Source: Candidatus Kapaibacterium sp.
GTDB taxonomy: Bacteria > Bacteroidota > Ignavibacteria > Kapaibacteriales > UBA4661
DNA length: 57,045 nt
Direction of reading: 5' to 3'
NCBI GenBank assembly: GCA_025455065.1
Contig: JALONG010000038.1
Location: 1-57,045 of the forward strand
Shown here: piece after piece, positions 1 to 57,045 of the stretch
Layout of the letters: every line of letters starts with the position of its first letter
Position numbering within the stretch: the stretch's first letter is position 1
The notes under the pieces: model-generated
Databases searched by the model: none
Told to the model about the DNA's origin: nothing
What the model saw: the letters and a program-made list of their open reading frames with translations, nothing else
Made by a program: the position numbers and the translations under genes

Positions 1-70
1 CATTGCATTGACAAGATTTCATTCTTTCGTATTTATCATTGTAACACTTCACTGGCTAAACTTAGATATT

Positions 71-2233
71 ATGAGCTTTTTCACCACCGGTTTTCTTTAT
101 TCGGTATTGCTTTTTGTTGTATGGTGTACTCTTTCAATAACGTTTTTTGCGCAACCTATCTTTGCGCAAGGGAAATTATCCAAAAAAGCCCAAGAAGCAC
201 AAGCACTGTGGTCAAGAGCGATGCTGAATTATCAATTTGCAATGCAAAATAAATTTGCTATCACCAGTGCTAATTTTCGAGCATCATTTGAGGATTTTTC
301 CAGCGTCATCGAAATAGCCCCAACTTTTGCAGAGGCATATTTTATGCGCTCTTTGGTGGGGTTTTCTCTCCGAAAAATTGATGATGCTTTTATTGATGCC
401 AAAGAAGTTGTGCGATTAAAACCTTCGTTTGCAAACCTTCATCCGCCGTTTCTTGTCACAACCGTAGCCGACAGCCTTGCATTTGAAGGGATTCTAGCCT
501 TCGCAGCAAAGAATTTTGTGAAAGCAGACAGTTTATTCTCATTGCCTGAAACACAAGTAAATATGCGCTCTATGGAGATGATGTATTTGTACAAAGCGAT
601 TGCACAATACAACATAGGCAAACAGCAGAAAGGGTGTGAGGATTGCAGAAAAGCTGTCGAATGGGGTATTCCTAACGCCGATAAATTTACCGAATACCTC
701 TGTAACGCAGATTCAGTCGTTCTTGCGAAAGATTTTCCTGTTTCCATGCAATTTTTTCCTCGTGACAAAAATGATTCTGCGCAAATTATCCTTCGCGGAC
801 TGGTTCGGCGGAGTGATGCTGATTCGGTCGTATTGGAGCAGTACCGCAATGGGAAACCAATACATCGTGAATCAATACTTCTGAAATTTGTTGAACCAAA
901 GAAGAAATCGCCTCTTAGTTCGTTAGGTGTGTTGGGAACATATATCGGTCAGCAGAATGCGGAAAAGCAGACCACGCCAAAGCACACTACAAACAAGAAG
1001 AATCTACCATCTACAAAAAGTCTGCAAGCAGAATTTTCTATGCCAATGCCAATTAAAGCTGAGTGTGCTGAATATAGCTTCAAACTCAGCCTGAAACTCG
1101 GCAATGGTGGTTATTCGATGATTGCAACGCGTGACAGCCTTATTGCGGGTGATGTCTTCCTTTTTGCAGGGCAATCCAACATGGTTTTGGGTGATGTGCC
1201 ACAATCCACCAAGCAAGAATTTATACGCACTTACAACACACAGCAAGACCGCTTATGGCAAACGATGTCGGCAACAAATGTCATGCCCTTTAGCATGGGA
1301 CATATTGGAGCGCTCGGCGGCAGAATTGCCCAGCGTATTGTTGAAGAACAGGGCATTCCTGTCTGTGCTATTCATGCTGCGGAGAGCGGAACAAGCATAG
1401 AAGAGCATTTTCCTACCTATGGAAGCGACAGAAGGCTCATTTTTGACAGGGCATACCGTTTAGCAAGAAATGCCGGTCTTGCGGCGAAACTCCGTGGAAT
1501 AGTTTGGTATCAAGGGGAATCGAATACAGGCTTAGGCTACACGCAACGTTTTTCCCAGCTTTATGCAGCATGGAAGCAGGCTTATCCTGCGTTTGAGCGT
1601 ATTCACGTTATTCAAATTCGCCAAAATCAATGCAATGAATTTGACCAAAACGACATACGCGATGAACAGCGCCGTTTTCCGGAGGTATTGCCCAAAATTT
1701 CAGTTATTGCTTCCAACGGCGTTGAAGGCTACGATGGTTGTCATTTTTCACAATCGGGATTTCTTCAACTCGGCGACCTTGTGTATGCTTCGGTAGCGCA
1801 TGATTACTACGCTTCAACCGATACCATTGACGTTATCTCTCCGACCATTAACCGAGCCTATTTTGAAGATTCAGCGAAGACCCGATTAGTGCTTGATTTT
1901 GTTCCTTCACTCAGCAGTATCATTCCTTCAACAACGGATTCGGTGAAGGTGCTGGATAAATACTTTTTCTTAAAAGACGCATTTGCCCTAAGTGGTCGCC
2001 ATGCTATAAATGGCGGGGTGTTTCTTGATTCGAGAGCCGAAATTTTGGGTGTCGAAATCAATAGCACAAATCGTGTCGTGCTTACTCTTCGGAGTGGCGT
2101 TATTGCTGAAACTGTGTCGTATTTGCCGGATAAAACCTACACTGGTACATCGGTATTTTACAATGGTCCTTGGCTAACCACAAAGCGTGGTGCGGGCGTA
2201 TTGGCATTTTACCGATTCAAAATTCAACAATGA
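71..2233 (+). CDS. Secreted SGNH-type sialate O-acetylesterase-like protein with N-terminal TPR-like region
   Basis: The protein has about 720 residues. The ATG at 71 is preferred because it opens directly into a signal peptide (hydrophobic core, ending near FAQPIFAQG). The frame stays open upstream to the window edge with a TTG at 8, so a longer start cannot be excluded. Residues about 35-210 are helical and Ala/Lys-rich and resemble TPR units (repeated AYFMRS- and AIAQYN-like helices). The second half carries SGNH-hydrolase blocks of the sialate O-acetylesterase type: FAGQSNM near residue 365 with the nucleophile Ser, WYQGESN near 478, and DGCHFSQSG near 554 supplying the Asp/His pair. Such enzymes remove acetyl groups from sugars, probably in the periplasm or outside the cell. 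The substrate is not predictable. The TPR-plus-esterase combination is unusual. Confidence 0.75.
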   Translation: MSFFTTGFLYSVLLFVVWCTLSITFFAQPIFAQGKLSKKAQEAQALWSRAMLNYQFAMQNKFAITSANFRASFEDFSSVIEIAPTFAEAYFMRSLVGFSLRKIDDAFIDAKEVVRLKPSFANLHPPFLVTTVADSLAFEGILAFAAKNFVKADSLFSLPETQVNMRSMEMMYLYKAIAQYNIGKQQKGCEDCRKAVEWGIPNADKFTEYLCNADSVVLAKDFPVSMQFFPRDKNDSAQIILRGLVRRSDADSVVLEQYRNGKPIHRESILLKFVEPKKKSPLSSLGVLGTYIGQQNAEKQTTPKHTTNKKNLPSTKSLQAEFSMPMPIKAECAEYSFKLSLKLGNGGYSMIATRDSLIAGDVFLFAGQSNMVLGDVPQSTKQEFIRTYNTQQDRLWQTMSATNVMPFSMGHIGALGGRIAQRIVEEQGIPVCAIHAAESGTSIEEHFPTYGSDRRLIFDRAYRLARNAGLAAKLRGIVWYQGESNTGLGYTQRFSQLYAAWKQAYPAFERIHVIQIRQNQCNEFDQNDIRDEQRRFPEVLPKISVIASNGVEGYDGCHFSQSGFLQLGDLVYASVAHDYYASTDTIDVISPTINRAYFEDSAKTRLVLDFVPSLSSIIPSTTDSVKVLDKYFFLKDAFALSGRHAINGGVFLDSRAEILGVEINSTNRVVLTLRSGVIAETVSYLPDKTYTGTSVFYNGPWLTTKRGAGVLAFYRFKIQQ

Positions 2234-2436
2234 CAGTTGTTCAAAAAAACTTACGGCTAATTTTCCAAGACAACTCACCATCAGCATTGATGAGCATTTC
2301 GTGTGTTTTCAGGAAATAATATTCATCGGTGAATGCTTCTGTTGCATTTACAATTTCCTTCAAAAATGTCATTCACAAAGTCGGTGTTTTTTGTATTTTA
2401 CCAAAGAAAATATCCACTCTCACCAAACCTACCACC

Positions 2437-3117
2437 ATGATTAAACGGACACGAGTACAAGAATGGAGTAACGGGGTATTGCTGTTAGGGCGCTTTGAAT
2501 GGTTCGGCACAGGCTGTTGGCTTTTGCACCACAACGGCGTTGGTGCTATTGTTGAGATGCCTCCTTACAGCACTGACCATCAGGAATCTCCCGCTACGAA
2601 AGCATATAACGTCTGCAAAAAACGGAAAATTGATGTCAAATACATCCTTTGTACACATACCCATATTGACCATTTTAACGCCAAAACTGCACGAGAAATG
2701 CAAGGGGCTTTTCCCCAAGCTGAAATTCACTTACAGCGAGGGTTTGAAGGGATAGCCGGAATGTTAAACAAGGTCTATTTTTTCGACCACCACTCAACCT
2801 TAGATTTGCACGGTGAGCCTCTCTACCTTGTTCATGCTCCAAAACATAGTTGGACTGATACGCACGTTATTTTCAAAGGTACGGCAATTACCGGCGATTG
2901 GGAATTGAACACTCTTCGCTCGGCGCATGACGACAAGCCTCGCTACGCTGTTCCGAAAGAGGCGAAACTCGCCGCCATTGATAAAATGTCGCGGTTTGAA
3001 CATGACTTCAAATACCGCATTCACAAGGTATTTTCCGTTCATGCCAACGACAAACGCGAAAACGTAGATTTTACGGCGCTTATGCACGATACGAAAGTTG
3101 ATAGAGCAACGTTTTGA
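2437..3117 (+). CDS. MBL-fold metallo-hydrolase
   Basis: This is a 226-residue metallo-beta-lactamase-fold protein. The HxHxDH metal-binding motif appears as THTHIDHF at about residues 72-79. A later His (HAPKHSWTDTHV, near 131) and Asp (GDWELN, near 151) fit the remaining ligand positions. There is no signal peptide, so it is probably cytoplasmic. I chose the ATG at 2437, which follows an A/C-rich leader; an in-frame start at 2329 would add 36 residues that look like non-coding sequence. MBL hydrolases act on thioesters, lactones, phosphodiesters and other substrates, and nothing here identifies the substrate. It is separated by about 200 bp from the esterase upstream. Confidence 0.8.
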   Translation: MIKRTRVQEWSNGVLLLGRFEWFGTGCWLLHHNGVGAIVEMPPYSTDHQESPATKAYNVCKKRKIDVKYILCTHTHIDHFNAKTAREMQGAFPQAEIHLQRGFEGIAGMLNKVYFFDHHSTLDLHGEPLYLVHAPKHSWTDTHVIFKGTAITGDWELNTLRSAHDDKPRYAVPKEAKLAAIDKMSRFEHDFKYRIHKVFSVHANDKRENVDFTALMHDTKVDRATF

Positions 3118-3206
3118 AGTGATATTTTCCGGTTTCTCCCAATATTTTTTCACGATACACTGAGAATCTATGCAATCACCATATTCCATCGCCCGAAACG
3201 ACCAAG

Positions 3207-3416
3207 GTGTATTTATCTACCTTGATATCAGGCTCTATTTCTCAAAATGTGGTTGATGATATTGTTCAGTTTATGGCTTCTCAATTAGAACGGGATGAAG
3301 AGCGTGAAGATTGGCTACGTTTGGCTTCTCAGAATTTGGCTCGTGCGTACAGCGACAATGAGCCAGATTATTCTCATGTCGTTGCAACAAAGACTAATCC
3401 ACAATTCGCAATGTAA
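3207..3416 (+). CDS. Small antitoxin-like protein, no partner toxin seen
   Basis: This 69-residue protein would begin at a GTG; an in-frame ATG at 3273 would give 47 residues. The C-terminal part (LASQNLARAYSDNEPDYS, ending NPQF) resembles, from memory, short antitoxin-like proteins that end in ARAYxDDEPxYS...NPxY and usually sit directly upstream of a PemK/MazF-type toxin. No toxin follows; the next gene encodes a small membrane protein. It could be an orphan antitoxin left after loss of its partner. The family call is weak and the start is uncertain. Confidence 0.5.
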   Translation: MYLSTLISGSISQNVVDDIVQFMASQLERDEEREDWLRLASQNLARAYSDNEPDYSHVVATKTNPQFAM

Positions 3417-3432
3417 TTGAAAGGTACTGAAA

Positions 3433-3657
3433 ATGATAAACGAAAAAATTGCTTACTTGCTTTTGGGTGTTGCAATCGCAATTTTCTTTTTTGATTACCA
3501 AATCTTTATGCAAAACCGAAAATTGACGTGGAGATTGGCTCTGGCTTTGATTTTGCTCTTTATTGGAGTAGCAATGAGTGGGGTAATTCAAGATTTTATG
3601 CAAGGTTTTACCAAAGGTTTTAATGATGGTAATTCTGGAAACACCTATCGCCCCTAA
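3433..3657 (+). CDS. Small two-helix membrane protein of unknown function
   Basis: This 74-residue protein has two hydrophobic segments, at about residues 7-25 and 35-52, separated by a short basic loop (QNRKLTWR). It ends in a polar Gly/Asn-rich tail (FTKGFNDGNSGN). It starts 16 bp after the antitoxin-like gene and ends 3 bp before the next gene, so the three could be co-transcribed. I do not recognise a family. The uninterrupted frame and the membrane-protein pattern support it being real. Confidence 0.6.
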   Translation: MINEKIAYLLLGVAIAIFFFDYQIFMQNRKLTWRLALALILLFIGVAMSGVIQDFMQGFTKGFNDGNSGNTYRP

Positions 3658-3660
3658 AAT

Positions 3661-4644
3661 ATGCCCATCACTATTCTCGGCTGCGGAATTTCAGGGCTTT
3701 CCTGCGGAGTAAAACTCCAAGAAGCAGGGTACACCGACATTCGCATTATTTCACGAACACTCCCGCCGCACACCACATCGGACGTAGCGGGTGGACTGTG
3801 GTTTCCCTACAAAGCGGAGCCAATTTCCCGTATTTTGGGCTGGTCAAAAGCCACATTTCAAGAAATGATGCTCCTTCGCAGTCATCCTGAAGCAGGAATT
3901 ACCATGACGCGCTTTTTTCAATTACTTCCTCATAAAGCAAGTAATGATGCGTGGTGGAGCAGTGCCGTCGAAGTATATCGCCCACTTGCGGAAAAGGAAA
4001 TTCTTGCGGAGTTTCCTTATTTACCCCAAGGTCGGTTCCCAAGCGGATTCTACGCAGAAGTACCAATTGCCGAACCGCACAAGCATCTGCCGTATTTGAT
4101 GAATCGTTTTCGTGAGCAGGGCGGAAGCATAGAAGTTGGCGTAGTAGAGCGCTTTGCGGATATTTCTGCGAAGAATACCGTGATTGTAAATTGTACGGGC
4201 ATTGAAGCGAAAAAACTTGTTGGTGATGAATCTGTTTTCCCGATTCGCGGTCAGATTATGGTCGTGAAAAACACGGGAATTTCTCGCTCCATCACGATTG
4301 AAGCAGCCGATGAACACAGTGAACACGCCACCTATACGATTGCCCGCTCGGAAGACGTGATTATGGGCGGTGTTGCAATGGTTGGCAACTGGGAAACCAG
4401 TGTTGATGAGACTACCGTGAGTGGCATTATTGCACGCTGCGCAGCCATTGAGCCCGCGCTCGCCAATCCGACTATTATTCAGCACAAAGCGGGTTTGCGC
4501 CCAGGACGCACGGAAATCCGTTTGGAACGCGAGAAATTGCCTGATGGGTGCGCTGTCATTCATAACTACGGGCATGGTGGTTCAGGCTATACCGTAAATT
4601 GGGGCTGTGCAGATGAAGTTGTTTCGCTCGTGAAGTCATTGTGA
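3661..4644 (+). CDS. D-amino-acid oxidase-like FAD-dependent oxidoreductase
   Basis: This 327-residue protein begins with the dinucleotide-binding GCGISGLSCG at residues 7-16. It continues with TSDVAGGLWFPYKAEP, which resembles the eukaryotic-type D-amino-acid/D-aspartate oxidase family. The C-terminal GLRPGRTEIRLE and HNYGHGGSGYTVNWG blocks match the substrate- and FAD-binding parts of that family; the Arg in GLRPGRTEI is the expected carboxylate ligand. The reaction would be oxidative deamination of a D-amino acid to a 2-oxo acid, ammonia and H2O2. Length fits the family (about 320-350). There is no signal peptide, so it is cytoplasmic. Other DAO-fold amine oxidases are less likely given these motifs. 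Confidence 0.8.
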   Translation: MPITILGCGISGLSCGVKLQEAGYTDIRIISRTLPPHTTSDVAGGLWFPYKAEPISRILGWSKATFQEMMLLRSHPEAGITMTRFFQLLPHKASNDAWWSSAVEVYRPLAEKEILAEFPYLPQGRFPSGFYAEVPIAEPHKHLPYLMNRFREQGGSIEVGVVERFADISAKNTVIVNCTGIEAKKLVGDESVFPIRGQIMVVKNTGISRSITIEAADEHSEHATYTIARSEDVIMGGVAMVGNWETSVDETTVSGIIARCAAIEPALANPTIIQHKAGLRPGRTEIRLEREKLPDGCAVIHNYGHGGSGYTVNWGCADEVVSLVKSL

Positions 4645-4685
4645 TGGTTTTGTAAACGTTGTTATTGCTCATTTATTTAGATTGT

Positions 4686-6146
4686 ATGCGCTGTTCACCA
4701 CTGTCAATTCTTGTTCTTGCAGCCACAAGCCTGATTCTAAGCGCTTGCGCAGGCACACGGCAAACAACCTCTTCCACCGAAGAAACCAAAGCAGAAGGGA
4801 AAACCATTTCTGCCGAAACCTCTGCAAAGGCACGTGGAATCATGCGTGAAGCGGGATTGCGCCTTTCAAGCGATTCCACCAAAGCCTATTCCTACGACCC
4901 CCCGGGTTCGCTCAATACCAGCGATAAACCAATACAATATCAGAAAAAACAAACCTTTGCATTTGACAGAGCAAACGTCTTTTTCTCAAATGAGTTCGAC
5001 GGCGCACGGCTCAACGATGTGAAAATGATTGATGATTCCACGTTTGTCGCTGTTCTTTCGCCCGAAAATGCACCGATTAACTACTCCGCGTGGTATGCCT
5101 TCAAAGCATGGACGAAAGCACCTTCCAAGACCATTCGCTTCACACTGACCTATACCGAAGCTCGTCACCGCTATGTTCCAAAGCTATCCCGCAAACCAAG
5201 TGCTGACTGGCGCTCGTGGCAGTATATTGATTCTGCGGCGTACAAGGTGCATTTCGACAGTGCAGGACGCGAGACTACATCAGCAACGCTCCGTTTGACG
5301 CTGAACCGCGATACGCTCTGGGTTTCTGGGCATGAACTTTTTACGTCGTCTGATTTTGAGGCGTGGAGTGCGGGTCTAGCAAAACTTCCCTTTGTGAAAA
5401 AAAGCGTTTTGGGCAAATCCTCGCTGGGAAAATCGCTTATTCGTCTGGATATTACGGAAGCCGGTCCTGATGCGCCTTGTGTAGTGATTGTCAGCCGCCA
5501 GCATCCGCCCGAGCATACGGGAACGCTTGCTCTCTTGCCCTTTGTCGAGACGCTTGCCGGAGATACGCCGCTTGCTCAGGAATTTCGGAAGAAGTTTCGC
5601 GTCTTTGTTGCGCCGTGTGTGAATCCTGATGGCGTTGATAACGGGCATTGGCGGCATAATGCGCATGGTGTGGATTTGAACCGCGATTGGAATAATTTCA
5701 ACCAGCCCGAACCCCGCCACGTCCGTGATGCGCTATTGAAAATGCGCGATTCACTCAAAACGCAGTTTGTGTTCGGGGTGGATTTTCACACAACGCAGCA
5801 CGATGTTTTTTACACGGTCAGCAATCCGCCCATGAATACTGCCCGTGATAGCGCCGAATACGCCACCAACCCAGCATTTAAGCAGTTTGATGACAAAGCC
5901 GCCCTGCGTAGTAAATTTGTGGAAACATGGCTGGAACGCACGCAAAAGCTGTTTCCGACCTATCAAGTAACCATTTCTGATTCCCCCCGAACGCCGAATG
6001 GTGCGACTTCCGGGCGCTGGTTCGACCGCGAATTGCTTGCACCCTCTGTTACCTACGAAGCAGGGGACGAAACAAGCCGTGAATTGATTCAGCAAATTGG
6101 CGTTGGCAGCGCGAAGGTTTTAATGGAAATGCTTCTCAAAAAATAA
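4686..6146 (+). CDS. M14-family zinc carboxypeptidase lipoprotein
   Basis: This 486-residue protein starts at the ATG at 4686. A lipoprotein signal with lipobox LSAC places the acylated Cys at residue 21; a TTG nine codons upstream is unlikely. Residues about 70-230 form a beta-rich N-terminal domain like those of cytosolic-carboxypeptidase-type M14 members. The catalytic domain shows the Zn-binding HPPE (SRQHPPEHTG), NPDGVDNGHWRHN, the Arg/Asn block DLNRDWNNF, the third ligand in VDFHTTQHD, and a late Glu in TYEAGDETSRE, so the active site looks complete. It should cleave C-terminal residues of peptides or peptidoglycan fragments at the cell envelope. Confidence 0.85.
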   Translation: MRCSPLSILVLAATSLILSACAGTRQTTSSTEETKAEGKTISAETSAKARGIMREAGLRLSSDSTKAYSYDPPGSLNTSDKPIQYQKKQTFAFDRANVFFSNEFDGARLNDVKMIDDSTFVAVLSPENAPINYSAWYAFKAWTKAPSKTIRFTLTYTEARHRYVPKLSRKPSADWRSWQYIDSAAYKVHFDSAGRETTSATLRLTLNRDTLWVSGHELFTSSDFEAWSAGLAKLPFVKKSVLGKSSLGKSLIRLDITEAGPDAPCVVIVSRQHPPEHTGTLALLPFVETLAGDTPLAQEFRKKFRVFVAPCVNPDGVDNGHWRHNAHGVDLNRDWNNFNQPEPRHVRDALLKMRDSLKTQFVFGVDFHTTQHDVFYTVSNPPMNTARDSAEYATNPAFKQFDDKAALRSKFVETWLERTQKLFPTYQVTISDSPRTPNGATSGRWFDRELLAPSVTYEAGDETSRELIQQIGVGSAKVLMEMLLKK

Positions 6147-6159
6147 TCTCCACTATCCG

Positions 6160-6843
6160 ATGAATACAGCGTTTCTTCATACAAGCAATCCGATAGTAAA
6201 GCAATTACTTGCTTCGCCGAAGATATATTCCTACATGGAAGAACTGAAGCGCTTTTTGGAGGATGAATCTTTACGAAGAGAGCGCTTCTACGAAACTATG
6301 GACGAACAGATTAAGGCAGAGTTTATCAATGGCAAAATGTTGGTGAGCAAAGAAGATACACTCGCACATAATCAAACAAGCATTCGTCTGATGACGCTTC
6401 TTTCTGCGTTTATTGACAAATATGATTTAGGCATGATTGGCGTAGAAAAACTCTTCATCTCGCTCACGCGCAATGACTACGAACCTGATATTTGCTTCTT
6501 TACCAAAGAACGTGCCGATGAATTTACCGAAGGGCAGATGAAATTTCCTGCACCGGATTTCATCGTGGAAGTGCTTTCACCAAGCACGGAAGAGCGCGAC
6601 AGAGGCGTGAAATTTGAAGATTACGAAGCGCACGGAGTTCGTGAATACTGGATTGCAGACCCAAAGCGCAAAACGATTGAGCAGTACAAACTCGTGCGCG
6701 GCAAATACACCCTTATCCAAAAATCAGGAAGCGGCACCGTGAAAAGTTTTACGGTCAAGGGCTTCGCAATGCCCGTCCGTGCGGCGTTTTATCGGGACGA
6801 CAATACTCAGGCGCTGCGAGAAATCATGCTCCACAGCAAGTAA
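6160..6843 (+). CDS. Uma2-family (DUF820) putative PD-(D/E)xK nuclease
   Basis: This 227-residue protein shows the Uma2 core: EPDICFF (the Asp), then PDFIVEVLSPSTEERDRGVKFEDYEAHGVREYWIADP, where the Glu and the following Lys complete a PD-(D/E)xK-like site. The first 40 residues are a helical extension. Uma2 proteins are common in cyanobacteria and in some FCB bacteria; most have no known role. It starts 13 bp after the M14 peptidase gene and ends 23 bp before the Septu-like ATPase, so it may share a transcript with the ATPase/HNH pair. It is the first of five Uma2 genes in the window. Confidence 0.85.
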   Translation: MNTAFLHTSNPIVKQLLASPKIYSYMEELKRFLEDESLRRERFYETMDEQIKAEFINGKMLVSKEDTLAHNQTSIRLMTLLSAFIDKYDLGMIGVEKLFISLTRNDYEPDICFFTKERADEFTEGQMKFPAPDFIVEVLSPSTEERDRGVKFEDYEAHGVREYWIADPKRKTIEQYKLVRGKYTLIQKSGSGTVKSFTVKGFAMPVRAAFYRDDNTQALREIMLHSK

Positions 6844-6866
6844 ATACCTACTTTTTGACCAAGACC

Positions 6867-8159
6867 ATGACACAAGAGCAGAACACTATCGCGCAAAATG
6901 ATGATGTTTTTATTACGAAACTCACCATTGACAATGTGCGGCATTTGAAGAATGTTGAAATCCTGCTTTCGGAAACCGAGCGCAAACATTTGATTCTGAC
7001 GGGGCGGAATGGGAGCGGGAAGACGAGTGTCTTGCGTACATTGAAAAGCGATTTACACTCGTATTCCATTGAGGCAAAATACGATAAACTTTTATTTGAG
7101 AGGCAGGAAGTTGAGAATGATGCCTCTTTAAGAGCTATTGACCGCTTGCAACAAGTGGATCAAAAAATTCAGATGGTACGTGGTGAGTCACAAGGACTTG
7201 TAAACTCTGTGAAAATTGCAAATCTCTATGAAGCAACGGTCTCGTTTCAACTTCACGATGCAGATAATGAGCATCTGAAAAAACTGTTGGTCGATAAGAA
7301 GTATTTTGTCTGCTACTTTGAAGCAATACGTCAGGCAAGTTTTCAAGTAAACACAAACAACATTAGGCGTACAGACGCTTTCAATGAAGATTTACCAAAT
7401 CTTGACCAAAAAATCGGCTCTTTACTGACCGAATACATGAATAGTCTTGATCATGAGCGCTTGAGGAAGAAAGAGAAAAATGATGCGGAGGCAGTTCAAG
7501 AAATTAACAGCTGGTTTCGAGAATTTGAGAAAAATTTGCAGGATGTGTTTGCCGATAAGCATTGTCGGCTTGAATATGATGATGAAATACGAGGTTTCAA
7601 GATCCACTTGACAAATCGCGCACCGATTGGGTTTCATGAGCTGTCGGATGGCTACTCCGCATTACTCTCAATTGTGGGTGAACTGATGATGCGAATGGAA
7701 AATCAAGCCGGGCGCTACAATGCGCAAGGAATTGTCTTGATTGACGAAATTGAGGCGCATCTCCACATTGAATTGCAAAAAATTGTCCTGCCGTTTCTTA
7801 TGCGCCTTTTCCCACGCATCCAATTCATCGTTACAACGCACTCGCCATTTGTGTTAAATTCTATTGAAAATGCGGTTGTTTTTGATTTGGAAAATCATGA
7901 ACGAGTCGAGGATTTATCAGCGTATTCGGTGAATGCTATCATCAAAGCGTATTTTGGGCAGGATGAATATTCGGCAGAACTCAAGCAATATCTCGTGGAA
8001 TTTGAGGAATTGGTCAAGCGAGAAAAAAGCCTGACGGGGCAAGAATTACAAAGGCTTGAAGAACTTGAAACATACTTTGAGGGCGCACCAAAGCTATATT
8101 CTTCTGAACTTGCGCTAAAATTGAATCAAATAGCACTTTCGCGGAGTTTGGCAGCATGA
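6867..8159 (+). CDS. Septu PtuA-like AAA/ABC ATPase
   Basis: This 430-residue ATPase has Walker A GRNGSGKT at residues 46-53, a charged helical/coiled-coil insertion at about 70-230, an ABC-type signature LSDGYSALLS near 259, Walker B with catalytic Glu in GIVLIDEIEAHLH near 288-300, and the switch His in TTHSPF near 323. This is the SMC/OLD/AAA_15-like arrangement of PtuA. The ATG at 6867 is chosen; a TTG four codons earlier is possible. The stop overlaps the start of the HNH gene in ATGA, the usual ATPase-then-HNH order of Septu. In Septu, PtuA assembles with PtuB to degrade nucleic acid on phage infection. The specific Septu assignment is inferred from the pairing. Confidence 0.72.
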   Translation: MTQEQNTIAQNDDVFITKLTIDNVRHLKNVEILLSETERKHLILTGRNGSGKTSVLRTLKSDLHSYSIEAKYDKLLFERQEVENDASLRAIDRLQQVDQKIQMVRGESQGLVNSVKIANLYEATVSFQLHDADNEHLKKLLVDKKYFVCYFEAIRQASFQVNTNNIRRTDAFNEDLPNLDQKIGSLLTEYMNSLDHERLRKKEKNDAEAVQEINSWFREFEKNLQDVFADKHCRLEYDDEIRGFKIHLTNRAPIGFHELSDGYSALLSIVGELMMRMENQAGRYNAQGIVLIDEIEAHLHIELQKIVLPFLMRLFPRIQFIVTTHSPFVLNSIENAVVFDLENHERVEDLSAYSVNAIIKAYFGQDEYSAELKQYLVEFEELVKREKSLTGQELQRLEELETYFEGAPKLYSSELALKLNQIALSRSLAA

Positions 8160-8842
8160 TAACAATTCTCCGAAAGCAGACTCCGCCCTTGTGTCTGGAG
8201 GAAGAAAAGAGCAAAACGAATGGTAATTACGAATGTGGCGACACTCTTTTTCGATTACAGCAAGATTTTCACTACAAATGCTATATTTGTGAAAAGCCGA
8301 ACCTGACCGATATTCAGATAGACCATTTTTTACCTCGGAAATTGCGCCCGGACTTGCGTTGCGAGTGGACGAATTTATTTTTATGTTGCGTCCATTGCAA
8401 CAATACGAAGTTGGCGGGGTATATCCCTTTGCTTGATTGCACGAAAGCGGATGCGCAAATTGCGCAAAAAATTCGATGCACCGCCGAGCCTATGTCGCAA
8501 GAAGTGTGTATTGAAGCGCTTTCTGACGAGATTGAGGTAGCAAACACTGTCCGCCTCCTTCGTGATGTCTATTTCGGTAAAACCTCTCACAAAGCGCATG
8601 AAGCCGTAGTTTTGCGCCGATTGCTCTACGAAGAACTGACACGATTCACGGGTATTCTTCAGAAGTATCTTGTTGCTGCGCCTGTTCGCAAGCCGCGTCA
8701 CCGTGAGCAAATCGTCAAGGATTTGCAACCAACCTCTGCTTTTACGTCCTTCAAAATCTGGGTAATCTGGCAGCACGAGCGCCTACGCAGCGATTTCGTG
8801 CCAGATATTCCGCCTGAACTTCAACCACCGCTCATCACTTGA
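8156..8842 (+). CDS. Septu PtuB-like HNH endonuclease
   Basis: This 228-residue protein has a Zn-supported HNH module near its N-terminus: CYIC (Cys42/Cys45), IDHFLPR (Asp56-His57), NLFLCCVHCNNTK (Cys78/Cys81 and the Asn residues). A helical C-terminal half follows. The module resembles TIGR02646-like HNH proteins and PtuB. Its ATG overlaps the ATPase stop by four bases, implying translational coupling and stoichiometric production. It is the likely nuclease effector of the pair. I saw no reverse transcriptase or msr/msd-like gene nearby, so this appears to be a stand-alone Septu-like system and not the effector module of an Ec78-type retron. Confidence 0.75.
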   Translation: MITILRKQTPPLCLEEEKSKTNGNYECGDTLFRLQQDFHYKCYICEKPNLTDIQIDHFLPRKLRPDLRCEWTNLFLCCVHCNNTKLAGYIPLLDCTKADAQIAQKIRCTAEPMSQEVCIEALSDEIEVANTVRLLRDVYFGKTSHKAHEAVVLRRLLYEELTRFTGILQKYLVAAPVRKPRHREQIVKDLQPTSAFTSFKIWVIWQHERLRSDFVPDIPPELQPPLIT

Positions 8843-8895
8843 AAAATAAACTTTTTCTATTCTCACCATTTTTTTCATCAACCAAGGTGTGTTCA

Positions 8896-11800
8896 ATGAA
8901 ACGATTTCTACCATTTTCCAAAGCCGTCATTCATCGAGGCTTGTTGGGAAAAATTCTGCTCTGTGCCGCATCACTGCTTATGGCGGTGAGTCTTCAGGCA
9001 CAAACACGAGCGTACAAAATCACGGGTTCCGTCAAAGACGCAAAAGGCGCTCAACGCGGTGTAACGGTGCGCATTGACCGAACTTCATTTGGCGGAGTTT
9101 CCGACCCGCAAGGGAACTACACCGTGAGCGCTAATCTTGCTCCGGGTAAATATACGGTTGTCGTTGCGGCAATAAATTACAAGCAATTCCGTCGCCAAAT
9201 CACGCTTGGTGATGACAATAGTGTTTCGCTGGATGTGAAATTGGAAGAGGACATTACGCGCATGGATGAAGTCGTCGTTACGGGTACGTCTGCCGCTTCC
9301 AGCCGCAAGACGCTTGGGAACTCAATTGGCGCTGTGAACGCGAAAGATGTGCAGCTGACGGGCGCAAATGCGATTGATGCTGCGATGGCTGGAAAAGTTG
9401 CCGGTGTGCAGATTCAACAAAATTCCGGTAATCCTGCCGGCGGAGTTTCGGTGCGTCTTCGCGGAACGAATACCTTCTCCGGTAGTGCAGACCCGCTCTA
9501 CATCGTGGATGGTGTACTCATTAACAACGATTCCCGCGAAGTCTTGGACTTGGGCGGCTACGCACAAAACCGCCTCGTAGATATTAACCCCAACGACATT
9601 GAGCGAATTGAGGTCTTGAAGGGTGCTGCTGCGGCGGCTATCTACGGCGCACGGGCGAATAATGGCGTTGTACAGATTTTCACCAAACGTGGTGCAATCG
9701 GCGCTCCGACCGTTACCTTCTCAACCCGCGTCAATACCGATGATTTGCGGCAAAAAATTGCGTGGAATCAAGAGCCTCTGCGCCGTTTGGTGCGTGCAGG
9801 AAGACCTGATTCTGTCGTCGCAGTGAATGACGACGGCACACCCGTACAACGCTACGACCTCCAAGACCTGATTTTCCGACGTGCTTGGGGTGTTGATAAT
9901 CATATTTCGGTAGCTGGTGGAAGTCAGGGAACAAAATACTTCTTATCCGCAAATCAAACTGCAAATGAAGGTATTGTGCGGGGTAGCAGTTTCAACCGTG
10001 CTGGTGCGCGTGTACGGGTTGAACAGGTGTTGAGTGATAATCTCACCGCGTCGCTGGGGGTAAATTATACGAATAGTTCTTCGCGCGAAGTTCCCAATGG
10101 TGGCTTGAATGAGCCATATGGTGCGCTTACAGGCTTTATTTTTGCACAAAACAACATTGACCCTCGCCCCAGAGATGGTGTGTATCCTCAACTCAGCCCT
10201 CCGGCTGTTGTTACTCGTACCAATCCTTTGGAAGCGATTGACCGCTTTGATTTTACGAATACCACAAGTCGTTTTATTGGTGATTTCCAGCTAAACTACA
10301 CACCAATTCAAGGCTTAAATGTGAATTACACGTTTGGCTTTGATACCTATTCTCAACTTGGAAGTGCCTTGATACCGCGTAATACCACTACGCCCGGTTA
10401 TCCGGGTGGTCTTGGGCGGCGTGGTATCTACAATGTTGGGCAAGTCAATAATGATGTGAACATTGTTTATACCGCCGATTTGTCGGAAAATATCAAAACG
10501 ACCACGCAACTTGGCGGAACGATGCAGTATGAGCGTCGTGAGTTGGTGCGTGTGCAATCAGAACAACTCAGCCCTGTTACTTCCGTTGCTTCCAGTGGTG
10601 CTATCGGGCAGAACTTGCTTGACAGCCGTGAAGAACTCGCTCTCTATGGAGCATTTCTTCAAGAAAGTATTGATATTAACGGAACATTTTTCTTGATCGG
10701 TGCAATTCGGATGGATGCTTCATCGGTGTTTGGACCTGAGAATCGCTTCCAATTTTTCCCTAAAGTGAGCGGCTCTGCGCTTATTTCAGAATTTTGGAAA
10801 GAAAGCGAATTGGGTAAAATTATTCCTGTGGCGAAATTGCGCGGTGCGTGGGGGCAATCAGGTGGCTTGACGGCTATTGGTCCGTACACTCGCTTTACCA
10901 ATTACGCACCCGTGAACTATTCCGGCATTCCGGGCTTGATTGTCCCGACACAGCTAGGTTCTACGGCTGTTCGACCGGAACGCCAAACGGAATTAGAAAT
11001 TGGTGCTGATGTGGCATTCTTGGAAAACCGCATCGGTATTGAGTTCAGTTATTACGATAAAGTTACCAATGACCTCTTGCTCAACCGCACTCTTGCTCCT
11101 TCCACAGGCTTTACGAATTTCCTTACCAATGTTGGCGTTTTAACAAGTCGCGGTATTGAATTGCTCGTCCGCGCTGTGCCTGTTGAAACCGAAGATTTCA
11201 AATGGACGATTACCGGTATCTACAACCAAAATCGTAGCGTCATTAGTGGCGTTGAGGGTGGTTTCTTGCAAATTACCGATGGGTTCGGGCAGGTAGCTGT
11301 TGTTAATGGTCAGCAGCTTGGGGTATTCCGTACTTTTTATGGTGCGCGTAATCCGGATGGCTCGTATTTGCTTACTCCTGATTCTTTGCGCAATGCAGCA
11401 GGGGTAGCAACGGGGCTCAATCCTGCTCGCGGTCTTCCGCAGCGTGAGCGCGGTATTTTGAACCCTGACGGCACTGTTACACCGCAGCGCGACGCAAATG
11501 GTCAGCCGTCGGGCATTCAATTACAAAAAGTTGTCGGCGACCCGAACCCTGATTTTACCTTGTCGTTTATCAATGAATTTGTTATTGGTAAACTCTCACT
11601 CCGTGTACAGATTGACGGTATGTACGGACAAGATGTGTTTAACTTTACGCGCCGCGTGGGTGTGAGCCAAAATTATGGAGGTTTGGCAGAGTATGGCGTA
11701 GAATTGCGCGATAACTTCCCAACGCGCCGTCAAGGTGGATTGCCGCTTGGCTGGAATCAAGCACTGTTCGGATTGCTGGGTGATTTTGTTGAAGATGGTT

Positions 11801-12036
11801 CATTTACGCGCTTGCGCGAAGTGGCAATTTCTTACGAGATTACACCCGAAAATTTCTTGAATATTCGTTCTGCTCGATTGACTCTGGCAGGGCGTAATCT
11901 CTTCTTGCTTACTCGCTATTCGGGCTGGGATCCGGAAGTGAACACCGGTGGTCAGCGAACAGCAGTTCGTGGTTTCGACTTTGTAGAAGTCCCGCTTCCG
12001 CGCAGTTTCTCGTTTGGCTTACAGCTTACATTCTAA
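8896..12036 (+). CDS. SusC/RagA-family TonB-linked outer-membrane protein
   Basis: This is a 1046-residue TonB-dependent receptor. The ATG at 8896 opens a signal peptide that ends near SLQAQ; an upstream TTG at 8839 overlaps the HNH gene and is rejected. Residues about 30-115 are a carboxypeptidase-regulatory-like domain (ITGSVKDAKGAQRG). The plug follows, with VVVTGT, VSVRLRGTNTFSGSADPLYIVDGV and IERIEVLKGAAAAAIYGARANNGVV, all typical SusC motifs. The remainder is a 22-strand-type barrel ending in Phe (FSFGLQLTF). It imports a ligand, usually an oligosaccharide or peptide, across the outer membrane together with the SusD lipoprotein encoded 41 bp downstream. No glycosidase or sensor gene is adjacent to reveal the substrate. 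Confidence 0.93.
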   Translation: MKRFLPFSKAVIHRGLLGKILLCAASLLMAVSLQAQTRAYKITGSVKDAKGAQRGVTVRIDRTSFGGVSDPQGNYTVSANLAPGKYTVVVAAINYKQFRRQITLGDDNSVSLDVKLEEDITRMDEVVVTGTSAASSRKTLGNSIGAVNAKDVQLTGANAIDAAMAGKVAGVQIQQNSGNPAGGVSVRLRGTNTFSGSADPLYIVDGVLINNDSREVLDLGGYAQNRLVDINPNDIERIEVLKGAAAAAIYGARANNGVVQIFTKRGAIGAPTVTFSTRVNTDDLRQKIAWNQEPLRRLVRAGRPDSVVAVNDDGTPVQRYDLQDLIFRRAWGVDNHISVAGGSQGTKYFLSANQTANEGIVRGSSFNRAGARVRVEQVLSDNLTASLGVNYTNSSSREVPNGGLNEPYGALTGFIFAQNNIDPRPRDGVYPQLSPPAVVTRTNPLEAIDRFDFTNTTSRFIGDFQLNYTPIQGLNVNYTFGFDTYSQLGSALIPRNTTTPGYPGGLGRRGIYNVGQVNNDVNIVYTADLSENIKTTTQLGGTMQYERRELVRVQSEQLSPVTSVASSGAIGQNLLDSREELALYGAFLQESIDINGTFFLIGAIRMDASSVFGPENRFQFFPKVSGSALISEFWKESELGKIIPVAKLRGAWGQSGGLTAIGPYTRFTNYAPVNYSGIPGLIVPTQLGSTAVRPERQTELEIGADVAFLENRIGIEFSYYDKVTNDLLLNRTLAPSTGFTNFLTNVGVLTSRGIELLVRAVPVETEDFKWTITGIYNQNRSVISGVEGGFLQITDGFGQVAVVNGQQLGVFRTFYGARNPDGSYLLTPDSLRNAAGVATGLNPARGLPQRERGILNPDGTVTPQRDANGQPSGIQLQKVVGDPNPDFTLSFINEFVIGKLSLRVQIDGMYGQDVFNFTRRVGVSQNYGGLAEYGVELRDNFPTRRQGGLPLGWNQALFGLLGDFVEDGSFTRLREVAISYEITPENFLNIRSARLTLAGRNLFLLTRYSGWDPEVNTGGQRTAVRGFDFVEVPLPRSFSFGLQLTF

Positions 12037-12077
12037 GGTATCTCACATATAACTCCAACAATTTATTTTTTGACAAT

Positions 12078-13451
12078 ATGAAATCTCTTTTTTCATTTCG
12101 TTCAGTGATTGCATCGGGAATGTGCGTCCTTGGCATATTGTTCTCCGGTTGTTCGCTGGACTATGTAAATCCGAATGCCGCTACGGAGCAACAGGTATTG
12201 AATACCCGCGAAGGTCTGCTCGGCTTGGCAATCGGAATGCAGCAATTTTACGCGGCAAACGGTACAGGTGTTTTGGAATCGTATATTACGCGCAGTGGCG
12301 TAACTTCGCGTGAATTGGTTGTGACCACCACGTTTCAAAACCCGCTGGATTTAGAAGTCGGCGGTACGGTACTTCCCACAGAAAATGGTGACATTCTGGC
12401 AATTTGGCAGCGCTCTTATCGCGTTATCGGCATGGCAGATAATATCTTGAGTAATGTTCCAAAACTGACCGATGTTCAGCTACCGCCACCAATGCGCTCA
12501 GGCACTATTGCCTTAGCGTCTCTGTACAAAGCAATGTGCTTGGGGCATTTAGCAATGTACTTTGAACAAGCCCCGACAGCAGTGGGAACGCTTGCTGCAC
12601 CCGCGTCATTTCGCCCCAGAGCAGATGTGTTAGCCGAAGCAATTCGCTTGCTGGACGATGCAGCGCGTCAAATTGCGGCAACTGTTCCAAATGCGGAGTT
12701 TAACACAACTGTACTTGCGCGTGGGTTGAATCTCAGCACGACAATTCAAGCAATGCGAGCACGATTTCTCATCATGGCTGGGCGTAATGCTGATGCCATT
12801 GCCGCAGTGAATAACGTACCGCAAACAGCCGCTTCCGTCTCGAACTTTACGTTTGATGCACAGCAAAATCGCAATCCGATTTTCTTGTCTATCGTACAAG
12901 CGGGTAGCAGCTACGCGCCGCGTGATTTCTTTGGCTTGCCGACTGCTCTGCTTGATACCAATGACCAACGCCTACGATTCTTTATGAGTCCAAACCCACG
13001 TCTTGGCAATGCTTCTCGTTTGCCTGCGGATAACTTAATTGTGCCATATTTCGCCACTGTAGATGCGCCTATTCCTGCTTTTCGTTTGGGTGAATTGGTA
13101 CTGATTCGTGCCGAAGCCAATGCACGACTAGGGAATCTGATGGCGGCGGTAGAGGACATTAACCGTATCCGCACCAAAACTCGTGCACAAGACCCGCATG
13201 GGCTTGGAGCAGCCTTGCCTGCCTATTCAGGTGCCGTAACGGCTGAAGCGGTTTTGACCGAAATTTATGCCCAACGTTGTGTAGAACTGTTTCTGACGGG
13301 GCAGCGCATGGAAGACCAACGTCGTTTTGGTCGTCCGGCACCGCCGAATCCGTCTTCGTTCCAATCGGAGCGTAATCGTAATTTCTATCCTTATCCGGCG
13401 CTGGAACGCGATAATAATCGTGCAAATACACCGCCAGACCCAAGTATCTAA
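12078..13451 (+). CDS. SusD/RagB-family outer-membrane nutrient-binding lipoprotein
   Basis: This 457-residue lipoprotein has its lipobox at FSGC (Cys25). SusD-like helices and TPR-type segments follow (REGLLGLAIGMQQFY, IMRARFLIMAGRNADAIAAVN), and the C-terminal region shows the family pattern LGELVLIRAEANARLGNLMAAVEDINRIRTK...EIYAQRCVELFLTGQRMEDQRRFGR. It should act as the lid of the SusC transporter encoded immediately upstream. It lies in the same operon as that gene and is followed by a hairpin terminator. Confidence 0.92.
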   Translation: MKSLFSFRSVIASGMCVLGILFSGCSLDYVNPNAATEQQVLNTREGLLGLAIGMQQFYAANGTGVLESYITRSGVTSRELVVTTTFQNPLDLEVGGTVLPTENGDILAIWQRSYRVIGMADNILSNVPKLTDVQLPPPMRSGTIALASLYKAMCLGHLAMYFEQAPTAVGTLAAPASFRPRADVLAEAIRLLDDAARQIAATVPNAEFNTTVLARGLNLSTTIQAMRARFLIMAGRNADAIAAVNNVPQTAASVSNFTFDAQQNRNPIFLSIVQAGSSYAPRDFFGLPTALLDTNDQRLRFFMSPNPRLGNASRLPADNLIVPYFATVDAPIPAFRLGELVLIRAEANARLGNLMAAVEDINRIRTKTRAQDPHGLGAALPAYSGAVTAEAVLTEIYAQRCVELFLTGQRMEDQRRFGRPAPPNPSSFQSERNRNFYPYPALERDNNRANTPPDPSI

Positions 13452-13476
13452 GCGGTTTACAAGACCATTTCACAAA

Positions 13477-13508
13477 GGAACATCGCACTCAAGCGGTGTT
13501 CCTTTTTT
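13477..13508 (+). terminator. Rho-independent terminator after susCD
   Basis: A 10-bp stem, GGAACATCGC paired with GCGGTGTTCC with one T/G wobble and an ACTCAA loop, is followed directly by a run of seven T. It lies 25 bp after the susD-like stop codon. Confidence 0.85.
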
Positions 13509-13581
13509 TATTTCAAAAACGATGCAAAATCCTTATTTTCATCCTTCTTCACCAACAACAATAATTCTGAGGAAATAGCAC

Positions 13582-14214
13582 ATGGAAACAATCCTTCAAC
13601 AGCCCTCCACGCCTGATGTGATAGAGAATGCACGGCGTATTACCGTTGCTGAATTTCGTGCAATGGAGTTCGATGACGACGATACATTTTTCTATGAACT
13701 TTTAAACGGAGAACTTGTGCAAAAATCAGCGCCCAATCCCTTTCATCAGCGCATTTCAGGCAATATTTCGTTTGCCATGCGCTCGTTTGTGTCCGAACAT
13801 CAACTTGGGGAAATATTTTATGCTCCGATAGATGTGTTTTTGGATGAATATAATATGCTTCAGCCCGATGTGTTGTTTATTGCAAATGACAAAAAGCAAC
13901 TTGTTACAATAGATGGTATCATGGGCGCACCAAACCTTGTTGTGGAGATTATCAGTCCCGGCACGATGAAGCGAGACAGAGGCGGGAAAATGCGTGTGTA
14001 TGAGCGCTGCGGGGTGCAAGAATACTGGATTGTGGACGTTCGCACACGTTCAGTAGAGGTGTATGTAAACATCGAATCGAATGGACGTTTTGATTACACT
14101 TTGCAGGAAGTCTATGTGGAAGATGAGCGCAATCCGAATAGTCCGCGTGTGGTTGCATCAACTGTTCTCACCGCATTAGCGCTCCCGTTGGAGCAGGTGT
14201 TTGAGGGAGTATAA
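13582..14214 (+). CDS. Uma2-family (DUF820) putative nuclease
   Basis: This 210-residue Uma2 protein carries the core QPDVLFIAND, then PNLVVEIISPGTMKRDRGGKMRVYERCGVQEYWIVDV, which supplies the Asp, Glu and Lys of a PD-(D/E)xK-like site. The N-terminal half is the usual helix plus LNGELVQKSAPNPFHQRIS region. It is preceded by the susCD terminator and is convergent with the next gene, so it appears to be a monocistronic accessory gene. It is only distantly similar to the other Uma2 copies here. Its function is unknown. Confidence 0.85.
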   Translation: METILQQPSTPDVIENARRITVAEFRAMEFDDDDTFFYELLNGELVQKSAPNPFHQRISGNISFAMRSFVSEHQLGEIFYAPIDVFLDEYNMLQPDVLFIANDKKQLVTIDGIMGAPNLVVEIISPGTMKRDRGGKMRVYERCGVQEYWIVDVRTRSVEVYVNIESNGRFDYTLQEVYVEDERNPNSPRVVASTVLTALALPLEQVFEGV

Positions 14215-14230
14215 GTCTTGCAACGCGTTA

Positions 14231-15064
14231 TCAATACTTGTTCGTAATCATAAAAACGTCGTTCACAAGACGCATTTCAAGAGTTCGGAAGGGAACGGTT
14301 TTCTCTAATCCTCGTGTGCCAATGGGTTTTAGTTCCGGCATTTGCTGAAGAGTGAGCATATCCAAATGGACGGTGATTGCTTGTTCCGAGCGGGCAAGTT
14401 CGATGTCGAGCGGTGCTTTCAAATTGGGGTATTGTTTTAAGCCGCTCCACGTAAAGAATGTCGTCATGGGGATTTCGGGGAATACTTTCGTCGTTACGTC
14501 TGTCCAACGGTTCTGTTCAAAGGTCAAAAATGCTACTTCTGAAGCCGCTCCATTGCGTTGCCACCGCCTACGGCAAAACCCCACCAGCGTTTTTTTATTT
14601 TTCAATGTCCACAAGGCAACCGAAAACGAGTATCCTTCGCTGTTTTCCGGTGTGTTGATGATGAGGTATTTGTTTTTCAATTCGAGCGCTCCGGTGAACA
14701 AGTCCACCCCCCGCATTGCTGCTGTGTCGCTGGTGAAGCAAGTCAGAATCGTTTTTCGTGTTTTGGTGTCAAAATGCTTCACCGAACTAGCTGTAGAGCC
14801 GTATTGCGTAAAATAACCTTCCGGCAATAAGAGGAAATAATCCACCACCGTTTGAGGTTTAGGTATAGCTTTTGCTGTAAGTGCATCAATAGCTAAAGAC
14901 GTAGGTGGGAGGGCGCGTCCACAGGAAAGTGGCGTAAATACTGCATTTGAAGGGGTTTGTGCTTGGGCATACCAAGGGTAGTAAACAGTGGACATTATCA
15001 TGACCATCGGCAAAACCCAAATGGTTCGTGCTGAGAAGGTTTGCAATGCAGGGCGTATCAACAT
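14231..15064 (-). CDS. Secreted protein of unknown function
   Basis: This protein of about 277 residues starts at the ATG complementary to 15062-15064; a TTG 17 codons further upstream is possible. The N-terminus (basic start, core VLPMVMIMSTVYYP, end AQAQTPS) is a signal peptide with a cleavage site after AQAQ. The mature part is mixed alpha/beta, with ALWTLKNKKTLVGFCRRRWQRNG and FLTFEQNRWTDVTTKVFPEIP segments. I do not recognise a family. It is convergent with the Uma2 gene and divergent from the chemoreceptor, so it stands alone. Confidence 0.6.
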   Translation of the reverse strand: MLIRPALQTFSARTIWVLPMVMIMSTVYYPWYAQAQTPSNAVFTPLSCGRALPPTSLAIDALTAKAIPKPQTVVDYFLLLPEGYFTQYGSTASSVKHFDTKTRKTILTCFTSDTAAMRGVDLFTGALELKNKYLIINTPENSEGYSFSVALWTLKNKKTLVGFCRRRWQRNGAASEVAFLTFEQNRWTDVTTKVFPEIPMTTFFTWSGLKQYPNLKAPLDIELARSEQAITVHLDMLTLQQMPELKPIGTRGLEKTVPFRTLEMRLVNDVFMITNKY

Positions 15065-15358
15065 AATGGTTAAGAAGATGAAGAAGAGAGAATAATGCTT
15101 GGACACAAACACCAATGTTTCCGTTTATCGGGAAGAAATTGTAAACATTGGGGGCAGTAGTGTTTTGACAATTATCCGCATTTTTTTTCCTCAAAACAAG
15201 TGTTTCTGCAATACTCCTCAAAAAATTCGTGAAAGGGTGCATGAATACTTGCACTTGCACAAGAAGTTTCGCATATTGGTAGCATTGAAGCGTCACAACA
15301 TCATCGGCTATGTATCACGTTATGTATTGTCGTTATTGCTAAATTTTACCAAATATCA

Positions 15359-17668
15359 ATGAAAAAACTCTCAACTTCCTCACACATTCTGCAAAATCAA
15401 CGAATAGCAACGAAAATTGCTCTTATGGTGCTGCCATTATTGCTCATTGCTCTTGCAGCAATCGGTCTAATTTTGTGGAATTCGTACACGCATTTTGACC
15501 GTGCTTCTACGTTACAAGAAGCAAATAGGGTTTCAGATTTCGTCCTTCGTGCTGCGGGTGAACAAGCCAAAGAGCGAGGTTTCACCGCAACGGCACTGGC
15601 AAATCCCGATGATGCCGGAACAGGAGCAAAAATACCACCGCTCAGGACAAAGGGGGATTTATACGCAGACTCAGCGTGGAACCTTGCGCAAACGCTTGTT
15701 TTGAAGCAGGGAATCGGGCAAAATGAAGCATCAAAAGTAGCCAAAGCTCGCATGAAGCGCGATGCTTTCCGCACCAGAGTAGATGCGGTCTTGGGAAAAG
15801 AAACAGTTTCTCAGCAAGAAATTACCGAATGGGTTGCTGCGCAAACAGCGCTGATTTTGGCAGAAAAAAATCTTGCCAACGCACTTTTTTCCTCGAATAA
15901 TCGTATTGAAACAATTTTAGCGCTCAATACCCAAATCAAATCGGGTGTATTGAACGCAAGCGAATATGCGGGGCGTGAAAGGGCAACCCTTGGTGTTGTT
16001 GTCGGAAGTAAGAAACCCATTCCAAGAGAAACACTCGCAATGCTCATGCGGTACAGAGGGATTGTCGAGGAAAGTATTGCTGTTATTGCCGATTTTGCAA
16101 ATCATCCTCGAGCCACACCTGCTATCAAAGAAGCAATTTCGTCTATGCAGTCGGTACTACGCGCAGATTACGAAACTTCACGGTCACTTATTTACAATGC
16201 AAGTTCCGATGCGATTCAGCGAAGTGAGGAATCTGTTCAATACCCGATAACGACGGGGCAATGGATAGAACGTTCAACCAAAGGCATCAATGCGATGTTA
16301 GCGGTCTCAGATGCCGTTAGCGGAGAGGTTCGAGGAATTGCCGAAGAAGAGTATCGGACAAGTATGCAAACGGTGATTCTTGTTCTTTGTGCTGTTGTCG
16401 TTATTGCACTTGTAACCATTTTGGCATGGTTTATTCAACGTTCCATTCGAGAGCGCTTAATTGCCCTTCAACAAGGTGCAAAATCTCTTGAAATAGGTCG
16501 GTTTGATGAGAAAATTGATTCAAGCGGTACAGATGAAATTGCGCAGGTTTCAGCCTCTTTTGCTGTAGTTGTTCATACCTTGAGAAACTTTGCTGCAACC
16601 CAGCAAAACCTCATTAACGCTGCTTTAGAAGGGAATATGAACGCCCGTGCGGACAGTTCGGGATATTTCGGTGGTTTTAAGTCTATGGTTGAGGGAACAA
16701 ATAATGCTTTGGCAGCAGCAGTGAAGCCCATTGAAGAGGCACTCCAATCATTGCAAGCAATGGCAAACGGCGATTTTACGCAACAAATGAAGGGAGATTA
16801 CTTAGGAGACCACGCTTTGCTGAAAGAATCCCTCAACTCTACGCTTGAGGCTCTTAACAGCGCTATGCACGAAGTAAATCATACCGCAAATTTTGTTTTG
16901 CAAAGCGCCCGTCAAGTCGCTGAAGCAAGTCAGTCGCTTTCAAGCGGAAACGTTGAGCAGGCGGCTTCGTTGGAACAAATTACCAGTTCCGTTCACCAGA
17001 TTGCATCACAAATTACGCATACGGCTTCCAGTGCGGGTGTAGCAGTCGGTTTAGCAGAAAAATCGCAATCCGAAGCAAAGGAAGGAAACGAGGATATGCT
17101 GTATCTCAATGAAACAGTGCAGGCAATTAACGATTCGAGCAGTAGTATTGCCGGAATTGTTAAAGCTATTGACGATATTGCATTTCAAACCAATATGCTT
17201 GCCTTAAACGCAGCTATCGAAGCGGCAAGAGCGGGACGCTATGGAAAGGGTTTTGCGGTGGTAGCCGAAGAAGTGCGGGCATTGGCTCGCAGGAGTGCCG
17301 AAGCTGCACAAAAGACCACATCGCTTATCGAAACTGCCGTTGCAAATGCTGCGGGCAGTTTCGCTCAAACACAAATCACCTCTGAGCGCTTTCAAACCAT
17401 TGTCAGCCATGCTACGGATACTGCCGTTTTAGTGCGCGAAATCAACGAACACACCTCGCAGCAAGCCTCCGGAATAAATCAAATAACACTGGGGCTTTCA
17501 CAAATTGACAAAGTTGTGCAGATAACTGCCGCCAATGCGGAAGAATCAGCCGCCGCCGCTCAAGAATTGGAATCTCATGCACAAAAACTGCATCATATTT
17601 TAGGGCGGTTTCTTCTTCAAGATACCGGTAATCATCAGGCTTTACAGGGGCAGTGGCATGAGCAATAA
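15359..17668 (+). CDS. Methyl-accepting chemotaxis protein with NIT-type sensor domain
   Basis: This is a 769-residue chemoreceptor. A first membrane segment lies at about residues 21-41. A long helical periplasmic domain runs from about 45 to 330 and begins [28 protein letters not shown], a pattern of the nitrate/nitrite-sensing NIT domain (QxERG-type motif). A second membrane segment lies at about 338-360, followed by HAMP at about 361-415. The cytoplasmic signalling domain covers roughly 500-740, with the conserved hairpin tip [39 protein letters not shown]. It would signal through CheA/CheW encoded elsewhere. A CheY-like gene follows after 91 bp. The ligand assignment is tentative. Confidence 0.88.
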
Positions 17669-17759
17669 GAAAGAAGTGATTTTTTTGTAAAACTCTTTCA
17701 CCAAAAGTGAATTTTTTCACATATTGGATTCTTTTCACCTAACGCGCACATCAAACACC

Positions 17760-18158
17760 ATGAAAAAGCACGGAAAATCCATCTTAGTTGTTGATGACCA
17801 CGAAATGAGTGTTAAACTTCTGCGCCAAATCCTTACCGATGCAGGATTTGACGTGTTTTCTGCCCATTCGGGAGAAGAAGCATTAAAACTTGTCCAAGAT
17901 TTTAAGCCGGATTTGATACTCCTCGACATTATTTTGGAAGGCTTGAATGGCTACAAAACGTGCCAAGTGCTGAAAATTATGGCTCCGCAACTTCCCGTAA
18001 TTTTTCTCAGCACCGTTCCTGACCGTGAAAAGGGCTTACAGATTGGCGCTGTGGATTATATTACCAAGCCGTTTCAAATGAAAGAAGTGGTTGAATGTGT
18101 GAAATATCATTTGGGTATTGGCGGCTTGGAGGGCGGTATTGATGACGAAGATGAGTAA
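17760..18158 (+). CDS. Single-domain CheY-like response regulator
   Basis: This 132-residue protein consists of one receiver domain: acidic pocket Asp12/Asp13 (LVVDDHE), phospho-acceptor Asp56 (ILLDII), a Ser/Thr switch in FLSTVPD, and the Lys in YITKPF. It ends in an acidic tail (GGIDDEDE). There is no output domain, so it works by protein contact, as CheY does. The ATG at 17760 is chosen because the domain begins just after it. It follows the chemoreceptor and overlaps the start of sufU, so the three may be one transcript. Confidence 0.9.
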   Translation: MKKHGKSILVVDDHEMSVKLLRQILTDAGFDVFSAHSGEEALKLVQDFKPDLILLDIILEGLNGYKTCQVLKIMAPQLPVIFLSTVPDREKGLQIGAVDYITKPFQMKEVVECVKYHLGIGGLEGGIDDEDE

Positions 18159-18606
18159 CGCGGCAGTGGGGAAGGAGTCCACAGGAAGTGCTGAAACGCT
18201 TTACCGAAGTGTAATTCTGGAGCATAGTGCAAAACCTCACCATTACCGGATTCTTCCCAAGTACACAGCGTCGGCTCACGTTCACAATATGCTTTGCGGT
18301 GATGAAATCACGGTGTATTGCGATATTCAACAAGGACGAATAAACGCGGTTTCGTTTCAAGGTGAGGGCTGCGCGATTATGAAAGCCTCCGCGTCAATTA
18401 TGACCGACTCTATAACAGGCTTATCTCTGGAAAACGCACAAAACCTTGCGTTGTCGGTATCTGATTTTTTGCAGGGCAATGATTCCGCTCTTGACGTTGA
18501 TTCTCCTTTTGCTGTCTTTGCCGAAGTTCGTCGCCATGCAAGCCGCGTCAAATGTGCTTTTCTCCCGTTTCAGGCTCTCCAAATTGCTTTAACATCTTCT
18601 TCATAG
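18151..18606 (+). CDS. sufU: SufU-type iron-sulfur scaffold / zinc sulfurtransferase
   Basis: This 151-residue protein has the NifU-N/SufU fold. Conserved residues are Cys49 and Asp51 (MLCGD), Cys74 (GEGCAIMKASAS) and Cys135 (RVKCAFLP). The 61-residue gap between the second and third Cys matches SufU and not IscU, which has a shorter spacing. SufU takes sulfur from the SufS desulfurase for the SUF assembly system. No other suf gene is nearby. The start lies inside the end of the response-regulator gene; ATGs at 18142 and 18151 are both possible, and I use 18151. Confidence 0.87.
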   Translation: MSNAAVGKESTGSAETLYRSVILEHSAKPHHYRILPKYTASAHVHNMLCGDEITVYCDIQQGRINAVSFQGEGCAIMKASASIMTDSITGLSLENAQNLALSVSDFLQGNDSALDVDSPFAVFAEVRRHASRVKCAFLPFQALQIALTSSS

Positions 18607-18662
18607 TGCCGACTTTGTTCGTTTCATAATTTCAGCATTTATACTTCCTATCTTCCTGCCCT

Positions 18663-19151
18663 ATGTCATTCACTCACCTTACCCCCGAACAAACCCCACA
18701 AATGGTTAATGTTGCAGAAAAGACCGTTACAAAGCGCTTTGCTCGTGCGCAAGCTATTGTGGAGGTGGGGGAGGAGATTCTGCAAGCCTTAGAGAAGTCC
18801 GGCGGAAAAGAACTTCACACGCCGAAAGGAGCAGTGTTTCAAACTGCCATTATTGCAGGAATCATGGCAACCAAAAAAACGGGGGAACTCATTCCACTTT
18901 GTCATCCGCTTCCATTGGAGCATTGCGAAATAGATATTGCCGTTAATGCAAAACAACAAATCCACATTACCTGCAAAACTCTTATAACCGCAAAGACAGG
19001 AGTAGAAATGGAAGCATTGACAGGAGCAAGCGTGGCTGCTTTAACCGTGTACGATATGTGCAAAGCACTTTCGCACAACATCGTCATCAAAGAAATCACA
19101 TTGTTGGAAAAGCGTGGCGGAAAACGAGATTTTGTGCGGGACGCAGAATAA
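18663..19151 (+). CDS. moaC: Cyclic pyranopterin monophosphate synthase MoaC
   Basis: This 162-residue protein matches MoaC in length and motifs: MVNVAEKTVTKRFARA, GIMATKKTGELIPLCHPLPLEHCEI (the His and Pro-rich substrate loop), TGVEMEALTGASVAALTVYDMCKA, and a final IKEITLLEKRGGKRDF. It converts 3',8-cyclo-GTP to cyclic pyranopterin monophosphate in the first stage of molybdenum-cofactor synthesis; its MoaA partner is not in the window. It is 56 bp after sufU on the same strand. MogA and MoaE are encoded 33-35 kb away. Confidence 0.95.
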   Translation: MSFTHLTPEQTPQMVNVAEKTVTKRFARAQAIVEVGEEILQALEKSGGKELHTPKGAVFQTAIIAGIMATKKTGELIPLCHPLPLEHCEIDIAVNAKQQIHITCKTLITAKTGVEMEALTGASVAALTVYDMCKALSHNIVIKEITLLEKRGGKRDFVRDAE

Positions 19152-19178
19152 TCTCGTAGCATCATTCACAAACAGCCA

Positions 19179-19811
19179 TCACGCAAAGATTTCCTGAATA
19201 CTCATCGAAAAATCCAGCACCGGAGCGGTTGTACAGACATCATTATCCGTGCATATTTGTACATTTTTTATCGAAGTATAGGCATCCACACGCTTTTCTT
19301 CGGGAAAAATATACCACACACACCGAACACCGTGCGCAAAATACTCCGTAATTTTGTTGTGCATTGCCCGCAGTTTATCATTTTTTGAGACAAGTTCGAT
19401 GACAAATTCCGGCACAGGGTGAGCATTTAAGCGACCTAAGCGGATTTGCTCTTTGGTGTAGTACGAAATATCCGGTCGGCGAATCAGAGTTTCCGAAAAT
19501 TCGCAATCCACCTCTGCAAGTAAATGATTCCCATTGTGATAGTGCTTTGTGGCATTAAACGCAGAAAGAATGTTTGCAACGATATACTGCTCTTGAAATA
19601 TCATATTGCGCTCATTGATTTCGATGATAGAATTGTTCCATTCATACTTCCAGCCGTCCGGCTCGCGTTCCCATTCAAGAAAATCCTGACGAGAAATTTT
19701 CAAGCCGTCGTATTTCGGGCGCGAAAGCTGCACCGTACCCTTACGAATACGTGCTGTGCCTGCGGGAAGAGTTGTAGAGCGGGTTTTGGGCTTTGTGATA
19801 GCAGTTGTCAT
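19179..19811 (-). CDS. Uma2-family putative nuclease, tandem copy A
   Basis: This 210-residue Uma2 protein has the core RRPDISYYTKEQI, then PEFVIELVSKNDKLRAMHNKITEYFAHGVRCVWYIFP. It is encoded in tandem with the gene at 19830-20462, which has exactly the same length (633 nt) and shares a collinear pattern including KYDGLK, the YEWNN(S/G)I block and the C-terminal ALDF/VLDF-SM end. The two are therefore a local duplication. The genes are 18 bp apart with the same orientation and convergent with moaC. Confidence 0.87.
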   Translation of the reverse strand: MTTAITKPKTRSTTLPAGTARIRKGTVQLSRPKYDGLKISRQDFLEWEREPDGWKYEWNNSIIEINERNMIFQEQYIVANILSAFNATKHYHNGNHLLAEVDCEFSETLIRRPDISYYTKEQIRLGRLNAHPVPEFVIELVSKNDKLRAMHNKITEYFAHGVRCVWYIFPEEKRVDAYTSIKNVQICTDNDVCTTAPVLDFSMSIQEIFA

Positions 19812-19829
19812 ATTGGTTGTGGAAAAAAT

Positions 19830-20462
19830 TCACGCAAAAATTTCGTTGGGAGTCATCGTAAAATCCAGTGCCGGAGCGGCAGAGCAAGGCGTTTTATCAA
19901 GGCATATTTTTACTGCAGTTCGGGAAGTATAAACATTCACTTGCTTCAAATTTGGGTAAATGTACCATACACAAGCAACACTGGCAGCAAAGTATTCATC
20001 AAGTTTTTGCTCAAGTTTATAGGCTTTGTCATTGGGGGAAATCAGTTCCATCACAAAAGCGGGAACGGGCTGCTCATTTCGCGCAGAAGCCTCTATCTGC
20101 TCTCGTGTAAAGTAGGCAATATCAGGGCGACGAACTTGCCCGCTCAGAAGTACGCAGTCTGTTTCCGGATACAATTCCGCATCAAATTGTTCAAATGCCA
20201 TAGTTTTGATAAATGCACGGCTGATATTGCGTACCATCTTTCGTTCTGTATTTTTCATAGATTCCTCATTAACTTCGACGATACCATTATTCCACTCATA
20301 TTTCCAACCGTCCGGTTTGGGTTCCCAATCAAGAAAATCTTGTAGGGACATCTTCAAACCGTCATACTTCGGGCGGTAAAGGCGCACGACACCGTTACGA
20401 ATGCGTGGTTCGCCGATAGGAACTACTTGGGGGCGCGGAGTGCGTTTTACTAGGGTTGCCAT
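19830..20462 (-). CDS. Uma2-family putative nuclease, tandem copy B
   Basis: This 210-residue Uma2 protein carries RRPDIAYFTREQIEAS and PAFVMELISPNDKAYKLEQKLDEYFAASVACVWYIYP. The ATG at 20462 is chosen over a start 15 codons upstream because it gives a protein equal in length to, and collinear with, the tandem copy that follows it. The shared YRPKYDGLKMSLQDFLDWE segment reads YDGLKISRQDFLEWE in copy A. It is the upstream gene of the pair and lies next to a 147-bp repeat. Confidence 0.87.
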   Translation of the reverse strand: MATLVKRTPRPQVVPIGEPRIRNGVVRLYRPKYDGLKMSLQDFLDWEPKPDGWKYEWNNGIVEVNEESMKNTERKMVRNISRAFIKTMAFEQFDAELYPETDCVLLSGQVRRPDIAYFTREQIEASARNEQPVPAFVMELISPNDKAYKLEQKLDEYFAASVACVWYIYPNLKQVNVYTSRTAVKICLDKTPCSAAPALDFTMTPNEIFA

Positions 20463-20519
20463 AAATAACAAGTTGAATCGTTTGCCAAACATTGGATTGA
20501 AAGTCACTGTTTAGACCAT

Positions 20520-20666
20520 AAATTTTTGACGCAGATGTTCATGATTTAAGAGATTTTCATGATTGTTCAAATCCAAATACCAACCCCAAAACTATCCCGA
20601 AAGCCGCTTACAATCAGCGCAATCAGTTTAATCATGATAATCTGCGTCGAAGAGCCAAATAGTTAC
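20520..20666. repeat. 147-bp dispersed element with inverted AATC-nonamer arms, copy 1
   Basis: This intergenic stretch is repeated at 50072-50217. Both copies share the left arm GACGCAGAT..TCATGATT, the middle AACTATCCCGAAAGCCGCT, and the right arm AATCATGATAATCTGCGTC. The right arm is the reverse complement of the left over about 20 bp. Each arm is built of 9-bp units beginning AATC (AATCAGCGC, AATCAGTTT, AATCATGAT, AATCTGCGT). No coding sequence is present. It looks like a small non-autonomous or REP-like element. Confidence 0.8.
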
Positions 20667-20975
20667 GATTGAGAAAGAAATTTACCAAACCAAAATTGCA
20701 CATTTAGTGCCGAAAAATCAAGTATTTTAGCCCTTTGCAGGAAAAATGTGGAAAATTCTGGAAAATATCGAAAGTTTTTCCTAAGTTGTGAAATTGGCTT
20801 GTTTGCAAGGTCTGTCTGCCAAAATGTGTGTGAAAGCGCCGTCAAACGCTGCAATCCTGTTCAAAAAATCCTTGAAACCCGCCTCAATACTCGCGTTCAC
20901 ATCGCACTCTTACAATCGAAACATACTTAACACTCAAAAACTCATCACTCAACACTTTACCTTAAAGGTTTGATT
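20667..20975. other. Intergenic region upstream of the 2-oxoglutarate enzyme
   Basis: About 310 bp without a convincing gene. The last 60 bp contain loosely repeated ACTCA/CACT words (20925-20960) of the kind also seen near 52990 and 53640-53780. An AAAGG at 20964-20968 lies 7 bp before the chosen start of the next gene and may be a ribosome binding site. I see no clear promoter. Confidence 0.5.
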
Positions 20976-23900
20976 ATGCTTACGATGAACTCAGCATTTA
21001 TCGAAGACCTCTTTTTCGACTATCTGCGCAATCCCGATTCCGTTGCCACGGACTGGCGCACCTATTTCGATGCAAATCGCGCCGAAATAGCACAGGAACT
21101 CGGTATTCCGGCAAATTCCTTGCCAAATGCCATTGCGCAGAATGTTCCTCCAACACCGCCCAGCAGCGCTGCTGCAAGCTATTCCAACGGAAACGGACAC
21201 GCGGCTACACCTGCCGTTACAAATGGCGCTGCCAATGGCACAAGCAATGGTGCCGCGAATGGTCATGCTGCCGCGCAACCCGCACCACAAGCTACTCCGC
21301 AGGTGACTCCGGCAAAAGCCGAAGCAAAAATTGCTCTTGGTCCCTTAGATTCCATCATCCCGATTTCCGGCGTGGCAGAGCGCGTTGTTACGAACATGGA
21401 ATCAAGCCTGCACGTGCCTGTTGCTACGACTGTCCGCACCATTCCTATCAAAGCGCTCGAGGAAAATCGCACGGTGATTAACGGTGTTTTGGCGCGTCGT
21501 CGTAAAAAGAAAATCAGCTTTACGCACGTTCTGGCTTGGGCGATTGTGAGGGCATTAGTGAAATATCCCCATATGAACGACGGTTTTGCGCGGCAAGAGG
21601 GCAAACCTGTTCGCGTGAAGCGCGGTTCGGTGAATATGGGCTTGGCGGTGGATGCCGTGCGCAAAGACGGCTCACGAGGCTTGGTTGTGCCAAGTGTGAA
21701 AAACGCACAAAATATGACCTTTGCAGAGTTTATGACCGAGTACGATTCGCTCATTGCAAAATCCCGTGTAAACAAACTTGATGTCAACGACCTTTCCGGC
21801 ACAACAGCTTCGCTGACCAATCCCGGTATGCTCGGTACGAATGCTTCCGTGCCGCGTCTTATGGAAGGTCAAGGCTTGATTGTTGCTGCGGGTTCGATTG
21901 ATTACCCCTCGGAAATGAAGGCGTTTGCGCCGCAAATGCTGGCAACAATGGCAGTCAGCAAAGTGATGACCATTACCAACACCTACGACCACCGCATTAT
22001 TCAAGGCGCGGAATCGGGTGAGTTTCTAAATTATATCGAAGAATTGCTGAAGGGCGAAGATAATTTCTACGAGCAGATTTTCGCCAGCCTGCATATTCCT
22101 TACGAGCCGTTCAAATGGACGGTGGATTTGAATAACAATCCTTTTTTCTCCGGCGACCAAGCGGAAGTTTTGGAGCAGGAGACAAAGGTTGTGCAGCTTA
22201 TCAATGCCTACCGTGTGCGTGGGCATCTCTACGCAGACGTAAATCCGCTTGGTTTACAGGCGTTTTATTATCCTGAACTTGAAATCAGCCACTACGGTTT
22301 GACGATTTGGGACCTCAGCCGCGAGTACGATACCGGAGGTTTGGGAGGCATCAAACGCGCTCCGCTCCGCGATATTCTCACGCTTCTGCGCGACACCTAT
22401 TGCAGCAAAATCGGCGTGGAGTTTATGCACATACCCGAACTTGACAAAAAAGCGTGGGTGCGGGATAAATTTGAGGCGGTGTACAACAAAGCAAAATACA
22501 CCAAAGACGAGAAAGTGCGCATCTTGGCGAAACTCGTCGAAGCAGAATCCTTTGAAAAATACATCCACACAAAGTTTGTCGGCTCGAAGCGCTTTTCGGT
22601 CGAAGGCGGCGAGGTTTTTGTTCCGGCGATTGATAAAATCTTGGAATTTGCCGCAGAGCGCGGCGTAACCGATGTCTTTATGGGTATGGCGCACAGAGGG
22701 CGCTTGAACACGCTCATCAACATCATGGGTAAATCGGCTGCCGCAATGTTCAAAAAATTCCAAAATGAACTCGACCCGAATTACGTCGGTTCGGGCGATG
22801 TAAAGTACCATTTAGGCGCACACGGCACATACAAACACCCCAGAAGCGGCACGGAAGTAAACGTCGTCCTTGCGCCGAATCCAAGCCATTTGGAAGCAGT
22901 AAACCCTGTTGTGGAAGGCATGGCACGGGCGCGAATTGACGAGATGCAAGACAAAACCTTCTCGAAGGTGCTTCCAATCTTGGTTCACGGCGATTCGGCT
23001 ATGGCGGGATTGGGCATTGTGCAAGAAACGCTCAATTTGGCGCGGTTGCGAGGCTACAAAACCGGCGGAACGATTCACATCATCATCAACAACCAAATCG
23101 GCTTCACCACTACGCCCGAAGATGCACGTTCCACGATTTACTGCTCCGACATCGGGAAAATGCTGCAAATTCCCATTCTCCACGTAAACGGCGGCGACCC
23201 GGAAGCAGTGCTGACGGCTGCAGCGTTTGCGATTGAATACCGCCAGCTTTTCGGTGAGGATGTGATTATTGACCTTATGTGTTACCGCAAATACGGACAC
23301 AACGAAACTGACGAACCCGCATACACACAGCCTTTGCTTTACAAAAAAATCAAAACGCTTCCGGCTGCTTCGGAGACGTACCGCGACCATCTCATTGAGG
23401 AAAAACTTATTTCCAAAGAAGATGCCGATAAAATCTACGCGGAAATCCAGCAACGCTGGGATGATGCTTTTGTCGCAAGCAAAGAAGCCAAACCAAAAGA
23501 GCTTCAACCGCCGGCACAAGTGGATATGTTCGCACCTTCCAAAACCAGCATCAGCGCTGACCTCGTAAAAGAACTTGGTCAAAAACTTTCTACCGTTCCG
23601 GCACATTTTACCGTCCATCCGAAATTGGCGGATTTGCTCAAGCGGCGCGGTGAGATGATTGAACAGGATAAAGGCTTGGATTGGGGCATGGGCGAAGCGC
23701 TTGCTTTTGGTTCGTTGCTCATGGAAGGCTCTCCCGTGCGAATTACGGGCGAAGATGCTGCACGCGGCACATTCAGCCACCGCCACGCCGTTTTGACGGA
23801 TTTCGTTACCGAAAGCGAACTTATTTTGCTCGACCGCGTGAAACAAGGTCAGCACCCGTTCTACATCTACGATTCGGCGCTGTCGGAATTTGCCGTCATG

Positions 23901-24704
23901 GGTTACGAGTACGGTTACAGCGTTCAGCGTCCCGAAGGTTTAACGATTTGGGAAGGGCAGTTTGGCGACTTTATGAACGGCGCACAAACGATTATTGACC
24001 AATTCCTCAGCGCGGGCGAGGCAAAATGGTCGCAAACATCAAGCCTGGTGCTGCTTTTGCCACACGGCTATGAAGGACAAGGACCGGAACACTCCAGCGC
24101 ACGTTTGGAGCGGTTTTTACAACTTTGCGCCGAAGACAACATGATTGTCGGCAATTTCACTACTCCGGCACAGCTTTTCCACGCTTTACGCCGCCAAGTT
24201 AAGCGCGAATTCAAAAAGCCGCTTGTTTTGATGACACCGAAAAGTATGCTGCGCTCACCGCAAGCCGTCTCGAAGATTGAGGATTTTGTGAGCGGCACGT
24301 TCCAAGAAGTGATTGACGACGCAACAGTCAAAGCAGAAAATGTGCGCCGTGTACTGTTCTGTTCGGGCAAGGTGTATTATGACTTGCTTGCAAAGCGCAC
24401 CAAACTTGGCGCAGAGGATGTAGCGATTGTGCGTTTGGAGCAGATTTATCCTTTCCACGAAGTACGCATCCGCCAAATTTTGCAACAATACGAACAAGCG
24501 AAAAACGTGGTGTGGGTGCAGGAAGAACCGAAGAACATGGGTGCATGGTCGTTTGTAGCTCCGCTCTTTTCGGAACTTTTGCTCATCAGCCAAAACCTGC
24601 GTTACGCAGGCAGGAAAGCCAGCGCCAGCCCCGCAACAGGCTTCACGACTGTTCACAATCTTGAGCAGGAAGCCTTGTTGGATGCGGCGTTTGGGCAGTT
24701 TTAA
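20976..24704 (+). CDS. kgd: Fused 2-oxoglutarate decarboxylase/dehydrogenase E1 with E2 succinyltransferase domain
   Basis: This is a 1242-residue multifunctional enzyme. Residues 1-40 are the 2-oxoglutarate dehydrogenase N-terminal helix (FIEDLFFDYLRNPDSVATDW). Residues about 48-115 are an Ala/Asn/Gln/Pro-rich linker. Residues about 120-355 are the catalytic domain of a dihydrolipoyl succinyltransferase with TYDHRIIQG near 338. The rest is a full E1 with the TPP site GDSAMAG...INNQIGFTT (about 670-708) and the transketolase-like C-terminal part. No lipoyl domain is present. This layout matches actinobacterial Kgd/OdhA. It acts in the TCA cycle, probably with a separate lipoyl-E2 and E3. The ATG at 20976 is chosen; TTG 20970 and ATG 20985 are alternatives. 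Confidence 0.93.
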   Translation: MLTMNSAFIEDLFFDYLRNPDSVATDWRTYFDANRAEIAQELGIPANSLPNAIAQNVPPTPPSSAAASYSNGNGHAATPAVTNGAANGTSNGAANGHAAAQPAPQATPQVTPAKAEAKIALGPLDSIIPISGVAERVVTNMESSLHVPVATTVRTIPIKALEENRTVINGVLARRRKKKISFTHVLAWAIVRALVKYPHMNDGFARQEGKPVRVKRGSVNMGLAVDAVRKDGSRGLVVPSVKNAQNMTFAEFMTEYDSLIAKSRVNKLDVNDLSGTTASLTNPGMLGTNASVPRLMEGQGLIVAAGSIDYPSEMKAFAPQMLATMAVSKVMTITNTYDHRIIQGAESGEFLNYIEELLKGEDNFYEQIFASLHIPYEPFKWTVDLNNNPFFSGDQAEVLEQETKVVQLINAYRVRGHLYADVNPLGLQAFYYPELEISHYGLTIWDLSREYDTGGLGGIKRAPLRDILTLLRDTYCSKIGVEFMHIPELDKKAWVRDKFEAVYNKAKYTKDEKVRILAKLVEAESFEKYIHTKFVGSKRFSVEGGEVFVPAIDKILEFAAERGVTDVFMGMAHRGRLNTLINIMGKSAAAMFKKFQNELDPNYVGSGDVKYHLGAHGTYKHPRSGTEVNVVLAPNPSHLEAVNPVVEGMARARIDEMQDKTFSKVLPILVHGDSAMAGLGIVQETLNLARLRGYKTGGTIHIIINNQIGFTTTPEDARSTIYCSDIGKMLQIPILHVNGGDPEAVLTAAAFAIEYRQLFGEDVIIDLMCYRKYGHNETDEPAYTQPLLYKKIKTLPAASETYRDHLIEEKLISKEDADKIYAEIQQRWDDAFVASKEAKPKELQPPAQVDMFAPSKTSISADLVKELGQKLSTVPAHFTVHPKLADLLKRRGEMIEQDKGLDWGMGEALAFGSLLMEGSPVRITGEDAARGTFSHRHAVLTDFVTESELILLDRVKQGQHPFYIYDSALSEFAVMGYEYGYSVQRPEGLTIWEGQFGDFMNGAQTIIDQFLSAGEAKWSQTSSLVLLLPHGYEGQGPEHSSARLERFLQLCAEDNMIVGNFTTPAQLFHALRRQVKREFKKPLVLMTPKSMLRSPQAVSKIEDFVSGTFQEVIDDATVKAENVRRVLFCSGKVYYDLLAKRTKLGAEDVAIVRLEQIYPFHEVRIRQILQQYEQAKNVVWVQEEPKNMGAWSFVAPLFSELLLISQNLRYAGRKASASPATGFTTVHNLEQEALLDAAFGQF

Positions 24705-24725
24705 GTAAATCTCATAACTCGTGAA

Positions 24726-24758
24726 AAAGCCCGAATAGCGCTCTGCGATTCGGGCTTT
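24726..24758. terminator. Bidirectional hairpin terminator after kgd
   Basis: AAAGCCCGAA pairs with TTCGGGCTTT around a 13-base loop region, flanked by A-rich sequence on the left and TTT-AT-TCG on the right. It sits between two convergent genes and can serve both directions. Confidence 0.75.
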
Positions 24759-24793
24759 ATTCGTTATTTCGTCAAACCAATATTACCAATCCA

Positions 24794-25585
24794 TTAGCGA
24801 TAGATTTGATGCCGGATATACCATTCCGTAGCATTAGTGCGCTTCTGAATATTCCAATCATAAAAGGGAATCGTGCGAAATTGTCCGCCGCGTTCAATCT
24901 CACTCCGCATATACTTTTGGAAAAAGCGCTCTTGCGAAAATGACCTGTCACGGAGATTTATCCCAAAATCAATGACTTGTTGCCTTTGCACAAGACGCGC
25001 CGCATAGCCGCGTGGAATCGTTAATGTTGTATCTTTGCGTTCTTCTGAGCCAAAGCGAAAACGGTAACTTGCTGTCGTGTCGCGGTTTTCAACGATAAAC
25101 AATGCCGCAAAGGTGGTCAAATCAAGTTCCAGCGTATAGGCAATCTCCGAAGCAGAACGATTATTGTTCGCTGTGTTGGTGAATGTCCAATCTTGCCATA
25201 ACCAAGGCGTATTTCTGAGGTTCGCTTGATACATCATTCTGTTGCCAAGGGTAACTGTGATATTACGAATGTCCGGGTACCGTGTGGCGAGTACCCGTCC
25301 CGTTCTGGCACTCACGGGGGTAGGCACTTCAGCCAGAAAAAATGTTCCGCCTGCGAAAGATAGAGCGCGTACTTCCTTAGTGCTGTCGTTTATTGTGTAC
25401 CGCACTATCCACGAATCGTTTGGCAATAATGCAGCAGGAACGCCTGTTGTCGTTATCCGAATTTGAAACAGTACGTTTTGGGTGTCGGAAGTTTCCAGAA
25501 CTTCACAGCCGTTCAGCATACCGCTCAGCATACCGACGACAAGCAGCATGATTGCACTGAAATAGTGCCTCAGGTAGTACCTCAT
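24794..25585 (-). CDS. Lipoprotein of unknown function, paralogue 1
   Basis: This protein of about 263 residues starts at the ATG complementary to 25583-25585. Its lipoprotein signal ends in the lipobox LNGC. The mature part is beta-rich: RYTINDSTKEVRALSF, TLELDLTTFAALFIVENRDTTASYRFRFG and LTIPRGYAARLV. It shows a distant collinear resemblance to the lipoprotein encoded immediately upstream (25634-26488): a 'valen-N-NTT' strand (VENRDTT versus LNAHNTT), then a repeated TLTIPRG/LRIPPFG turn. It probably resides in the outer membrane or periplasm. The gap to the upstream gene is 48 bp, consistent with an operon. The family is not recognised. Confidence 0.6.
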   Translation of the reverse strand: MRYYLRHYFSAIMLLVVGMLSGMLNGCEVLETSDTQNVLFQIRITTTGVPAALLPNDSWIVRYTINDSTKEVRALSFAGGTFFLAEVPTPVSARTGRVLATRYPDIRNITVTLGNRMMYQANLRNTPWLWQDWTFTNTANNNRSASEIAYTLELDLTTFAALFIVENRDTTASYRFRFGSEERKDTTLTIPRGYAARLVQRQQVIDFGINLRDRSFSQERFFQKYMRSEIERGGQFRTIPFYDWNIQKRTNATEWYIRHQIYR

Positions 25586-25633
25586 CACACAGGATAGATT
25601 TGTTCTGTGACGCATAAAACCTCACGTTTTTTT

Positions 25634-26488
25634 CTATCGTCGAATTGGAAGAGTATATTCGGCATAGCCATGAACTTGTTGCCCTTGAATGCTTGCTCGG
25701 CGGGAACCAAGAGTGTAACGATAATTCAATTCGCTGCGCAAAAGTGGTTGTTGCCGGGTGCGCTCAAAAACGGTTGTTTCCTTTCCTGCGGAATCTTTAA
25801 GCATGACGGAAATGTCCGGCAGATACGATTTCACGTCATTTCCGAGGTCTTTATTGGTGGTCGAAATCACGAGAACAAAACTTGTTAATTGCACATTCCC
25901 GCCAAAAGGTGGTATTCTCAGTCTTATATTGGTAAGCTCTTGCGTTGAGTAGGTAATAAAGCACGTATCTTTCGTTGTGTTGTGTGCATTGAGAACATAG
26001 AGCGTGGAATCAAACCCCAATGGTAATTGCGCTTGAAGTTCCGTATATTGTTTTGGGATGCCTATTCCTTCGTAAAGCAGGTCGTTTTGTTTCTCTTTTT
26101 CTTGGGAAAATTTAGCTTGATAAAGTGTTACCGAATCAAGGTTTACTCGAAGGTTTTCAAGTTTATCATTTGATTGTGAGGTATTCGGCAACACACTTTG
26201 TTCACCGTTAGAAAAGGTACGGCGGAGAAGTAGAACCTCTTGCGAATTATCAATGATATAGCGAAAACCAACGTATTCCGAAATTCCAACAATTCTTCCA
26301 CCAACAACAGGAAATATCATTACGCTATCCTTCGCCTGACCAAGAGAAAAGCGCACAATCAGGCTGTGTTCACCGTCTTTGGGCAGAAGGGAGTTATGGA
26401 TTAGCACAACCACAGATTCGTAGTTTTGCATACATCCTGTCAGTCCGGTCAAAAGCAGCAAGCAAATAATCAAAAAGCGTTTGTGCAT
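25634..26488 (-). CDS. Lipoprotein of unknown function, paralogue 2
   Basis: This protein of about 284 residues has lipobox LTGC about 18 residues from the ATG at 26488. It is mostly beta: VVLIHNSLLPKDGEHSLIVRFSLG, LYVLNAHNTTKDTCFITYS and LRIPPFGGNVQLTSFVLVIS. Its C-terminus reads RYTLGSRRASIQGQQVHGYAEYTLPIRR. It appears to be the first gene of a two-gene operon with a distant paralogue downstream. A TTG/TATATTTG promoter-like site lies about 50 bp upstream. No known family is evident. Confidence 0.6.
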   Translation of the reverse strand: MHKRFLIICLLLLTGLTGCMQNYESVVVLIHNSLLPKDGEHSLIVRFSLGQAKDSVMIFPVVGGRIVGISEYVGFRYIIDNSQEVLLLRRTFSNGEQSVLPNTSQSNDKLENLRVNLDSVTLYQAKFSQEKEKQNDLLYEGIGIPKQYTELQAQLPLGFDSTLYVLNAHNTTKDTCFITYSTQELTNIRLRIPPFGGNVQLTSFVLVISTTNKDLGNDVKSYLPDISVMLKDSAGKETTVFERTRQQPLLRSELNYRYTLGSRRASIQGQQVHGYAEYTLPIRR

Positions 26489-26534
26489 AGTAATTTTCAG
26501 CAAAGAAAAAATGTTTTACCATATTGTGTAAAAA

Positions 26535-26565
26535 CAAATATACCTTTTCTTTCGTATAAAATCAA
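26535..26565 (-). promoter_or_regulatory. Bacteroidota-type promoter candidate for the lipoprotein pair
   Basis: Read on the minus strand, TTG and TATATTTG are separated by 20 bases. TATATTTG fits the TAnnTTTG -7 consensus exactly and the TTG fits the -33 box. The site lies about 47 bp upstream of the ATG at 26488. Confidence 0.45.
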
Positions 26566-26663
26566 GCACTGAAAACTTCACTTAGTCAAGTTTTGAAAAC
26601 AAAAAAAAATCGTGTAGATTACAGCAACTATTTGACATTGCAAACCATTGGAAAACTTCAGAT

Positions 26664-27164
26664 ATGGATACAATGATTGCCGCCCAAGCCGCATCAGTGC
26701 ATGATGTAGAAGAGATGACCGATTACGAACTTGAACGAGGAAAACCAATGCCGAGTAAAGTACACGCTGCAACGCAGACGAATGTGATTGACGCGCTTTT
26801 GCGATATAAGAAAAAATACCGCCGATTAACTGAAATTTCTTTGCGTTTGGGCAAGGAAAAACTCGTCCCGGACATCGCGCTCTATTCGATAGATGCAAGC
26901 GACTGGCATGAAAATGAGGCGGAAATGTCACTGCCGCCGCTTTTGTGCGTCGAAATCGTCTCGCCCTCACAAAGCATTGATGAGATGAAAGAAAAAGCGG
27001 ATAAATACTTTGCTGCGGGTGTGCGCTCGGTGTGGTTGGTACTGCCTGCGTTGGCAGGAGTAATGCTGCTTCACGCAACGTCCAAGCCTCAATTTTTCAG
27101 CGAAGGCGACCTTGTTGATTCTGAACTTGGTATCACCATCCCTGTTGAAGAGGTGTTTGAGTAA
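26664..27164 (+). CDS. Short Uma2-family (DUF820) putative nuclease
   Basis: This 166-residue Uma2 protein is shorter than its relatives because it lacks most of the N-terminal helical region. It begins with YELERGKPMPSKVHAATQ. It retains VPDIALYS, then PPLLCVEIVSPSQSIDEMKEKADKYFAAGVRSVWLVLP, so the Asp/Glu/Lys set is present. Its ATG is divergent from the lipoprotein pair. The SDR gene follows after 16 bp on the same strand. An antisense frame of equal length on the minus strand is a shadow. Confidence 0.82.
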   Translation: MDTMIAAQAASVHDVEEMTDYELERGKPMPSKVHAATQTNVIDALLRYKKKYRRLTEISLRLGKEKLVPDIALYSIDASDWHENEAEMSLPPLLCVEIVSPSQSIDEMKEKADKYFAAGVRSVWLVLPALAGVMLLHATSKPQFFSEGDLVDSELGITIPVEEVFE

Positions 27165-27180
27165 TCACCATTACGGCTAC

Positions 27181-27909
27181 ATGATAACCAAATACCGCAT
27201 GAAATCAGCCCCCACTCCCAAAACAGCCCTCATCACAGGTGGGAACAACGGCATCGGCTTGGAAATTTCACGGCAGCTTGCTTTGCGCGGTGTTCATGTT
27301 TTTCTTGCCGCACGGAATCCTCATGCAGGCTCAGAAGCCGCAGCACAGATTGTTCGGGAGAAAATGCGTTGTACCTTTGTACCAATGGACGTAAGTGATA
27401 GTGCGAGTATTCGTGAGGCATTTCGCCTTGTTTCCTCGAACATTCAGCGTTTAGATATTCTCGTGAATAATGCAGGAATCCTGCTTGACCACTCCCAACC
27501 CATCCTCCAAACACCGGAATCCGTGTTGCTTTCCACACTTCAGACTAATGCTGTCGGCGCACTGCTTACAGCACAAACGTTCCTGCCAATAATGGGGCGG
27601 GGAAGCCGCATTATTAACGTGTCCAGTTCCGGTGGGCAGATTACCCACGGCGCAAGTACGTTTGCTCCGGCGTATTGCATTTCCAAAACTACCATGAACG
27701 CAATTACCCTCCAACTCGCATCAGCACTTGAATCAAAGGGCATTGCCGTAAACGCAATGTGTCCCGGCTGGGTGAAAACCGCAATGGGTGGACAAGGTGC
27801 AACGAGAACTGTGCAGCAAGGCGCAGACACCGCATTGTGGCTTGCTTTAGAGGCAGATGCACACCTAACGGGGAAATTTTTTCAAGACCGTCGGGAAATT
27901 GCGTGGTAA
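27181..27909 (+). CDS. Short-chain dehydrogenase/reductase (SDR)
   Basis: This 242-residue classical SDR shows the nucleotide-binding TGGNNGIGLE near the N-terminus, NNAGI, the catalytic Ser in VSSSGGQ, and Tyr-x3-Lys in YCISK, followed by VNAMCPGWVKTAMGG. It reduces or oxidises an alcohol/ketone with NAD(P)(H). The basic-region AARNPH after the second strand suggests NADP preference. The start is the ATG at 27181 or the ATG at 27199; an earlier start would run into the Uma2 gene. The substrate cannot be told, although plant and animal carbonyl-reductase-like SDRs share the length and the PGWVKT motif. Confidence 0.87.
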   Translation: MITKYRMKSAPTPKTALITGGNNGIGLEISRQLALRGVHVFLAARNPHAGSEAAAQIVREKMRCTFVPMDVSDSASIREAFRLVSSNIQRLDILVNNAGILLDHSQPILQTPESVLLSTLQTNAVGALLTAQTFLPIMGRGSRIINVSSSGGQITHGASTFAPAYCISKTTMNAITLQLASALESKGIAVNAMCPGWVKTAMGGQGATRTVQQGADTALWLALEADAHLTGKFFQDRREIAW

Positions 27910-27986
27910 CCATTCACCGTGTATTGTTGAACACGCAATCAGTAATCCCAGCCTGGAGAAGCCTGTCCAAGACTTGTTCCCCGAAA

Positions 27987-29900
27987 TCACAGCCCCGCCT
28001 CCTGCCGAATGTCTTCTAATAATTCTTCCAAATATTCCGCATCATCAACGCCTTCGACGGCTAACCCCTGTTGAAGAATTTCTATTGCTCGCGTCGGATT
28101 TTTGGTGTGAGTGTCATTCGTCGGGTTTGCCAGTTCCTCTGCCCAACAGGAATAGACTAGGTATTTTTTCGGAAATTCATGAGCGGCTTCCCCATATACC
28201 TTTTCCATTGCAGTAGAATTGCCCTCGAAGGCATATATTTGAGCAAGATCCAATAAAATATTCAAACGTCCTTCTTCTTCTTTAGTGTTCAGCACATCCA
28301 GTATTTCTTCAAACATCCTTTTTAGTGTCGGAATATGACGTGGGTAGTCGTACAGAATCGTATCGGTAATGTCCGTAAGGTCCTCGCTAAAAAGAGCCTC
28401 CATCGAATTATAGTGTTCAAAAGCCATCTCAAGTTCTAAAAAAGAATGTATTGATTTGCCATCCGGCATTGCATTGCGTTGTTCAATAAACGATTTCACT
28501 TTTTCCCACACAAACACCCAATCTTCCAGCATCTCCACATAGTTTTCACCTTCCTCAAACCATTCGTACAAACGCTCTATGCGTTCATTTACCGCATTGA
28601 TAACATCTTCGACAAAGAGAACATTAGGCAGAAGCCGCGAACACATTATTGGTATGCCGTTCAGCAGTATAGAATCATCCTCATCATTTTCCGCATCAAT
28701 GGTTTCACTGTACTCCATTGCAACATCAATATTGGAGTAAGAAACACGGGCTTTTTCTCGGAGTATTTCCTGCGAATCGGTAAATCCGGCATCTTGGAGG
28801 CGCTTCCAAAGCTCATCGGTGGTAAGTTCCTTCAACTCCTCTTCAAGTTCTGCATCCCGATCCATTATTGCTTGTATTGTACTCATTGTTTCCGGATTCC
28901 CCAATGAATCCAAGATGAGATTTCGCTGTTCCGCTTTTGGTAACGCCAGAAATTCTTCGTCGCTTATGTTACCCATCATCATATTTGCGAAATCAGCACC
29001 AATGAAGACTTTCTTACCGTTCTCATCAATAATTTCCCGTCCGACGGTGTTTTCATACTTGCGCAACTCGGCATTACTTCTGCCGATTCTGAACTGTTCA
29101 TCATATTCTTCCCGTGAAATGCTTGGTGTACCTGTGTCAGAAGGGAGCATTTGCAGAAAATTCCAAAACAGATCTTTTTCTTCTTTAAGGTCTTGGGGTA
29201 GGCGAATACCCGCTTTTTTACTATCGTTCAGCGCTTTGAGCAGAATTTCTTTGAGTTCAACATCCGTGCGGGGCAGGATTTTGGGTGCGTTGTAACCGTT
29301 AAACGTATTGCGAATGTGCGACTTAAATCCATCTGCGGAGCGAGCATCCACAACCATAAAATCCTTAATCGCGCCATTCCACGGTGGGTTGCGGTCAATG
29401 AGGATACTAAATCCGTGTTGTTGGTACTTTCGCTTATCGGTGTACCAAAAACCGACCACAGAGGATTGCCACTCTGAATCTGCATGAGAATATGCCTCAA
29501 TGAAGAGATTTGATGCGGCTTGTGTTTTTGCAGTAACTTCGGTAGAAATGTCCGCAGCAAGCGCACGAAGCCAATTTTCAGCAGCGCTGTATCGCTGTCC
29601 CGACATCGCCTCTTTCACCAGATATTGCTTCAGATTATTCGTGTAATTGTGCTGTGCAATCCACGCCGGAACAATGCTGTGAAGATGCTCCACAACATTG
29701 TTTGGCGTGCTTTTCAGGGCATAAAGGAAAAAAGAAAAAAACTGTTCCGGTTTTAATCCTTGTGTCAGCGTATCAAGGTGCTGCTGAATTGACGAGGCAT
29801 CACCGGAAGCCGCATCATTACTTGCGAAAAATTCATCAACGCGGAATTTTATGGTCGCCAAAGGCGAAACTTTTGGTGCTGAGGGTTTCTTTTTGCTCAT
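27987..29900 (-). CDS. Large soluble protein of unknown function with helical repeats
   Basis: This 637-residue protein has no signal peptide or membrane segment, and I do not recognise it. Residues 1-120 are helical (LTQGLKPEQFFSFFLYALKS). The middle (about 160-220) has a beta-rich segment, VVGFWYTDKRKYQQHGFSILIDRNPPWNGAIKDFMVVDAR. An acidic region of about 300-400 is followed by C-terminal TPR-like helix pairs (LLDLAQIYAFEGNSTAMEKVYGEAAHEFPKK, RAIEILQQGLAVEGVDDAEYLEELLED). The composition suggests a cytosolic scaffold-like protein. It is convergent with the SDR gene and preceded by a 168-bp gap, so it is probably transcribed alone. Confidence 0.65.
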   Translation of the reverse strand: MSKKKPSAPKVSPLATIKFRVDEFFASNDAASGDASSIQQHLDTLTQGLKPEQFFSFFLYALKSTPNNVVEHLHSIVPAWIAQHNYTNNLKQYLVKEAMSGQRYSAAENWLRALAADISTEVTAKTQAASNLFIEAYSHADSEWQSSVVGFWYTDKRKYQQHGFSILIDRNPPWNGAIKDFMVVDARSADGFKSHIRNTFNGYNAPKILPRTDVELKEILLKALNDSKKAGIRLPQDLKEEKDLFWNFLQMLPSDTGTPSISREEYDEQFRIGRSNAELRKYENTVGREIIDENGKKVFIGADFANMMMGNISDEEFLALPKAEQRNLILDSLGNPETMSTIQAIMDRDAELEEELKELTTDELWKRLQDAGFTDSQEILREKARVSYSNIDVAMEYSETIDAENDEDDSILLNGIPIMCSRLLPNVLFVEDVINAVNERIERLYEWFEEGENYVEMLEDWVFVWEKVKSFIEQRNAMPDGKSIHSFLELEMAFEHYNSMEALFSEDLTDITDTILYDYPRHIPTLKRMFEEILDVLNTKEEEGRLNILLDLAQIYAFEGNSTAMEKVYGEAAHEFPKKYLVYSCWAEELANPTNDTHTKNPTRAIEILQQGLAVEGVDDAEYLEELLEDIRQEAGL

Positions 29901-30068
29901 AGTTCATAGAATGAAAGAAATCGAATGTGATTTGATTACGGGTGAATATCCGAAAAATTGACTGCCTCGTATTATCAAGGGTTGGAACACCGTACAGTGC
30001 TGCCGGAAGTGCAAAAAACAGCTTCAAGTTATGAAAAAATCTCTTCTTGAAATACAGATTTTCAGCGT

Positions 30069-30968
30069 TTAATCAAACATCTCGTCGTGCCCCTTAGCGT
30101 GTGCCGACTCCAGATGGCTCGTAACATCTGCCGATTGTGTCAATGCCTCTGCAACGCGCAATTCTGCTCGTGTTGCCAATGCGTGCGCCTCTTCAATTAC
30201 AACCCCGTTGGGAAATTGCAAATGGAAATCAATGTAAATTTTCGCCCCACTTTCGCGTAGTCGCAAACGATGAAAACTTAGGTTTTCGGCGGTGCAGAAG
30301 GTTTCCAGCGCGTTTTTCGCACTTTCTTCCAACTCAGGATTGCTCGCATCCATCAACCCATCGGCTGCGCGGCGTGTAATGATGCCGCCTTCACGGATAA
30401 TGTACAGTGCAAAAAGAATTGCCACAAGCGGGTCTAATAATGTCCAACCCGTCCACCACGCCATGCCCAAACCCAGCACTGCTCCTGCACTTGTCCACAC
30501 ATCGCTTAACACGTGCTTCCCATTTGCAAGCAAAATAATGGAGTTTTGCTTTTTGCCTAATCTCACCAAATATACCCCCAACAGTGCATTAACACTAGCT
30601 GCTGCAAGCAAAAAACCAATACCTGTTTCAATTTTCTGTAAGTGAATCCCTGAAATCCAGTGTTTGACTGCTTCGTAAATAATGACAACACCCGCACCCA
30701 GCACCAATACTCCCTCCGCACCCGAAGAAAAGTACGCAATTTTGTCATGCCCAAAATGGTGATTGCTGTCCGGCGGGCGATAAATCACGCGCAGACTGTA
30801 CGCCGAAAAACTCACCGCAGCAACGTGAACAACCGTCTCAAGTGCATCGGAAAACGCAGCAGCAGAGCCGGTAATGAGGTAAGCCGACCATTTCAAAACC
30901 AGCATAATTACTCCCGTTCCGAGCGAGAGATTCATGGCAAATATTTCGTCTTTGGAGGCTGTTTTCAT
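30069..30968 (-). CDS. Cation diffusion facilitator (CDF) metal/proton antiporter
   Basis: This 299-residue membrane protein has six hydrophobic segments. Membrane helix II carries SDALETVVHV and helix V carries GKHVLSDVWTSAGA, whose His-x3-Asp pair is the usual transport site. The loop HHFGHDKIAYF matches the CDF H-G-H-x-K pattern. A cytoplasmic C-terminal domain follows (FHRLRLRESGAKIYIDFHLQFPNG) as in YiiP/CzcD-type dimers. It exports Zn2+, Fe2+ or a similar divalent cation in exchange for protons. The first site is Asp-x3-Glu rather than the more common Asp-x3-Asp, so its metal preference is unclear. Confidence 0.9.
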   Translation of the reverse strand: MKTASKDEIFAMNLSLGTGVIMLVLKWSAYLITGSAAAFSDALETVVHVAAVSFSAYSLRVIYRPPDSNHHFGHDKIAYFSSGAEGVLVLGAGVVIIYEAVKHWISGIHLQKIETGIGFLLAAASVNALLGVYLVRLGKKQNSIILLANGKHVLSDVWTSAGAVLGLGMAWWTGWTLLDPLVAILFALYIIREGGIITRRAADGLMDASNPELEESAKNALETFCTAENLSFHRLRLRESGAKIYIDFHLQFPNGVVIEEAHALATRAELRVAEALTQSADVTSHLESAHAKGHDEMFD

Positions 30969-31114
30969 AGTTTATGGCATAATTCTGAATCAGTGTTGCA
31001 CATTAAATATACAAAATCTCAGGAAGATTGCGGCGTTTGCGCAGAAATCCGTTTGCCCAAGCACGAAAATTATTCTATTTTTGCAGGGTTGTTTTTCTCA
31101 CCAACCCTGTTTTT

Positions 31115-32461
31115 ATGCCGTTTTTGCGCTTTCCAGACCATTTCCATTTTGGAGCCTCATCCTCCGCTCACCAAATTGAGGGCAACAATCGCCACAACCA
31201 GTGGTGGCATTTTGAACAAGAACCGGGGCGCATCAAAAACGGCGACAAATCAGGACAGGCTGCAGACCATTACACGCGCTTTGAAGAGGATTTTGCCGAT
31301 TTGAAAGCAATGCATCACTCCGCACATCGCTTGTCCTTCGAGTGGAGCCGCTTTTTTCCCGAATCGCCTACCGTGCTGAACAAAGAAGCCGTGCAGCACT
31401 ATCATCGTGTTCTGGATACGCTTCGCAGCCATGATATAGAGCCGTTTGTAACCACATTCCATTTTACGATTCCCGCTTGGTTTGCGGAAATGGGCGGTTT
31501 TGAAGAAGCGGAAAATATTCGATATTATCTTGATTTTGTGCGGTTTTTGGTGGAGGAATACGGCACCAAAATCCGTTTCTGGTGTACGATTAACGAACCC
31601 AATATCTATGCGTCCTTTGCCTACGTTATCGGGGAATATCCTCCCGCAAAAAAGAGCATTGCAACGGCATTTCGCGTCGTGGGAAACCTTTTGAAAGCAC
31701 ATGGAAAGGCATATCGCATCATTAAAGAGCGCTTTCCGGACGCGCAAGTGGGATTGGTTGTGCATTTACCTGTTTTTGCGCCGCACCGCAAGGGATCTTG
31801 GACGGACAAACTCGCAGCACGATTGGCAGATTGGTTTTTTAACGGGATAATTTTGGAGGCGCTGCAAACAGGAAAAATTCATTTTCCCGTCGGATTTTTT
31901 GAACAGCACGATTACATCAAAAACTCGAATGATTTTATCGGGTTGAATTATTACGTGCGGATGTTTGCCTCGCCCAAACACGCCTTGGCAACGGCATTAA
32001 ATCTGCTTCATGCGGATTTTGGTGCTTTCCGGCGTACAGGCACAGAGCGCCTGACACAATCAGGCTGGACAGTCTATGCAAAGGGTTTGTACAAGTGTTT
32101 GAAGCGATTGCACAAGAAATTCGGCTTGCCGATGTACATCACCGAAAACGGCATTGCAACTGATGATGATGAATGGCGCAAAGATTTTATCCGTAAGCAT
32201 TTACGGCAAGTTCATAAAGCCTTGGAAAAGGGAATGGACGTACGGGGATATTTTTATTGGTCGAATCTGGATAATTTCGAGTGGTCGCTTGGTTTTGAGC
32301 CGCGTTTCGGCTTGATTCACGTGGATTATGACGATAATTTCCGCCGAACTGTACGCGAAAGTGCATGGTTTTATGCCGATATCATTCGGAATCGTGGTTT
32401 TTGGCACGACGCAAATGGTGTAGAATCAAGCGAAACGAAGAATGTGGAAATAAAAATGTAG
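31115..32461 (+). CDS. Glycoside hydrolase family 1 beta-glycosidase
   Basis: This 448-residue GH1 enzyme starts at the ATG at 31115 (MPFLRFPDHFHFGAS), the usual GH1 beginning; a frame start 29 codons upstream would add an unrelated segment. The acid/base Glu lies in TINEPN and the nucleophile Glu in YITENG. The C-terminal WSNLDNFEWSLGFEPRFGLIHVD is also typical. The substrate-side HQIEGNN and FHFTIPAWF motifs are intact. It hydrolyses beta-glucosides or beta-galactosides in the cytoplasm (no signal peptide). It is divergent from the CDF gene with 146 bp between them. Confidence 0.93.
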   Translation: MPFLRFPDHFHFGASSSAHQIEGNNRHNQWWHFEQEPGRIKNGDKSGQAADHYTRFEEDFADLKAMHHSAHRLSFEWSRFFPESPTVLNKEAVQHYHRVLDTLRSHDIEPFVTTFHFTIPAWFAEMGGFEEAENIRYYLDFVRFLVEEYGTKIRFWCTINEPNIYASFAYVIGEYPPAKKSIATAFRVVGNLLKAHGKAYRIIKERFPDAQVGLVVHLPVFAPHRKGSWTDKLAARLADWFFNGIILEALQTGKIHFPVGFFEQHDYIKNSNDFIGLNYYVRMFASPKHALATALNLLHADFGAFRRTGTERLTQSGWTVYAKGLYKCLKRLHKKFGLPMYITENGIATDDDEWRKDFIRKHLRQVHKALEKGMDVRGYFYWSNLDNFEWSLGFEPRFGLIHVDYDDNFRRTVRESAWFYADIIRNRGFWHDANGVESSETKNVEIKM

Positions 32462-32527
32462 AAAATTTTGTGTGAAATGCCGTCGCGGTTGTAAATTGTG
32501 CCACTACTCAACAATCGCACCAAAGCT

Positions 32528-33184
32528 ATGATTTCAACGGATTCGCAACAAAACGACATCGAACAAAAACGGCGGCTCAAAGAAGAGCGTCAGCAGCAGT
32601 CGCGGCAAGACGATGCGGAACTCATTCGCCGCGCTACGGCAGGGGAACAAACTGCGTTCAAACTTCTCGAAAAGAAGTATCGCGGTGCGATTACCAGCCT
32701 TATTCGCCGTATGATGAATAATCACCCCAACGACATCGAAGACCTCGTACAGGAGACCTTTATCAAGGCATTTCAAGCTATCGGGAATTTTAATAACGAA
32801 TATGCTTTTTCGACGTGGCTTTACAAGATTGCCTCCAACCACTGCATTGACTTTTTGCGCAAGAAGCGCTTAAAAACGTTCTCCATAGACCAACCCATTG
32901 AAACCAAAGAAGGCAAAGTCGAATACGAAATTTATGATGATTCCGCCACACCGGATGTGGATTTGCACAGCCGCGAAAGAGCAAAACTTATTCGACAGGC
33001 GATTGATGAATTGCCGGAAAAATACCGCACTGTTATTCAAATGCGCCACGAAGACGATTTAGATTACCAAGAAATTGCCGACAAACTGGAAATTCCCTTG
33101 GGAACAGTTAAGGCACACCTTTTCCGCGCACGGGCAATGCTCTACAAAAAACTGAAAGGTGAGGTTGTAAATTTTTATGAATAA
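32528..33184 (+). CDS. ECF-type sigma-70 family RNA polymerase sigma factor
   Basis: This 218-residue protein is an extracytoplasmic-function sigma factor. The region-2 motif is NHPNDIEDLVQETFIKAFQAIGNF...YAFSTWLYKIASNHCIDFLRKKR. The region-4 helix-turn-helix is ELPEKYRTVIQMRHEDDLDYQEIADKLEIPLGTVKAHLFRARAMLYKKL. A basic, Gln-rich N-terminal extension precedes region 2. No anti-sigma factor is encoded next to it; the next gene is a GPP34 protein. The ATG at 32528 is chosen because the TTG-type start ten codons upstream has no supporting sequence. Confidence 0.93.
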   Translation: MISTDSQQNDIEQKRRLKEERQQQSRQDDAELIRRATAGEQTAFKLLEKKYRGAITSLIRRMMNNHPNDIEDLVQETFIKAFQAIGNFNNEYAFSTWLYKIASNHCIDFLRKKRLKTFSIDQPIETKEGKVEYEIYDDSATPDVDLHSRERAKLIRQAIDELPEKYRTVIQMRHEDDLDYQEIADKLEIPLGTVKAHLFRARAMLYKKLKGEVVNFYE

Positions 33185-33250
33185 ATCCTGCATTTGTAGC
33201 ACGTTCCAAATAGCTGGGACATCCCCAACACCATATGTTTTCTGAAAGCT

Positions 33251-34048
33251 ATGAATCCTCATATGTATTTGTATGAGCAGTTCCAACTTATTTCCATGCA
33301 GGACGATACAGGGTTACCACACAGTCTTGAAATTGTCAATCGAAGCGCCTTTTGTTCTGGCGCTGCTATCCTGATGGACTTGGTTCTACTTGGCTGTATT
33401 GCTATCGGAGAAAATGGAAATTGTACAGTGCTGCCGAATCGGATAGTGCCGAATGATGAAGTCTTGGCAAAAGCCCTTTCACGGGTCGAAAAATCCAAGA
33501 AACCCAAACCCGCAAAACATTGGGTGGTAATTTTTACAAGCTATGACACGCCACATCGTAAGGCGGTCAAAAATCTAGTTGCCAAGGAAGTAGTCAAATT
33601 AACAAAGCAAACAACATGGAAGATATTCACAAAAACGCGCTACCCACTCCAAAACACCGCACTCAAACAGTCAATTCTCAACGATGTAGAACGATGCTTA
33701 GCCCCTGAAACCATTCCGAAAGCAACAACGCTTACGCTACTTGGATTAGTGCGCTCTGCTGGGCTGTTACCCTATATTTTTGCAAACCGATATTCAAAAG
33801 ACCCCGATGCACTCCAAACGGCAGTCAATGAGGCTTTGAAACACAAACCTCAAAGCAATATTGTTGAAAATGCGATGGAAGATGCAGTACGCCGGCAGGA
33901 AATGTTCGAGGCATTGGAAATGTCGTTAGAATCCCTCACCTTTGCTTTGGATAGCGTCATGGATGCCGTTGATGCGACAACGGGTGGCGATGGCATAGGT
34001 GATGGTGGCGATGGCGGGGGTGGCGGAGACGGCGGAGGTGGAGATTAA
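33251..34048 (+). CDS. GPP34 (GOLPH3/VPS74-like) phosphoprotein
   Basis: This 265-residue protein resembles the GPP34 family. It has AGAILMDLVLLGCIAI-type packing near residues 37-52, a Lys-rich region KSKKPKPAKHWVV, and helices with LTLLGLVRSAGLLPYIF. Bacterial members exist, mainly in Actinobacteria, with no settled role; eukaryotic homologues bind phosphatidylinositol-4-phosphate in the Golgi. The C-terminal 30 residues are an unusual Gly/Asp-rich tail (GDGIGDGGDGGGGGDGGGGD), probably disordered, encoded by a low-complexity GGTGGCGAT-type repeat. It lies 66 bp after the sigma factor on the same strand and could form a transcript with it. Confidence 0.75.
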   Translation: MNPHMYLYEQFQLISMQDDTGLPHSLEIVNRSAFCSGAAILMDLVLLGCIAIGENGNCTVLPNRIVPNDEVLAKALSRVEKSKKPKPAKHWVVIFTSYDTPHRKAVKNLVAKEVVKLTKQTTWKIFTKTRYPLQNTALKQSILNDVERCLAPETIPKATTLTLLGLVRSAGLLPYIFANRYSKDPDALQTAVNEALKHKPQSNIVENAMEDAVRRQEMFEALEMSLESLTFALDSVMDAVDATTGGDGIGDGGDGGGGGDGGGGD

Positions 34049-34065
34049 TCTTACATCAATGGATT

Positions 34066-34347
34066 GTATTTCACCTTGCAGCCATGCATCATGTGATTTC
34101 ATCTCTTCACGAACAGTTTTCATCCAGCCTATAAACTCTATTTTGGTAGCGATTTCCTTAGTACGCCATTCTTGATTTAAGTAGTTATTTTTAATCAAGC
34201 ATTTATGCGGTATAACAAAACCAAAGCGGCTTAAATGCTTGCTTTTTAATAATGGCTTATTTTGAGAACGATGTACTTAGTGAGTTCTTCTTTGAGTTCA
34301 ACATTTTTCTGTGCAGCAAGTTCTTTACCAAACAGGAGAGGATCCAT
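34066..34347 (-). pseudogene. Decayed coiled-coil protein gene, relative of 37803-38087
   Basis: Reading from the ATG complementary to 34345-34347, the first codons give GKELAAQKNVELKEELTKYIVLK, matching KELAAQKKVELKDEMTKELVTK of the intact coiled-coil gene at 37803-38087. A TAA stop follows soon after. The homologous frame resumes further on as KEIATKIEFIGWMKTVREEMKSHDAWLQGEI, matching KELVTKAEFLGEMKALREEIKTVDTRFQGEI. A 47-bp palindromic element with direct repeats sits between the two parts. The C-terminal membrane segment is lost and the end runs against the Gly/Asp tail of the GPP34 gene. It should not make a functional protein. Confidence 0.7.
34196..34242. mobile_element. 47-bp palindromic element flanked by 8-bp direct repeats
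   Basis: CAAGCATTTATGC at the left end and GCTTAAATGCTTG at the right end form an inverted pair (10 bp perfect, then one mismatch and GC). The sequence TTTTTAAT occurs immediately on both sides, at 34188-34195 and 34243-34250, as expected for a target-site duplication. It lies between the two recognisable halves of the decayed coiled-coil gene. Confidence 0.6.
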
Positions 34348-34352
34348 AACAA

Positions 34353-37300
34353 TTAAACGGGCAGTGTAATCGTAAACGTTGTTCCACGCTCTGCCTCCGA
34401 TGCACAATGGATTTCACCACCCAATTTCTGCGTTACAAGATTATAGACAATGTGCATCCCAAGCCCCGTCCCGCCTTGTGCCTGCTTTGTTGTGAAAAAG
34501 GGGTCAAAAATACGCGGTAATATCTCGCTCGGAATTCCGCGACCCGTGTCAGAATACGTGATGGTAATACGATTGCTTTGGGGACCCTGTTCTGCGCTGA
34601 TGCGCATGATTCCTGTTTCGGTGAATTCCGAAAAACCGTGCAGTAGGGAGTTCTCAATGAGGTTGGTGATAATTTGCGCTATCGCGCCCGGATACGTCTC
34701 CAAAACCAGGTTTTCATCGCACGTAATTTCAACGCGGTGCTGCGTGGCTTTCCATTTCGGTTCAAGGCTGGTGATGACTTCGTGTAGGTATTTGTGTAGG
34801 TGAAAACGGCGTTTGTTGTCGCTTGTTTGGTCCACAGCTACTTGTTTGAAACTTTGAATCAGATTTGCGGCTCTTGCTAAATTGCGTAAGGTGAGGTCGG
34901 CACCGATTTTCGCCTGTTCGATGAAGGTTTCGAGAGTGCTTTTTTTCAATCCGCCTGCTTTGTACTCATTCTCGAAAGTTTGTACTTTTCCGTGCAGTGT
35001 GGAAGCAGCAGTAACGGCAACACCGATGGGCGTATTGAGTTCATGCGCCACACCTGCGACGAGCGTTCCCAAAGAAGCCATTTTTTCGGCTTGAGCGAGT
35101 TGGTTTTGGGTTCGGCGAAGGGTTTCGAGGCTTTCCGAGAGTTCGGTGTTTTTGAGTTGGATTTGTTGGGCTTGGTTCTGTATTTCTTGTGTGCGTGTAT
35201 CAATTATGTTTTCTAGTGCCTCCGCTCTTTTAAGAAGACGGTTTGTTCTCCAAAGAATACTGAAATAGACCAGACTACATATAATGATAATACAAATAGC
35301 ATAAAACCACGATGTTGTCCACCAAAAGGGTTTAACAGAAAATTCAATCCAAGTCCCTTTTTCATTCCAAACCCCGTCATTATTACAAGCAATAACCCGA
35401 AAGCGGTATTTCCGACCTTTGGGAAGATTGGTGTAATAAGCCGTGCGGCGATTTTCAGCTTCAACCCACTCTTTATCAAAACCTTCCAGCATATACTTGA
35501 ATTTTACTCGCTCTGCTGCCGTTAGGCATATTGCTGTATATTGAAATTCTAGCTTTTCTGTACTTGAAGGTAATTCAATACCATTTTGACGCAGAATTAC
35601 TGAATCAATAATACCATCAATACGAATTTCTTCAAGAATAATCTTTGGTGGGATTTCATTCTTGTAAAGATTTTTGGGATTGATAGTAACAGCACCACGG
35701 ATGGTAGGAAACCATAAGCGTCCATCAGAGGAGCGTATTGCAGACGGTTGTGAGCCACCGTTGCATTCCGCTGAAATCATACCGTCAGAAGTACCGAAAA
35801 TTTTGCAGCGCAGACGAGCAAGTTTACCGTCTGCTACGGAATCAAGGTCAGATTTTTTAACACAAAAAATACCTTTGTTGCATGAAATCCAAATATAGCC
35901 GACATCATCTTCCAACAGAGAATAAATAACATTATCAAAAAGCCCGTGTTGCACATTGATATTTACTAAACTGCCATTTTTCAAGCGATAAATGCCGCCC
36001 TCGGCTGTTCCAATCCAAAATACATTGTTGCTATCCTCTCTCAGTGCAAGAATATCGGGAACTGTTAAACCATTAGCACGAGTATATGAATGGACTATCG
36101 AATTATTTTTGAAGACAAACAAACCTTCACGAGTACCTACCCAAACTTGGGAGCTTTTATCCTCGTATAATACAGGCGCTCTTTCGTTTGACAAACCTTC
36201 ATTCTTTCCATAATTATGGAAAATGCCGTTAATCAAACAACTCACCCCTCTGTCGGTACCTATCCATAACGTTCCGCGACTATCACGTAAAAATGAACGT
36301 ACACTGTTATTTATAAGCCCATTTTGTGTACTATATTTTTCGGTTATTTTACCATTTATCAAACGACAGCAACCTTGATCAATTGTTCCGATCCATAACG
36401 ATCCGTCAAGGTCTTCATAAATACCTTTGGCATTATTGCTTGGCAACCCATTCTGTTTTTTCAAATAGTTCCATTCGCCATTGCGATGAATCGCGGCAAC
36501 CCCTTCAGAAAATAGGGTAAACCATAGTGTTTTGTTTGAATCTTCAAGTATTGACCAAATGTCATTAAAACTTTTTTCACCCAATACCGACACTGAGCCA
36601 TTTGAAATTCGATTTAATCCACCACTAACAAGACCAATGAATAATCCACCTTCTTGATCTTCCAGAAAACAATTTATACTGTTTGTCGGTAATCCATCAT
36701 TGACAGTAAAGGAATCAAAATGATCCTGTGAATACCGATAGATTCCCGAACCAAATGTTCCTATCCAAATTGTGCCTTGAGAATCACAAAATAATTCATT
36801 GATATTTTTTGCAGGAATCCCATCACTTGAGCTAAATGTTTTCCAATTTTTACCATTCCACATCTGAAGACCATTTTGTGTACCTATCCAAATATTCGCA
36901 TTCTGGTCTTGGCATAAACCTCGAATACTCGCATTAAGCAGACCATCCTTTGCGGTATAAGACTCTTTGACATTATAAGTTTGAGTGTTGATTCGCATAA
37001 GAGCATTATTTGTACCGACCCATAAAAATCCCTCCCTATCGAAAGTTAGCGCACCTATTTGATTACTTAATAACCCTTCATTTGTTGTCATTACGCGAAC
37101 TACTCGACCATTTTTGATATGATTGATACCAGCCGTGGATGTTCCAACCCAAATCCCTCCTCTTGGATCAGGCACAATGATACTGCCTTCATCAGGAATA
37201 GAATTACCTGAAAGACCATTATGGGTAGTCATTGATGTAAAAGAATTATCTTTGATCTGAACGATTCCTTGGTTCTGAACTGCTACCCAAAGAGTTCCAT

Positions 37301-37616
37301 CTGTTTCCATTCCAAGTGCTTGGCAATTATTAGCAGGAAGCGGAGAATTATGCCTATCAAATATTTTCATCGTTAAACCATCAAAACGCACCAAACCTTC
37401 TTGAGTAGCTATCCAAATATAACCATCTGGGGTTTGCGCCAAACCCGAAACAGCATTTTGGGGCAAACCTTGCTCAGTTTGCCATACCTTGTGAACATAT
37501 TGAGATGGCAACTTCTGTGGATCTAAGCCTTTTTTGACCGAATTTGTACTTTGAGATAGAAGTGGTTGCCAAACTCCAGTAACCAGCACTGCGATAATGT
37601 AGAGAAATTTAGGCAT
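34353..37616 (-). CDS. Two-component beta-propeller sensor histidine kinase
   Basis: This 1087-residue sensor kinase begins with a signal sequence (MPKFLYIIAVLVTGV). A long periplasmic region of repeated units such as DGYIWIATQEGLVRFDG and GTLWIGTDRGVSCLING follows, making two reg_prop beta-propellers of about 14 repeats. A Y_Y_Y domain with FKYMLEGFDKEWVEAENRRTAYYTNLPKG comes next, then a transmembrane helix (WFYAICIIIICSLVYFSILW), a coiled coil, and a HisKA-like region with His in GVAHELNTPIGVAVT. The ATPase has N-box NLIENSLLHG, DTGRGIP and GGTGLGMHIV. It has no receiver or AraC output, unlike classic hybrid HTCS proteins. Its ligand and its response regulator are not obvious here. Confidence 0.9.
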   Translation of the reverse strand: MPKFLYIIAVLVTGVWQPLLSQSTNSVKKGLDPQKLPSQYVHKVWQTEQGLPQNAVSGLAQTPDGYIWIATQEGLVRFDGLTMKIFDRHNSPLPANNCQALGMETDGTLWVAVQNQGIVQIKDNSFTSMTTHNGLSGNSIPDEGSIIVPDPRGGIWVGTSTAGINHIKNGRVVRVMTTNEGLLSNQIGALTFDREGFLWVGTNNALMRINTQTYNVKESYTAKDGLLNASIRGLCQDQNANIWIGTQNGLQMWNGKNWKTFSSSDGIPAKNINELFCDSQGTIWIGTFGSGIYRYSQDHFDSFTVNDGLPTNSINCFLEDQEGGLFIGLVSGGLNRISNGSVSVLGEKSFNDIWSILEDSNKTLWFTLFSEGVAAIHRNGEWNYLKKQNGLPSNNAKGIYEDLDGSLWIGTIDQGCCRLINGKITEKYSTQNGLINNSVRSFLRDSRGTLWIGTDRGVSCLINGIFHNYGKNEGLSNERAPVLYEDKSSQVWVGTREGLFVFKNNSIVHSYTRANGLTVPDILALREDSNNVFWIGTAEGGIYRLKNGSLVNINVQHGLFDNVIYSLLEDDVGYIWISCNKGIFCVKKSDLDSVADGKLARLRCKIFGTSDGMISAECNGGSQPSAIRSSDGRLWFPTIRGAVTINPKNLYKNEIPPKIILEEIRIDGIIDSVILRQNGIELPSSTEKLEFQYTAICLTAAERVKFKYMLEGFDKEWVEAENRRTAYYTNLPKGRKYRFRVIACNNDGVWNEKGTWIEFSVKPFWWTTSWFYAICIIIICSLVYFSILWRTNRLLKRAEALENIIDTRTQEIQNQAQQIQLKNTELSESLETLRRTQNQLAQAEKMASLGTLVAGVAHELNTPIGVAVTAASTLHGKVQTFENEYKAGGLKKSTLETFIEQAKIGADLTLRNLARAANLIQSFKQVAVDQTSDNKRRFHLHKYLHEVITSLEPKWKATQHRVEITCDENLVLETYPGAIAQIITNLIENSLLHGFSEFTETGIMRISAEQGPQSNRITITYSDTGRGIPSEILPRIFDPFFTTKQAQGGTGLGMHIVYNLVTQKLGGEIHCASEAERGTTFTITLPV

Positions 37617-37733
37617 ATTTTTTTACAAAAAGAGACAGTTAAGTTGTTTTATTGTAATCGAACAAACACCAGAAAATTCTCATACAATATACACAAAAAC
37701 CGCGTAGAATCAAGGTTGCACAAAATTTCAAAA

Positions 37734-37770
37734 AAAGCCGCTTCCCACGCACAAAGCTGGAAGCGGCTTT
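37734..37770 (-). terminator. Rho-independent terminator
   Basis: The 12-bp arms AAAGCCGCTTCC and GGAAGCGGCTTT pair perfectly around a 13-base loop. On the minus strand the hairpin is followed by a T-run (TTTTTTG). It lies 33 bp past the end of the coiled-coil gene at 37803-38087. Confidence 0.8.
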
Positions 37771-37802
37771 AGGAGAATTAGTCTCGAAAGATGCGGTAAA
37801 TA

Positions 37803-38087
37803 CTAGAGTTTCAACCACTTCTTGAGCAGTTCCGCGACAACAGGGTTCATCGCCGTTAGCGCCAATATCATCAGGACGATGAGAAAATTGATTTTGAGGT
37901 TCATGGATTTCATTTCTTCTCGCAAAACCTTGATTTCGCCTTGAAAGCGAGTATCAACAGTTTTTATTTCCTCTCGCAATGCTTTCATCTCTCCAAGAAA
38001 CTCTGCTTTGGTAACAAGTTCTTTGGTCATTTCGTCTTTGAGTTCAACTTTTTTCTGAGCAGCAAGTTCTTTCGCTTGCGTTTCCAC
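37803..38087 (-). CDS. Short coiled-coil protein with C-terminal membrane anchor
   Basis: This protein of 94 residues starts at GTG. Residues 5-62 are highly charged heptad-like sequence (KELAAQKKVELKDEMTKELVTKAEFLGEMKALREEIKT...REEMKS). They are followed by a hydrophobic helix at about 68-88 (INFLIVLMILALTAMNPVVAELL). It resembles DUF1640-like coiled-coil proteins. Upstream of the GTG the frame closes at a stop after seven codons and contains no ATG, so the true start may be lost or weak. A broken relative lies at 34066-34347. It is followed by a strong terminator. Confidence 0.6.
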   Translation of the reverse strand: METQAKELAAQKKVELKDEMTKELVTKAEFLGEMKALREEIKTVDTRFQGEIKVLREEMKSMNLKINFLIVLMILALTAMNPVVAELLKKWLKL

Positions 38088-38122
38088 AACTTGGCGGCTT
38101 TTGAATTATGTGATTTGTACCG

Positions 38123-38485
38123 TTAAAGTGGATTTTTCACAGTCACACTTTGAAGAAGTAGTGCTGCTGCGGTGTTCCAATCTTCACCACTCTCTAAACA
38201 TTCTTCAAACGCCTTACGTTGTTCAAACGAAAACCTCTGAAGATAGAGCCAATCCGAACTGGCATCCGGTTGCTCCGTTGGAGGAACGCTAACATCCCAA
38301 TACAAATACGAACCTGTTTCCGCAAGTCGTACACGGGCAAAAGCCTCCGGCGTAGCAATAGACAGCATAACGGGCAAGGAAAGCTGGTCATTGAAATCAA
38401 TGATGGTTTCTGTGTCGTCTTGAAATCGCACTTTCAAGCGAAAATCCGGCAATGGTTCTGCCGCAAGCAAACGAGGAAACTTCAT
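38123..38485 (-). CDS. DUF2442 domain protein
   Basis: This 120-residue protein has the DUF2442 pattern RLKVRFQDDTETIIDFNDQL, then LSIATPEAFARVRLAETGSYLYW. Family members are often found next to DUF4160 proteins in toxin-antitoxin-like pairs; no DUF4160 gene lies beside this one. The remaining C-terminus (WLYLQRFSFEQRKAFEECLESGEDW) is helical. It is separated by only 35 bp from the coiled-coil gene downstream and could be co-transcribed with it. Its function is unknown. Confidence 0.75.
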   Translation of the reverse strand: MKFPRLLAAEPLPDFRLKVRFQDDTETIIDFNDQLSLPVMLSIATPEAFARVRLAETGSYLYWDVSVPPTEQPDASSDWLYLQRFSFEQRKAFEECLESGEDWNTAAALLLQSVTVKNPL

Positions 38486-38540
38486 TGGTCAAGCCCTGGA
38501 ATGATAAGAAGTGGTTGTTTTAAGCGTGCGCTTAATCAAG

Positions 38541-38582
38541 AAAAGCCGTCCTACGATTTCTAACCGTAGAACGGCTTTTTTT
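38541..38582 (-). terminator. Hairpin terminator, also a member of the CGTTCTACgg repeat family
   Basis: AAGCCGTCCTACG and CGTAGAACGGCTT pair with one mismatch around a short loop. The hairpin is flanked by AAAA on the left and seven T on the right, so it can terminate in both directions; its most likely use is after the VPS10/BNR-like gene ending at 38591. On the minus strand it reads CGTTCTACGGTTAGAAATCG..., matching the repeats at 54224-54257 and 56898-56934. Confidence 0.75.
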
Positions 38583-38590
38583 CACTCACC

Positions 38591-41500
38591 TCACATCGTC
38601 GGAACAAGCACGTGCGGCACATCCAGCGCCTTTGCCTGTTTGTTCCATGCGTCAATGTCTCGCGTCAAAACGCTCTGCCACTCGTTGCGGAAAGCAGTAA
38701 ACTTCTGCACTTCCTCCTGAAAAACTTCTCTCATGCCTTGCGTAATCGGCTCGTCGCTTTTGGTTGCGTCGTAAAGCGTCGCCAAAACCGCATAGAGCTT
38801 GGCTCCAGTGTTGTTTTTGCCAGCCAAAATATCATACGCGATTTTCGCTGTGGCGTTGTGCAATTTTCCTTCAACGGAATCACAAAGTGACATGAGGGAT
38901 TTTGCAGATTTCAGCAAAGCCGCATATTTCGCTGTGTCTGCGCCTGTTGTGAGGAGTTCGGAGCGTTCGCCGAGTTGTTTTTTCACCGTGCGAAGTTGTG
39001 TAACGGTGCGCGTGATAGCGGAAATGGTATCGCGCACAGCAAGCGTGAAAGCGTGTGTTTTAGCGAGTTCTGCTTGATTGATGCTTTGACGCGGGTCGGT
39101 AAGCACTTGTGCGGTTTGGGTGAACGTTTTGCCATCCACCGTGAGGCGCACGGTATAAGCGCCGGGAGCAGCCGTTGGACCTGAGCGCACATCACCGCCG
39201 TCGGTCTGACCGTCGCGGATGAACTCAGCGCCTTTGTGTTCCAAATCCCACGCCGTGCGGTGCAATCCAGCCAAGACTGAAAGCGTGTCGCTTGAACGTC
39301 CACCAAATTCGCCGGCCGCCAAAACCGGCTCTACTTCAGGCTTGTTGCTGTAAGAGCGAATAACCGTGCCACTTGCGTCCAAAATCTCAATTTTCACACT
39401 TTTCGCTTTGTTTTTCAGCCAGTAGTGCAGAACTGAGCCCGATTGCGGGTTCGGCATTTGACCAAAACCGCCGCCGCGATTATAGCTCAAATTCCAACGA
39501 ATAGCATTTTGGACGGGAAGCAAGGCTGCATCAGTGCTTGGAGCGCCACTTGCCATTTCACGCAAGGGCGTAAGGTCATCAAAAACCCAGAACGAGCGCC
39601 CGTGAGTGCCGATAACAAGGTCGTTATTTTTCACGACCATATCATGCACAGCAACGGGAGGGAAGTTCATCGTGAGCGCCTGCCACGAAGCGCCGTCATC
39701 GGGCGACATTTGCAAGCCAAGTTCTGTTCCGACATAGAGCAAGCCGCGCTTTTTGGGGTCTTCACGGACAACGTGCAGGTATTGGTCTTGTGGAAGTTTG
39801 GCGCTCAGACTTTTCCATGTTTTACCAAAATCGGTTGTTTTCCAGAGATAGGGCTTGAAGTCGCTCAAACGATGGGCTTCTGCGACGACATACACCGTTC
39901 CGGCTTCAGTGCGCGAAGGCTCAATCGTTTTAATCGTTGCAAATTCGGGCAAACCGGTGATGTTTTTGGTAACATTCGCCCACGTCGCACCGCCGTCTTG
40001 TGAAACATGAACCAAGCCGTCATCGCTGCCAGTCCAAAGTACGCCTGCTTTCGCGGGGGATTCGGTAACGGCAAAAATCGTGCAGTACGTCTCAACGCCT
40101 GTATTGTCGCCCGTTATAGGACCACCAGCCCATTTTTGCTTTGATTTGTCATTGCGCGTTAAATCACCTGAAATAGCGCTCCACGTCTTGCCTCCGTCGG
40201 TCGTCTTGAAAAGAACATTTGCTGCGTGGTAGAGCGTGTTCGGGTCGTTTGGCGAAATCAAAATCGGTGCTGTCCACTGGAAACGGTAGCGAAGGTCTTC
40301 CGCACCGCGTCCGGAAGTATTTGTAGGATAGACGGTGATATTTTGTGTGGTGCGTGTGCGGTGGTCGTAACGGGTAATTGCGCCGCCGTATTCACCTGCA
40401 TAGACGATGTTGGAATCGAGCGGATGATGCTGTGTGTGTCCTGCTTCGCCGCCTCCCACGCCATGCCAATCCGCAATTTCGATACCCGCGCCGTCCAACT
40501 TGATATGCGGTGTGGAGAATGTTCCCCAATCCTGTGCAGCACCGGAAATTTTGTACGGTGTGGAATTATCCACCGCAACGTGATAAAACTGCATCGTTGG
40601 CATAGCGGCTGCAAACCACGTTTTTCCGCCATCGGTGGAAACTTCTACGCCACCGTCATTCGCATTGATGATGCGTTGCGGGTTTTTCGGGTCAATCCAA
40701 ATATCGTGGTGGTCGCCATGACGGAAGCCTCTCACGCGAGCGATAGTGCGCCCGCCATCCAATGTGCGGAGCATCGGCACTTGCGGAAACCAGACATCAT
40801 CAGGGTTTGTGGGGTTGATAGTGAGGGTGGAATAATACCACGCACGCTGACGCAAAGGGCGAGAATCATTCACCAAGCGCCAATTCACACCGCCGTCGTC
40901 CGAGCGGAAAAGTCCGCCTTTTTCATGCTCAATAAGCGCATAGACGCGGTTTCCATTACTTGGAGCAACGCCCACACCAATTTTACCCATGATTCCTTCC
41001 GGCAGACCGCTTGGTGAGCCGTCGGCTTTCAAGGGAGTGATTTGCTGCCACGTATCGCCGCCGTCGCGGGAAGTGTACAAGCCGCTTCCGGGTCCGCCGC
41101 TTTGCATATCCCACGGCTTACGGCGCATTTGCCACATTCCGGCGAAAAGAATGTTCGGGTTTGTCAGGTCGAAACAGACATCCGAGGCGCCTGTATCCTC
41201 GTTTTTCGTCAAAACGCGCTCCCACGTTTTTCCACCGTCTTTGGTGCGGTACACGCCGCGCTCTTTGTTGGGTGCAAAAGGATTTCCCAGCACCGCAGCA
41301 AAGGCGATATCAGCATTTGCGGGGTGAACGATGATAGTGCCGATTTGCCCGATGCTTTTCCAAACGTGTTTCCATGTTTTTCCGCCGTCGGTGGATTTGT
41401 AAATACCATTGCCCGCAGCCACGTTCCCACGCGGGTTTGCTTCACCACTTCCCACATAAACCACATTCGGGTCAGAGGGTGCAACCGCCACAGCACCCAT

Positions 41501-41782
41501 TGAAGCCACAGCGTGGTCGTCCATGACTGAGCGCCATTTCATGCCGCCGTCGGTGGATTTCCACACACCGCCCGAAGCAGTCGCCGCGTAATAGGTGAGC
41601 GCATCGCCCGGAACGCCCACTGCACGGGAGGTTCTACCGCCGATAGCGGGACCGATATTGCGAAATTTTAAGTTCTTAAAGCGTGTGGTGTCGCGGGGCG
41701 GAAGGTCTTGTGCGGTAAGATTTGGTGCGGTCATTGCGGCAAACAAGGCGCAAAAGCAAGTAAGCAGAAGAGCATTTCTCAT
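38591..41782 (-). CDS. Secreted VPS10/BNR-repeat beta-propeller protein
   Basis: This 1063-residue protein begins with a signal peptide (ALLLTCFCALFAAMTAPNLTAQ). It contains many BNR/Asp-box and sortilin-like motifs, e.g. GIYKSTDGGKTWKHV, GVYRTKDGGKTWERV, LFRSDDGGVNWRLV, LFKTTDGGKTWSAI, VHVSQDGGATWANV. These form one or two large propellers over residues about 40-740. A C-terminal region contains a FlgD-like segment (VKIEILDASGTVIRSY...GLHRTAWDLEHKGAEF) and a helical end. It lacks a glycosidase active site that I could identify; such proteins are often annotated as glycosyl hydrolase, but a binding role is equally plausible. It is a single gene bounded by hairpins. Confidence 0.85.
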   Translation of the reverse strand: MRNALLLTCFCALFAAMTAPNLTAQDLPPRDTTRFKNLKFRNIGPAIGGRTSRAVGVPGDALTYYAATASGGVWKSTDGGMKWRSVMDDHAVASMGAVAVAPSDPNVVYVGSGEANPRGNVAAGNGIYKSTDGGKTWKHVWKSIGQIGTIIVHPANADIAFAAVLGNPFAPNKERGVYRTKDGGKTWERVLTKNEDTGASDVCFDLTNPNILFAGMWQMRRKPWDMQSGGPGSGLYTSRDGGDTWQQITPLKADGSPSGLPEGIMGKIGVGVAPSNGNRVYALIEHEKGGLFRSDDGGVNWRLVNDSRPLRQRAWYYSTLTINPTNPDDVWFPQVPMLRTLDGGRTIARVRGFRHGDHHDIWIDPKNPQRIINANDGGVEVSTDGGKTWFAAAMPTMQFYHVAVDNSTPYKISGAAQDWGTFSTPHIKLDGAGIEIADWHGVGGGEAGHTQHHPLDSNIVYAGEYGGAITRYDHRTRTTQNITVYPTNTSGRGAEDLRYRFQWTAPILISPNDPNTLYHAANVLFKTTDGGKTWSAISGDLTRNDKSKQKWAGGPITGDNTGVETYCTIFAVTESPAKAGVLWTGSDDGLVHVSQDGGATWANVTKNITGLPEFATIKTIEPSRTEAGTVYVVAEAHRLSDFKPYLWKTTDFGKTWKSLSAKLPQDQYLHVVREDPKKRGLLYVGTELGLQMSPDDGASWQALTMNFPPVAVHDMVVKNNDLVIGTHGRSFWVFDDLTPLREMASGAPSTDAALLPVQNAIRWNLSYNRGGGFGQMPNPQSGSVLHYWLKNKAKSVKIEILDASGTVIRSYSNKPEVEPVLAAGEFGGRSSDTLSVLAGLHRTAWDLEHKGAEFIRDGQTDGGDVRSGPTAAPGAYTVRLTVDGKTFTQTAQVLTDPRQSINQAELAKTHAFTLAVRDTISAITRTVTQLRTVKKQLGERSELLTTGADTAKYAALLKSAKSLMSLCDSVEGKLHNATAKIAYDILAGKNNTGAKLYAVLATLYDATKSDEPITQGMREVFQEEVQKFTAFRNEWQSVLTRDIDAWNKQAKALDVPHVLVPTM

Positions 41783-41911
41783 AGCGAACGATTAGTTAGT
41801 GAAAAAAGTGGAGAAAGTTATTGCGATTGACTCAGTGGAGAAAAATTTCCCTCAAAACGTAAATCTACAACAAATCGTGGTTTTTTCAGATTTTTTCGTT
41901 GCTTAAACCTA

Positions 41912-41962
41912 AAATTTACCCCGAAAATCGAATATGGTATGGTCATTTTTCGGGGTAAATTT
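41912..41962. promoter_or_regulatory. 16-bp perfect inverted repeat upstream of the VPS10/BNR-like gene
   Basis: The arms AAATTTACCCCGAAAA (41912-41927) and TTTTCGGGGTAAATTT (41947-41962) are exact reverse complements separated by 19 bases. There is no T-run of terminator length. It lies about 130-180 bp upstream of the start of the gene at 38591-41782, in a 355-bp gap that otherwise holds a CACGAATTT-CACGAATCGT-CACGAAGG repeat (about 41993-42022) and the etfA terminator. It may be a protein-binding site or an RNA hairpin. Confidence 0.5.
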
Positions 41963-42058
41963 CCACAATATAATCGGGTTTTGGAGGAGGCGTCCACGAA
42001 TTTCACGAATCGTCACGAAGGAAGTGTTGAGCTATTGCTGTTCTATATCCACTACCAA

Positions 42059-42105
42059 AAAAAACGCCTAACATCTTTACAATACAAGATATTAGGCGTT
42101 TTTTA
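42059..42105 (-). terminator. Rho-independent terminator after etfBA
   Basis: AAAACGCCTAA and TTAGGCGTTTT flank an imperfect inner stem (ACATCTT/AAGATA) and a short loop. On the minus strand it is followed by eight T. It lies 33 bp beyond the etfA stop codon. Confidence 0.85.
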
Positions 42106-42137
42106 TTGAGCAGTTATTTCGCTTTGTAGCCGATGAT

Positions 42138-43106
42138 TTACTTTCCGACGACCGCTTTCACTTTTTCGGTCAATTTCGGAAGAACTTCAAAGGCATCGCC
42201 AACGATGCCGTAATCAGCGATTTGGAAAATCGGCGCATCTTTGTCTTTATTGATGGCAACGATAACTTTCGATGAGGACATACCTGCAAGGTGCTGAATA
42301 GCGCCGGAGATGCCAGCCGCGATATAGAGCGTCGGGGAAACGGTTTTGCCTGTTTGACCGACCTGCTCGCCGTGCGGTCTCCAGCCTGCATCCACAACGG
42401 CGCGTGATGCACCAACAGCTGCGCCAAGCGTACCGGCAAGGCTTTCTACGAGGTGGAAGTTTTCCGGTCCTTTCAAGCCACGACCGCCTGAAACGATAAT
42501 GTCCGCTTCGGCAACGTCCAATTTACCGGTGTTGCGGCTGACGGATGTAACGGTTGCTTTAACGTGGTTGTCTGCCAAATTCGGCGCAAAATCACGTGTT
42601 GCGGTTGTTGCAGGAGCATCAACTTTTTTCGCGGTGAAAACGTTGGGGCGAATGGTGATGACTTTTTTTGCCGTCGTAATTTTGCTTTTGAGACGTGCTT
42701 TACCAGCATAAACAGGGCGCGTTACAATGACATCTGCACCGGAAACTTCGTGTGCAATAGTGTCGGGAGCAAGTCCGGCTTCCAATTTCACGGCAAGGCG
42801 CGGAGCGATTTCTTTTCCGGTCGAAGATGCCGGAAGCAAGACCACATCAGCATTTTCAGCTTTTGCTGCTTGAGCAAGTGTTTCTGCAACGGCAGATGTG
42901 GATTGTTTTTCAAGCAGGGCGTGTTTTGCGACAAGGCAATCCGCCAAACCGTAAGCACCTGCGCCCGAAGCGTCTGCGCCACCGATAATGATGCCGACAA
43001 CCGAACCACCGGAATTTTTTGCGAGGTGTTGTGCTGCGGTAATCGTCTCAAAAGCAGTTTTTTTGAGCGCACCGTCGAGCGTTTCGAGATAAGCAAGGAT
43101 TTTCAT
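42138..43106 (-). CDS. etfA: Electron transfer flavoprotein subunit alpha
   Basis: This 322-residue protein matches EtfA/FixB. The N-terminal domain has LPASSTGKEIAPRLAVKLEAGL. The FAD-binding C-terminal domain has GGRGLKGPENFHLVESLAG, GASRAVVDAGWRPHGEQVGQTGK, SPTLYIAAGISGAIQHLAGM and VAINKDKDAPIFQIADYGIVGD. It binds FAD and, with EtfB, carries electrons from acyl-CoA or other dehydrogenases to ETF-quinone oxidoreductase. It is the second gene of the etfBA operon, 62 bp behind etfB, and is followed by a strong terminator. Confidence 0.96.
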   Translation of the reverse strand: MKILAYLETLDGALKKTAFETITAAQHLAKNSGGSVVGIIIGGADASGAGAYGLADCLVAKHALLEKQSTSAVAETLAQAAKAENADVVLLPASSTGKEIAPRLAVKLEAGLAPDTIAHEVSGADVIVTRPVYAGKARLKSKITTAKKVITIRPNVFTAKKVDAPATTATRDFAPNLADNHVKATVTSVSRNTGKLDVAEADIIVSGGRGLKGPENFHLVESLAGTLGAAVGASRAVVDAGWRPHGEQVGQTGKTVSPTLYIAAGISGAIQHLAGMSSSKVIVAINKDKDAPIFQIADYGIVGDAFEVLPKLTEKVKAVVGK

Positions 43107-43168
43107 AGTCTGTTGAAGATTAAGGGAAGTATGAAAGCAATATGATTAAAAAACTACCGCACAATACG

Positions 43169-43912
43169 TTAGATAACTTTCGCTTCTTCGTGGAGAAGTT
43201 TCACGAGTTCGGCAATATCACCATCGGAATCGCCAAGAACTTTGCCTTTGCCTTTCGCGGGCGGTAATTCCAAGCCGACAATTTCCGTGCGTGCCGACAA
43301 AGCAGATGCAGCGCGTTCTTCAATCGGTTTTGATTTTGCTTTCATAATGTCCGGCAATTTCGGGTAACGCGGCTCATTCAAGCCTTTTTGCGCGGAAATC
43401 ACCGCCGGAAGGCTTGCAGCAACGGTTTCTTTACCACCTTCGATGTCGCGCTCTGCGCTAAGGCTTGTGCCGTTAATCTCAAGTTTGGAAGTAATTGTTA
43501 CCGAAGGCATATCAAGAATTTCCGCAACCATCGGTGCAACTTGGAAGGAGTCAAAATCAATGCTTTGGCGACCGAACAAAACCACGTCCGGTTTGATTTC
43601 TTGCGCTACGGCTGCCAAATTGCTCGCAATAACGAAAGAATCAGCGCTGTCGGATTTAACCAAGATTGCTTTATCTACTTGCAACGCAAGGGCAGTACGA
43701 AGAACGTCTTTTGCGCCATCGCCGCCGACGGTAACGGCTGTAACCGTGCCGCCGTTTTTCTCTTTGAGGCGCAATGCTTCTTCGAGAGCAAACTCGTCGT
43801 AGGGGTTCATAATGTATTTTACGCCTTTGCTGTCAATAGACTTACCGTCTGCGCCGATGACGATTTTGGTCGTCGTATCCGGCACTTGTGAAAGACCAAC
43901 GAGGATATTCAT
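43169..43912 (-). CDS. etfB: Electron transfer flavoprotein subunit beta
   Basis: This 247-residue protein matches EtfB/FixA: DSKGVKYIMNPYDEFALEEALRLKEK, ALALQVDKAILV, DVVLFGRQSIDFDSFQVAPMVAEIL, and the C-terminal DIMKAKSKPIEER (recognition-loop region). It binds AMP at the interface with EtfA. It is the first gene of the operon and has a TTTG/TAGATTTG promoter-like site about 90 bp upstream. Confidence 0.96.
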   Translation of the reverse strand: MNILVGLSQVPDTTTKIVIGADGKSIDSKGVKYIMNPYDEFALEEALRLKEKNGGTVTAVTVGGDGAKDVLRTALALQVDKAILVKSDSADSFVIASNLAAVAQEIKPDVVLFGRQSIDFDSFQVAPMVAEILDMPSVTITSKLEINGTSLSAERDIEGGKETVAASLPAVISAQKGLNEPRYPKLPDIMKAKSKPIEERAASALSARTEIVGLELPPAKGKGKVLGDSDGDIAELVKLLHEEAKVI

Positions 43913-44000
43913 GAAGTGAGTACTCCTGAAATGATTAAATGATGAAAAAAGTAGATAGGATGCGTTGTTTGAGTGGTTGATGTATAAACGGTTGAGATTA

Positions 44001-44033
44001 CAAATCTACGAAAAATTTTGCAGTACAGACAAA
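44001..44033 (-). promoter_or_regulatory. Bacteroidota-type promoter candidate for etfBA
   Basis: Read on the minus strand, TTTG and TAGATTTG are separated by 21 bases and match the TTTG and TAnnTTTG consensus boxes. They lie about 90 bp upstream of the etfB ATG. Nothing else is present in the 180-bp gap between etfB and the gene fragment at 44093. Confidence 0.5.
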
Positions 44034-44092
44034 GGATTTCGCACAAAGCGAAATTTTTTGTTGGGTTGATATTTCACTGCAAATTATCCAAT

Positions 44093-44773
44093 TTACTCAA
44101 TCGCGTGGCGGATTTGTAAGATTGGCGTACCCAAGCCCATAAACGCTGCGTTTGGCGAAAGGATTCCCAATAAACCAAGCGGGGAAATTTCAACCTGCGT
44201 CCTTTCCACAAACCTTTCCAGCCACGATGGGCTATTTATATCAGCACTACTCATAGAACTACTACTGACCAATACCTTTCTCCGAGCAGTTGTACGGAGA
44301 AAATTGCTTCTTGCCTCAGGTAACTCATTCATAAGACTTATTAGAAATCCTATTCCCCATCCTATACTTCCTAATAGTGGGGCAGCAATGTAAGGTTCGG
44401 GGGATCTGGTGATGCTACCAATAAGCAGGGCACTCAATGATGGCAACAATGCACCTGCACCAGCAAACCCGCGAATTGTTACTTCCTGCCGATACGTAAA
44501 ATCATGCCCATTTAGCAATAAAGCACTTAATCCATACCCGGCTACTTGCCCGATAATTCCTGCTGTAAATGCACTGCGCCAGCGTTCAGGTGATGTTGTG
44601 TCCTGTTGAAGAACAGATACAAGTGGAATTGTAAAAGGAGCAACAAGCGCAAATTTGCTTACTGCATCAAAAATGTAGCCGTTTCCACCCGTTAAAGGGC
44701 GTTCGGGATTTGTTGCGACAGCATAACCGATACCATATCCCAAAGCAGCACCAACAAGCGTTGTTGCGCTCAT
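44093..44773 (-). pseudogene. C-terminal fragment of a split membrane lipoprotein gene
   Basis: This 226-residue frame is a run of Gly/Ala-rich hydrophobic helices (TLVGAALGYGIGYAVATN, FTAGIIGQVAGYGLSALLLNG, IAAPLLGSIGWGIGFLISLMNE). It ends with a soluble tail that includes SWLERFVERTQVEISPLG. The same kind of helices end the upstream gene (44880-46307). The frame is open for several codons before its ATG as LPINLMSATT, and the upstream gene has ...GMILP just before the foreign sequence; joining them gives GMILPINLMSATT. It is probably the detached C-terminus of that gene. It might still be translated from its ATG. Confidence 0.6.
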
Positions 44774-44784
44774 GAGGTTAATTG

Positions 44785-44944
44785 GCAGAGTATTGGCTTG
44801 GTATTGAAAAGGACTGCTGGGGGAAGATTGGGTTTGGGCAGTAATACCAATTTACGTTGAAGATTGTGCATTGTTTTTTTTATGCTTTTCTCTGGAAACA
44901 GCACAAATACTCGCACAGACAAGAATGTCTGTGCCACTGAAGCG
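44785..44944 (-). mobile_element. About 160-bp small insertion splitting the lipoprotein gene
   Basis: Removing 160 bp here joins the frames 44880-46307 and 44093-44773 into one of exactly 685 codons. The inserted segment contains the palindrome with arms CACAGACA and TGTCTGTG at 44914-44933, and a 29-bp motif at 44844-44872 that recurs at 56951-56979 with four mismatches. The borders carry imperfect 5-bp repeats (GGCAG at 44784 and GGAAG at 44944). No transposase is encoded, so it would be non-autonomous. Confidence 0.55.
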
Positions 44945-46307
44945 GAAGGATCATTCCAAGTGCCGTGCCGGATGCACCCGAACCCTGAATAGCAAGTGTT
45001 TGTGCATAATTCCAACCGAGCAGTTCCGGTAATCGTAGCGTTAAGTATGTTCGTACAAGACTTGTAGCTACGCCGAAAGAGTGCATCGCAAAAAGATTAG
45101 GAGAAATTTCATCAGAAAACAACCCCCAAAGCGCCATTCCTTGAGGGACTCCCCATGTCGCACCGTCGGCGAGCATAAGCGAGACCGGGCGTGTGTACCA
45201 AGGTTCTGAGTTTGCATATATCGTTAATCCGCATCCCACGAGCATATTGAGAATGGGAACAGCTATTCGGTAACTATTCAGCCCTCGGAAAAGTCCCGTA
45301 TAACGCCCCAGAAGAAAAGACTCAGGCAAAAGTTGAGCAAGAAGAGCATTTGCAGAGTATATATCCACAAGTATTTCGCCTAGGTACCAACGTTCTCCTC
45401 TTGTCATGTACTGTTCGGAACGAAGGAGAACGGGATTGTTGGGGTGATAAATCTTTCCTTCAAGTGAACGAGAGAGCGCTTGAACGTGTTGTTCACTCAA
45501 AACAAAACGTTTGAGAGTAGGTTCCAAACCTAATTCTCGGGCTTCCACCAGATAATTTCCCATGCCCACCGCCAAGCCGTTCTGCTGCTTAAATAGTCGT
45601 ATGCGGTCAAATATCTTCGCTGAATCAGAAACACCTAGCCCTGTAAGCAAAGCATGATCTAATTCCCATATTGCACCAAATTCCGTGTTTTCAAAAAAAG
45701 GTATCCGATTTTCTTTTGTCTCTGTGATTTCCAGTCCTTGGCGAGAAGTATCAATAGGAGCAACTTCCAGCATTGTTGCAATAATAAATGGCTCTCTGCG
45801 GGTTGTATCCAATTCGTCTTGGTAATACTCATCATACAAATTCGTTTGTAAAACAAAGTGAGTTTGTTCATTACAGAGGGCAGCCAGTTTGTTTCGTACG
45901 CTCCAATACCAGTCATGGTCTTGAGAAGTTGTATCGTTGTAATGTACAGTAGCCCTTGTTCCGGCATCATCGGTTATAGTTCTATGCGGAAACGCAATAA
46001 TTGTGTCCAGACGAATAAAAATTGACCAAACATAGTTACTGTACTGAAGGTTAGGAAATAATAAGGATTGCCAGTGCCTTTTTGTTGCCAAAACATGATG
46101 TATTTTGTGTCCGGTGGTTATGGTAACGCTATCCATACCCGCGTTTCGACAAATCTCCGCTATTTCTTGTGAACGTGCATCTGGGCTTTGCGGTGGGCAA
46201 CGAGCCACGAAATGTGTTGTTTCAACAGATGCACATGATTGCAGATACAGTGCCGAACTGCAAATAAACACGAGAGCAGCAAGTTTCAGCCGATGATATA
46301 TTCTCAT
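44880..46307 (-). CDS. Lipoprotein of unknown function, probably truncated by an insertion
   Basis: This 475-residue protein has a lipoprotein signal with Cys near residue 26 (LYLQSCASVETTHF). Residues about 50-330 are a soluble domain (HKIHHVLATKRHWQSLLFPNLQYSNYVW, KIFDRIRLFKQQNGLAVGMGNYLVEARELG). The C-terminal part is hydrophobic with Gly-rich helices. The last 20 residues, LQWHRHSCLCEYLCCFQRKA, are unlike the rest and come from the inserted repeat (its CACAGACA palindrome encodes HRHSCLC). The original protein was probably about 684 residues and included the fragment at 44093-44773. The function is unknown. Confidence 0.6.
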   Translation of the reverse strand: MRIYHRLKLAALVFICSSALYLQSCASVETTHFVARCPPQSPDARSQEIAEICRNAGMDSVTITTGHKIHHVLATKRHWQSLLFPNLQYSNYVWSIFIRLDTIIAFPHRTITDDAGTRATVHYNDTTSQDHDWYWSVRNKLAALCNEQTHFVLQTNLYDEYYQDELDTTRREPFIIATMLEVAPIDTSRQGLEITETKENRIPFFENTEFGAIWELDHALLTGLGVSDSAKIFDRIRLFKQQNGLAVGMGNYLVEARELGLEPTLKRFVLSEQHVQALSRSLEGKIYHPNNPVLLRSEQYMTRGERWYLGEILVDIYSANALLAQLLPESFLLGRYTGLFRGLNSYRIAVPILNMLVGCGLTIYANSEPWYTRPVSLMLADGATWGVPQGMALWGLFSDEISPNLFAMHSFGVATSLVRTYLTLRLPELLGWNYAQTLAIQGSGASGTALGMILPLQWHRHSCLCEYLCCFQRKA

Positions 46308-46674
46308 AGTGTAAACTCCATAAAGTGTTAATAATCAAATACCAATAGTTTTCAAACAACATTTAATGACGGGCTTGAAGAGAGACTGAAAAATGTACAA
46401 TAACAACAATCAAACACTGTAAACTCAGACGCACCCTCGCACGTCTTATTGTTGGAAAAACACAAAAACACATTGCGCCACAATTATCTGATTGTTGCTG
46501 CCTTATTGTTGTATCCTTCACCTGACAATTCCCTTGTTTTTTCCTGTGATTGTATGTAACTTTTTACCGTCCAAACCGTTCTTCTTTCTATGCACATAGC
46601 GCATGGTTGCTGGTCTTGTAGCTATCATTGCCAAAAGATGTGCTTTTTTCTCACTTTTTTGTGTGAGTTCCTCC
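46308..46674. other. Divergent intergenic region
   Basis: About 370 bp separate the lipoprotein start from the chosen start of the propeller/barrel gene. It is A/T-rich with scattered AACAATCAAAC and TTATTGTTG words. I see no RNA gene or strong promoter. A TAACTTTT with a TTG about 20 bases upstream (around 46528-46560) only partly resembles the -7/-33 pattern. An in-frame ATG at 46603 precedes the chosen start. Confidence 0.4.
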
Positions 46675-49600
46675 ATGAAAACTTTTTCAGTAAACACAAC
46701 GACGAATGTACCTGTACGTGTAGTATTGATACGCTTTATAGCTATCATTTGTTTTGTTGGTATGAGTGCTTTTGGTTTCCTTCAAGCGCAAGCGCCGCGT
46801 TTTGGCACATTTTCGCCGCAGTATCAACCCTTGGAATGGAAAATGATGGAATCCCGCAGCGCTGATGTGTATCATCATCAAGGCGGCGCGTATTTAGCGC
46901 GGTTCGCGGCAATAACGCTGGAAGAATCCCTAAAACCCTTACAGCGCATTTTTAGCGCTCCCATAACCGATAAAATGGTGCTGATTGTCTATACCACACC
47001 TTACGATGCTCTTCAAGATAATTCCCGTACCGTTAGTCTTCCGGCGGGAGTTTCCGACATCAACACGCTCAACCGAAACCGCATGGTTGTTAGCTTCACC
47101 GGTGATTGGTACGAATTTAAGCGCTCTATCATCCGCGAACTTACGCGAGGCGTGATGAACACGGTCTTTTACGGGGGAGTGCTTCCGCAAAAAACAGGCG
47201 GAGAGTTTGCAGTGTCCGAGTGGTTTTTGGAAGGTTTGGCGGAATACGTCGCCAACGACGCTTCCATGACCGCAGAGACGGATATGGCAATGCGCGATAT
47301 TCTCCTCAGCGACCGCTTTACGACCTTCGGCGCGTTGGAACAGCAATATCGCATCCCGATTGGTCATGCCTTTTTTTGGTATGTTGGTGAAAAATTCGGT
47401 GCTGGGCGCATTTCGGAACTGATTTCGCGCTTACGCGGTTTGCGCTCATTGGAAAATGCTTTTCGCACGACCTTTGGTTTGACGCTGGACGGCTTCGCGG
47501 CTGTTTGGCGGCGCGATATGAAGGATATTTTTACCGCAGATGCCGCTTCCTTTGAAGACGCAGACAAAATCGCCACGCGCCTCACCGATACCGACAAAGA
47601 CGGCTCTCAGGCAAATAGCGATCCCGTGTGGTCGCCCGTGAGCGATAAAAATGGTGATAAATTTGCTTTCCTGTCGGCACAAGGAGACGTTTGGCAAGTA
47701 ATGGTGCAGTTTGAAGGCAAATTTAAGCGCCTTGAGCGTGTGCTGAATACAGGGCGAGAATTTAATGCCTCACGCGCAATGCTCCCCAAAAGCGCATCGT
47801 TACTCTCGTGGAAGCCTGACGGAACACAGATTGCCGCCGTCGTGAGCGGAAACGGGGCAGACGGAGTAATGCTGGTTAATCCTACCACCGGCGCACAACA
47901 GCGCTTGGAAATCGCCCTCAAAACTATCACTGCACTCGCATTTTCGCCGGACGGAAAATTGCTTGCTTTGTCTGCCGTCGAAAACGAATCACCGAATTTG
48001 TTCCTGTTCGATATTGCCGGAAAAAAACTCTCCAAACTCACCAATGATGTGTTTACCGATGCCGAGCCAACGTGGTCGCCGGATGGAAAAACGCTGTATT
48101 TCCTTTCTGACCGCGCATCGAACCTTGCCACGAGTTCTTCTACGGCAAGTGTCCAGATGTGGGAGCAAGCCGTTCAAAACACTGATATTTACGCATACAG
48201 TTTTGCAACAAAAAAGATTGAACGCCTGACAACAACCCCCTCCGAAAGAAAAATCGCTCTGGCTCTTTCACCTGACGGCAAGCGCTTGTTCTATTCTTCC
48301 GACCGCAACGGCTTGTACAATCTTTATGATTACAATCTCGTAGCAAAGACCATTACACCGCGCACGAACATTCAAGGCGGTATCAGGGAATTTGGCTTTA
48401 CACGCGGCGGCGCAGGTATGACGTTTTCAGCGATTAAAAAGGGCGGACTGAACATTTTCACCTTGCAAGCTGCTCTCGACCGTAAAATCCCCGAACCAAA
48501 CGCTACAACGCTCCGCAAACAAAGCCTTGAGCGCGAATCTGCTGCGGAAAAAGCACTCGGACGCGCCGCACAACCATCATCATCAGAAGGAACTCAACAG
48601 CCTTCGGACGGTATCATCGTTCAGTATGCACCTGACACCTTGCGCGGTTACGGGAAAGTTGATTTAACGTTGGAAAACCAAAAAATGGTGCTTCCCAATC
48701 CCGAACTTTTGGCACAAGCCGCACGGCAGCAAGCGGTAGAGGAAAATGATTTTTCAACGCCGGGGCAGTTGCCCTCGCAGCCTGTGGAATACAATTTGAA
48801 CTTGGTAACATGGGATTTAGCGCCGACCTTTGACACGTTTTTCTCCGCAAGCCCAGCCGTTTCGCAATCAACAATCATGGGAAATTTCGGTTTGAAAGCC
48901 GATGGTCTCTGGATGGATGCTCCCGGAAATCACCGTTTGTACGCTATGGCGAATTTAGCAACGGTATTGCTGAATTTGAACAACAACGATGCGCTGCTTT
49001 CCTACACCTATCTTCCCGAAACAGTAGATTTTGAGTTTCAACTCTTCCGCACGGCACGGGAAAACTTGATTGTGGACCAACGCGAGGCAGTTCGCGCCGT
49101 ATTGTCCTATTGGGGCGGTTCGGCAAAGGCAATGCTCCCACTTTCAGCTTCCATGCGGCTTGAGGGCAAAGTTGCCGTGATGAACGCTCTGCGGAACAGT
49201 TCGCAAACACGGGTCAATCGCTCGGATTTTATCGTTGCGCCGGAACTGCGCTTTGTGCTGGATAATGCGGAAATCGGGTATATGGGACCGCAAGCCGGAA
49301 TGCGCGGTTCGGTAACGATTGACGGTGTGCCGGGCTTAGGCGGGCTATCCTTTGTTCGCGCTATTGCGGACTTTCGGCAGTATATTCCCGTAAAAAATCT
49401 TGCAACGGTCGCCATACGCCTCTCTGCGGGAACGAATCTGGGCGATACACCGCAGAATTTCTTAGCCGGAGGGCAGGAAAACATGATTTTGGGGCGTACC
49501 TTTGCTCCGGAAATTCTGCCTTTGAACAGAGCAGAGGATTTATACTTTTTGCAGCCTGTCATGCCTCTACGCGGCTTTGCGATTGCCGATGGGCAGGGCA

Positions 49601-49944
49601 GGAACTTCGCCGGAGCGAATGTCGAAGTACGTGTGCCGCTTTTGCAGCAGGAAAACACCTCGTCGTTTTTAAGCAGCCTCCTTTACGGCTTGCAAGCCGT
49701 CGCGTTTCTTGATGTGGGCAGCGCGTGGACAAATCCTCTTCGTTTGAATGTACCTCGTGCAATTTTCGATACGTTTGACCGCTACGTCGGTCTTGCAGGT
49801 GGGGATTTGCTCATGTCCTTTGGCGCAGGGTTGCGTACCTACATCATGGGAACACTTCCGGTGCGAATTGATTTGGCGTGGCAAAATCTCCAAACAGGGC
49901 TGATGCAGCCTCGCTTTACCGTTGGAATGGGCTATAATTTTTAG
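46675..49944 (+). CDS. TolB-type propeller protein with degenerate metallopeptidase domain and C-terminal beta-barrel
   Basis: This protein of 1089 residues starts at the ATG at 46675, which begins a signal peptide ending near FLQAQAP; an in-frame ATG at 46603 would place extra hydrophobic sequence in front. Residues about 45-300 resemble the MA-clan peptidase domain of secreted TolB-like proteins. The Zn motif HExxH is changed to RELTR (154-158), while EWFLEGLAEY (182-191), which holds the third ligand Glu186, is kept. Residues about 320-650 carry PD40/TolB repeats (FSPDGKLLALSA, WSPDGKTLYFLSDR, LSPDGKRLFYSSDR). The end is a surface-antigen-like barrel with terminal Phe (FTVGMGYNF). It is probably an outer-membrane pseudo-peptidase. 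Confidence 0.8.
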   Translation: MKTFSVNTTTNVPVRVVLIRFIAIICFVGMSAFGFLQAQAPRFGTFSPQYQPLEWKMMESRSADVYHHQGGAYLARFAAITLEESLKPLQRIFSAPITDKMVLIVYTTPYDALQDNSRTVSLPAGVSDINTLNRNRMVVSFTGDWYEFKRSIIRELTRGVMNTVFYGGVLPQKTGGEFAVSEWFLEGLAEYVANDASMTAETDMAMRDILLSDRFTTFGALEQQYRIPIGHAFFWYVGEKFGAGRISELISRLRGLRSLENAFRTTFGLTLDGFAAVWRRDMKDIFTADAASFEDADKIATRLTDTDKDGSQANSDPVWSPVSDKNGDKFAFLSAQGDVWQVMVQFEGKFKRLERVLNTGREFNASRAMLPKSASLLSWKPDGTQIAAVVSGNGADGVMLVNPTTGAQQRLEIALKTITALAFSPDGKLLALSAVENESPNLFLFDIAGKKLSKLTNDVFTDAEPTWSPDGKTLYFLSDRASNLATSSSTASVQMWEQAVQNTDIYAYSFATKKIERLTTTPSERKIALALSPDGKRLFYSSDRNGLYNLYDYNLVAKTITPRTNIQGGIREFGFTRGGAGMTFSAIKKGGLNIFTLQAALDRKIPEPNATTLRKQSLERESAAEKALGRAAQPSSSEGTQQPSDGIIVQYAPDTLRGYGKVDLTLENQKMVLPNPELLAQAARQQAVEENDFSTPGQLPSQPVEYNLNLVTWDLAPTFDTFFSASPAVSQSTIMGNFGLKADGLWMDAPGNHRLYAMANLATVLLNLNNNDALLSYTYLPETVDFEFQLFRTARENLIVDQREAVRAVLSYWGGSAKAMLPLSASMRLEGKVAVMNALRNSSQTRVNRSDFIVAPELRFVLDNAEIGYMGPQAGMRGSVTIDGVPGLGGLSFVRAIADFRQYIPVKNLATVAIRLSAGTNLGDTPQNFLAGGQENMILGRTFAPEILPLNRAEDLYFLQPVMPLRGFAIADGQGRNFAGANVEVRVPLLQQENTSSFLSSLLYGLQAVAFLDVGSAWTNPLRLNVPRAIFDTFDRYVGLAGGDLLMSFGAGLRTYIMGTLPVRIDLAWQNLQTGLMQPRFTVGMGYNF

Positions 49945-49979
49945 TGCGGTTTTCGTATAAAAATTCGGTAATTTTTCAC

Positions 49980-50028
49980 GCCGCGCCGCTTATTGCACAA
50001 TATTTGCACAATAGAGGCGCGGCTTTTT
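49980..50028 (+). terminator. Rho-independent terminator after the propeller/barrel gene
   Basis: GCCGCGCC and GGCGCGGC pair around an inner partial stem (TATTG/CAATA) and are followed by TTTTT. It starts 35 bp after the stop codon of the gene ending at 49944. Confidence 0.85.
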
Positions 50029-50071
50029 CGTGGATAAGTAAAGAAAAGAATATTGTATTTGTTTGGGTAGC

Positions 50072-50217
50072 AAATCTTTGACGCAGATTTTCATGATTCA
50101 ACAGATTTTCAAGATTGTACGAGACAAAAGACGACCCGAAAACTATCCCGAAAGCCGCTCAAAATCAGCGCAATCAGCTTAATCATGATAATCTGCGTCG
50201 AAGAGCTACATAGTTAC
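50072..50217. repeat. 147-bp dispersed element with inverted AATC-nonamer arms, copy 2
   Basis: This is the second copy of the element at 20520-20666, in the same orientation. Both share CGACGCAGAT-type left and right arms, AACTATCCCGAAAGCCGCT in the middle, and a GAAGAGC...ATAGTTAC right flank. Differences are scattered substitutions concentrated in the middle. It ends about 55 bp before the PTPS gene and occupies most of the 330-bp gap after the terminator. Confidence 0.8.
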
Positions 50218-50273
50218 AGAATATTTTTCAACGACACCTTTTTCACCACCACCCAGAAAGGCAGCTTCTCGCT

Positions 50274-50732
50274 ATGGTGTACGTTACGCGCAAAAGTCAT
50301 TTTTCGGCTTCGCACCGTTTGTTTAATCCCGAATGGAATGATTCGCGGAATGACGAAATCTTTGATAAGTGCAATAATCCTCGCGGTCATGGGCATAATT
50401 ACGTTCTGGAAGTTACCGTTGCGGGACAGCCTGACCAAGAGACCGGCTATGTGATTGACCTCAAAAAACTTCGGGACATTCTCGAAGAGGAGATTATCGA
50501 AAAAGTTGATCACAAACATTTGAATTACGACGTGGATTTTTTGCAGGGGATTATTCCCACCGCAGAAAACGTCGCCGTGATGTTTTGGCAAATCATCGAA
50601 CGCAAGCTCCCAAGCGGGAAGTTACATTCGGTCAAACTCTTTGAATCCGATAACAATTTTGTTGAATATTTCGGCGACCCCGTGAAAATCAAGCGTTTTG
50701 CGGTCAGCCATGAAACGGCGGAAATGGTATGA
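50274..50732 (+). CDS. 6-pyruvoyl-tetrahydropterin synthase / 6-carboxytetrahydropterin synthase family enzyme
   Basis: This 152-residue protein has the T-fold PTPS motifs: Zn ligands His14 (SASHRLF), His39 and His41, and the catalytic Cys33 in the block CNNPRGHGHNY, and later VDHKHLNYD and ESDNNFVEY. The Cys-NNP-x-GHGHNY pattern, with five residues between Cys and the HGH, is the classic PTPS form. QueD usually has a shorter Cys-x3-HGH spacing, so a pteridine (tetrahydrobiopterin-like or limipterin-type) role is at least as likely as queuosine. It uses 7,8-dihydroneopterin triphosphate, the product of the FolE encoded next. Confidence 0.85.
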   Translation: MVYVTRKSHFSASHRLFNPEWNDSRNDEIFDKCNNPRGHGHNYVLEVTVAGQPDQETGYVIDLKKLRDILEEEIIEKVDHKHLNYDVDFLQGIIPTAENVAVMFWQIIERKLPSGKLHSVKLFESDNNFVEYFGDPVKIKRFAVSHETAEMV

Positions 50733-51658
50733 AAAACAACGAAGAGGGAATGAATTACAGAAAAGGCGTGAACAACGGTCTGAACGGGCATTCTAAAAAG
50801 GGGTTTTCTGCCAATGGTCATTCCACAAACGGACATTCCACCAATGGTCATTCCGCAGGCGGTCAAGCTGCAACAGCGCAGAAATTCACGTGCGGACACG
50901 ACCACGACGACGACATTGTTCTTGCAGAACATCCGTATGCGGAACACCCTTTGATTGATGACGATATTGACCTTGACACAGGCGATATGCCGTTTCCCGT
51001 ACTTCCGGGCGCAGATGTACTGCCACGTTTCAGTTCGCTTGGCTATCGTCTTTTCGATGCAAACGGCAATGCTGTGCTGGCGGAAGCGGAAAAAGACGAA
51101 ATGAAGCGGCTTGCAGAACAAAAAATGCAGGAACTGTTCGACATTCTCCGCATTGACCGTAACGACCCCAATTCCCGCGAAACCCCGCACCGTCTGGCAA
51201 AAATGTGGGTAGATGAAATTTTTCGTGGACGCTATGAAGCACCGCCCAAATGCACGGTCTTTCCGAACAGGAAAAACGTGGATGAGTTGGTAATTAGCAA
51301 AGGAATTGCCGTGATGTCGGTCTGTTCGCACCATTGGCAGACGATTTCCGGGACGTGTGCAATCGGCTATGTTCCGGGCGAATCGGTGATTGGACTCTCT
51401 AAACTGACGCGCATTGTGGATTGGTTCGGGCGGCGTGGGCAGATTCAGGAGGAATTGGGCGAACAGATTGCCGATTATTTGAATACGCTCTTGAAACCCA
51501 AAGCGGTGATTGTGGTCATAAAATCCCGCCACTACTGCATGATTGCTCGCGGCGTGAACAGTGAAGAGGATAAAGCACTGATGATTACAACGGCGGTGCG
51601 CGGCTCTATCACGCATAACGAAGCACAGCGCAATGAGTTTATGACCTTGATTTCTTAG
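50729..51658 (+). CDS. folE: GTP cyclohydrolase I (FolE) with His-rich N-terminal extension
   Basis: This 309-residue protein starts 4 bp inside the PTPS gene (ATGA overlap). The last 200 residues are GTP cyclohydrolase I: TPHRLAKMWVDEIF, the Zn-binding VMSVCSHHWQ (Cys199, His202; the common CEHH is CSHH here), GYVPGESVIGLSKLTRIVDWFGRRGQIQEELGEQIADYL, and IKSRHYCMIARG. The first 100 residues are an extra region of NGHST-type repeats (residues 18-45) and a His/Asp-rich segment (TCGHDHDDDI). It may bind Zn2+. It converts GTP to dihydroneopterin triphosphate. Transcription probably ends at the hairpin at 51695. Confidence 0.9.
   Translation: MKNNEEGMNYRKGVNNGLNGHSKKGFSANGHSTNGHSTNGHSAGGQAATAQKFTCGHDHDDDIVLAEHPYAEHPLIDDDIDLDTGDMPFPVLPGADVLPRFSSLGYRLFDANGNAVLAEAEKDEMKRLAEQKMQELFDILRIDRNDPNSRETPHRLAKMWVDEIFRGRYEAPPKCTVFPNRKNVDELVISKGIAVMSVCSHHWQTISGTCAIGYVPGESVIGLSKLTRIVDWFGRRGQIQEELGEQIADYLNTLLKPKAVIVVIKSRHYCMIARGVNSEEDKALMITTAVRGSITHNEAQRNEFMTLIS
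50816..50860 (+). repeat. 15-bp coding tandem repeat in folE
   Basis: Three 15-bp units (GGTCATTCCACAAAC, GGACATTCCACCAAT, GGTCATTCCGCAGGC) encode GHSTN, GHSTN and GHSAG. A degenerate unit lies upstream. The repeat makes part of the His-rich N-terminal extension of FolE. Confidence 0.8.
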
Positions 51659-51694
51659 GTAATTGCTCGGAGGAAATGCTCATATTTCATATTG

Positions 51695-51747
51695 ACGAGA
51701 CTCTTGATGTGCCGCACTACTCGGAGGCGCTCAGAGTCTCGTTTTTT
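51695..51747 (+). terminator. Rho-independent terminator between folE and rnhB
   Basis: CGAGACTCT and AGAGTCTCG (at 51697 and 51733) pair over nine bases with a long loop holding a second small stem. A run of six T follows. It ends 22 bp before the rnhB start. Confidence 0.8.
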
Positions 51748-51768
51748 ATACACTTTTTTCATTGGTTT

Positions 51769-52425
51769 ATGGCAAAAAAGCACAAACCAACAACAATGCC
51801 TTCGCACAGAGCAGAAATCGGCGTAGATGAAGCGGGACGCGGTTGTCTGGCAGGTCCGCTTATGGCGGCTGCGGTCTTTCTGTCGGAAGAGTTTGACACA
51901 AGCGGTTTGCGGGATTCCAAGTTACTTTCCCCGAAACAGCGTGAAAAAATCTTTGACCGCATTATGGCTGCAAACGCAGAAGGGACGGCGCTTGTGGGGA
52001 TTGGTGTGGCGAATGTTCAAACCATTGACAAGGTGAATGTGCTACAAGGAACAATGATTGCGATGCACCATGCAATAAACGCTGTTATTCTTCACCCTTC
52101 ATCGGAAAAATATGCTCTGGAGTCGCATGAAATCTTGATTGACGGGAATTATTTTCGCAGCACGGAATTTACGAATGTTAAAACGATTGTGCGCGGCGAT
52201 GAACTCATTGACTGCATTGCTGCTGCTTCGATTGTGGCAAAAGTTACCCGCGACAAATGGATGCGCGAGATTGCCGACAAAGAATTTCCGCAGTACGGCT
52301 TTAAGCAGCACAAAGGGTATGCAACCAAACAGCACCGCGAGGCGATTTTGCAGCACGGTACGTGCGGACTGCATAGAACCTTGTTTGTGCGCAATGTTCT
52401 CAACCAACAAGCACAAGGGGCATAA
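51769..52425 (+). CDS. rnhB: Ribonuclease HII
   Basis: This 218-residue protein matches RNase HII: EIGVDEAGRGCLAGPL (catalytic Asp and Glu), RDSKLLSPKQRE, ILIDGNYFRS, and RGDELIDCIAAASIVAKVTRDKWM (catalytic Asp and the SxxAK motif), then GFKQHKGYATKQHREAILQHG. It removes ribonucleotides from DNA and degrades RNA/DNA hybrids. The ATG at 51769 is chosen because earlier in-frame starts lie across the folE terminator. Its stop codon is immediately followed by the mogA ATG. Confidence 0.95.
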   Translation: MAKKHKPTTMPSHRAEIGVDEAGRGCLAGPLMAAAVFLSEEFDTSGLRDSKLLSPKQREKIFDRIMAANAEGTALVGIGVANVQTIDKVNVLQGTMIAMHHAINAVILHPSSEKYALESHEILIDGNYFRSTEFTNVKTIVRGDELIDCIAAASIVAKVTRDKWMREIADKEFPQYGFKQHKGYATKQHREAILQHGTCGLHRTLFVRNVLNQQAQGA

Positions 52426-52974
52426 ATGGAACATCTTGCGAAAAAAAATCTTGCAAAAATTGGCATCGTTACGTGTTCCGACCGTGCTTCGGAGGGTGTG
52501 TATGAGGATGTTTCAGGAAAAGCTATTATCCGCACACTGAACGAGTATCTCAAAACCCCTTGGGAAGCAGTGTACAGGCTTATTCCTGACGACAGAGCGA
52601 GTATTGAAGCGACGTTCAAAACACTTGCCGACGATGAGCAATGCTGCCTCATTGTCAGCACCGGCGGCACCGGTCCCGCACCCCGCGACGTTACACCCGA
52701 AGCCACCGAAGCCGTCTGTGAGAAGATGATGCCTGGGTTTGGTGAGCAGATGCGGAGTGTGTCGCTGAAATACGTCCCAACAGCGATTTTATCCCGCCAA
52801 ACTGCCGGAATACGCGGTAAAACCTTGATTATCAACCTTCCCGGCAAGCCCAAATCTATTCGAGAGTGTTTGGATGCAGTCTTTCCGGCTGTGCCGTATT
52901 GTTTGGATTTGATTGGAGCGCCGTATTTGGAGACAAACGACGAGATTATCAAGGCGTTTCGCCCCTCGCGCTGA
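52426..52974 (+). CDS. mogA: Molybdopterin adenylyltransferase / MogA-MoaB family
   Basis: This 182-residue protein has IGIVTCSDRASEGVYEDVSG, the Gly/Thr loop VSTGGTGPAPRDVTPEA, and SRQTAGIRGKTLIINLPGKPKSIRECLDAVFPAVPYCLDLIG. These are the MPT-binding motifs of MogA. It adenylates molybdopterin before metal insertion. The gene begins on the base after the rnhB stop, so the two are probably translated from one transcript. MoaC and MoaE are also present in the window but not adjacent. Confidence 0.93.
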   Translation: MEHLAKKNLAKIGIVTCSDRASEGVYEDVSGKAIIRTLNEYLKTPWEAVYRLIPDDRASIEATFKTLADDEQCCLIVSTGGTGPAPRDVTPEATEAVCEKMMPGFGEQMRSVSLKYVPTAILSRQTAGIRGKTLIINLPGKPKSIRECLDAVFPAVPYCLDLIGAPYLETNDEIIKAFRPSR

Positions 52975-53021
52975 TGAAATATACGTTTACAGTCTTGACA
53001 CTCAGCACTCAACTCTAAATC

Positions 53022-53636
53022 TTACGCCGTGCGCTCCTTAAAGACCATATCCACACAAATCACCGCCGCCAAAATCATCATTTTAAGGGGGTTTGTGGCT
53101 CCAAGTGCAGAACTGATGCCGAGAAAATAATTATCCGCCGTCGTGAAGATTTCTCTAGCAAGCCCCGCCCACTCTTTGGAAATCCGCGCTACTTCTTCTT
53201 CCTCGCCAAAGGAATTGAGCGCAAAAAAGCGAAAGTCCCATGCAAAAAAACTGCCGCGCAGCATAAGTATTACGTTGTCGTTGTTGTCCAGCACTTCGAT
53301 TTTTTTACGTGGAAATGAAAACCGTTCCTGAAAAGCGCCGACACGCACGTCGTTTTCATCGAACACCTCCACCCGCGAAAAGAGAAATGAAATCCCCCGC
53401 GAAACCCTGATAACTCTTCGCCCTGCGGCATCTCGAAGCGTTGCATCAAATGGCGTGAATGTCTTAAAATCGGTAAAACGGAGAATTTTGGTGAATAAGC
53501 CCAAATCCTCTTCGGTGCTTTGCATCAGCATTTCTCCGGTTTCAGGATGAAAAAAATCGTAGCTGTTTGCCGCCTTGAAAATGCCGATTTTTTCACGGAT
53601 AGCAAAGGCGTTGTGTTGGGCAAGAATAGGGTGCAT
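53022..53636 (-). CDS. Phospholipid scramblase-related (LURP-one-like) protein
   Basis: This 204-residue protein resembles the scramblase/LURP-one beta-barrel fold: KIGIFKAANSYDFFHPETGEMLMQSTEEDLG at the start, then DAAGRRVIRVSRGISFLFSRVEVFDENDVRVGAFQERFSFPRKKIEVLDNNDNVILMLRGSFFAWDFRF. A hydrophobic C-terminal helix follows (PLKMMILAAVICVDMVF), as in Tubby-like scramblases. Bacterial members have no established role. The gene is convergent with mogA. Confidence 0.7.
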   Translation of the reverse strand: MHPILAQHNAFAIREKIGIFKAANSYDFFHPETGEMLMQSTEEDLGLFTKILRFTDFKTFTPFDATLRDAAGRRVIRVSRGISFLFSRVEVFDENDVRVGAFQERFSFPRKKIEVLDNNDNVILMLRGSFFAWDFRFFALNSFGEEEEVARISKEWAGLAREIFTTADNYFLGISSALGATNPLKMMILAAVICVDMVFKERTA

Positions 53637-53639
53637 GGT

Positions 53640-53780
53640 AGAGGTGTTGAGTGTTGAATGATGAGTATTGAATGTTGAGTTGAATGATGAGTGTTGAGTT
53701 TCCGAAAGTTGTCAGTGCTGCTATGTGAATGATTAAGATGCTTCAACTCAGCACTCACCATTCAAAACTCAATACTTGAT
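53640..53780. repeat. Degenerate TGAGTGTTGA-type tandem repeat
   Basis: About 140 bp between two minus-strand genes contain variants of TGAGTGTTGAATGATGAGTA on one side and CACTCACCATTCAAAACTCA on the other. Similar ACTCA/CACT words occur near 20925-20960 and 52990-53015. No gene is present. Confidence 0.6.
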
Positions 53781-53781
53781 T

Positions 53782-54198
53782 TTAAGCGTGTGGCGTTACC
53801 CACGTTTCACCGTCCTCGAAGACCTCTTTTTTCCAAATCGGAACGCGCTCTTTCAGCGTATCAATCACAAGCTGACACGCGGCAAAAGCATCGGCTCTAT
53901 GCGGCGTGGAAACAGCCACAACGACCGCAATGCCGCCCGGCTCAATCGTTCCCAAACGGTGATGCGCGGTGATGGCATGAGCATTCCAGCGCTGTTGCGC
54001 CTCTTCGCAGATGGACTGCATTTCTTTGAGCGCCATTGGCTCGTAAGCCTCATATTCCAGTCTGAGAACGGCTTTGCCTTTGGTCTCGTTACGCACCGTG
54101 CCGATAAATACGTCAATCGCGCCGCAACGCTCATTTTGGACGGAGGCGATGATTGCGGCAGTGTCGAGCGGGGTTTCGGTGAGATGTGTGGAAATCAT
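53782..54198 (-). CDS. moaE: Molybdopterin synthase catalytic subunit MoaE
   Basis: This 138-residue protein has the MoaE pattern CGAIDVFIGTVRNETKGKAVLRLEYEAYEPMALKEM, HHRLGTIEPGGIAVVVAVSTPHRADAFAACQLVIDTLKERVPIWKKEVFEDGETWV. The Lys in PIWKKE is the active-site Lys. With MoaD it inserts the two dithiolene sulfurs into precursor Z. No MoaD is encoded next to it. It is on the minus strand downstream of the PLD-ATPase gene. Confidence 0.95.
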   Translation of the reverse strand: MISTHLTETPLDTAAIIASVQNERCGAIDVFIGTVRNETKGKAVLRLEYEAYEPMALKEMQSICEEAQQRWNAHAITAHHRLGTIEPGGIAVVVAVSTPHRADAFAACQLVIDTLKERVPIWKKEVFEDGETWVTPHA

Positions 54199-54223
54199 AT
54201 CGGGTTGTTATGGTTTTGGGTAA

Positions 54224-54257
54224 CCCGTTCTACCGCTAGGAAGCGGTAGGACGGGGC
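54224..54257. repeat. Hairpin repeat CGTTCTACcgcTAGGAAgcgGTAGGACGGGG
   Basis: CCCGTTCTACCGCT and AGCGGTAGGACGGG pair (14 bp, one wobble) around AGGA. It is related to 56898-56934 and, inverted, to 38541-38582. The inner stem bases differ between copies on both arms, keeping the pairing. No T-run follows it. Confidence 0.7.
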
Positions 54258-54286
54258 AGCTAATTTCAATGCCAGAAGTCATTGTT

Positions 54287-56266
54287 TTACTTCCGAAAAA
54301 GGCGCTGCAATAAGCCTTGCGCCCCAAACGAGGCTTCCAAAAATTCTTCCAAATAGTCCTTGTAAAAAATAATCATATCGCCGCGCCGCGAACTGACAAG
54401 GTAATCGGGTATATCCCGCGCAAAACGCCTGATACCGTGCGCGTCGTTGTCAAGGCGCAGTACGATTTTATTGCCTTTCACCGACCACGCATCGGGATTG
54501 TATTTGTGCAGCTCCAAAAGTTCCATTTTGATTTTATCGTGCTTTTGCTGGCTGTATTGCTGAATACTTGTGGGAGCGCACCAAGCGGGGAGTTCTGTGC
54601 CTGTGCGCTGCGCGTATTCTTTGAAAATTTCACACAAAATTCCCGAAGAAAACCCGACAATATCTTGCGGCTTCTCTTCGTTCAAAGCATCCAGCACACG
54701 GCGTAAATACTCACGATAAAGTGCTGTCGAAAGGTCGCGTTTGATACGTTTTACCTGCTTGGCAAGGTCGCGGCTTTCGCCCGTGTGGTCGGGCAGCGAG
54801 GCATCGGTGTAGAGTATCAAACACCGCTTGCGGACTTCTGTTTCAAAGGTATCGCGGTCGGCGTTCATCGAAAGCACGATAGCAGGGTATTCCTTGAGCG
54901 CGAGGTAATCGTCCTTGATGACCGCAATGGCGTGGCTGTTAAAGCGGGTGTTGTCGAGGTCGTCGAAAACCATCGGATAGCGCTTGTTCTGCTCGCGCAA
55001 GCCCGCTATTGCTGACTTGGTGAACCAATCTTTTTCCAAAAAACCTTCTTGCCCAAACATCGAAACCAGCAGCGTGCGGATAAGTTGCGATTTTCCACAA
55101 TTACTTTTGCCATACAAAATCCCCACAATCGGATACTCAAACGGCTCTTCATTCCGCGCCAGCGCTGCATTGCGAATGTCGCAGATTATCGGTGAAACGT
55201 AGAACCAACTCATAAACGTAAAATAATCTCGCATAAGCCGCATCGTGTTTCCGCGAAAATGCTTGAATCCGTCAAAATACTCCAACAATAGCTGCACATC
55301 ACGCTGAACGGCACTTTCTTCCGGCTCCAGCGACACTTGCTTTCCCGAAACAATCACCGTCCCCGAAGGCGCATCAATGCTGACATATTCGGTGGGGTTT
55401 TCCGTTTCGGTACGCGAAGAACTTTTGATGTACTGAACAGCTTGCAAGGCAACTTTTCGGTCAAGACGCATCACACCTCGCTCCGAAGCCACAATACGGT
55501 TCAAATCCATGTACTGACGCGGTGTTTTTTGCGAAATAATCTTTGTGATAATCGTCGGTTGCGGCGGGGCATCGCGCACCAGAATAACAGGCGGGATTGC
55601 CTCACGCTCAAGCACAGACGGGCTTTGCGAGGCGTTAAAGACAGGCAAGTTTTCCAGCGAAAATTCATCGGTGGCGAGTGCTTCTTTGACGATGTGCATG
55701 GTGGAAGAGGCTTTCACACGCTCATATTTTGCGGAGAAAAAATCCCACGCGCCGTCGTCATCATCGAACACGATATAACTTTCGTTTTGATTTCCCGAAA
55801 AAGCACGCTCCGAAAAGTTCGCCGAACCTGTAATGATGCGCTTTCTGGATGATTCCGCATTTTCCAGCAAAAACATTTTTTCGTGAGAAATCATCTCGCG
55901 CACCACAAAAAACCGCATTGCTCCCGAATCAATTTTCTGCCGCATCGCATCATCCAGCGCCGTAGGCTTCAGAATGTCCATAAGTTCTTTTACCAGAAGT
56001 TCTTGATAATACAAGAACTTGCTCATATCGTTCAGTATATCTTCTCGCCCAAAAATTACTTCCATATCCTGCGTCATTGCCCCAACGTGGCTAATGATGC
56101 TGAGGCTGCTGGAATAGGTCAGAGCGCGGCAGTGGGTGAACCCCGCAAACAAGTCCTCAAACGAGTATTCCTGCGCTGTTTGGAACTGCGCCTGCACGAC
56201 GTGCAAACGCGAGGTTTCGCCAAACAGCCCCGTTGTGGCTTCGGAGCGGACTTGTTTTTTTGCCAT
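54287..56266 (-). CDS. Phospholipase-D-like nuclease fused to a P-loop ATPase
   Basis: This 659-residue protein is unusual. Residues 30-185 form a phospholipase-D-like domain with one HxK motif (SHEKMFLL, His128/Lys130) and GSANFSERAF (147-156) with the Asn/Ser of the HKD signature; a single HKD implies a dimeric active site as in Nuc. Residues about 360-500 form an ATPase with Walker A GKSNCGKS (386-393), Walker B MVFDDLD (432-438), sensor Asn in SMNAD and Arg in EVRKRC, SF3/AAA-like. The C-terminal 150 residues are helical, unassigned. It is the last gene of a cluster behind a MazF toxin-antitoxin pair. Its role is unknown; a nuclease defence function is an inference. Confidence 0.65.
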   Translation of the reverse strand: MAKKQVRSEATTGLFGETSRLHVVQAQFQTAQEYSFEDLFAGFTHCRALTYSSSLSIISHVGAMTQDMEVIFGREDILNDMSKFLYYQELLVKELMDILKPTALDDAMRQKIDSGAMRFFVVREMISHEKMFLLENAESSRKRIITGSANFSERAFSGNQNESYIVFDDDDGAWDFFSAKYERVKASSTMHIVKEALATDEFSLENLPVFNASQSPSVLEREAIPPVILVRDAPPQPTIITKIISQKTPRQYMDLNRIVASERGVMRLDRKVALQAVQYIKSSSRTETENPTEYVSIDAPSGTVIVSGKQVSLEPEESAVQRDVQLLLEYFDGFKHFRGNTMRLMRDYFTFMSWFYVSPIICDIRNAALARNEEPFEYPIVGILYGKSNCGKSQLIRTLLVSMFGQEGFLEKDWFTKSAIAGLREQNKRYPMVFDDLDNTRFNSHAIAVIKDDYLALKEYPAIVLSMNADRDTFETEVRKRCLILYTDASLPDHTGESRDLAKQVKRIKRDLSTALYREYLRRVLDALNEEKPQDIVGFSSGILCEIFKEYAQRTGTELPAWCAPTSIQQYSQQKHDKIKMELLELHKYNPDAWSVKGNKIVLRLDNDAHGIRRFARDIPDYLVSSRRGDMIIFYKDYLEEFLEASFGAQGLLQRLFRK

Positions 56267-56293
56267 AGTTGGAGTTGAGAAATGGGGTGATTG

Positions 56294-56614
56294 TTATGAC
56301 AATCGAAAAAGAATTTTGAGATTGGTGTCTAACCGCACAATATCGGATTGGTCGAGTGTTCCCAACAGTCCTTTGGCTAAAATCTTATCCAATGTGGCTA
56401 TTTTGCTGGTTCGTATCACCGAAGGCTTGCGTAACCCATTATGTTGGTTTGGTGAAACGGCAACGTCGGTAGGCTCAGGCAGGGCGACTTGTGTGGTGAT
56501 AAAGCAAACGGTAATGTCCGATTGTACACTCGCCAAAATCACCGCAGGACGGAGTTTACTTCCACTGAGGTCGGTAAATGGGAAGGTAACGAGAACAATA
56601 TCGCCCTTATCCAT
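56294..56614 (-). CDS. MazF/PemK-family endoribonuclease toxin
   Basis: This 106-residue protein has the MazF/PemK motif GDIVLVTFPFTDLSGSKLRPAVIL with Arg22, then CFITTQV with Thr40/41, and KPSVIRTSKIATLDK. These match the catalytic Arg and Thr of the family. It cleaves mRNA at short sequence motifs when free of its antitoxin. It overlaps the end of the antitoxin gene by 8 bp and lies 27 bp before the PLD-ATPase gene, suggesting a common transcript. Confidence 0.9.
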   Translation of the reverse strand: MDKGDIVLVTFPFTDLSGSKLRPAVILASVQSDITVCFITTQVALPEPTDVAVSPNQHNGLRKPSVIRTSKIATLDKILAKGLLGTLDQSDIVRLDTNLKILFRLS

Positions 56615-56837
56615 GATACACTTCCTTTGCGTCCGCTAAGGTGTACAAATCTTCTTCCACATCCAAAAAAGCAAATGCCTCGCTCGCTACCGCTAAGGCT
56701 TGAATACCGCTTTGTAGCTGGTGTTCTTCGTAACGTTTGGCAAGAATATCGGCAAAATTGGAAATCTCCTCCGCTTTTTCCAGTGGAAGTTGGTGGATAG
56801 CCGAAATTGTCCGCTCAATGATGAGTTCTTTTGTCAT
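56607..56837 (-). CDS. Antitoxin of the MazF/PemK pair
   Basis: This 76-residue protein starts at the ATG complementary to 56835-56837. It is helical (TISAIHQLPLEKAEEISNFADILAKRYEEHQLQ) with an acidic C-terminus (LDVEEDLYTLADAKEVYHG), typical of unstructured toxin-neutralising tails. The LPLEKAEEISNFADIL helix resembles DUF2281-type antitoxins. The order antitoxin then toxin, with 8-bp overlap, fits type II systems. A family name is tentative. Confidence 0.8.
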   Translation of the reverse strand: MTKELIIERTISAIHQLPLEKAEEISNFADILAKRYEEHQLQSGIQALAVASEAFAFLDVEEDLYTLADAKEVYHG

Positions 56838-56897
56838 GGATTGCAGCAATAAATGTAGAAATGTTACGCCACAAATTTAGCCTTTTCTTGTTTCAAA

Positions 56898-56934
56898 CTC
56901 GTTCTACGGTTAGGAAACCGTAGGATGGGGCGAG
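56898..56934. repeat. Hairpin repeat CTCGTTCTACggttAGGAaaccGTAGGA
   Basis: The stem TTCTACGGTT/AACCGTAGGA with the loop AGGA is enclosed by CTCG/CGAG. It is the third member of the family at 38541-38582 and 54224-54257, with compensating changes in the inner stem. Confidence 0.7.
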
Positions 56935-56958
56935 TAGCAGAGCGTGTGTTATACCAAT

Positions 56959-57045
56959 TTAAGTTAATAATTGTGCATTAACAATCTCCATAACCCAATC
57001 AGGACTAACAAGAGAGCGTATAATGTCATTGCTGATGCCCTCTAC
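56959..57045 (-). CDS. Partial C-terminus of a gene that runs off the window
   Basis: From the right edge, the minus strand stays open for 28 codons (ending SPDWVMEIVNAQLLT) before a TAA at 56959-56961. The final NAQLLT-stop and the following bases resemble a motif inside the insertion at 44844-44872, where the same frame reads NAQSST-stop. It may be the 3' end of a real, possibly mobile gene or a fragment of one. Nothing more can be said without the next bases. Confidence 0.35.
   Translation of the reverse strand, partial: VEGISNDIIRSLVSPDWVMEIVNAQLLT

Follow-up and report, generated by a model that had tools for sequence, protein, structure and literature searches.

Among described systems, the closest in domain layout are the WD40-Omp85 proteins, a named subfamily in which a propeller closest to TolB lies N-terminal to an Omp85 barrel, and which has been likened to a BamA-BamB fusion and to a platform (Heinz and Lithgow 2014, PMC4104836). 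In the same paper, a further "Metallo" class of Omp85 proteins rests on PF00149. For a metalloprotease in this setting, the nearest analogy is BepA, the periplasmic M48 enzyme of E. coli, which acts at the outer-membrane assembly machine and has both degrading and chaperone-like roles on LptD (PMC8423444). As described there, the edge strand next to the active site of BepA is used both for cleavage and for the chaperone-like function, and the protease-dead E137Q variant is weakened in a chaperone-like assay. The replacement of the catalytic motif itself also has a precedent: in FtsHi4, the motif is given as REAAV, in which the first His is likewise Arg and the Glu is kept (review, PMC11266112).

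The gene analysed here lies in a stretch of 57,045 nucleotides from Candidatus Kapaibacterium sp. (the window), and encodes a putative outer-membrane protein, the features of which are collected in Table 1. An alternative in-frame ATG at 46603 would make the protein 1113 aa long. The original prediction described a peptidase-type domain joined to TolB repeats and a barrel, and this layout is borne out by the PD40 and Omp85 matches and, for the peptidase domain, by orthology. The Peptidase_MA_2 profile (PF13485) matches residues 149-282 of the window protein at E 0.041 and 14.1 bits, below the Pfam cut-off of 32.4. Two members of the same genus, G005 and G006, score 34.7 and 34.1 bits, over that curated cut-off; moreover, PF13485 matches 35 of the 39 aligned orthologs at E ≤ 0.01 and 13/13 HExxH-bearing domains at E ≤ 0.1. 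The kinship of the window domain with Peptidase_MA_2 is, as far as sequence comparison can tell, clear by orthology. PF00149 is presumably a domain other than this one. The domain bounds given in Table 1 are those used in our calculations, and share four residues with the signal peptide. Consistently with the assignment of the propeller, the profile of A1 matched TolB structures, and the barrel reached 36.1 bits with PF01103 in a genome-wide search. No POTRA family appears among the Pfam matches of the window protein up to E 1. The protein therefore has the layout of the WD40-Omp85 subfamily, with a TolB/WD40-like propeller ahead of an Omp85 barrel and no POTRA domain found. Solved structures were searched by sequence, using a profile built from the 13 HExxH-bearing domains, and gave no match up to E 5; an AlphaFold prediction of the window domain, made with one relative (L001), was too poor to trust (mean pLDDT 36.4, pTM 0.25).

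Table 1. Features of the barrel-protein gene and its neighbours, in window coordinates
Feature	Position	Strand	Basis
ORF, 1089 aa	46675-49944	+	ATG at 46675
Signal peptide, residues 1-40, end LQAQA	46675..46794	+	sequence read by eye
Pseudo-peptidase domain, Peptidase_MA_2/clan MA by descent, residues 37-300	46783..47574	+	sub-threshold PF13485, orthology
R154-E155-L-T-R158, HExxH position	47134..47148	+	ortholog alignments, sequence
E186-G-L-A-E190-Y, third-ligand motif	47230..47247	+	ortholog alignments; E190 invariant
P228...H231 (R228 and Q231 in HExxH-bearing relatives)	47356..47367	+	ortholog alignments
TolB-like propeller, residues 301-640	47575..48594	+	PD40 68.4 bits; TIGR02800 E 9.9e-29, under that model's own cut-off
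Propeller strip, residues 364-391, conserved residues replaced in genus	47764..47847	+	column comparison
Omp85-type outer-membrane barrel, residues 735-1089	48877..49941	+	PF01103 33.6 bits, cut-off 24
6-Pyruvoyl-tetrahydropterin synthase family, downstream neighbour	50274..50732	+	Pfam
GTP cyclohydrolase I family, downstream neighbour	50729..51658	+	Pfam
Electron-transfer flavoprotein alpha and beta genes, upstream neighbours	42138..43912	-	Pfam

What has become of the zinc site? According to the original prediction, HExxH reads RELTR, with both zinc-binding His residues turned into Arg and the distal Glu of EGLAEY kept. The reading of residues 154-158, encoded by CGC GAA CTT ACG CGA from nucleotide 47134, is confirmed, and R154 and R158 fall on both His residues of the HELVH found in relatives. 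Homologues place HExxH in that very column, and a scan of the 1089 residues of the window protein for HExxH, HDxxH and HxxEH-like motifs found none, which leaves no second HExxH that could serve as the true site. A misplaced alignment was considered and ruled out, as HExxH occupies the column in every readable relative outside the genus. The distal Glu is indeed present in the window protein (E186, nucleotide 47230), but this part of the prediction does not extend to the whole genus: position 186 is Glu in four of the seven genus orthologs, the window included, Asp in L003 and L005, and Gly in L006. The HExxH that marks active clan-MA peptidases is RELTR in the window and is found in 0/7 genus orthologs.

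Outside the genus, the site is intact wherever it could be read. In a first set, H154, E155, H158 and E186 are all present in 52/52 orthologs, and in a second set of 55 orthologs, H154, E155 and H158 are present in 53/53 readable sequences and E186 in 54/54. Across the other genera of the order, HExxH and the distal Glu are found in 105/105 readable orthologs from 110 matching genomes; the remaining five are L062 (G031), L138 (G116) and L140 (G102), in which the motif is not shown, and the matches of G094 and G099, which lack that part. Elsewhere in the phylum, 47/47 orthologs read, of 169 matching genomes, have the four residues; these 47 were selected to cover a broad range, before their motifs had been read, and are all high-scoring (at least 876 bits). 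HExxH is thus found in 0/7 orthologs of the genus versus 152/152 readable relatives outside it (52 + 53 + 47). This contrast is phylogenetically one event, and a Fisher p-value on it is therefore not used. The counts leave out L001, the coding sequence of which is identical to that of L003, and also L061 and L063, the second copies of G021 and G017, which read HELVH and HEVVH. Relatives of this peptidase-propeller-Omp85 protein are widespread: 117/123 genomes of the order match at E ≤ 1e-40 (101/101 of good quality), as do 193/296 sampled genomes in a phylum-wide profile search at E ≤ 1e-30, in which the weaker matches may differ in layout. Each of the 61 genomes of the first set contains some match at E ≤ 0.001; in G004 this is no more than a short propeller match, and in G031 the gene is in pieces. 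Judging from their motif, the HExxH-bearing relatives are probably proteases, and the predicted descent from a former protease is supported by the site being intact in all relatives read from outside the genus and lost within it.

The gene is present in 7/8 genomes of the window's genus, and all seven frames are open and full length, with no stops. The eighth genome, G004 (86% complete), is without a match, and since two neighbouring genes were also unfound there, in searches of which only the second had positive controls, this absence is uninformative. At this position, the window and L004 have RELTR, L003 and L006 have RELVH, L005 has RELVR, and L007 and L008 have RELAL. As to whether RELTR is fixed in a clade, the absence of HExxH and the Arg at the first His are common to all seven, while the RELTR spelling varies. 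In other words, R154 and E155 are constant across the genus and H158 and E186 drift, with the second His lost in 5/7 orthologs. In the FastTree phylogeny, the seven orthologs group together with support 1.0, followed by L009 and then L015; the IQ-TREE tree, which carries no support values, agrees with this grouping. L009 and L015 represent both other genera of the family, with one genome each, and have the intact site. Parsimony on the tree counts one change at position 154, none at 155, three at 158 and two at 186, and the replacement of E186 by Asp or Gly is confined to one subclade of the genus. By parsimony, H154R would have happened once, on the genus stem, and the counts indicate that the first His was lost first, with H158 and E186 altered later and separately. 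R154 is encoded by CGC, CGT and CGA within the genus; its persistence over three synonymous codons indicates that the Arg is kept rather than recent.

We compared the gene order of the window with 16 regions, six from the genus and ten with HExxH. The ortholog has a 6-pyruvoyl-tetrahydropterin synthase gene nearby in 6/6 genus regions and in 2/10 HExxH-bearing regions (L147 and L148, of families f10 and f8, with the gene on the same strand and at most about 6 kb away). A GTP cyclohydrolase I gene is near the ortholog in 5/6 genus regions, the contig of the sixth ending, and again in L147 and L148. The electron-transfer flavoprotein pair is found in 2/6 genus regions (L001 and L141) and 1/10 HExxH-bearing regions (L146, from the sister genus). 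Gene order thus ties the genus to a few intact relatives and supports orthology only modestly, the main evidence being full-length similarity and the tree; the neighbouring genes are uninformative on the function of the barrel protein. Elsewhere in the eight genus genomes, PF01103 has 3-5 matches per genome, among which the barrel-protein gene is found in four, and in every genome one strong match falls in a frame 857-901 aa long, which is presumably BamA. The pseudopeptidase protein is accordingly not the sole assembly-type barrel of these bacteria. We also considered the replacement of the peptidase by another PF13485 protein of the genus, and rejected it: at E ≤ 0.001, this gene is the only match in the eight genomes, at a threshold that a diverged protein would escape and under which the window's own domain itself goes undetected.

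The alteration reaches past the zinc ligands to further conserved peptidase positions. We took the 56 columns of the peptidase domain that 98% or more of 50 orthologs from outside the family have in common. Of these, N46, F112, P140, H154, Q171, Y227 and R228 are changed in all seven genus orthologs, and F112, P140, H154, Q171 and R228 are unaltered in both sister genera. Overall, 25-48% of these columns are changed per genus member, compared with 14-18% in L015 and L009. R228 is present in 52/52, 54/54 readable and 45/47 HExxH-bearing relatives and is Pro or Lys in 7/7 of the genus; the columns are somewhat looser in the wider phylum, where F112, P140 and R228 are each kept in 45/47. Clan-MA enzymes bind their substrate by the strand just ahead of the HExxH helix, and we assume that P140 lies in that strand; R228 would also be near the active site. 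Three residues downstream of R228, a His appears at position 231 in 5/7 of the genus, with Gln in L007 and L008. R154, E155, G187 and E190 are invariant within the genus.

In the propeller, the divergence is concentrated in one strip. In columns 360-395, 9/12 conserved columns are changed in at least 5/7 genus orthologs, compared with 1/16 elsewhere in the propeller (Fisher p 0.0003, with columns that are not independent). Several of these columns are already changed in the sister genus represented by L009, which retains HExxH, and the divergence of the strip therefore started earlier than, or separately from, the catalytic loss. The barrel is little altered, with 10-19% of 42 conserved columns changed in the genus.

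Next, we examined the selection acting on the three domains. For the closest genus pair, L007/L008, the dN/dS values are 0.051 for the peptidase domain, 0.054 for the propeller and 0.075 for the barrel, and for L005/L006 they are 0.074, 0.077 and 0.056, respectively. Four further genus pairs give 0.09-0.20 for the peptidase domain, with less reliable dS; the window/L004 pair and other pairs with incomputable dS were left out, and pairs with a pS of about 0.6-0.74 are near saturation. We then compared dN between 86 HExxH-bearing pairs at 60-95% identity and 21 genus pairs, pairs that share sequences. Of the three domains, the peptidase domain has the lowest dN in 86/86 HExxH-bearing pairs and in 6/21 genus pairs, and the highest in 3/21 genus pairs, all three involving the window. 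The peptidase/propeller dN ratio is 0.19-0.70 (median 0.53) in the HExxH-bearing pairs versus 0.68-1.40 (0.95) in the genus, and the peptidase/barrel ratio is 0.34-0.96 (0.62) versus 0.47-1.58 (1.07), with overlapping ranges. We also held the tree fixed, fitted its branch lengths for each domain, and scaled them to those of the remaining order, with 60 bootstraps. In the genus crown, the peptidase domain evolved 1.66 times faster than the propeller (95% 1.33-2.06) and 1.99 times faster than the barrel (95% 1.69-2.58), and on the genus stem there is no clear excess (1.43, 0.91-2.59, relative to the propeller; 1.17, 0.71-2.15, relative to the barrel). These rates fit a relaxed but continuing constraint following the loss of the zinc site. 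Two marks of a pseudopeptidase are found together here: catalytic residues lost where relatives keep them, and a protein under purifying selection.

On the strength of these alignments, the canonical zinc site has almost certainly been lost in this genus. As the protein is nevertheless kept, it probably works by binding and not by cutting, and the explanation that we favour, and consider rather probable, is a retained periplasmic binding or scaffold role of a genus-fixed pseudopeptidase in a WD40-Omp85-like protein. The lost catalytic residues and the faster domain could also be those of a decaying pseudogene or an assembly artefact, but open full-length frames in seven genomes of one genus, common changes that follow the tree and dN/dS values well under 1 make this barely conceivable. 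It is also quite improbable that the domain is an enzyme with a rearranged site, using another metal geometry or chemistry through E155, E186 or E190 and the new H231. E155 and E190 are kept in 7/7 and the new His is found in 5/7; however, the Gln at 231 in L007 and L008, the Asp or Gly at 186 in 3/7, the loss of H158 in 5/7 and the changes of R228 and Y227 in 7/7 leave no full alternative ligand set common to the genus. A weak non-canonical metal site may exist in L003 and L006, where the second His is kept.

Alternatively, catalysis became dispensable and the domain persists passively, only as a fold needed for the export and stability of the propeller and barrel. The quicker evolution of the peptidase domain in the genus, the drift of H158 and E186 and the larger share of the 56 conserved columns changed relative to L015 and L009 are in line with such a relic, and the faster evolution could mean mere toleration as a spacer. 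In contrast, the low dN/dS, the full-length protein in 7/7 and the unvarying R154, E155, G187 and E190 argue against it, and we regard it as unlikely.

For the favoured binding or scaffold role, we propose the following course of events. The ancestor would have carried a secreted clan-MA peptidase domain and a TolB-like propeller on an Omp85-type barrel anchor, with the peptidase and propeller placed in the periplasm by the usual Omp85 topology. The HExxH-bearing relatives may still trim or clear outer-membrane or secreted substrates. Sequence comparison shows a single loss on the genus stem, in which the first His became Arg, with other conserved peptidase positions changing too; by parsimony, the second His and the distal Glu were altered afterwards and separately. 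Purifying selection on the domain has continued, but has become less strict when measured against the other domains. With normal catalytic zinc binding gone, the domain would retain its fold and some binding surface and perform no cutting, and its role may be that of a holdase or scaffold towards a partner or substrate. A more specific version, which we offer only tentatively and consider somewhat doubtful, is a metal-free binding domain in which R154, paired with E155 or E190, replaces zinc as a structural lock, so that a protease of outer-membrane quality control would have become a holdase carried by an Omp85 barrel. In all seven species, R154 is constant and the other two ligand positions drift, a pattern that such an Arg lock would fit.

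How does this protein compare with the known systems? To our knowledge, BepA has neither a barrel nor a propeller. It is an active enzyme and provides a functional analogy alone, the sole sequence link being one ortholog that matches M48 weakly (E 0.036); since loss of its protease activity also weakens BepA in the chaperone-like assay, the parallel goes no further than making a binding role possible. Peptidase_MA_2 is the same domain by descent, and orthologs match its profile with HExxH and the Glu, whereas the window and its genus are without the full set of zinc ligands. The WD40-Omp85 subfamily shares the TolB-type propeller ahead of an Omp85 barrel, but the present protein has a clan-MA peptidase domain ahead of the propeller, and in the genus this domain is without its zinc site. 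The word "peptidase" does not occur in the main text describing that subfamily (PMC4104836), and the main text of a 2025 paper on the Bacteroidota BAM complex is without "peptidase", "metalloprotease" or "propeller" (PMC12611786). In searches of an open-access library, we found no account of this pseudopeptidase or of the function of its family. A genus in which the zinc site is gone and the protein is kept is a natural experiment, in which the cutting and non-cutting roles of the peptidase domain become separable, and it illustrates how an enzyme can turn into a pseudoenzyme step by step, with closely related intact proteins for comparison. The FtsHi pseudoenzymes resemble it in that HExxH is replaced and the protein retained, but they belong to another family (M41) and are plant proteins; the available text of the review that lists them does not mention the window protein (PMC11266112). 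Pseudopeptidases as such are well known, and the kind of substitution found here matches that of plant FtsHi4.

Relatives of the peptidase-propeller-Omp85 barrel protein are widespread, with matches in 117 of 123 genomes of the order and in 193 of 296 genomes sampled across the phylum, the latter counted as profile matches at E<=1e-30, of which the weaker ones may differ in layout. Among the 47 relatives read outside the order, all of them high-scoring matches, none departs from the HExxH motif, the distal Glu, Y227, or Q231. The protein looks like a core envelope protein. No description of the family's function was found in searches of the open-access literature.

Two genomes of the order carry a second, diverged copy of the protein, L061 (G021:C45) and L063 (G017:C78). 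When aligned to the orthologs, the motif reads HELVH in L061 and HEVVH in L063.

A Pfam search with a cut-off of E 1 gave no hit for the two ORFs beside the barrel gene, and neither ORF has a match in any of the 16 compared regions bearing an ortholog of the barrel protein.

Other features of the window
Feature	Window position	Strand	Content or location
Two ORFs, 226 and 475 aa	44093-46307	-	Between the electron-transfer flavoprotein (ETF) genes and the barrel gene
1087-aa protein	34353-37616	-	Two-component regulator propellers, Y_Y_Y domain, HATPase_c
1244-aa fusion	20970-24704	+	2-oxoacid dehydrogenase acyltransferase catalytic domain, 2-oxoglutarate dehydrogenase E1

By its domain content, the 1087-aa protein is sensor-kinase-like. 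The architecture of the 1244-aa fusion is known from actinobacterial KGD-type proteins.
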